Part shown: positions 1 to 34,124 of the stretch, in pieces
Position numbering within the stretch: position 1 is the stretch's first letter
Layout: the number at the start of each line of letters is the position of its first letter
NCBI GenBank assembly: GCA_022563685.1
Contig: JADFMY010000021.1
Span: forward strand, 1-34,124
Direction of reading: 5' to 3'
Length of the DNA: 34,124 bases
Source: Pseudomonadota bacterium
GTDB lineage: Bacteria > Pseudomonadota > Gammaproteobacteria > GCA-001735895
Program-made: the position numbers and the translations under genes
Notes under the pieces: model-generated
What the model saw: only the letters and a program-made list of their open reading frames with translations
Databases searched by the model: none
What the model was told of the DNA's origin: nothing

Positions 1-226
1 CGCACCACTCACCAAAAATAGTGATCTGGGGGATTACCTGAATATCCGTCCAAACATCCGTAGTGCTCTCCACCCATGCAGCAAATCCAGCATTATCGTT
101 GCCGGTTCCGATGATCGAGGAACGACTCTGTGCAAATACGTCGCCACTATTCTTAATCACAATACCAGCATTTGTGCCATGAAGCTTAATCTTACCAAAG
201 AAGTCCAAGCTAAGCGTAAACAATAA
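1..226 (-). CDS. Open reading frame cut by the window edge; unknown protein or gene remnant
   Basis: On the minus strand a frame stays open from just after a stop at 227-229 to the left edge, about 75 codons. It reads like plausible protein, with segments such as GKIKLHGTNAGIVIKNSGD and SIIGTGNDNAGFAAWVES, and is rich in Gly, Asn, Ser and Trp. There is no ATG; only TTG codons at 221-223 and near 206 could start it, and no good ribosome site is visible. It may be the start of a gene continuing off the window, or a 5'-truncated remnant. The composition recalls surface or phage structural proteins, but I recognise no family. Confidence 0.3.
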
Positions 227-695
227 TTAGTTAGCCCCTACTAGGGGTAAAGGTTGCTCCCTAACAGAGCGAATGCTGCGCGCTTATACGAAGAAGATTC
301 GTGTCACTTACCAGATGATAGGTGTATTTATTGATCCCCAAATCTGAAAATTAACAGATATTTCGCCGTCAATTAGGTTGGCTCTTGAATCAAATCTGGC
401 CTAATTACGAAGTAATTGTGGGTCGGACTTGGATCGTTCTAGGAAACTCGCCGTAAGTTTTCAGGTGTCTGTTATGTGCCGAAAGCACTAGTTCCCGGTT
501 ATAAAATGAACGGCAGCTAACCGAAAGCCGACCTTCAAGTTCAACCTAGTTACTTCTGCTTCGTGCCGAACAGACCCATTCAATTCGATCTGATGAATGA
601 CTGCTACCTGGAAGCTGTCACTGAAAACTGTATCTTGAATATATACTCAGTACCCATAACAGAAATACAAGAGGAACTAACGTATTGCACCCGGA
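227..695. other. Gene-free stretch of 469 bp
   Basis: No convincing reading frame, RNA gene or terminator is seen here. A 13-base near-palindrome (CCCCTACTAGGGG, 236-248) lies at the left end. A small hairpin AATTAC-GAA-GTAATT lies near 403-417 without a T-run, so it is not a normal terminator. The stretch may be decayed sequence between the edge ORF and the GFA gene. Confidence 0.5.
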
Positions 696-1544
696 TCAGC
701 TTGTCGGCTCTTCGTTGAACACCGGCAAATCGTCGGTGATTTCGTACCACTTCGCCATGTAGTCGACGTAGATATGTCTGACGGGTTTGGCTTCGGGATC
801 GTCATCCAGACCGCCGAACGGTATCACCGCAATTCCTCTGTCGGGGTCGAGGCGCGGCATCTTCGATCCGCAGGTTTTGCAAAACACTTGCATGAAATAT
901 TTCGCATCGGGCACTTTGTAATACGCCAGACACTCTTCACCCAGCACAAACTTAACGCCATCCATCGACGTAAATCCGTTGGTCGCGTGCGCCGCGGCAC
1001 GGGCTTTGCGGCATCGATGGCAGTGGCAATTCTGAACCAGTTTAAATGGCTCGCTAATCTGGTATTTCACGGTTCCACACAAACAGCTGCCACGCACGAT
1101 GCCTTCAGGTCCGGGTTCGAGCGGTTCCTCTTCCACGCGCTTCATCCCGGTGTAATCGGGGTAGTCGTCGTGCCGGGGAAGATCACCGGTAATGTCGTAC
1201 CAGGGTGCGCTATGCGCGGCAAAGACATGACAATCCGATTTCTTGCCGTCATCGTGACATCCGCCTGGTACCACCCAGTGATCCTTCTGCCCGCTGGGGT
1301 AAGGCACTACCGAGCCACAAGTCCCGCAAAAACTGCGGGTCAGCAAATGCGACGAGCGATAGTGCATAATGGTATCGGTGTCGCTAAGCCAGTTGAATTG
1401 CTCCGGCTTGACGAACCAGTAGGTGCCAAACGCCGAACCATGGGCCTTACGGCACATCTTGCAGTGGCAATTGAAGGCGTTAAACGGTTCCGCCGTGATT
1501 TCCCATTGCACGCTTCCGCACAGACAGCTGGCTTGATTCTTCAT
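696..1544 (-). CDS. Tandem GFA-domain (CENP-V/GFA superfamily) zinc protein
   Basis: The 282-residue protein contains two complete GFA domains. The first (about residues 5-125) has CLCGSVQW, then CHCKMCRKAHG, then FCGTCGS. The second (about 150-275) repeats the pattern as CLCGTVKY, CHCHRCRKARA and FCKTCGS. These Cys clusters are the zinc ligands of the family, whose founding member is glutathione-dependent formaldehyde-activating enzyme. Most GFA proteins carry one domain, so this is a duplication or fusion. Few members have known activity, so a role in thiol-dependent aldehyde handling is only a guess. The ATG at 1544 is followed at once by the first domain. The gene lies downstream of the SDR gene on the same strand but has its own promoter at 1575-1604. 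Confidence 0.85.
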   Translation of the reverse strand: MKNQASCLCGSVQWEITAEPFNAFNCHCKMCRKAHGSAFGTYWFVKPEQFNWLSDTDTIMHYRSSHLLTRSFCGTCGSVVPYPSGQKDHWVVPGGCHDDGKKSDCHVFAAHSAPWYDITGDLPRHDDYPDYTGMKRVEEEPLEPGPEGIVRGSCLCGTVKYQISEPFKLVQNCHCHRCRKARAAAHATNGFTSMDGVKFVLGEECLAYYKVPDAKYFMQVFCKTCGSKMPRLDPDRGIAVIPFGGLDDDPEAKPVRHIYVDYMAKWYEITDDLPVFNEEPTS

Positions 1545-1574
1545 TTATATCGCTCGTTTATTGGGCACAGCGTC

Positions 1575-1604
1575 ATTCTACCGGGAAAAGCTGCCTGTAG
1601 TCAA
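1575..1604 (-). promoter_or_regulatory. Sigma70-type promoter for the GFA gene
   Basis: Read on the minus strand, TTGACT (1599-1604) and TAGAAT (1575-1580) are separated by 18 bases, a close match to the sigma70 consensus. The -35 box overlaps the stop codon of the SDR gene. The start codon of the GFA gene lies about 30 bases downstream of the -10 box. The GFA gene can therefore be expressed independently of the SDR gene. Confidence 0.6.
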
Positions 1605-2332
1605 CAGGTCCAGTTTTCCATGTGCGGCCGCAATTCGACTTCATTGCTCCAGGCCGATCGTGGCTGGCAGTGAACCAGCCAATAGGATTCCGCCACTGCA
1701 TCCGGATCGGCCAGGATGTCGGGGTCGTACCGGTCACCGTAAAGCTCGCGCATTCTGGGGACGTCCAGATCGCAATCGAGGCGTATATGGACGATATGTA
1801 CCCCGTCTTTTGAATATGCCCTCGCCAGGCTTTGCGTCAGTGCGCGCAACCCGAATTTGCCGATGGCATACAACGGGTAGCTTGCCGATCCGCGCAGGGC
1901 CGCGGTGGCGCTGGAAAAGAGTATGCTCCCCGATCCTCTTTGCCGCATCGCGGGCAAAACCGATTTCGTTGCCGCGAATGCACCGACGACTTCCAGGCGA
2001 AAAACTCTTTCCATCTCGTCGTAATCCATATCGAGCGGTTCGCAGCGCGGGAATCCGTCACACACGTTGTAGATGAGTACGTCGACATCGCCAAAGACAT
2101 CGACCAGGCTGCCCATCGCCTGCTCGATAGATGACGGTTGCGTTGCATCAGCGGGAAAATGCCGGGTTTTGGTGTTGACGCGAGCTGTAACGGCCGCGTC
2201 GATTGCGGCACGACTGCCTTCTTCAGAGCGTGAAATCAAGCCGATATCAAAACCTTCGCCGGCAAACTTCGCGGCTAAAGATCGACCAAGGCCTTCGCCT
2301 GCGCCGACAATCGCGCAAATTGGCTTAGACAT
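1601..2332 (-). CDS. SDR-family NAD(P)-dependent oxidoreductase
   Basis: This 243-residue protein is a short-chain dehydrogenase/reductase with a Rossmann fold. The cofactor loop is GAGEGLG near residues 10-16. The catalytic Ser lies in SILFSSATAA, and the Tyr/Lys pair is in YAIGKFGLRAL. The usual NNAG motif is replaced by YNVC, a divergence that often marks an atypical substrate or weak catalysis. The ATG at 2332 has a strong ribosome site (GGAGG at 2339-2343). The C-terminus lacks a membrane segment. Substrate is unknown; the neighbouring GFA gene suggests an accessory oxidoreductive function but does not define one. Confidence 0.85.
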   Translation of the reverse strand: MSKPICAIVGAGEGLGRSLAAKFAGEGFDIGLISRSEEGSRAAIDAAVTARVNTKTRHFPADATQPSSIEQAMGSLVDVFGDVDVLIYNVCDGFPRCEPLDMDYDEMERVFRLEVVGAFAATKSVLPAMRQRGSGSILFSSATAALRGSASYPLYAIGKFGLRALTQSLARAYSKDGVHIVHIRLDCDLDVPRMRELYGDRYDPDILADPDAVAESYWLVHCQPRSAWSNEVELRPHMENWTC

Positions 2333-2532
2333 ATATTGCCTCCAGTATTATCTGGTGTAAGTCCATTCCGCGTTAAATCGATTCGATGGTAACGGTCGTA
2401 GCTTGTAGAAGCTATGCCTGATTGCTTTCATAGGTGAAAATTGATGTCTTCTATTGGCCGAAACTTGCCTAATCGCGCATAATTTTTAATGACTGCTTAC
2501 CGGGTACGACGACTTGAGCCGTAGATAAGACC

Positions 2533-2559
2533 TTTTGTCAGTTTTGTCAGTTTTGTCAG
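2533..2559. repeat. Three tandem copies of TTTTGTCAG
   Basis: Three perfect 9-base copies of TTTTGTCAG run head to tail. Nothing similar was noticed elsewhere in the window. It could be a short simple-sequence expansion or a set of protein-binding iterons. Confidence 0.75.
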
Positions 2560-2640
2560 TTCCACCTTTTAAGGATTATGATTTTTTCAAGTGAGTACAG
2601 GCTGAAAGAAATGGCTGAAATGGGTCTTTTTTAGATGCAA

Positions 2641-2661
2641 TCCGTACACTATTCCGTACAC
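2641..2661. repeat. Direct repeats of TCCGTACAC beside tRNA-Ser
   Basis: TCCGTACAC occurs at 2641-2649 and again at 2653-2661, spaced 12 bases start to start. Read from the tRNA side the motif is GTGTACGGA. It lies 57-77 bases beyond the tRNA-Ser 3' end. Repeated short sites at that distance resemble integrase arm-type sites or a remnant of an attachment region, but no integrase gene is present. Confidence 0.5.
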
Positions 2662-2674
2662 AACCGATATCTCT

Positions 2675-2713
2675 AAAAGTAAATAGCTCTAACTTTCAAA
2701 TAGTTAGGGCTAT
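2675..2713 (-). terminator. Rho-independent terminator of tRNA-Ser
   Basis: On the minus strand, immediately after the tRNA CCA end, arms at 2702-2713 and 2683-2694 can pair over 12 positions with one mismatch around a 7-base loop. The stem is followed by TTTACTTTT. The position right after a stable RNA gene supports a terminator. Confidence 0.7.
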
Positions 2714-2717
2714 ATTA

Positions 2718-2805
2718 TGGCGGAGAGCGAGGGATTCGAACCCCCGGAGGATTTCTCCTCAACGGTTTTCAAGACCGCCGCTTTCGACCGCTCAGCCAGC
2801 TCTCC
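2718..2805 (-). tRNA. tRNA-Ser (anticodon UGA)
   Basis: The minus strand folds as a class II tRNA of 88 bases with the 3' CCA encoded (2718-2720). The acceptor stem is GGAGAGC pairing with GCTCTCC, and the discriminator base is G. The D-arm contains the AGCGG(T) pattern and the T-loop reads GGTTCGAATCC. The anticodon loop CTTGAAA places anticodon TGA at 2769-2771, reading UCA and related Ser codons. A long variable arm (GTTGAGGAGAAATCCTCC region) is typical of tRNA-Ser. Confidence 0.97.
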
Positions 2806-2861
2806 AGAAATTTTTTTATCCGTGGCGAAAGAATTGAATTGGCCGACGGGAATGCTGGCGT

Positions 2862-2867
2862 ATTATA
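2862..2867 (-). promoter_or_regulatory. Probable -10 element of the tRNA-Ser promoter
   Basis: A perfect TATAAT is present on the minus strand about 57 bases upstream of the tRNA 5' end, preceded by TGAT. No strong -35 element is found at the right distance. A short 5' leader removed by RNase processing would be normal for a tRNA transcript. Confidence 0.5.
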
Positions 2868-3007
2868 ATCATTTGCCACCGAGAGTCATCAGGTATTTGG
2901 CCTTAAGGTATGCCCTTGAAAGCTGTCATCCGAGCCCCATTTAGTCGTTTAGATATAGACAGTTTCTGCCAAATGTTAGCCCCTGGATATATGCGATTAA
3001 TATTCAC

Positions 3008-3036
3008 TTGAAATCATTCGGGCCGGAACTTAAAAT
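3008..3036 (+). promoter_or_regulatory. Sigma70-type promoter of yccA
   Basis: TTGAAA (3008-3013) and TAAAAT (3031-3036) are separated by 17 bases, close to the sigma70 consensus. The expected transcription start is near 3043, giving a leader of about 34 bases with a GGAG ribosome site at 3067-3070 before the ATG at 3077. Confidence 0.65.
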
Positions 3037-3076
3037 GGTAACAATAAGTCAAAAGATTTTTTAATCGGAGATAGAG

Positions 3077-3736
3077 ATGCAATTGAACACCGCGGTAGCT
3101 CGCCCACAAGAAGCGATTCTACAAACAAATAAGTTAATCAAAAATACTTATTTGTTGTTATCCATGACGCTGATTTTTAGCGGAATTACTGCTTTTATCA
3201 GTGTTGTTACCAACACTTCCTTCGGCCTGGCATTGATCGCTAGCATCGTTGCAATTGTACTGCTCTGGTTCGTGCTCCCGAGAACGGCAAATTCGGCAAC
3301 CGGCATACCCGTATTGTTCGGTATCACTGGATTGCTGGGTTTCGGGCTAGGACCGGTTATAGGTTACTACATGGCGATCAATCCGAGTATTGTAATGACA
3401 GCCCTGGGGGGCACCGGCGCAATTTTTCTGGGCCTGTCGGGTTACGCGCTCACCACACGTAAAGATTTTAGCTTCATGGGTGGATTCTTGATGGTTGGAT
3501 TGCTGGTAGTAATCGGCGCGGCGATATTGAATATCTTCCTCGCAGTTCCTGCACTGTTCCTCGCAGTTAATGCAGCAATCGTGATGATCATGGCGGGCCT
3601 GATTCTTTACCAGACTTCCGCGTTGATCCACGGTGGAGAAACCAACTACATCATGGCGACTGCCGGATTATTTTTGTCTTTGCTGAACATGTTCCAGGCG
3701 TTGTTACATCTGTTGGGCGCGTCTAGCAACGACTAA
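3077..3736 (+). CDS. yccA: Bax inhibitor-1 family inner-membrane protein (YccA-like)
   Basis: The 219-residue protein is almost entirely hydrophobic, with about seven predicted membrane segments after a polar N-terminus of roughly 25 residues. Length and pattern (NTYLLLSMTLIFSGITA near the start, a central GFGLGPVIGYY, later FLSLLNMFQALL) match the gammaproteobacterial YccA branch of the BI-1 family. In E. coli YccA is a substrate and modulator of the FtsH protease; the same role is inferred here. The start is supported by GGAG six bases upstream. The gene is monocistronic, with its own promoter and a strong terminator. Confidence 0.9.
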   Translation: MQLNTAVARPQEAILQTNKLIKNTYLLLSMTLIFSGITAFISVVTNTSFGLALIASIVAIVLLWFVLPRTANSATGIPVLFGITGLLGFGLGPVIGYYMAINPSIVMTALGGTGAIFLGLSGYALTTRKDFSFMGGFLMVGLLVVIGAAILNIFLAVPALFLAVNAAIVMIMAGLILYQTSALIHGGETNYIMATAGLFLSLLNMFQALLHLLGASSND

Positions 3737-3757
3737 ATTTCCAGGTCAACAAGATAT

Positions 3758-3789
3758 AAATAAGCCCCGTATTCGGGGCTTATTTTTTT
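3758..3789 (+). terminator. Rho-independent terminator after yccA
   Basis: A 12-bp perfect stem (arms 3758-3769 and 3774-3785, core AAGCCCCG/CGGGGCTT) with a 4-base loop is followed by a T-run. It lies 22 bases after the yccA stop and 14 bases before the next start codon, separating the two genes. Confidence 0.93.
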
Positions 3790-3802
3790 CACGGTAACTA
3801 TT

Positions 3803-3982
3803 ATGGACTGGCTAAAAATTGGTTCTGCATTGTTTTTGATCGCAATGCTGTTCATGATATTTCCGCGCGCCAGGCAGGTCATCAAGAATACCCCAAAAGG
3901 CTCGGCGAAGGACTGGATGGGATATATCCTTCCCCTCTCGGTGGTTATCCTGTTTGTAATACTAATGATGGCTATGGTTTGA
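3803..3982 (+). CDS. Small membrane protein, 59 residues, unknown function
   Basis: The ATG at 3803 opens a 59-codon frame ending in TGA at 3980-3982. The protein starts MDWLKIGSALFLIAMLFMIF, a first membrane segment. A short basic linker with PRARQVIKNTPKGSAKDW follows, then a second segment YILPLSVVILFVILMMAMV. Two helices joined by a positively charged loop suggest a hairpin inner-membrane protein with the loop in the cytoplasm. Small proteins of this type recur in gammaproteobacteria, though I cannot name the family. No clear Shine-Dalgarno is seen. Its 3' end is part of the 51-bp stretch that is duplicated downstream of the REPIN element. Confidence 0.65.
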   Translation: MDWLKIGSALFLIAMLFMIFPRARQVIKNTPKGSAKDWMGYILPLSVVILFVILMMAMV

Positions 3983-4011
3983 GTAGTCCATCTGTGACTC
4001 AGAATAAGTAA
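3961..4011 (+). repeat. 51-bp direct repeat, copy A (3' end of the small gene)
   Basis: This stretch, from the last codons of the 59-residue protein to 28 bases past its stop, is repeated at 4097-4146 with four substitutions and one single-base gap, about 90% identity. The two copies bracket the REPIN-like element. Confidence 0.85.
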
Positions 4012-4015
4012 CCCC

Positions 4016-4093
4016 TAGGTTGGGCCAAGCTTGTGAAGCCCAACATAACTAATGCAAATCAATATGTTGGGGTTCGTCCCTCACCCCAACCTA
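4016..4093. repeat. REPIN/BIME-like pair of inverted REP hairpins
   Basis: Two palindromic units lie in opposite orientation. Unit 1 (4016-4047) starts TAGGTTGGGC and ends GCCCAACATA. Unit 2 (4063-4093) starts TATGTTGGGG and ends CCCCAACCTA. Each has 7-bp hairpin arms (GTTGGGC/GCCCAAC and GTTGGGG/CCCCAAC), and the whole is symmetrical around a 15-base A/T-rich spacer. This is the architecture of REP doublets. It sits between the convergent 3' ends of the small membrane gene and ispD, where such elements usually lie, and may stabilise or terminate both transcripts. Confidence 0.8.
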
Positions 4094-4096
4094 CTG

Positions 4097-4146
4097 ACTA
4101 TTGATGGCTATGGTTTGAATAGTCTATCTGCGACTCAGATAAGTAA
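4097..4146 (+). repeat. 51-bp direct repeat, copy B (next to the ispD stop)
   Basis: This is the second copy of 3961-4011, 50 bases long because of one missing A. It still carries the codons for the last residues and the stop of the 59-residue protein, but has no upstream frame. It ends two bases before the ispD stop codon. Confidence 0.85.
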
Positions 4147-4148
4147 AA

Positions 4149-4862
4149 CTAAGCCGATTGTCGCGATAATATTTGCTCAGCCAGGGACAAATCTTCCGGA
4201 TGGGTCAGCTTGATATTTTCGGCGCTACAGGGAACCAGTTTGGGTTTCATCCCCAGCGCCTCTATAGCCGCGGCATCGTCGGTTATCTCCAGGTTATTTT
4301 GAAGCACGTGGTTCAGGGCCTGATGCAATAAATTGGCGCGGAAAAGTTGCGGGGTGAAGGCGCGCCAGAGACCTTCGCGCGCTACTGATTTGATACTGTT
4401 ACCCTGCTCGTCCTGCTGTTTTATGGTGTCGGTAATTGGCAATGCGAGTAAAGCCCCGGCTTCATGGTTGGTTGCCGCTTCAACCAGGCAAACCAAATCC
4501 CGATGGGGGACTAGCGGCCGTACGGCATCGTGTACTAATGCATACGGGTCATCTAAATCAAGCTTCCTCAATTTGAGTAAGCCATTAAAAACCGAATGCT
4601 TGCGTTCCTCTCCGCCGGTAGCGGTGAGAATGGGTTTCTCTGACTGGTAATTTAAACCTGGCCAGTCGGTATCATCTGCGCGTAACACCAGGATGACACC
4701 GTAAATGCCGTCAAACGACAATAATCTGTCCAGAGTGTGCTCGATTATGGTTTTTTCCCCGAGTTTCAAATACTGTTTCGGGGTTGAACTTTGCATCCGC
4801 TTACCCACCCCGGAAGCGGGCACAATCGCCCAGATTGGGGAGCTATTCGCGTAACTGCTCAT
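4149..4862 (-). CDS. ispD: 2-C-methyl-D-erythritol 4-phosphate cytidylyltransferase IspD
   Basis: IspD transfers CMP from CTP to methylerythritol 4-phosphate in the non-mevalonate isoprenoid pathway in the cytoplasm. The 237-residue length is normal. The nucleotide-binding loop AIVPASGVGKRM with the following PKQYL is at residues 12-31. The HDAVRPLV motif and the late ITDDAAAIE stretch with KLTHPEDL are also present. The start at 4862 overlaps the ftsB stop by 20 bases, so the two are translationally linked. The usual downstream neighbour ispF is absent; the gene is followed by the duplicated repeat region. Confidence 0.96.
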   Translation of the reverse strand: MSSYANSSPIWAIVPASGVGKRMQSSTPKQYLKLGEKTIIEHTLDRLLSFDGIYGVILVLRADDTDWPGLNYQSEKPILTATGGEERKHSVFNGLLKLRKLDLDDPYALVHDAVRPLVPHRDLVCLVEAATNHEAGALLALPITDTIKQQDEQGNSIKSVAREGLWRAFTPQLFRANLLHQALNHVLQNNLEITDDAAAIEALGMKPKLVPCSAENIKLTHPEDLSLAEQILSRQSA

Positions 4863-5148
4863 CGGTGCCGCTGTCTTGCCTGGGTATCAACTGAATGAAT
4901 GTTTCTCCCTGCTTGATCATACCGAGATCATTGCGCGCCTTTTCTTCGATCGCGTCGAGTCCATTTTGCAAATCGAGCACCTGGGCTTCGAGTATCTTGT
5001 TACGATCTTCAAGTGAGCGTAACTTTTCTTTCTGGCGCTCCAGTTCCTTCGACAACTGTACTACTTCGGAAAGACTACCATCACCAATCCATAACTTGTA
5101 TTGCAAGCCAATGAGCAAAAGGATTAATACAGCGATCAGTATTTTCAT
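4843..5148 (-). CDS. ftsB: Cell division protein FtsB
   Basis: FtsB is a bitopic inner-membrane protein of the FtsQLB divisome complex, which activates septal peptidoglycan synthesis. From the ATG at 5148 the protein is 101 residues. A membrane helix MKILIAVLILLLIGLQYKLW is followed by a coiled coil (about residues 30-65, LSKELERQKEKLRSLEDRN) and the conserved EEKARNDLGMIKQGETF region. A longer frame from 5172 would add eight polar residues before the helix and is less likely. The gene lies 39 bases after eno, as in E. coli and Pseudomonas, and overlaps ispD. Confidence 0.95.
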   Translation of the reverse strand: MKILIAVLILLLIGLQYKLWIGDGSLSEVVQLSKELERQKEKLRSLEDRNKILEAQVLDLQNGLDAIEEKARNDLGMIKQGETFIQLIPRQDSGTDEQLRE

Positions 5149-5187
5149 CGATTCATCGAAATCCAGACACAACTATAAGTTACGAAA

Positions 5188-6486
<1,299 letters not shown>

Positions 6487-6550
6487 TTATTGCGTGCCTC
6501 ATAGCGCCTGCTCGTGCATTTATCGAGACTGAGACTAAACTTACCCGGGT

Positions 6551-8209
<1,659 letters not shown>

Positions 8210-8304
8210 TTAAGGCACTTCGCAAATACCAATATTTTTTGTGAAATGTCTTACATAGGTTGGAAGGAAACAATAGCAGAATCCCAATTTGAAGACAATC
8301 TGCA

Positions 8305-9258
8305 TCAACCCTTGTTCGCAAACAAAAGGGCTCTTTTTGGGGCGGGCAAGCCTTCTACAGTCAAATCGGTATTTTGACTATCCAGACTATCCGAGAGCGA
8401 CTCGAATTGCATCCACTCGGTAACCCGCTGCTCGTCACGCGTAGTTGCAGAAATATCGGCAATTCTGACGTTTGTGAAACCGCAGCGTTCCAGCCAGTTA
8501 GCCAGTTCAGGCGCGCTGGGTATGAACCATACGTTTTTCATGCGTGCATAGCGGTCTTTGGGCAGTAAAATATCTCCGTGCCCACCTTCGATTACCAGTG
8601 TCTCCAGGCACAATTCACCGCCACTTGCGAGCAAACCTTTCAGTTGCAGGAGATGATCGATCGGACTCTTGCGATGGTATAAAATCCCCATAGAAAATAC
8701 CGTGTCGAACCAGTCCATCTCGGCTGGCATCTGTTCTATTCCTATCGGTAACAGACAAATTTCAGGCCGGTTCAGATATTTTTGTACCGCCTGGAACTGC
8801 AAGTTGAACAGTACCGAGGGTTCGATACCGAGGACTAACTGCGGTGACGCTGAAAGCATGCGCCAGCAGTGGTATCCGTTGCCGCAGCCGATATCCAGCA
8901 CGCGTCGATTTTCGAGCGGCGCAAGCTGCGCCTTGAGCCGATCCCACTTGAAATCCGAGCGCCATTCGGAATCGATCAGTATATCTGCAAACCGATAGGG
9001 ACCCTTACGCCAGGGCATCAGCGATTTTAATGCCTGAAACAACGAATCGCGATTTTCGCAAACGCCGTCGATGGTCACCGCAGGACGGTCGAGATAAACC
9101 TGTAGATCATCGATAGGGGGTAAACACGACAGGGCGTCATTCCAACGTGCATAGTTGCCATGATGGCATAACCAGTCTTTTTGTTGCTGCTCGAGTTGGT
9201 CAACCCATTGGTTGAACCCGGCATGTCGCAGGCGATTGAACAGGTGGGAATAGTCCAC
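8305..9258 (-). CDS. cmoB: tRNA U34 carboxymethyltransferase CmoB
   Basis: CmoB transfers the carboxymethyl group of carboxy-SAM to 5-hydroxyuridine at the wobble position, forming cmo5U, which widens decoding by tRNAs of several four-codon boxes. The 317 residues compare with about 323 in E. coli. The SAM-type motif is RVLDIGCGNGYHCWRML near residues 118-134, and FDTVFSMGILYHRKSP follows. Translation starts at GTG (9256-9258), sharing one base with the cmoA stop (TAGTG), so the pair is coupled. The N-terminal region with KDWLCHHGNYARW fits the CmoB family. Confidence 0.95.
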   Translation of the reverse strand: MDYSHLFNRLRHAGFNQWVDQLEQQQKDWLCHHGNYARWNDALSCLPPIDDLQVYLDRPAVTIDGVCENRDSLFQALKSLMPWRKGPYRFADILIDSEWRSDFKWDRLKAQLAPLENRRVLDIGCGNGYHCWRMLSASPQLVLGIEPSVLFNLQFQAVQKYLNRPEICLLPIGIEQMPAEMDWFDTVFSMGILYHRKSPIDHLLQLKGLLASGGELCLETLVIEGGHGDILLPKDRYARMKNVWFIPSAPELANWLERCGFTNVRIADISATTRDEQRVTEWMQFESLSDSLDSQNTDLTVEGLPAPKRALLFANKG

Positions 9259-9986
9259 TATTTGATCGCAAGATATGAGTTGAAGTTAAAGCATTGAAAA
9301 CACTGGTATATCTCGCTAAAACCAGCCTGTTCGAGTCTTTGCCGGTGAACCGAATCAGAATCACACACCAGTACATTTTCCAGTGCTGTCCGCTTTTGAC
9401 TGATCTCCAGGTCGCTGTAGCCCTGGCTCTTTTTGAATGCCTGATGCAGTTGCACCATGCGCTGGTTATCGAGCTGATCTTCCAGCACGACTTTTTCCGT
9501 GAGAATCAGTGCCCCGCCAGGATTAAGACCTCGAAAGATCTTGCCGATCAGATCTGCCCTCTTATCCGGGTCGATAAACTGTAAGGTTAAATTTAATATC
9601 ACCAGGGAAGCATTTTGGATCTCAATATTTTGTACATCCGCGCACAGCCATTGAATATGCCTCGTGCCCGCATGTTGTGCCTTGCATTTTTTGATCATCG
9701 CAGGTGAATTGTCGACCGCTAATATCGAGCAATCCAAAGCACTGGTTTGCTCGGCAATCATGCGCGAAACATCGCCAAGCGAGCAGCCCAGATCGTAAAT
9801 ATTACTTCGCTGCTGTACAAACACCCGAGCATAAAGCCCTGTCATGTGTAATAACAAACCATACCCCGGAACCGATCTGGAGATCATATCCCGAAACACA
9901 TTGGCCACGCCTTCGTTGAATTCAAAAGCCTTTACTTCGCTCAATTGTTTTGCGAATACCTGGTCTTTATCGACTGGATCGGTCAT
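9258..9986 (-). CDS. cmoA: Carboxy-SAM synthase CmoA
   Basis: CmoA makes carboxy-S-adenosyl-L-methionine from SAM and prephenate, supplying CmoB. Motifs include the FRDMISRSVPGY region, YDLGCSLGDVSRM (SAM site) and LNLTLQFIDP, all typical of the family. I place the start at the ATG at 9986, which overlaps the tilS stop as ATGA and gives an N-terminus of about E. coli length (242 residues in all). An ATG at 10004 in the same frame would add six residues. CmoA uses prephenate, the product of chorismate mutase, which the pheA operon further along this window also makes. Confidence 0.94.
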   Translation of the reverse strand: MTDPVDKDQVFAKQLSEVKAFEFNEGVANVFRDMISRSVPGYGLLLHMTGLYARVFVQQRSNIYDLGCSLGDVSRMIAEQTSALDCSILAVDNSPAMIKKCKAQHAGTRHIQWLCADVQNIEIQNASLVILNLTLQFIDPDKRADLIGKIFRGLNPGGALILTEKVVLEDQLDNQRMVQLHQAFKKSQGYSDLEISQKRTALENVLVCDSDSVHRQRLEQAGFSEIYQCFQCFNFNSYLAIK

Positions 9987-11260
9987 TTGGTTGTTAAAGT
10001 CCATAGGCCAACCAATTCATCATCAAAATAGATTTGTGGCGTGATCGATCTTTTCCAGGGCGGTATTTTATGCTTCTGGAACAGGCGCTTAAGGCGGTGG
10101 CGTGCCGGGTTCGATACATTGTTACGAAGTCGAAACATTAACTTGATCGCTTGTCCGGTATCATTCCTGCCGAGGTAACGAATCATCTCCCTTCTTTGAA
10201 TTTCCAGGCCGATTTCCCCGATTTTCAATACTGGAGAGCGATCAAATTCATACGCTTCCTGTAATGGCTGCGAATCTCCATCGAGTACGCTAAACAAACG
10301 CTGATTGTAAAGTCGAATACTGTATCCATTGCCGCGAATCATCAGCCCCGTATTCTTTTTGGTCCTCAACTGACTCACTAACTCGTTTATCCGGGCCTGA
10401 GGTAAGCTGGCGCAACCACGTTGTTTGAGCCAATAGCGAATCAGATTTTTTTGCCGCGCCGGGATGAGTTCGAGTAAGGCCTGTCTGCACAGGGTATCTG
10501 TATTTTCCCGATCTGATGGGTCCAGAGCAGTTGCGTAATCCTGTGCAGCCAGGTCTTCCAGTACTGCCACGGTTTCTGCCTGTATTTCTATCACCGACCG
10601 TATCGAACCAATATACCCGGGCCACCGGCTTTTTATCAGAGGAATGACCTGTTGACGCAGAAAATTCCGGTCGAATCGATCAGAAGCATTGCTGGGATCC
10701 TCGAACCATTTAATTTGGTGGTGTCTGGCGTAGGTCGATAACTCTTCTCGTGAAATATCGAGCAAAGGTCGAAATAGTGTCGATTGTCCGATCGGCCTGG
10801 ATTTGGCGATGCCCCGTAGCCCGGCGCTGCCCGATCCGCGTAGCGCGTTGAGCATAAATGTTTCGACCTGATCGTCGGCGTGGTGAGCTGTCATTAAACA
10901 GTCGCCCTGATTTAATTCCTTTTCGAATAAGGCATAGCGCGCCTGCCGAGCGGTAGATTCCAGATTACCCGCATGCGGGTCGAGGTGTAGATGGCTGGTT
11001 TTTATTTCGAGCCCATATTCCCTGGCTCGCGCATTGCAGAAAACTTCCATTTCATCGGCTGATTCCTGTAATCCATGATTGACGTGCCAGAGTTGAACGC
11101 TATAGGAATGAGGATGCGAGGTCAGTAAATGCAATAATACGCATGAATCCAGCCCCCCACTGAAGGCCAGTACTACACGCTCAATATTATCAGGAATAGA
11201 TTCCAGACAGCTTTTCAAGGTGCTATCCGATAAGATATTAGCCTTCTTTATACTGGCCAA
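9983..11260 (-). CDS. tilS: tRNA(Ile)-lysidine synthetase TilS
   Basis: TilS attaches lysine to C34 of tRNA-Ile2 using ATP, converting its specificity from Met (AUG) to Ile (AUA); it is essential. The PP-loop [12 protein letters not shown] is near residues 33-44. [18 protein letters not shown] and the C-terminal substrate-binding domain with RDRTG-like LGRNDTG and [13 protein letters not shown] follow. The start is uncertain. The frame begins at TTG 11260, overlapping accA by 23 bases. A second TTG at 11218 would give an N-terminus matching E. coli length. No ATG is available before the PP-loop. Confidence 0.93.
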
Positions 11261-12197
11261 AATTCATTAATTTCTGATACCTCTGATCGAGTAATTTATC
11301 GATGCTTACCGACTCGAGCATCTCGATATTCTCTATCAGGCTAAGCTTCAGGTCTTTTGCTATCTGGTCATAGTCGCGGTGAGCGCCGCCGAGCGGTTCC
11401 TTGATCACCTTGTCCACGAGTTTCAGCGAGAGCAGGCGGCCGGCGGTTATTCCCATTGCCTCGGCAGCCTGCGGGGCCTTATCGGCACTCTTCCACAGTA
11501 TCGATGCGCAGCCTTCCGGAGAAATCACAGAGTAGGTTGAATACTGCAACATGTTGATCCGGTCTCCCACACAAATAGCGAGCGCACCACCAGATCCACC
11601 TTCCCCAATTATAGTGCAAATGATCGGTGTCTTTAGATCGGCCAACACATATAGATTTCGCGCGATTGCTTCGCTTTGACCTCGCTCTTCAGCGCCGATA
11701 CCAGGATAGGCACCCGGTGTATCCACCAGGGTAATCAACGGCATTTTGAATTTTTCCGCCATTTTCATGAGTCGCAGTGCCTTGCGGTAGCCTTCTGGCC
11801 TCGGCATGCCGAAATTGCGCTTTATTTTTTCGCGTGTGTCTCTACCCTTTTGCTGGCCAATTACCATGACTGGCTTGCCTTCTAGCCTTCCCATGCCGCC
11901 GATGATTGGCTGGTCATCCCCATAAGCCCGATCGCCATGCAAATACTCAAAATCGGTAAATATACGTTCGATATAATCGATCGTATAAGGTCGGTTTGGG
12001 TGTCTCGATAGCTGCGAAACTTGCCATGGGGTGAGTTTGGCGAAAATTGCCGATGTGAGGTTTTCCGCCTTCCTGTCAAGTGTTTGAATTTCTTCTGAAA
12101 TATTCACTTCCGAATCATCCGTAACATACCGAAGTTCGGCGATCTTGGCCTGTAGTTCCGCAATCGGTTGTTCAAAATCGAGAAATTTAGGATCCAT
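11238..12197 (-). CDS. accA: Acetyl-CoA carboxylase carboxyltransferase subunit alpha
   Basis: AccA with AccD forms the carboxyltransferase that moves CO2 from carboxybiotin to acetyl-CoA, giving malonyl-CoA for fatty acid synthesis. The 319 residues are the family length. Motifs include the coiled N-terminus [31 protein letters not shown], and [19 protein letters not shown] with [11 protein letters not shown], the acyl-CoA/oxyanion region. In E. coli and Pseudomonas accA follows dnaE; here dnaE is 15 kb away, so that pairing is broken, while the accA-tilS link is kept. No clear Shine-Dalgarno precedes the ATG at 12197. Confidence 0.97.
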
Positions 12198-12295
12198 GAA
12201 TACTATAATTAGGGAGAGTAACTACTAATGATAGTGTAACGATTAGACTCTAGACTGTCATCATGCTTTGACAGCCTTGCTGTCGAATACCTGCT

Positions 12296-13000
12296 TCAGT
12301 CCAGTATAGATTTGTTAATCGCAGCAAGTGCCGCTGCAGGATCCGCGTGCTGTGTAATCGGCCGGCCTATTACCAGATAACTGGAACCATCGGCTATAGC
12401 CTGTTCGGGGGTCATGGTGCGTTGCTGATCGTCAGGATCTGCTCCTGCTGGCCTGATGCCCGGAGTTACCAGTAGTGGGCCATCGCCTATTCTGTGGCGG
12501 AGGGGTTTGGCTTCCTGCGCTGAACAAACCAGCCCATCCAGTCCGGCACTTATGGCCATATCGGCTAATCGGTCGACAAACTCAGGTATTTCCTGATCGA
12601 CTCCCAGTTGATCCAGATCCTCCTGCGAATGGCTTGTCAAAAGCGTGACCGCGATCAGGTAAGGTCGATTGGTACCGACCATATCTATACCTTCTCGCGC
12701 CGCCAGCAACATCGAATAGCCCCCTAGTGCATGCACATTGAGCATCCACACGCCGAGTTGGCCAGCCGCATAAATCGCTCTTTTTACAGTATTCGGTATA
12801 TCGTGATACTTGAGATCCAGGAAAATATCAAATCCCTTAGACACCAGCGTTTCGATTAGCGTTGGCCCAGACAGGGTAAATAATTCTTTACCTACCTTTA
12901 GTTTGCATAGTTCAGGAGATACTTTGTCGACAAATTCAAGCGCCTGTTTTTTACTCGGATAATCAAGCGCAACTATTAATCGAGGATCAAGGACAGGCAC
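12296..13000 (-). CDS. pyrF: Orotidine 5'-phosphate decarboxylase PyrF
   Basis: PyrF decarboxylates OMP to UMP in pyrimidine synthesis. The 234-residue TIM barrel shows LIVALDYPSKKQAL at the start, KVGKELFT, the catalytic DLKYHDIPNTV, LLVTPGIRPAGAD, and YLVIGRPITQ for phosphate binding. The start codon is GTG at 13000, eight bases after the lapB stop and just behind GGGGAG. The lapB-pyrF order is the same as in E. coli. A weak CTGTCA/TGACAG hairpin follows at 12255-12274, without a proper T-run. Confidence 0.97.
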   Translation of the reverse strand: MPVLDPRLIVALDYPSKKQALEFVDKVSPELCKLKVGKELFTLSGPTLIETLVSKGFDIFLDLKYHDIPNTVKRAIYAAGQLGVWMLNVHALGGYSMLLAAREGIDMVGTNRPYLIAVTLLTSHSQEDLDQLGVDQEIPEFVDRLADMAISAGLDGLVCSAQEAKPLRHRIGDGPLLVTPGIRPAGADPDDQQRTMTPEQAIADGSSYLVIGRPITQHADPAAALAAINKSILD

Positions 13001-13008
13001 AGGCTCCC

Positions 13009-14160
13009 CTATATCGGTTTCATCGAAGCCCAGCTTTTACAACTTGGGCAGTTCCATTCGATTACATGGCTTTCATAACCACACTGGGAGCAGGTAAATT
13101 CGATCTTTTTGCTGTGCATCATTTTCAGAAATGAAGACAAACTTTCCCAGGTTTCTGACAGGTGATCCGGATCAGACCTTAGAAATCGAAACGCAAATTC
13201 AAATGATTCAAACGAAGGAGAAGATTTCAAAACATCGGAAAGAAATAGTCTGGCTTTCTCAACCTGGTTCTGGTCTACATAGTATTCGAGTAACGCCATA
13301 GCCAGCCGGGTAGATGGGTGATCTAGATATTGTTGCTGTAGAAAATTTTGGTATGCACTGGATTCCTTTCCGCGGAGGTAAATTTTTTTAGCGGGTTCAA
13401 TATACAGTCCCATGTATTCTGGTTTCGATTTAATCAGGCGCTTGAACAGCTTTTGGGCGGCCGGAATACTATTGGCGTCCAGATGCAACTTAATCAGGAG
13501 TAGCGTCGCCCTGACACAATTTTGGTCAACTTCGATTGCTTTGGCGAGGCTTTCGCGAGCCACTTTATTTTTGCCTTGTGCCATAGCATTTTCAGCGACT
13601 TCGCAAAGGCATTGGCTATAGATTATCGCCGCGTCTGTCTCGCCTCTATCATAAAGAATCTGCGCGCAGCCGATTGCTTCGTGCCACGATTTTTCAGTGA
13701 TATAAAGATCCAGGAGCCGGCGATAGGCTACCAGATCATCCGATTTTAACTGTATCATCTCCTTGAACAGCTTTTCGGCACGATCGAGTAATCCCGCCTT
13801 TAAATAATCGTTGGCCAGCTCCGCAATCGCCATATTCCGTTGTTTTTTGCTTAGATTGGGTCGCGCGAGAAGATTTTGATGTACCTTAATCGCCCGTTCG
13901 ACTTCCCCTTTTGAACGGAATAAGTTTCCAAGCGTAATATGAATTTCTATCGTGTCGCTATTGACTTCGATTAACTCGGTAAAAATACCGATTGCCTTGT
14001 TCGAATCGTTCGATAACAGGTAATTGAGCCCCTTGACATAAGAGTCCGAGAAAATTCCGGTGGATTTACTGGCACTATTTTTAGTAAAAGGATCCCATCG
14101 ACCAATCATCCAGCCGGTTAGAATTGCGCTAAGAGTCAGTAATAACAGCCAATAATCCAT
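13009..14160 (-). CDS. lapB: LPS assembly regulator LapB (YciM)
   Basis: LapB is an inner-membrane-anchored TPR protein which, in E. coli, directs FtsH to degrade LpxC and so balances LPS synthesis. From the ATG at 14160 the protein is 383 residues. It has an N-terminal helix (MDYWLLLLTLSAILTGWMIG), about nine TPR-like helical pairs, and a C-terminal rubredoxin-type zinc knuckle (CSQCGYESHV...CPSCKSW). A TTG at 14172 would add four residues. The partner gene lapA, which lies between ihfB and lapB in E. coli, is missing; only 72 bases separate them. Confidence 0.93.
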   Translation of the reverse strand: MDYWLLLLTLSAILTGWMIGRWDPFTKNSASKSTGIFSDSYVKGLNYLLSNDSNKAIGIFTELIEVNSDTIEIHITLGNLFRSKGEVERAIKVHQNLLARPNLSKKQRNMAIAELANDYLKAGLLDRAEKLFKEMIQLKSDDLVAYRRLLDLYITEKSWHEAIGCAQILYDRGETDAAIIYSQCLCEVAENAMAQGKNKVARESLAKAIEVDQNCVRATLLLIKLHLDANSIPAAQKLFKRLIKSKPEYMGLYIEPAKKIYLRGKESSAYQNFLQQQYLDHPSTRLAMALLEYYVDQNQVEKARLFLSDVLKSSPSFESFEFAFRFLRSDPDHLSETWESLSSFLKMMHSKKIEFTCSQCGYESHVIEWNCPSCKSWASMKPI

Positions 14161-14232
14161 CGAATAGATCAACTCGCCTTAGCGGCACTGGAAACGGTTA
14201 TTATAGATGTCGTTCGCCTGTTTCGGCGAGCG

Positions 14233-14544
14233 CTATTTCTGGTTATTGGCGCGATCCCGTAATTCTTTACCAGGCTTGAAATGCGGAACATACTTACCCG
14301 GAAGATCCACCCTGTCACCCGATTTTGGATTTCTACCAGTCCTTGGAGGGCGATAGTGGAGACTGAAACTTCCAAAACCTCTGATTTCAATGCGTTTGCC
14401 ATTAGACAGCGCATTACTCATCATTTCAATCAAGCTCTTGACCGCCAGTTCGACATCTTTATAGGCCAGATGCCCCTGATTTCTGGACAAATTCTCTATC
14501 AAATCTGACTTGGTCAACGAAGGTACGTATTCTTGTTCTTTCAT
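14233..14544 (-). CDS. ihfB: Integration host factor subunit beta
   Basis: IhfB pairs with IhfA to form the DNA-bending nucleoid protein. The core is unmistakable: [39 protein letters not shown] with the DNA-intercalating Pro in the beta arm, and [17 protein letters not shown]. Three starts are possible. ATG 14544 has a GGA seven bases upstream and gives 103 residues with a ten-residue extension. GTG 14547 lies next to it. TTG 14517 would give exactly the usual MTKSDLI N-terminus but has no ribosome site. It follows rpsA, as in most gammaproteobacteria. Confidence 0.96.
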
Positions 14545-14568
14545 CACATCGTCCAGTTCATCGAAACA

Positions 14569-14594
14569 GGCGGCGAAGTGGAAACTTCACCGCC
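14569..14594 (-). terminator. Hairpin between rpsA and ihfB (partial terminator or attenuator)
   Basis: On the minus strand an 11-bp stem (arms 14584-14594 and 14569-14579, core GGCGGTGAAGT with one G-T pair) closes a 4-base loop. It begins 15 bases past the rpsA stop. Only TGTTT follows instead of a full T-run. It could lower ihfB expression relative to the highly expressed rpsA or protect the rpsA 3' end. Confidence 0.55.
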
Positions 14595-14608
14595 CCGGGT
14601 ATCGGATC

Positions 14609-16279
14609 CTAAGAATCCATTTTTTCCTTTAACAGGTCACCGAAACTGGTTGTAGTACCACTCTCTCGACTCGCTGCGTAGTCTTTTAAGGCTTCCTGTT
14701 CTTCTTCGGTATCTTTCGCTTTAATCGACAGATATATACTCCGTCCTTTTCGATCCATACCGGTTATCTTGGCTTCTATCTCGTCGCCCTCATTCAAAAA
14801 AGACCTGGCGTCTTCAACTCTGTCGGTAGCCATTTCCGAAGCTCTGAGTAAACCTTCGATACCATCGCCCAGATTGACTATCGCTGCTTTAGCATCCACC
14901 GAAATGACGATACCGCTGACGATACTACCTTTGGGTTTTTCTGCTATGAAACTGGCGAATGGATCCTTCTCAATCTGTTTGATGCCGAGTGAAATACGCT
15001 CACGTTCAGGATCGATAGAAAGCACCATGGCTTCAACTTCCTGACCTTTCTGGTAATCTCGAACCGCTTCTTCACCCGGCTTGTTCCAGGACAGGTCGGT
15101 CAAGTGGATAAGCCCGTCGATATTGCCATCGAGTCCGATAAAAATACCGAAATCGGTAATAGATTTTATCTTGCCTGAAATGACATCACCCTTGTTATTA
15201 GTCGAGCCAAACTCGTCCCATGGGTTAGCCTTGCATTGTTTCATGCCTAATGAAATTCGGCGGCGCTCTTCGTCAATTTCCAAAATGGCCACCTCGACTT
15301 CATCACCGAGAGTCACCATTTTATTCGGATTAACGTTTTTGTTAGTCCAGTCCATTTCAGACACATGTACCAGGCCTTCGACGCCATCTTCGATTTCGAC
15401 GAAACATCCATAGTCGGTGATATTGCTAACATGGCCAAACAATCGCTGGCCTTCGGGGTAACGGCGCATAATATTGGCCCAGGGATCGTCACCCATTTGC
15501 TTGAGACCAAGCGAGACCCGATTCTTATCGCGATCGAACTTCAATACCACGACGTCGATTTCCTGGCCAATTTCTACAACCTCGGACGGATGCTTGACAC
15601 GTTTCCAGGCCATGTCGGTAATATGCAATAAACCATCGATTCCGCCCAGATCCAGAAATGCACCGTAGTCGGTTAAATTCTTTACGATACCACGAACACG
15701 TTCGCCTTCTTTCAGGGTTGCGAGCAGTTTTTCCCGCTCTTCGCTGAATTCTTTTTCGACTACAGCACGGCGTGATACCACGACGTTATTACGCTTTTGA
15801 TCGAGTTTGATAATTTTGAATTCGAGCTCTTTTTCTTCCAGGTAGGCCGTATCGCGAACCGGACGCACATCGACCAGTGACCCCGGTAAAAACGCCCTGA
15901 TTTCGCCAATATCGACGGTAAAGCCGCCCTTGACCTTTCCAGTAAAGCGACCGGTAATAATCTCGTCGGCCTGTTGCGCCTCTTCGAGACGGGTCCAGGC
16001 TCTGGCGCGTTTGGCTTTTTCGCGCGATAGACGCGACTCGCCATAACCATCCTCGAACGAATCCAGCGCGACTTCTACGATATCGCCAATATTGACATCG
16101 AGTTCACCGCTTTCGTTATAAAACTGTTCTATCGGGATCACACCTTCAGATTTGAGCCCCGCGTTGACGATCACAACATCGCGGTTGATATCGACAACTT
16201 CACCGGTGATTATCTCACCGATACGCATATTCATTTGAGTAATGCTTTGCTCAAACATTTCTGCAAAATTTTCAGACAT
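14609..16279 (-). CDS. rpsA: 30S ribosomal protein S1
   Basis: S1 binds mRNA leaders and delivers them to the 30S subunit. The 556 residues contain six S1 OB-fold repeats starting near 16, 102, 188, 273, 360 and 447. Examples are [19 protein letters not shown] and [17 protein letters not shown]; the central four are the most alike. The start [13 protein letters not shown] is preceded by AGGA nine bases upstream. A leader of about 90 bases separates it from cmk. In E. coli S1 represses its own translation through this region, and the same is plausible here. Confidence 0.98.
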
Positions 16280-16371
16280 GGAAGAATTTCCTAAATGGGT
16301 TTGTAATTACGAGGGCTTAAAGAAGACTTCCTAATTACGCTAGTGTTAAAAAAACCCTGTAAACGGTGCGT

Positions 16372-17064
16372 CTACAAGGACCTGTTTTCATTCACCTCAA
16401 CAATGTGGCTCATTACCAGATCGACTACCTGTTCCAGATCAAGCAAACTCGAATCGACTATAATCGCTTCGCTCGCAGGTATCAGGGGCGATTCGGCCCG
16501 ATTTTTATCCCGTTCGTCACGCTCGCTGATATCCGCTCTAAGCTGGTCGATATTAGCTGATAATTCCATACTAATCAACTGGTTATAACGCCTTAAAGCC
16601 CTAATTTCGACCGATGCGCACAAAAAAAACTTAAATCTGGCATCCGGGAACACCACAGTGCCCATATCGCGGCCATCGGCCACCAGTCCGGGGGGCCGAA
16701 AAAACTCTCGCTGCCAGGCCAGTAATTGCTTTCGCACCCCTGGGTAGCGAGCGATTACTGACGCTGCCTCGCCGCTCGATTCGAGCCGGATTTGCTCAGA
16801 TACATCGGTATCGTTGAGATAGGGGATGCTCAGTTCATCGCCGATTTCAAATCGAATATTTAAGTCTGCCAGGCTCGTAACAACCTCGGATTCCTGCTCT
16901 AAATCGATTCCATCCTGCAAAGCCTTGAGTGCAGCAAGTCGATAGATAGCGCCACTATCGAGCAAATGAAAATTCAGTTTTCCGGCAAGCTGTACCGCGA
17001 GCGAACCTTTGCCAGAGCCACTGGGTCCGTCGATCGCGATAATATAGGGCTGCTTATCCCTCAT
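16372..17064 (-). CDS. cmk: Cytidylate kinase
   Basis: Cmk phosphorylates CMP and dCMP to the diphosphates with ATP. The 230-residue protein has the P-loop IAIDGPSGSGKGSLAVQLAG at 9-28, LLDSGAIYRLAAL (nucleotide-binding), and the GLVADGRDMGTVVFPDA stretch diagnostic of the family. It starts with an ATGA overlap on aroA. The aroA-cmk-rpsA order is shared with Pseudomonas and E. coli. Confidence 0.97.
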   Translation of the reverse strand: MRDKQPYIIAIDGPSGSGKGSLAVQLAGKLNFHLLDSGAIYRLAALKALQDGIDLEQESEVVTSLADLNIRFEIGDELSIPYLNDTDVSEQIRLESSGEAASVIARYPGVRKQLLAWQREFFRPPGLVADGRDMGTVVFPDARFKFFLCASVEIRALRRYNQLISMELSANIDQLRADISERDERDKNRAESPLIPASEAIIVDSSLLDLEQVVDLVMSHIVEVNENRSL

Positions 17065-18377
17065 GTATTGAAATTTCCGTCATGCATAGAAATTTTTAAT
17101 CCGGCCCCTGCGGCCAGGTTAACAAACCCAGGGAAAGACGTGTTGACGTTGGTACAATCCTCTATCCTGAGCAAATCGCCGGCAGCGATGGATGCGATAC
17201 TGAAGGCCATCGCAATACGATGATCTCCGTGAGAATTGATCACACCACCAGCCATGGGACCTCCGAATATTTTAATACCGTCTGGCCTGGGCTCTACGCG
17301 TACACCCAGTGTGCTTAAACCCTGCGCCATTACCTCTATTCTATCACTCTCCTTGACTCTGAGTTCCGAGGCCCCGGTGAGCAGGGTTTCTCCCTCTGCA
17401 CAGGCCGCTGCGACAAATAAAACCGGAAACTCGTCAATCGCCAGCGGCACCAGGGCCTCGGGTATGTTAATACCGTGCAGCGAAGCGCTTCGAACCACGA
17501 TATCAGCAACCGGCTCACCCCCGATATCCCGTTGATTAAGCAATGTTATATCGGCGCCCATTAGCCTCAGAATCTCGATCACCCCGGTGCGTGTCGGATT
17601 GACGCCAACATGCTCAAGCGTCAGTTCGCTATCTGTCGCGATGCTCGCGGCTACCAGAAAAAAAGCAGCAGCAGAAATATCGGCGGGAATTTCGATATCC
17701 ATCGCGTTTAGCTCCTGGCCACCGCTCATGCTGACTTGCCTCCCCTCGGAAACAACAGGGCATCCAAAACCACGCAGCATGCGTTCGGTATGATCGCGAG
17801 TGGTTGCGGGTTCGACGATAATGCTTTCGCCATCGGCGTATAGAGCGGCAAGCAGCAAACAGGATTTAACCTGTGCCGAGGCCATCGGTGTGTGATAATT
17901 AATCGGGCTTAATTTTGACTGACCCAATACAGTTAATGGCGCGGTGCAGCCTGACTGACTATTGATCCTGGCTCCCATCGCCTGCAGGGGCTCGATCACG
18001 CGCTTCATCGGTCGAGCACTAAGCGACTCGTCACCTACCAGGGTCGCATCGAATGACTGGCCGGCCAGCAACCCGAGCAGCAGACGCATGGCCGTACCCG
18101 AGTTCCCCATATCGAGTGTGTTCGCGGGTTTTTTCAAACCGTGCAAGCCGGCCCCGTGCACGCTCACCCGGTCCCCCTCGCGCTCTATGGTGACACCCAT
18201 GGACTGCAACGCCTTAAGGGTATTCAGACTATCTTCGCCCTGCAGAAACCCCGAAATATGGCTTGTTCCCTGGGCGATCGACGAAAGAATTATAGCCCGA
18301 TGAGAGATTGATTTATCGCCCGGAACGCGGATCGAGCCTTTGACGGTTCCCCCCGGCAGGCACTCGATGCCGGACAT
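17061..18377 (-). CDS. aroA: 3-phosphoshikimate 1-carboxyvinyltransferase (EPSP synthase)
   Basis: AroA joins shikimate 3-phosphate with phosphoenolpyruvate to give EPSP, the sixth step of the shikimate pathway and the target of glyphosate. Starting from ATG 18377 (sharing one base with the tyrA stop) it has 438 residues; a TTG three bases earlier is in frame. Its motifs are those of the CP4/Bacillus (class II) type: GDKSISHRA, PMASAQVKSC, TTRDHTERML and NPTRTG, rather than GSKS and SSQF of E. coli. The PEP-binding loop still reads GNSGTAMR with the usual Gly. In Pseudomonas tyrA and aroA are fused; here they are separate, adjacent genes. Confidence 0.97.
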   Translation of the reverse strand: MSGIECLPGGTVKGSIRVPGDKSISHRAIILSSIAQGTSHISGFLQGEDSLNTLKALQSMGVTIEREGDRVSVHGAGLHGLKKPANTLDMGNSGTAMRLLLGLLAGQSFDATLVGDESLSARPMKRVIEPLQAMGARINSQSGCTAPLTVLGQSKLSPINYHTPMASAQVKSCLLLAALYADGESIIVEPATTRDHTERMLRGFGCPVVSEGRQVSMSGGQELNAMDIEIPADISAAAFFLVAASIATDSELTLEHVGVNPTRTGVIEILRLMGADITLLNQRDIGGEPVADIVVRSASLHGINIPEALVPLAIDEFPVLFVAAACAEGETLLTGASELRVKESDRIEVMAQGLSTLGVRVEPRPDGIKIFGGPMAGGVINSHGDHRIAMAFSIASIAAGDLLRIEDCTNVNTSFPGFVNLAAGAGLKISMHDGNFNT

Positions 18378-19240
18378 CAACAGTTTCCTACCAGCGAATC
18401 TCTCTCTGATTTTGCGTTGCCGAATAACTCCAGCAATCGCCCGGCATCCTGATTTTGAATAGCGGCCGACACCTGGTCCAGTTCGTTTTTGTATTGCTCG
18501 ATCAGCGCTAACAGGGCATCGCCATTAGAAATACAGACATCGCGCCACATCACCGGATCGCTAGACGCAATTCGGGTAAAGTCACGAAAGCCGCCTGAGG
18601 CGTATTTGAATATCTCGTCGTGTTCGTTCAGGCCAGAGAGGAAATTAACCAGCGCATAAGCCAGCATATGGGGTAAATGCGAGGTAGCGGCAAGCACCTT
18701 ATCATGATGCTGCACGCTTAAATATTCGATGCTGGCACCGCATTGCCGCCACATCTTGTCGATGGTTTCGATCGCACCCTGATCGGTCGAATCGAGCGGA
18801 GTCAGGATAACCCTTTTATTCTGGTAGAGACTGGCAAACCCGGCCTCAACGCCACTTTTTTCGGTTCCTGCAACAGGGTGTCCTGGAACAAATTGCCCTA
18901 CCCTGTCACCGAGACATTCCATCGCGACTTCGACTACCGATGCCTTGGCGCTGCCCACATCGGTTATCACCGCCTGATCCGTAATCGCTCCAGCGATTTG
19001 TTCAAATACTCGTCGCATCGCCCCCAGGGGTACTGCCACAACCACGATATCTGCCGCTTTAACCGCATCGCTAACCGAAATCTGGTAGCTGTCGATAATA
19101 CCTAGCTCGATGCCTTTTTCCAGGCTTTGCTGATTGCGCCCACATCCAACGACATGGCCGACGGCGCCAGCCTGTTTTAATGCGAGCGCGAGAGAGCCTC
19201 CGATGAGCCCGACACCGATGATAGCTAGCCGATCGATCAT
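18377..19240 (-). CDS. tyrA: Prephenate dehydrogenase (TyrA)
   Basis: This NAD(P)-dependent enzyme oxidatively decarboxylates prephenate, or possibly arogenate, on the way to tyrosine. The 287-residue protein has the nucleotide-binding motif IGVGLIGGSLALALK at 8-22, VVVAVPLGAM, GHPVAGTEKSG, and the helical dimer domain with HDKVLAATSHLPHMLAYAL and ASGGFRDFTRIA. There is no chorismate mutase domain as in E. coli TyrA and no ACT domain, so feedback control must differ. The ATG at 19240 overlaps the hisC stop as ATGA. The choice between prephenate and arogenate cannot be made from sequence. Confidence 0.94.
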   Translation of the reverse strand: MIDRLAIIGVGLIGGSLALALKQAGAVGHVVGCGRNQQSLEKGIELGIIDSYQISVSDAVKAADIVVVAVPLGAMRRVFEQIAGAITDQAVITDVGSAKASVVEVAMECLGDRVGQFVPGHPVAGTEKSGVEAGFASLYQNKRVILTPLDSTDQGAIETIDKMWRQCGASIEYLSVQHHDKVLAATSHLPHMLAYALVNFLSGLNEHDEIFKYASGGFRDFTRIASSDPVMWRDVCISNGDALLALIEQYKNELDQVSAAIQNQDAGRLLELFGNAKSERDSLVGNC

Positions 19241-20346
19241 AGCAATAGCTCCAGCTTTTCCAGCAACACCTGATGTTGCTGTTCGGTTCCAATAGTAATG
19301 CGCAGAAACTCAGACATGTTGTAGTTGGCGACTGGTCTTACAATAATTCCCTGCCGCAACAGGGATTGATAAATTTCGTCGCTTCGTTGCCCAAAATGCA
19401 CGGTGAGGAAATTAGCCACCGAGGGGATATAGCGCAGATTCTTCGAAGAAAAATAATCGCCAAGTTGTTTAAGGCCTCGGGTGTTATTCACCCGGCTGGC
19501 CTGCACAAAATCTTCGCCGTCCAGGCTCGCAATAGCCGCTGCCTGCGCCACCGTACTGGCGTTGAAAGGTTGCCGTACCCGGTTCAACAAATCACACACA
19601 GCTGTGCTGGATATCGCATAGCCGACCCTGAGACCGGCCAGACCGTATATCTTTGAAAAGGTACGGGTCACGATCAAATTCGGATAATCGTCAAGCCACT
19701 GTAATGCGTCGGGATAATCGCTTTCTTCGACATACTCGAAATATGCCTCATCGACTACAATCGGGATGTGCGAGGGCACCCGATCGATAAAATCCTTTAA
19801 TTCCGTGCGCGACAGCCAGGTGCCGGTTGGGTTATTCGGGTTGGCGATAAATATCATTCTGGTCTGTTCGTTGATCAGCGCAAGCATGGCGGTTAAATCA
19901 TGGCCATAGGGCTGCGCATGATCGGGTGGCATGGCTTTGGCAACCCGGGCTGCAGCGCCACAGGCCTGCACCACCAGGGCGTAAACCAGGAAGGCGAATT
20001 CTGAATAGATTGCCTCTGTCCCTTTTTCCAGAAATGTTCGAGCGAGTAAATCGAGCACATCATTCGAACCATTACCGACGGTTATCTGGTCACTCTGGAT
20101 ACCCAGTTTGGCTGCCAGTTTTTGCTTCAGATAGTACGCGTTGGCGTCCGGGTATAGTTCGATATTCTGACTGGCCTGATCGATTGCCTTTCTGGCGGAA
20201 TCACAGCATCCAAGCGGATTTTCATTGGAAGCGAGCTTAATCGCGTTGGAAATTCCCAGTTCACGTTCGAGCTCCTCCACCGGCTTTCCTGGCGTATAGG
20301 GCTGCAATAATTTAACTGGCGCGCGCGCAGAATCTATTACTGACAT
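19237..20346 (-). CDS. hisC: Histidinol-phosphate/aromatic aminotransferase (HisC2 type)
   Basis: This is a class I/II PLP aminotransferase of 369 residues. ASNENPLGC at about 40, GNGSNDVLDLLARTF, FIANPNNPTGTWL, DEAYFEYVE, TRTFSKIYGLAGLRVGYA (Schiff-base Lys) and the FLRITIGT C-terminal Arg motif are visible. Its place between pheA and tyrA suggests it mainly transaminates phenylpyruvate, hydroxyphenylpyruvate or prephenate, as proposed for the equivalent hisC2 gene in Pseudomonas, possibly alongside histidine synthesis. The TGATG junction with pheA indicates translational coupling. Confidence 0.94.
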   Translation of the reverse strand: MSVIDSARAPVKLLQPYTPGKPVEELERELGISNAIKLASNENPLGCCDSARKAIDQASQNIELYPDANAYYLKQKLAAKLGIQSDQITVGNGSNDVLDLLARTFLEKGTEAIYSEFAFLVYALVVQACGAAARVAKAMPPDHAQPYGHDLTAMLALINEQTRMIFIANPNNPTGTWLSRTELKDFIDRVPSHIPIVVDEAYFEYVEESDYPDALQWLDDYPNLIVTRTFSKIYGLAGLRVGYAISSTAVCDLLNRVRQPFNASTVAQAAAIASLDGEDFVQASRVNNTRGLKQLGDYFSSKNLRYIPSVANFLTVHFGQRSDEIYQSLLRQGIIVRPVANYNMSEFLRITIGTEQQHQVLLEKLELLL

Positions 20347-21440
20347 CAGAGCGAAGCTTTCGGGTAGGATCCGAGAATTTTGAATCGATTCGCCTGACCC
20401 TTGAGTTCGAGTAATGCCTTTTGAACGTTATCCGAATTCTGATGGCCATCGATGTCGATGAAAAAAATATATTCCCATTTACGATCTGGAGCTGGACGGG
20501 ATTCGATCTTATTCATGCTGATACCATTATCCGCGAGCGGCTGTAATAGCCCCAGCAGGGCGCCTGGATAATTTTTCGTCGAGATCAGCAGAGAAGTCTT
20601 ATCGTCGCCACTGGGGTCTACATCCTGATTGCCGATTATCACGAATCGCGTGGTATTGTCGGATACATCCTCAATATTTTCGAAGCATATTTGCAGTTTG
20701 AAATTTTCCACCGCCGGCAGGCCGCAAATAGCCGCAGTAGCCGGGTCCTGACTGGCGATACGCGCGGCCTCGGCATTGCTGCTTACCGCCACGCGTTCAA
20801 TTTTCGGAAAATTCTGGTCAAGCCAGTGCCTGCATTGCGCGAGCGATTGCTGGTGTGAATAAATCTGGCTGATCTGCGAAACGTCCTGCGATTGATTCGC
20901 CAGGTGATGGTGTATGCGCATCTCTACTTCACCGCTGACCTTGAGGTCAGAATCTATAAACATATCCAGCGTGTGGCTGATCACACCTTCGGTAGAATTT
21001 TCAACCGGTACCAGACCGTAGTCTGCATGCCCGGATTCCACTGAACTGAACACGTCAGGGATACTACTCATCGGAATAGTGGTTACCGAATGACCAAAGT
21101 GTTTGAATGCCGCACTCTGAGTAAAGGTGCCTTCGGGCCCCAGGTAAGCGATTTTCAAGGGTTGCTCGAGCGCGAGGCAGGCAGACATCACTTCACGAAT
21201 CAGGCGGCCTACCTCGTCATCGCTCAAAGGCCCCTGGTTTGATGTCTTCAATCGTTGTATTACCTGAGCTTCCCGGTCTGGACGGAAAAAATGGGTCAAA
21301 TCACCCGCTTGACTGGAATCACCCCGCTTGACTTCGGCAACCTGGACCGCGCAACGCGCACGCTGGTTGAACAATGCGAGTAGCTGGGCGTCGATTGCAT
21401 CGATTTGATCGCGTAACTTTTGCAGTGGATCGTCACTCAT
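20346..21440 (-). CDS. pheA: Bifunctional chorismate mutase/prephenate dehydratase (P-protein)
   Basis: PheA converts chorismate to prephenate and then to phenylpyruvate. The 364 residues divide into an N-terminal AroQ-type chorismate mutase (LRDQIDAIDAQLLALFNQRA), a prephenate dehydratase domain from about residue 94 (IAYLGPEGTFTQSAA, NSTEGVISHTLDMF, and DNTTRFVIIG with the catalytic TRF), and a C-terminal ACT domain. The ACT domain carries PGALLGLL and KIESRPAP, the phenylalanine-binding GALL and ESRP motifs, so feedback inhibition by Phe is expected. The start is 12 bases after gyrA; serC, usually between gyrA and pheA, is missing. Confidence 0.97.
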   Translation of the reverse strand: MSDDPLQKLRDQIDAIDAQLLALFNQRARCAVQVAEVKRGDSSQAGDLTHFFRPDREAQVIQRLKTSNQGPLSDDEVGRLIREVMSACLALEQPLKIAYLGPEGTFTQSAAFKHFGHSVTTIPMSSIPDVFSSVESGHADYGLVPVENSTEGVISHTLDMFIDSDLKVSGEVEMRIHHHLANQSQDVSQISQIYSHQQSLAQCRHWLDQNFPKIERVAVSSNAEAARIASQDPATAAICGLPAVENFKLQICFENIEDVSDNTTRFVIIGNQDVDPSGDDKTSLLISTKNYPGALLGLLQPLADNGISMNKIESRPAPDRKWEYIFFIDIDGHQNSDNVQKALLELKGQANRFKILGSYPKASL

Positions 21441-21452
21441 GGGCCTGTCGCC

Positions 21453-24011
21453 TTATTCCTGATCGCCCGGCTCGTCCCCATTGACGCTTGATGCCACAGG
21501 TTCGATCTGTACCAGTTTTTCGTTTTCGCCCAGACGAATCAGCGTGACCCCCTGTGTATTTCGCGCGAGAATGGAAATATCTCCTACCGGGGTGCGCACC
21601 AGCGTACCTGCATTGCTGATCAGCATCACTTCTTCGTCATCGTTGGTTTTTATCGCCCCGACTACGCGGCCATTACGTTTCGAAGTTTTAATCGAGATCA
21701 CCCCCTGACCCCCTCTTCCCTGTACAGAAAAATGCTTGATACGGGTTCGTTTACCATAACCATTTTCCGTCGCGAACAAAATTTCGCCCTCGTTGGAATC
21801 GGTCGCAATCAGCGAGATGACCTCGTCACTCGTCTTGATTTTAATACCACGTACCCCCGCGGCGGTTCGGCCCATAGCCCGCACACTCGCTTCGGTTATG
21901 CGAATACCCTTGCCTGTACTGGTAAATAACATTAAGTCATAGCTACCATCGGTTAACTCGACCCCGATTAAACTGTCGCCATCCCGCAGGTCGAGCGCAA
22001 TGATACCGTTGGCGCGAGGCCGTGAAAAACTCGATAGCGGCGTACGTTTGACCTTGCCTGCGGCTGTGGCAAAGAATATGAACTGATCTTCTGGATATTC
22101 GCGTACCGGGAGAATCGCGGTGATTCGTTCATTTTTCTCCAATGGTAGCAGGTTCACCATTGGGCGCCCGCGTGCAGTCCGGCTACCGATCGGTAACTGG
22201 TAGACTTTCTGCCAGTAAACCTTGCCACGCGTCGAAAAGCACAACAATGTGTCGTGGGTCGAAGCGACAAACATCTGTTCGACGAAATCTTCATCCTTGA
22301 CCCTGGTTGCGGCTTTTCCGCGACCACCACGGCGCTGGGGTGAATAGGATTCGAGCGGTTGCGCCTTGGCATAGCCAAGATGCGAGATAGTGACCACGAC
22401 ATCTTCTTCGCTGATTAAATCTTCAACCGTCAAATCCGAATGGTCGACCACGATTTCTGTTCGTCGCGGGTCAGAAAACTGTTCCTTGATCGCTTCTAGT
22501 TCGAGTCGAATTTCCTGCTTCAGGCGTCCGTCACGCTGCAATATATCGAGCAGATCTTCGATTTTCCCCAGAATTTCCCGATATTCGGTAATAATTTTAT
22601 CCTGTTCCAGGCCGGTTAATCTGTGCAGTCTTAAATCCAGGATGGACTGCGCCTGTTTTTCGGTCAGCCGATACTCGGCTCCTATCAACCCACTTTGCTC
22701 GGGAATATCCTCGGGACGCGAAGAATCGGCCCCGGCGCGCTTCAGCATCTCCATCACCACCCCGGGTGACCAGGTATTTTCCAGCAGCGCAGATTTCGCA
22801 ACCGCAGGGCTCGAAGACTTTTTAATCAGCGCGATTATTGCGTCGATATTCGACAGCGCTATCGCCAGACCTTCCAGGATATGCGCCCTGTCCCGTGCTT
22901 TACGTAAGTCGAATATAGTGCGGCGCGTGACTACTTCACGACGGTGCGAGATAAAAGCCTCTAAGATAGCTTTCAGATTCAGCACCCTGGGCTGTCCTTT
23001 GACGAGCGCGACCATGTTGATACCAAACACATTCTGCAATTGCGTTTGCTTGTAAAGGTTATTCACTATCACGTCGGCAATTTCACCCCGGCGCAATTCG
23101 ATCACCATGCGCATTCCATCCTTGTCCGATTCGTCACGCAGGCCAGTGATTCCTTCCAGCCGTTTTTCCTTCACCAGCTGCGCTATTTTTTCCAGCAGAC
23201 GCGCCTTGTTCACCTGGTACGGTAATTCGGTAACGATGATGCTCTGACGTCCCGACTTATCTTCTTCGTAATGAGTTTTGCCGCGCAGATAAATCTTGCC
23301 CCGTCCGGTCCGGTAAGCTTCGCGAATGCCACGCGCTCCATTGATAAACCCGGCGGTCGGAAAATCCGGCCCCGGAATACATTGCATGAGTGCTTCGACG
23401 TCAGCCTCGGGTTGGTCGAGCAATAAAATGCAGGCATCGACTACTTCAGCCAGATTGTGCGGTGGGATATTGGTCGCCATGCCCACGGCGATGCCCGATG
23501 ATCCATTGATCAATAAATTGGGTGCACGCGTGGGGAGTACCGCTGGTTCGTGTTCGGACTCGTCGTAATTGGGCAGGAAATCGACCGTATCCCTGTCGAG
23601 ATCCGCCAGCAACTCGTGGGCAATGCGCGACATGCGTACTTCGGTATAACGCATCGCCGCAGGAGAGTCGCCATCGACCGAGCCGAAGTTGCCCTGACCG
23701 TCGATCAGCATATGGCGCATGGAGAAAGGTTGCGCCATTCTTACGATGGTGTCATAAACCGCAGTATCGCCGTGTGGATGATATTTACCGATTACATCGC
23801 CAACCACGCGAGCTGATTTTTTGTAGGGTTTGTTATAGTCTGTACCCAGTACATGCATGGCAAATAATACGCGCCGATGGACCGGCTTAAGCCCATCCCT
23901 GACGTCGGGTAAAGCGCGCCCGACGATGACGCTCATTGCGTATTCGAGATACGACCGGCGCATCTCGTCTTCCAGGTTTACAGGAATTACTTCTTTGGCG
24001 ATATCAGCCAT
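21453..24011 (-). CDS. gyrA: DNA gyrase subunit A
   Basis: GyrA is the DNA-cutting subunit of gyrase. The 852-residue protein has the breakage-reunion domain ([19 protein letters not shown], catalytic Tyr122 in [10 protein letters not shown]) and a six-bladed C-terminal DNA-wrapping domain containing the GyrA box QRRGGRGK near residue 562. In the quinolone-determining region ([14 protein letters not shown]) position 83 is Thr and 87 is Asp. Thr83 is the wild-type residue in Pseudomonas aeruginosa, so it need not mean resistance. It heads the long operon running to pyrF. Confidence 0.98.
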
Positions 24012-24071
24012 AAAAAATGTTACTCAAAAAGTTAATTTTAGCGTAGGAATCATTTATCTTGCATTGGCGCG

Positions 24072-24080
24072 ATTTTATCA
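24072..24080 (-). promoter_or_regulatory. Extended -10 promoter of gyrA
   Basis: On the minus strand TGATAAAAT matches the extended -10 form (TG, one base, TAAAAT). A TTGACT lies 13 bases upstream of the hexamer, too close to be its -35 partner; extended -10 promoters can work without one. Transcription would start near 24065, about 55 bases before the gyrA ATG. Confidence 0.45.
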
Positions 24081-24192
24081 CAAACCCAGTAGTCAACACT
24101 ACTGATTACTAATGTCTTCTTAGAAATTAATGTGGACGTTTTAATCCTTTTCCACCGGTATTCAGAGTGATAGGCATTGCGCACTGGTGTAT

Positions 24193-24208
24193 AGGCAAAC
24201 CTTTGCCT
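24193..24208. promoter_or_regulatory. Inverted repeat in the gyrA/mtaD divergent region
   Basis: AGGCAAA and TTTGCCT flank a CC centre, a perfect 7-bp dyad in the 252-base space between the divergent gyrA and mtaD genes, 56 bases before the mtaD start. It has the size of a dimeric regulator operator, but no regulator gene is nearby. Confidence 0.35.
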
Positions 24209-24263
24209 GAAACCGCATAGCATTTTCATTTGCAGGCAGGACGAAATCTTGTAAGGTTCGGCT

Positions 24264-25589
24264 ATGAATAGCCAATACCAGATTTTATTGCCGAAGTGGA
24301 TAGTAACGGTTAATCCTTCGTTCGAGGTACTGACCGACTACGCACTCATCATCAAGGATAGCGTGATCGACAGACTGATACCCGTCGATGAATTGCAAAT
24401 CCAGGAAGATTATCCTGGAGCCGAAACGATCGAGTTACCCGATCATATCCTGATGCCTGGCCTGGTCAATAGCCATACCCATGCCTCTATGAGTCTGTTT
24501 CGAGGCATCGCCGATGACCTTCATTTGATGGACTGGCTCGAAAACCATATCTGGCCGGCCGAGGGGCGATGGGTAGATCGACAGTTTATCGACGATGGCT
24601 GCCAGCTCACGATCGCCGAAATGATTCGTTCGGGTACTACCTGTATGAATGACATGTACTTCTATCCGGACCAGGTCGCTCGCACAGCGCAGCGGCTTGG
24701 TATGCGCGCGGTAGTGGGGTTGATCCTACTCGATTTCCCTACGGTGTGGGCGAAGGACGCCGACGATTATTTGCATAAAGGGCTCGCGGTACACGATGAA
24801 ATCAAGGAGTATTCACTCATCACCAGTGCGCTGGCGCCACACGCGCCCTATACCGTTTCCGATGAGGCGTTTGAAAAACTGTCGGTCTACAGCAACGAAC
24901 TCGATTTGCCGGTACACATGCATATCCACGAAACTGAATTTGAAGTCGCCGAAGCGATTAAAAACACCGGTCGAAGGCCACTCGAAAGACTGGATCAATT
25001 AAACCTGGTCAATTCTAATTTGATCGCAGTACATATGACCCAGCTCAACGAGTTCGAAATCGAACGGCTCAGTGAAACCGGTGTTCACGTCATACATTGC
25101 CCTGAATCCAATTTAAAACTGGCCAGTGGCCTGTGCCCGGTGGCGCAATTGCAGGATAATGGCATCAACGTCGCACTGGGCACCGATAGTGCGGCAAGCA
25201 ATAACGATCTCGATATGCTGGCAGAAATGAGGACGGCGGCGTTGCTGGCGAAAGGAGTCAGTGGCGACGCCACCGCCTGTAATGCACAACAGGCAATTCA
25301 AATGGCGACTATCAATGGCGCCAAAGCACTGGGCCTGGGTGAGCGTATCGGGTCTATCGAGGTAAAAAAGCAGGCTGATTTAATTGGGGTTGACCTGTCG
25401 AAATGTAATACCCAACCGGTTTATGACCCGGTGACATGTTTGGTTTACGCCGCTAATAGTCAGCAGGTTTCACACGTCTGGATCGATGGTGTGTGCCAGT
25501 TACGCGACTACCAGCTGATAAACATTGATACCGATGAAATCATCAATAAGGCACGATCCTGGGCCGACAAGATGAGGAGTACTGCATGA
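24264..25589 (+). CDS. mtaD: 5-methylthioadenosine/S-adenosylhomocysteine deaminase (amidohydrolase)
   Basis: This 441-residue TIM-barrel metal-dependent amidohydrolase has NSHTHASMSLFRG (HxH metal ligands at 71 and 73), HMHIHETEFE (218-227) and LGTDSAASNNDLDM with the metal-binding Asp near 308. It resembles the MTA/SAH deaminase branch and the equivalent gene of Pseudomonas aeruginosa that lies next to gyrA and ubiG. The likely reaction is deamination of methylthioadenosine to methylthioinosine. The ATG has an AAGG ribosome site seven bases upstream. It overlaps ubiG by ATGA. The neighbouring mtnA of Pseudomonas is missing. Confidence 0.9.
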   Translation: MNSQYQILLPKWIVTVNPSFEVLTDYALIIKDSVIDRLIPVDELQIQEDYPGAETIELPDHILMPGLVNSHTHASMSLFRGIADDLHLMDWLENHIWPAEGRWVDRQFIDDGCQLTIAEMIRSGTTCMNDMYFYPDQVARTAQRLGMRAVVGLILLDFPTVWAKDADDYLHKGLAVHDEIKEYSLITSALAPHAPYTVSDEAFEKLSVYSNELDLPVHMHIHETEFEVAEAIKNTGRRPLERLDQLNLVNSNLIAVHMTQLNEFEIERLSETGVHVIHCPESNLKLASGLCPVAQLQDNGINVALGTDSAASNNDLDMLAEMRTAALLAKGVSGDATACNAQQAIQMATINGAKALGLGERIGSIEVKKQADLIGVDLSKCNTQPVYDPVTCLVYAANSQQVSHVWIDGVCQLRDYQLINIDTDEIINKARSWADKMRSTA

Positions 25590-26290
25590 GCGATATCAAC
25601 GTCGATCCCGATGAAATCGAGAAATTTCAGGCCCTGGCCAGTCGCTGGTGGGACAGCGAAAGCGAATTTAAACCCCTGCACGACATCAACCCGCTACGAG
25701 TGGACTATATTGAAACGCACTGCGATGGCCTGACCGATAAGAAAATACTCGATATCGGCTGCGGTGGCGGCATTCTCTGCGAGGCGCTGGTGCTGAAAGG
25801 TGGAATCGTCAGTGGCATCGATATGGCCGACAAGGCGCTCAAGGTAGCTAAAATACATCTGCTTGAATCGAAGCTCGACGTCGATTACCAACTGAGTACT
25901 GCCGAAGACTATGCTTTAGAACATGGCGCAAGTTTCGACGTGATAACCTGCCTGGAAATGCTCGAGCACGTGCCCGATCCAGGCTCGGTAGTGTCGGCCG
26001 CGGCAAAACTGTTGAAGCCCGATGGACAACTGTTCTTTTCGACCATAAACCGCAACCCCAAGTCATTCGTACTGGCGATTCTGGGCGCCGAATATGTATT
26101 GAATTTACTGCCTAAAGGGACTCACGAATACCAAAAGTTTATCAAACCGTCCGAACTGGCCTCGGTGGTTCGCAGCAACCAGCTGGAAGTGCATGATATT
26201 ACCGGGATGACCTACAACCTGTTGAGTAAACGCTACAAGCTGGGTAAGGATATAGATGTCAACTACCTGATGCACTGCTCGTTCCAATGA
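25586..26290 (+). CDS. ubiG: Ubiquinone biosynthesis O-methyltransferase UbiG
   Basis: UbiG performs both O-methylations of the ubiquinone ring using SAM. The 234-residue protein has FQALASRWWDSESEFKPLHD at the N-terminus, the SAM motif ILDIGCGGGILCEAL at about 54-68, LEMLEHVPDP, and FFSTINRNPKSF, all typical. It overlaps both neighbours by 4 bases. Its by-product SAH is a possible substrate of the upstream deaminase family. Confidence 0.97.
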   Translation: MSDINVDPDEIEKFQALASRWWDSESEFKPLHDINPLRVDYIETHCDGLTDKKILDIGCGGGILCEALVLKGGIVSGIDMADKALKVAKIHLLESKLDVDYQLSTAEDYALEHGASFDVITCLEMLEHVPDPGSVVSAAAKLLKPDGQLFFSTINRNPKSFVLAILGAEYVLNLLPKGTHEYQKFIKPSELASVVRSNQLEVHDITGMTYNLLSKRYKLGKDIDVNYLMHCSFQ

Positions 26291-26943
26291 TTGAAGCAGT
26301 ATTGTTCGATCTTGACGGTACCCTGGTCGATACCGCCCCGGATATGGGCGCGGCACTCAACAATTTACTGATCGAAGAAAAGCTGGCGCCGGTTCCAATG
26401 GATATTATCCGTCCCTTTGTATCACAGGGCGCGCTGGTGCTGACGAAACTCGGATTTTCCGAACATGTGCCGGAATCGGAAATAGAACCCTTACGGCAAC
26501 GCTACCTGGATCATTATCGGGCTATCGTGGCCGACAATTCCGCACTGTTTGACGGCTTCGAGCAGGTACTCGAATCGCTCGATAATCAGGGTACGCCCTG
26601 GGGTATAGTCACCAATAAACCGGAATGGTTGACCACCCCGCTGCTGGAGCAGTTGGCGCTAAACGACAATGCAGCAGTCGTCATTTGTGGCGATTCGCTG
26701 GAACAGCGAAAACCCCATCCGCTGCCCCTTATCGTCGCGGCCGAAACCATCGGCATCGACTGCCAGAGCTGTGTTTATATCGGGGATGATCCGCGCGACA
26801 TAGATGCGGGTAAGGCCGCCAAAATGACAACATTGATCGCCGCTTACGGTTATATCAATCAGGACATCGATCTGAACCAATGGCAGGCAGACGGGGTGAT
26901 AGAAAAACCGATTGATCTACTAACACACCCGCTGTTGAATTGA
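26287..26943 (+). CDS. mupP: HAD-family phosphatase, MupP/Gph type
   Basis: This 218-residue HAD hydrolase has the nucleophile motif AVLFDLDGTLVDTAPDM at 4-20, IVTNKPEWLTTPLL (motif II), KPHPLPL (motif III Lys) and YIGDDPRDIDAGKAA (motif IV). By sequence it could be phosphoglycolate phosphatase. Its place between ubiG and yciK is that of Pseudomonas mupP, the MurNAc 6-phosphate phosphatase of cell-wall recycling, so I prefer that name. It starts with an ATGA overlap on ubiG. Confidence 0.85.
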   Translation: MIEAVLFDLDGTLVDTAPDMGAALNNLLIEEKLAPVPMDIIRPFVSQGALVLTKLGFSEHVPESEIEPLRQRYLDHYRAIVADNSALFDGFEQVLESLDNQGTPWGIVTNKPEWLTTPLLEQLALNDNAAVVICGDSLEQRKPHPLPLIVAAETIGIDCQSCVYIGDDPRDIDAGKAAKMTTLIAAYGYINQDIDLNQWQADGVIEKPIDLLTHPLLN

Positions 26944-26957
26944 GGCCCCTTATAATC

Positions 26958-27704
26958 ATGGCGCAAATACCCGAAACCTTCGCACCCACGGATGATTTAT
27001 TGCAGGATAAAATTATTCTCGTCACTGGCGCCACCGGGGGATTTGGCAAGGCAATCTCACTCGCCTGTGCCAGACATGGTGCCACCGTGATCTTGCTGGC
27101 CAGAAATTTGCGCCTGGCCGAAGCGCTGTACGATGAAATCGAAAAAGCCGGGTATCCGAAACCGGCGATTTATCCGATGAATCTGGAAGGTGCGGCCGAA
27201 CACGATTACCAGGAACTCGCGCAAAATATCGAAAAGGAATTCGGCCGCCTCGATGGGTTGATCCATTGTGCCGCACTGCTCGGCGCCCCTACCCCGTTCG
27301 AACATAGCGATACGGAAACCTGGTACAAGGTACACCAGGTCAATTTACACGCACCCTATCTATTGACCCGCAGCGTGATTCCCCTGCTCAAAAAATCGAA
27401 ACGCTGCTCCCTGGTATTTATGATAGACGACAAAAAAACCGCCTACTGGGACGCCTACTCGGTCAGTAAACAGGCTGTCGCCGCCATGGCCCAGTTAATT
27501 GCCGCCGAATTCGAAGGCAGCCCGCATCACGTTAATTGTATCAATCCCGGTAAAACCAAAACCGCATTACAGCTTCGCGCCTTTCCAGCCGCAAGTGACA
27601 ATGACCTGCTGCCCGCGCCGGAAGACCATACAGCAATGTTTCTTTACTTGATGAGCGATGAACTACAGGAAAACGGAGAGACCTTTTCACCACTTAATAA
27701 ATGA
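26958..27704 (+). CDS. yciK: SDR-family oxidoreductase YciK
   Basis: This short-chain dehydrogenase has 248 residues from the ATG at 26958; a TTG at 26940 overlapping the mupP stop would add six. The cofactor loop is LVTGATGGFGKA, the NAG-like position reads IHCAALLGAP, and the active-site pair is in YSVSKQAVAAM. Length and the C-terminal NPGKTKTALQLRAFP match the YciK family of gammaproteobacteria, whose substrate is unknown. It closes the mtaD operon. The GGGGTCAGA repeat begins two bases after its stop. Confidence 0.9.
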   Translation: MAQIPETFAPTDDLLQDKIILVTGATGGFGKAISLACARHGATVILLARNLRLAEALYDEIEKAGYPKPAIYPMNLEGAAEHDYQELAQNIEKEFGRLDGLIHCAALLGAPTPFEHSDTETWYKVHQVNLHAPYLLTRSVIPLLKKSKRCSLVFMIDDKKTAYWDAYSVSKQAVAAMAQLIAAEFEGSPHHVNCINPGKTKTALQLRAFPAASDNDLLPAPEDHTAMFLYLMSDELQENGETFSPLNK

Positions 27705-27705
27705 A

Positions 27706-27796
27706 AATCGGAAAATCGGGGTCAGATCACAATCGGAAAATCGGGGTCAGATCACAGTTATTGCTAATATTAGCGAAATCTGTGTTCTGACCCCGA
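27706..27796. repeat. Tandem 25-bp repeat with an inverted GGGGTCAGA arm
   Basis: Two perfect 25-base copies (27706-27730 and 27731-27755) each contain AATCGGGGTCAGATCAC. An inverted copy of the last 16 bases follows at 27781-27796 (15 of 16 match), after a 24-base A/T-rich spacer. The second copy and the inverted arm can form a 16-bp hairpin. The element fills most of the 110 bases between the convergent yciK and dnaE genes and could end transcription from both sides. The GGGGTCAGA core recalls dispersed palindromic elements of other proteobacteria, possibly mobilised by REP-associated transposases, but no transposase is here. Confidence 0.85.
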
Positions 27797-27814
27797 ATAC
27801 CTGTCACCATAATT

Positions 27815-30800
27815 CTACTGATACTCCAGGTAATATTCCCCGCCACCCAGGTGTTTCTCCAGTGCCAATAGGCATAGCTCGGATGGCATGACCGACCATG
27901 GCTCGCTGGTTTTGAGCTGGTATTCGTAACCGTTTCGTTGTAAATGGAATACCACGGGTGTCGCATCTCTCGCCTGGTACTGGTTGAGGATTTTGATCAA
28001 ATGATTGACCGATTGATCGGCATTGCCATTTAACACAATATGCAAAGCGCGGGCATGGTTGAGGCGATAAACGTCGAGCAGTTGAACCTGCGTCGCGCGA
28101 ATCTTGACGCCATTGTTAAAGCTGTCGAAGGCGATCCCTCCATCGACCACCCAGATCAGGTCTTTTTGTACCAGGTCTTCAATCTGTTGTAGCATCTTAG
28201 GGACGATGCGAACTTCTATGCGGCCACTCCGATCGTCGAGCGTTACGAACGATTCACGGCCATTGAAGCCATTCTTTGTACGAATATCGACGACTAATCC
28301 GCATACCCTGGTCGCCTGTTCCTTTTGCCGATAACCATTTTCTGCTGCCATGCCGGTATCGAGTTTATCCAGCCACTGAGCAAAACTGGTGGGTGCGATC
28401 TGTTTTACTTCCTTTTCGAGCATTAGCAATGGATGCCCGGTGAGGAATAAACCCAGGGCTTCCTTTTCGAGTAACAGTCGATGCATTTCATCCCAGGGCT
28501 CGCAATGCGGCAATGCCCTGGCGACCTTCGACGGCTCTATCGAGGCGAACATATCGGTCATGCCGGCGTCGAGATTGTTTTGCTGCTGTTCTGCTGCCTG
28601 CAGGGCGTTGGGTAAATGCGCGAGTAGCGCCGCGCGGTTATCGGAAAAACAGTCCAGCGCCCCGGCCTTGATCAGGGCTTCGATCACCTTGCGATTCGAT
28701 CGGGACGAATCGATGCGCTCACAAAAATCGTCCAGCGATTGATAACTGCTATCCTTCCGAGCGGCGATAATGGTTTCGATCGCCGAGTGGCCCACTCCCT
28801 TGACTGCTCCCAGGCCGTAAAACACCTTTGCTGCATCAACAGGCGCAAAACGATAGTTGGACTGGTTAATATCGGGCGGTAATATCTCCAGATGCATGGC
28901 CCGGCATTCGTCGATCAGAGTGACGATCTTGTCGGTGTTATCCATATCTGCGGACAGTACCGCAGCCATGAACTCTGCCGGATAATGGGCTTTTAACCAG
29001 GCGGTCTGGTAGGCAATCAATGCGTAAGCCGCTGAATGCGATTTATTAAAGCCATATTCGCCAAACTTTTCCATGATGTCGAAAATCTTGCTGGCAACGT
29101 TGTAGTCAACATTGTTGGCAACCGCACCATCGGTAAACACTGCGCGCTGCTGCTTCATTTCGAGCACTTTTTTCTTACCCATCGCACGGCGTAATATATC
29201 GGCGCCACCGAGCGTGTAACCTGCAAGAACCTGCGCTATTTGCATCACCTGCTCCTGGTAAAGGATAACGCCATAGGTGGGTTTCAGTATCGCTTCCAGA
29301 TCAGGATGCGAGTATTCAAACTCGGCGCCATTCTTGCGATCGATAAAATCATCCACCATACCCGACTGCAAAGGCCCAGGTCTAAACAATGCCACCAGTG
29401 CGATAATGTCTTCGAATGTAGCCGGTTTTAACCGGCGTATCAGGTCTTTCATGCCACGGGATTCGAGCTGAAACACCGCGGTGGTCTTATGCGCCTGTAG
29501 CAGTTCGAAACTCGCCGTGTCGTCTAATGGAAGGCGTTCTATATCCAGCTTTTTCTCCGGATTCCTCGCGTTAATCGATTCGACCGCCCAGTCGATGATG
29601 GTCAGGGTTCGTAGCCCCAGAAAGTCGAACTTGACGAGACCGATTGCTTCAACGTCGTCCTTGTCGAATTGCGATACCAGTCCCGAACCGCCTTTTTCGC
29701 AATAAGTCGGGGTAAAGTCGATTAAATCGCTCGGCGCTATCACCACCCCGCCCGCATGCTTGCCAACATTTCGAACCAACCCTTCGAGTGACAGCGCCAT
29801 GTCGATCAGCATCGTGACTTCTTCATCTTGCTCGTATAGCTGGCGTAGGTCTTCTTCACGTTCCATCGCCTTTTCCAGCGTGATGCCAACTTCAAACGGC
29901 ACCAATTTCGCGATCCGATCGACAAACCCGTAAGGATGGGACATGACACGCCCGACATCGCGGATAACGGCCCTGGCTGCCATGGTTCCATAAGTGATGA
30001 TTTGCGACACCTGGTTGCGGCCGTAATGGTCCGCCACATATTCGATCACTTCGTCGCGCCTTTCCATGCAAAAATCGATATCGAAATCCGGCATGGACAC
30101 GCGTTCGGGATTCATAAAACGCTCGAACAGCAAATCGTATTCGAGCGGGTCGATATTGGTAATATAGAGCGCGTAAGCGACTAGCGACCCGGCACCGGAC
30201 CCCCGCCCCGGGCCTACCGGTATCGCATGCTTTTTGGCCCAGTCGATGAAGTCCATCACGATCAGGAAATAGCCGGGGAATCCCATCTGTACGATCACAT
30301 CGAGTTCGGTCTGGAGCCGATCATAATAGGTCTGGCGTTCGATGGACTGACCTGGCGGGCATTGTTCCTGGAGAAATTCCAGTCGCGACTCCAGCCCCTG
30401 TTCCGACGCGTGGCGGAGGTAACTGTCGATCGAGTAGCCATCAGGTACCGGGTACTCGGGCAGGTAATGCTCTCCAAGATTGAGGCGCACATTACAGGCT
30501 CTGGCAATATTGACCGTGTTTTCAATCGCTTCTGGAATATCGGCAAATAACTCAACCATTTCATCGCTGCTGCGCAAATACTGTTGCGGCGAATAATTTT
30601 TGGGCCGCCGCTCGTCCTGCAGCGTGAATCCACTACAGATACAAACCCGCACTTCGTGGGATTCAAAGTCTGCAGTATCTATAAAGCGTACATCGTTAGT
30701 AGCCACTAGCGGCACCTGAATCTTCGACGAGAATTCAATCGCCTGTTGAATATAAGCTTCCTCGTAGGGGCGCCCGGTGCGCTGTAGTTCGAGAATATAA

Positions 30801-31291
30801 TTGCCCCCAAAAATCACCAGCCACTGCGCCAGGTAGTCGCTTGCCAGCTCCTGGTTTTGCATTTTCAGGGCCTGGCCGATATCGCCTTCGAGATTGGCCG
30901 ACAGTGCGATCAACCCGGTTGACGCTTCGCGTAACCATTCGATATCGATCGTGGGTCGGTCGGCTAACTGACCTTCCCGGTAAGACCGGGAAACCAGACG
31001 TTTGAGATTCAGATAGCCCGTATCGTCCTGGCACAGTAAAACCAGTCGACTCAGTGATTCCTTGCGATCTGGATGACGGACCCAAACTTCGGAACCAAAT
31101 ATTGGCTTGATACCACTGGCGGTAGCAGCCTTGAACAGTTTTACTATTGCGAACAGATTCGATTCGTCGGTGAGTGCAACCGCGCCCATTCCCCTGTGTC
31201 GCGTTTCAGCGATTAACTGCTTGAGTCGAATCGTACTGTCGACCAGTGAAAATTCGGAATGTAAATGTAGATGGACGAACTGATTGGGCAT
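27815..31291 (-). CDS. dnaE: DNA polymerase III subunit alpha
   Basis: DnaE is the replicative polymerase catalytic subunit. The 1158 residues contain the N-terminal PHP domain (FVHLHLHSEFSLVDS), the palm with GPGRGSGAGSLVAYAL and the catalytic Asp pair in MPDFDIDFCMERRDEVI, the thumb/fingers with GMKDLIRRLKP and RRAMGKKK, the helix-hairpin-helix region (GLGAVKGVGHSAIETI) and the OB fold (RVCGLVVDIRTKNGFNGRE). Length is typical of proteobacterial DnaE1. It starts five bases after rnhB, so the two form an operon. The usual downstream accA is elsewhere in this window. Confidence 0.98.
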   Translation of the reverse strand: MPNQFVHLHLHSEFSLVDSTIRLKQLIAETRHRGMGAVALTDESNLFAIVKLFKAATASGIKPIFGSEVWVRHPDRKESLSRLVLLCQDDTGYLNLKRLVSRSYREGQLADRPTIDIEWLREASTGLIALSANLEGDIGQALKMQNQELASDYLAQWLVIFGGNYILELQRTGRPYEEAYIQQAIEFSSKIQVPLVATNDVRFIDTADFESHEVRVCICSGFTLQDERRPKNYSPQQYLRSSDEMVELFADIPEAIENTVNIARACNVRLNLGEHYLPEYPVPDGYSIDSYLRHASEQGLESRLEFLQEQCPPGQSIERQTYYDRLQTELDVIVQMGFPGYFLIVMDFIDWAKKHAIPVGPGRGSGAGSLVAYALYITNIDPLEYDLLFERFMNPERVSMPDFDIDFCMERRDEVIEYVADHYGRNQVSQIITYGTMAARAVIRDVGRVMSHPYGFVDRIAKLVPFEVGITLEKAMEREEDLRQLYEQDEEVTMLIDMALSLEGLVRNVGKHAGGVVIAPSDLIDFTPTYCEKGGSGLVSQFDKDDVEAIGLVKFDFLGLRTLTIIDWAVESINARNPEKKLDIERLPLDDTASFELLQAHKTTAVFQLESRGMKDLIRRLKPATFEDIIALVALFRPGPLQSGMVDDFIDRKNGAEFEYSHPDLEAILKPTYGVILYQEQVMQIAQVLAGYTLGGADILRRAMGKKKVLEMKQQRAVFTDGAVANNVDYNVASKIFDIMEKFGEYGFNKSHSAAYALIAYQTAWLKAHYPAEFMAAVLSADMDNTDKIVTLIDECRAMHLEILPPDINQSNYRFAPVDAAKVFYGLGAVKGVGHSAIETIIAARKDSSYQSLDDFCERIDSSRSNRKVIEALIKAGALDCFSDNRAALLAHLPNALQAAEQQQNNLDAGMTDMFASIEPSKVARALPHCEPWDEMHRLLLEKEALGLFLTGHPLLMLEKEVKQIAPTSFAQWLDKLDTGMAAENGYRQKEQATRVCGLVVDIRTKNGFNGRESFVTLDDRSGRIEVRIVPKMLQQIEDLVQKDLIWVVDGGIAFDSFNNGVKIRATQVQLLDVYRLNHARALHIVLNGNADQSVNHLIKILNQYQARDATPVVFHLQRNGYEYQLKTSEPWSVMPSELCLLALEKHLGGGEYYLEYQ

Positions 31292-31296
31292 CTGGG

Positions 31297-31935
31297 TCAG
31301 GTCCCACTCGCTGTCGGGTTTTCGGGAGCAATTACCCCTGCTCGGTGCGATCCGCTCAATACCTCTTTGACCGGTTTGAAACTATGGCGATGTACTGCAC
31401 AGGCGCCATATTGCTTGAGAAGGCTCCGATGCCGTTGCGTCGGATAACCCTTATGCCTGGCAAACTGATACTGTGGATAGCGCTGGTCGAGCACCATCAT
31501 TTGCCGGTCCCGGTATTCCTTGGCCAATATCGAGGCCGCTGAAATACAGGGTTCTGACAAATCGCCTTTCACTATAGCCTGCAACTCAAAGCCCGCCAAA
31601 TCAGGTAATCTATTACCATCGATTAGCACAAGACCGGGCATAGGTTGAAGTTGAAGAACTGCCCTCTTCATCGCCAATAAACTGGCTTGCAGGATATTGA
31701 ACCTGTCGATTTCCTCGATACTGGCTTCTGCCACTGCCCAGACCATCGCTCTTTGTTTAATCTGCACTTCGAGTTCTGCTCTTTTTTTGGCCGAAAGTTT
31801 CTTCGAATCGGATAATCCCGGAATTGGGTGCCTTGCGTCGAGGATCACTGCGGCGGCGACAACCGGCCCGGCTAGCGGCCCTCTTCCGGCTTCGTCTACG
31901 CCTGCTACCAATTTAATTACCCGTTTCTCAGTCAT
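31297..31935 (-). CDS. rnhB: Ribonuclease HII
   Basis: RNase HII removes ribonucleotides misincorporated into DNA. The 212-residue protein shows [23 protein letters not shown] (catalytic Asp14-Glu15), [22 protein letters not shown] (catalytic Asp), [14 protein letters not shown] with the DEADK-like region, and [17 protein letters not shown]. In E. coli the order is lpxB-rnhB-dnaE on one strand. Here rnhB-dnaE is kept but faces away from the gnnA-gnnB-lpxB string, which points to a local inversion. Confidence 0.97.
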
Positions 31936-32010
31936 CTATCTGCCCGAAAAAAATCTTTTCCTGAAGGGTACCCATTTATTATGCACTGTCTTAGAATTGC
32001 TATTCTCGCT

Positions 32011-32955
32011 ATGTCAAAATTAATCAAAGTTGCAATTGTAGGTGTCGGTCATTTAGGAAAATGGCATGCCGAAAAATATGCCGCGTCACCTAACTGCGAA
32101 TTGCTTGCCATTGTCGACAGCGATCTCGAAGTAGCAAGGCAGATCGCGCAAAAACATGGCGTACAGGCTTATTCCAACTATAAGGATATCCTGTCACAGG
32201 TCGATGCGATTAGCCTGGTGGTACCGACCAGGTTGCATTATAAAATTGCACGCGACATTCTGGAAGCGGGAATTCACTGCCTGGTCGAAAAACCGATTAC
32301 CGAAACCGTCGCGGAAGCATCCGAATTAATTCTGCTAGCAAGCCGGAATAAACTAATCCTGCAGGTTGGACACATCGAGCGATTTAATACTGTGATGATG
32401 GGTATAGAAGAAATATTAAAGGAACCTCAATTTATCGAATCGACCCGGCTCGCTCCATTTACCCTGCGCGCCACCGACGTGAGCGTCATTCTGGATTTAA
32501 TGATTCACGATATCGACCTGATTCTCGACCTGGTCCGCAGCCCCATTCGGCATATATCCGCCAGCGGTATTTCGGTGCTTTCCGATACCATCGATATAGC
32601 CAATGCAAGAATCGAGTTCGACAATAATTGCGTCGCGAATGTCACCGCGAGCCGGATCAGTCAAAAACGTGAACGAAAACTGCGTATATTCCAGAAAGAT
32701 ACGTATATCTCGGCCGATTTGCAGAAGAAAATACTTGCGGTCAATCGTAAGGGGGAAACCGATAACGAGGCCGGTTTCAAGGATATTATCCACAAAGAAA
32801 GTAAATATGAAGATAATGACGCACTGAACCTGGAAATACAGGACTTCATCCACGCCATCCAGACTCAGGGTCGTCCACGAGTCAGTGGTGAAGATGGCAG
32901 GCGTGCCCTCGAAACAGCGATTGCAATAACCTCTCAGATCAGAGACAGACTTTGA
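32011..32955 (+). CDS. gnnA: Gfo/Idh/MocA oxidoreductase, probable UDP-GlcNAc 3-dehydrogenase
   Basis: From the ATG at 32011 the protein has 314 residues. The N-terminal Rossmann fold begins VAIVGVGHLGKWHAEKYA, and CLVEKPITETVAEA is the family EKP motif that carries a key Lys. The C-terminal alpha/beta domain has LMIHDIDLILDLV, with the expected His. Together with the following aminotransferase and lpxB this fits GnnA, which oxidises the 3-OH of UDP-GlcNAc with NAD+. An ATG at 31981 would add ten residues and has AAGGG 12 bases upstream; 32011 has no clear ribosome site, so the start is open. Another sugar dehydrogenase of the WbpB/WlbA type cannot be excluded. Confidence 0.75.
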   Translation: MSKLIKVAIVGVGHLGKWHAEKYAASPNCELLAIVDSDLEVARQIAQKHGVQAYSNYKDILSQVDAISLVVPTRLHYKIARDILEAGIHCLVEKPITETVAEASELILLASRNKLILQVGHIERFNTVMMGIEEILKEPQFIESTRLAPFTLRATDVSVILDLMIHDIDLILDLVRSPIRHISASGISVLSDTIDIANARIEFDNNCVANVTASRISQKRERKLRIFQKDTYISADLQKKILAVNRKGETDNEAGFKDIIHKESKYEDNDALNLEIQDFIHAIQTQGRPRVSGEDGRRALETAIAITSQIRDRL

Positions 32956-34040
32956 ACATACCCATGGTTGACCTGAAGGGTCAATACGAAAATCTGAAAA
33001 GCGAAATTGACACGGCGCTACTAAAGGCCCTGTCCGAAGCTTGCTTTATCCTTGGCCCCAATGTACAGGCGTTTGAGCAGGAAACCGCCGATTACCTGGG
33101 CGCCAAACATGCTATCGGTTGTGCCTCGGGTACCGATGCATTACATCTGCCACTACTCGCAGCAGGTATCAAGGCCGGAGACGAGGTGATTACCACTGCT
33201 TTCACCTTTATCGCAACCGCCGAGGCAATTCGTTATGTCGGTGCCATACCCGTTTTTGTCGATATAGATCCAGAAACCCTGAATATCGACACATCAAAAA
33301 TCAATATTGCGATAAGCGATAAAACGCGCGCGATTATTCCGGTCCATTTGTTTGGTCAGCCAGCAGATATGGATGAGATCCGATCAATTGCCGTGCACCA
33401 CGGCTTATTCGTTCTTGAAGACTGCGCGCAGTCCTTTGGCAGCGCTTATCGCAAGCGCATGACTGGCGCGATAGGTGACGCCGGTGCATTCAGCTTTTTT
33501 CCAAGCAAGAATCTTGGCTGCTATGGGGATGGTGGATTGATCGCGACCAATGATGATGAAATCGCGCGTCAGGTCAGGATCTACCGCAACCACGGCAGTA
33601 GTGAGCAATACCATCACGATGTGATCGGTTTCAATAGCCGTCTCGATGAATTGCAGGCGGTCATTTTGAGGATCAAGTTGAAGCATATCGATGAGTACAA
33701 TCAGAAGCGTCTTCGCATTGCACAGAGCTATAACAGGCTACTCACAGGTAGTGAATTGCAAACACCTCTGATACCGGATGACCGTGACCATATTTTCCAC
33801 CAATACACCCTGTTGAGCGACCGGCGCGATCAAATTCGTGAAGCGGTTATCGCCAGGCAAATTGCCTGTGCGGTGTATTACCCGATTCCTTTGCATCAGC
33901 AAAAAGCGTTTGCCGATACTCATCAAGAACCCTTACCGATTACCGAATCTGTTTCCAGGCGTTGCCTGTCGTTACCGATTTACCCTGAAATGACTGAACA
34001 GCAGGTACAGGCCGTTTGTGAAGCCGTCCTCGGCGCATGA
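32952..34040 (+). CDS. gnnB: DegT/DnrJ/EryC1 aminotransferase, probable UDP-3-keto-GlcNAc aminotransferase
   Basis: The 362-residue PLP enzyme shows the family start IPMVDLKGQYENLKSEI, GCASGTDALHLPL for phosphate binding, PVHLFGQPADMDEI, LEDCAQSFGSAY, and FFPSKNLGCYGDGG with the Schiff-base Lys186. The TTG at 32952 is the likely start because it keeps the conserved IPMVDL stretch; it overlaps the gnnA stop by 4 bases. Its ATGA junction with lpxB suggests that it acts in lipid A synthesis. GnnB converts the 3-keto sugar to UDP-GlcNAc3N with glutamate. ArnB- or WbpE-like roles are the alternatives. Confidence 0.78.
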   Translation: MNIPMVDLKGQYENLKSEIDTALLKALSEACFILGPNVQAFEQETADYLGAKHAIGCASGTDALHLPLLAAGIKAGDEVITTAFTFIATAEAIRYVGAIPVFVDIDPETLNIDTSKINIAISDKTRAIIPVHLFGQPADMDEIRSIAVHHGLFVLEDCAQSFGSAYRKRMTGAIGDAGAFSFFPSKNLGCYGDGGLIATNDDEIARQVRIYRNHGSSEQYHHDVIGFNSRLDELQAVILRIKLKHIDEYNQKRLRIAQSYNRLLTGSELQTPLIPDDRDHIFHQYTLLSDRRDQIREAVIARQIACAVYYPIPLHQQKAFADTHQEPLPITESVSRRCLSLPIYPEMTEQQVQAVCEAVLGA

Positions 34041-34124
34041 TGGAAAAGCCCCACATTATGATTTTGGCTGGTGAAGCCTCCGGTGATGCGCATGCGGCCG
34101 AGTTTGTTGCCAGGATCCAGCAAC
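34037..34124 (+). CDS. lpxB: Lipid-A-disaccharide synthase LpxB, N-terminal fragment
   Basis: The gene starts at ATG 34037 within the gnnB stop (ATGA) and runs off the right edge after 29 codons. The visible part MMEKPHIMILAGEASGDAHA contains the GExSGD motif at the N-terminus of LpxB, a GT19 glycosyltransferase that joins lipid X and UDP-2,3-diacylglucosamine. Only the extreme N-terminus is visible, so the call rests on that motif and context. Confidence 0.85.
   Translation, partial: MMEKPHIMILAGEASGDAHAAEFVARIQQ

Follow-up and report, generated by a model that had tools for sequence, protein, structure and literature searches.

A gnnA-gnnB-lpxB operon in a gammaproteobacterium that probably serves lipid A built, in full or in part, on a 3-amino sugar

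The locus and its gene products

The stretch of DNA analysed (the window, 34,124 nucleotides) is contig C181 of the assembly of an uncultured gammaproteobacterium (G000; 2.99 Mb in 201 contigs, 92% complete, 6% contamination). Its end carries three genes on the forward strand: gnnA (32011–32955; ATG at 32011, stop TGA at 32953–32955; 314 amino acids), encoding a Gfo/Idh/MocA protein and candidate UDP-GlcNAc 3-dehydrogenase; gnnB (32952–34040; TTG start at 32952, stop at 34038–34040; 362 amino acids), encoding a DegT/DnrJ aminotransferase; and the first 29 codons of lpxB (34037–34124; ATG at 34037), which is cut by the contig end. The genes are joined by 4-base overlaps, TTGA between gnnA and gnnB and ATGA between gnnB and lpxB, as the first-pass annotation had described, and the families it gave to the two enzymes agree with the profile matches (PF01408, 105 bits, for GnnA; PF01041, 420 bits, for GnnB). 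The joining of gnn genes to lpx genes, by which the GlcN3N lipid A pathway is recognised, is found at this locus. On the other side of gnnA lies the divergent rnhB (31297–31935, reverse strand), followed by dnaE (27815–31291, reverse strand).

The remainder of lpxB is on contig C23, which begins within the gene (C23:12–1058, 283 bits to TIGR00215); compared by eye, the two contig ends agree over 21 bases except for two letters, and the assembly break falls within lpxB. That lpxA is not directly upstream and rnhB is divergent instead was read correctly in the first annotation: lpxA is found on contig C81, in the order lpxD-fabZ-lpxA, and encodes the sole LpxA found in the 92%-complete assembly. 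With lpxC on contig C33, the genome has lpxA, lpxD, fabZ, lpxB and lpxC. Compared with the closest relative (G295), dN/dS is 0.137 for gnnA and 0.105 for gnnB, values that point to two genuine genes under purifying selection, and the TTG start of gnnB is supported by an ATG at the same site in that relative. A scan for promoters and terminators gave three promoter-like sites and one terminator-like site, against 3.5 and 2.4 in shuffled sequences.

The best PDB match of GnnA is 7bvj, which we take to be the GnnA of Acidithiobacillus ferrooxidans (E 3.7e-59; 108 of 299 aligned residues identical, 36%), and the second structure reaches only 7.3e-16 (among the best 60 of 89 matches); 3q2i and 3q2k, presumably structures of the WbpB/WlbA type, match with E values of 2e-9 and 8e-7. 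The EKP and DLMIHD motifs, invariant across 17 sequences, are kept. No NCBIfam equivalog scored above its own cut-off for GnnA or GnnB; an archaeal UDP-GlcNAc 3-dehydrogenase model (NF040723; 210.9 bits, cut-off 450) was the top of 14 families for GnnA. GnnB keeps the PLP lysine in an SFFPSK motif aligned with WbpE (the same lysine is alanine in WbpE entry 3nys), and among PDB entries it matches 7b0d best (391 bits), WbpE being the second-best distinct protein (322 bits). A quick 47-row tree had 7b0d, WbpE and QdtB as the only outside references and left 13 of 44 inner branches open. In it the rows nearest to GnnB come from gnn loci (path 0.44–1.1), and 7b0d (1.63), WbpE (1.97) and QdtB are further away. 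A tree against WbpE had been proposed as a check in the first annotation; within the limits of three outside references, GnnB groups with gnn-locus aminotransferases and not with the O-antigen enzyme. Judged by these matches, GnnA and GnnB fit gnn homologues better than WbpB and WbpE, which work on a uronate with the same chemistry at C3.

Gene order in the class and in the family

A class sample of 274 genomes, this one included, was searched for GnnA. Strong matches (E ≤ 2.3e-54, the next value being 5.8e-31) occur in 99 genomes, again with this one counted, and linkage was scored by a scripted positional rule in the 57 of them for which the gnnA locus was fetched. Among these 57 loci, gnnB is present in 41, lpxB in 38 and a divergent rnhB in 33 (G000 and its congener G265 included), and the full order, with rnhB divergent from gnnA-gnnB-lpxB, in 20. 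Many of the loci also have lpxD-fabZ-lpxA pointing toward this order from the other side, so that the arrangement resembles an ordinary lpx operon in which gnnA-gnnB-lpxB has been inverted. Over the whole set, a GnnB-like gene lies within 6 kb of gnnA in 64 of the 99 GnnA-bearing genomes and not in 35, in six of which no GnnB was found at E ≤ 1e-80. Named gnnA loci (the best 80 of at least 589) have gnnB nearby in 35 cases and lpxB in 51. All five species-named Legionella among these best 80 have gnnA directly before lpxB and divergent from rnhB; gnnA directly before lpxB, with gnnB not found beside it, was also seen in sulfate-reducer-type records of the same set. Two named Thioalkalivibrio strains, ALMg11 and ALJ24, share the order of the present locus. 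The order that we take to be that of A. ferrooxidans, with gnn between lpxA and lpxB, occurs in G026 and G172. Another genome (G126) has lpxB directly after lpxA and a gnnB-gnnA pair just beyond, in the opposite direction.

Within the family of this organism, gnnA is present in 32 of 41 genomes and was not found in nine, two of which are 62% and 81% complete; in the sister genus it was not found in five of eight. The family linkage count takes in gnnA, gnnB and lpxB, with rnhB left out: gnnA and gnnB are adjacent in all 17 loci read (from 31 other GnnA-bearing genomes) and lpxB is next in 15, the contigs ending in the other two. In one sister-genus genome (G154) the divergent open frames of rnhB and lpxB are separated by about 630 bases, in which tblastn gave no match to gnnA or gnnB; this suggests a clean loss of gnnA-gnnB, a gain elsewhere being an alternative.

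The first-pass annotation had described the cluster as rearranged. This does not hold for the organism studied here, since the same order is common across class and family. The order is widely shared, and the link with lipid A is strong.

LpxA residues and the second LpxA

Three residues of LpxA (K76, Q104 and E200 in E. coli numbering) were followed across the class as markers of acceptor choice, a set inferred here and not a published criterion. The GnnA-lacking sample comprises 79 of the 175 genomes without strong GnnA (29 top-ranked and 50 lower-ranked, picked by rank and not at random). The GnnA-bearing genomes with a single LpxA number 63 of 66, with G024, G079 and G164 left out, and the two-copy genomes give 35 main LpxA rows, G193 and G215 adding near-duplicate or extra main copies. 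An LpxA not beside fabZ or lpxD was called LpxA2 (36 rows, three of them from the one-hit genomes G024, G079 and G164).

K76 is kept in 77 of 79 GnnA-lacking genomes, 36 of 63 GnnA-bearing genomes with a single LpxA, 32 of 34 main LpxAs of two-copy genomes and 3 of 36 LpxA2 rows; the corresponding counts are 60/79, 7/63, 15/35 and 2/35 for Q104 and 70/79, 17/63, 27/35 and 1/36 for E200. Fisher values for this association ignore relatedness. An independent-pair test on well-supported branches of the LpxA tree (11 pairs) went in the same direction, the opposite being found never or almost never, with median p values of 0.125 (K76), 0.031 (Q104) and 0.125 (E200), so that with relatedness controlled the association of these residues with GnnA is only suggestive.

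At least two LpxA hits (E ≤ 1e-40) were found in 33 of 99 GnnA-bearing genomes against 1 of the 175 others. Several LpxA2 genes adjoin gnnA or gnnB in the class loci, and the best match of the one LpxA2-type row tested is the LpxA of Leptospira. Across the class, changes at the LpxA residues or a second LpxA resembling that of Leptospira are thus more frequent in GnnA-bearing genomes than in others, a tendency that is weaker after control for relatedness. Simiduia aestuariiviva, whose genome has gnnA-gnnB-lpxB, carries a tandem lpxA pair, one S/K/V at positions 76/104/200 and one canonical (K76/Q104/E200). The only genome of the present family with two LpxA hits (G308) has Q104 in the main copy and R76/A104/I200 in the second.

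The Leptospira LpxA has G/E/V at these positions, and the lipid A of this genus is described in a passage of PMC10248169 as entirely amide-linked. The main LpxA of five Legionella has T/K/V (the second LpxA of L. bononiensis K/G/E), two Thioalkalivibrio have S/K/V and S/K/I, two desulfo-bacteria H/K/I, Geobacter K/S/I, HTCC5015 K/E/I, and G026 and G172 K/K/R; K76 and E200 are retained together in Wenzhouxiangella (K/D/E), Limnohabitans (K/N/E) and the close relative Ww580 (K/D/E). Some gnn-bearing genomes thus keep K76, and a gnn cluster does not require its loss. According to an excerpt of PMC7072397, Lys72 of the Pseudomonas LpxA, equated in the present analysis with E. coli K76, touches the 6-hydroxyl of GlcNAc in a docking pose, and Phe (L. 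interrogans) and Met (B. thailandensis) stand at its place; the present alignments differ from that excerpt, with Gly in Leptospira and Lys in Burkholderia (4eqy) at position 76.

The LpxA of the organism studied here is K76/D104/E200, that is, changed at one of the three markers, position 104. Inspection of LpxA for residues selecting the 3-amino substrate, proposed in the first annotation, thus turned out against the expectation, and the residue test was discarded as proof of GlcN3N lipid A in this genome, its LpxA being canonical at two of three positions. The combination of K76 and E200 without Q104 hardly discriminates, because it is found in 14 of 79 GnnA-lacking and 14 of 63 GnnA-bearing genomes with a single LpxA.

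In the family (22 of 32 GnnA-bearing and all nine GnnA-lacking genomes checked), K76 and E200 are unchanged in every row with data, with or without GnnA. Where there are data for residue 104, it is Asp or Glu in 16 of 21 genomes that bear GnnA against 2 of 8 that lack it (p 0.028; few, related genomes). Among the GnnA-lacking genomes, the two with Asp or Glu are also the two of lowest completeness (62% and 81%), and their assemblies may simply have missed gnnA; leaving them out, an exclusion chosen post hoc, gives 0 of 6 (p 0.0016). In the sister genus, Asp or Glu stands at 104 in 3 of 3 GnnA-bearing and 0 of 5 GnnA-lacking genomes (p 0.018; few, related genomes). The LpxAs of GnnA-lacking family genomes are 70–71% identical to the one studied here (70% in G154), and these similar enzymes, in relatives without gnnA, must use UDP-GlcNAc.

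The probable lipid A and known systems

It is likely, on the evidence of gene order and homology, that gnnA-gnnB-lpxB is a lipid A operon and that the lipid A is of the GlcN3N type with amide-linked 3-acyl chains, in full or in part. Because gnnA-gnnB is joined end to end with lpxB, the lipid A of the outer membrane is probably at least partly built on the 3-amino sugar, and a lipid A role of the pair is well supported. GnnA would oxidise the 3-hydroxyl of UDP-GlcNAc with NAD+, the 3-ketone would be transaminated by GnnB to UDP-GlcNAc3N, and LpxA would acylate the 3-amine of this sugar, so that all or part of the lipid A would carry GlcN3N with its 3-acyl chains in amide linkage. The activities of GnnA and GnnB, the substrate of LpxA and the structure of lipid A are what we infer from the genes.

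The first-pass annotation had expected a GlcN3N-type, base-resistant lipid A; its link of the cluster to lipid A stands, and the uniform form exceeds the evidence, since LpxA keeps K76 and E200 and LpxAs 70–71% identical to it serve family genomes that lack gnnA. In our view the chances of a mixed or hybrid backbone and of uniform GlcN3N are about equal, because the sole LpxA found is canonical at K76 and E200. A uniform backbone, with four amide-linked primary chains, would require the single LpxA to be selective through changes other than K76 and E200. It is a possible reading, somewhat short of an even chance: only one LpxA was found in the genome, residue 104 tends to go with GnnA in the family, and 7 of the 24 genomes with a single LpxA and gnnA linked to lpxB keep K76 and E200 without Q104; set against this are the retention of K76 and E200 here and the similar LpxAs of relatives without gnnA.

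Equally tentative is a picture in which gammaproteobacteria follow two routes, either retuning a single LpxA at K76, Q104 and E200 or adding a Leptospira-like LpxA2 to a canonical LpxA, and in which the present family is intermediate: residue 104 would follow the gain and loss of gnnA-gnnB, K76 and E200 would stay, and the single LpxA would take both sugars, giving a mixed backbone.

An operon expressed little or not at all, leaving lipid A essentially of the ordinary GlcN type, would agree with an LpxA canonical at K76 and E200 and with the nine of 41 relatives in which gnnA was not found; it is nevertheless unlikely, given dN/dS values of about 0.1 for both genes and the keeping of gnnA in 32 of 41 family genomes. 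Least probable of all is that the 3-amino sugar is made for O-antigen or some other glycan and that the pair stands beside lpxB by chance. In favour of this are GnnA-bearing genomes such as G242 and G043, where gnnA-gnnB lies away from a canonical lpxA-lpxB locus and LpxA is fully canonical (K76/Q104/E200); it was rejected as the main reading in view of the 4-base overlap with lpxB, the gnnA-gnnB-lpxB adjacency in the family, the far better match of GnnA to 7bvj than to 3q2i or 3q2k, the GnnB tree, and the 10 other window ORFs scanned, none of which resembles part of a glycan cluster.

The presence of strong GnnA in 99 of 274 sampled genomes suggests that lipid A with a diamino sugar could be more widespread in Gammaproteobacteria than the few characterised cases; no survey of gnnA and gnnB in this class was among the matches listed in the open-access PMC literature. 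Close relatives with and without gnnA, and LpxA pairs such as the Simiduia tandem, make the acceptor choice of LpxA testable with wild-type enzymes.

The pathway itself is a known one in a common, conserved arrangement, and no new system. The same two enzyme families lie next to lpxB in A. ferrooxidans; unlike there, lpxA is found elsewhere here (on C81, with lpxD-fabZ) and the divergent rnhB precedes gnnA. The O-antigen enzymes WbpB and WbpE belong to the same superfamilies but match with lower scores than the gnn type, and WbpE is further away in the GnnB tree. The two-step conversion by GnnA and GnnB of A. ferrooxidans is described in a section of PMC8036547.

The arrangement resembles that of Legionella in the divergent rnhB and the downstream lpxB, and Legionella GnnA is 49–53% identical; it differs in that the five species-named loci have no gnnB beside gnnA and their main LpxA is T76/K104/V200 rather than K/D/E. 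L. pneumophila, a species outside those five loci, is reported in part of PMC7956469 to have GlcN3N in its lipid A. In Capnocytophaga canimorsus, gnnA and gnnB with lpxA and lpxA' are linked, in an extract of PMC3342949, to a hybrid GlcN3N-GlcN backbone; the pathway is the same, with two LpxAs there and one found here. Phyllobacterium, Bradyrhizobium and Brucella have gnnA and gnnB away from lpxA-lpxB, as far as the excerpted text of PMC5644692 describes them; neither there nor here is lpxA a neighbour, but by that text gnn is apart from lpxB in those genera and here it overlaps lpxB. Compared with the selective LpxAs of the Leptospira and Legionella type, finally, the LpxA of this organism retains K76 and E200 and is changed at position 104 only.
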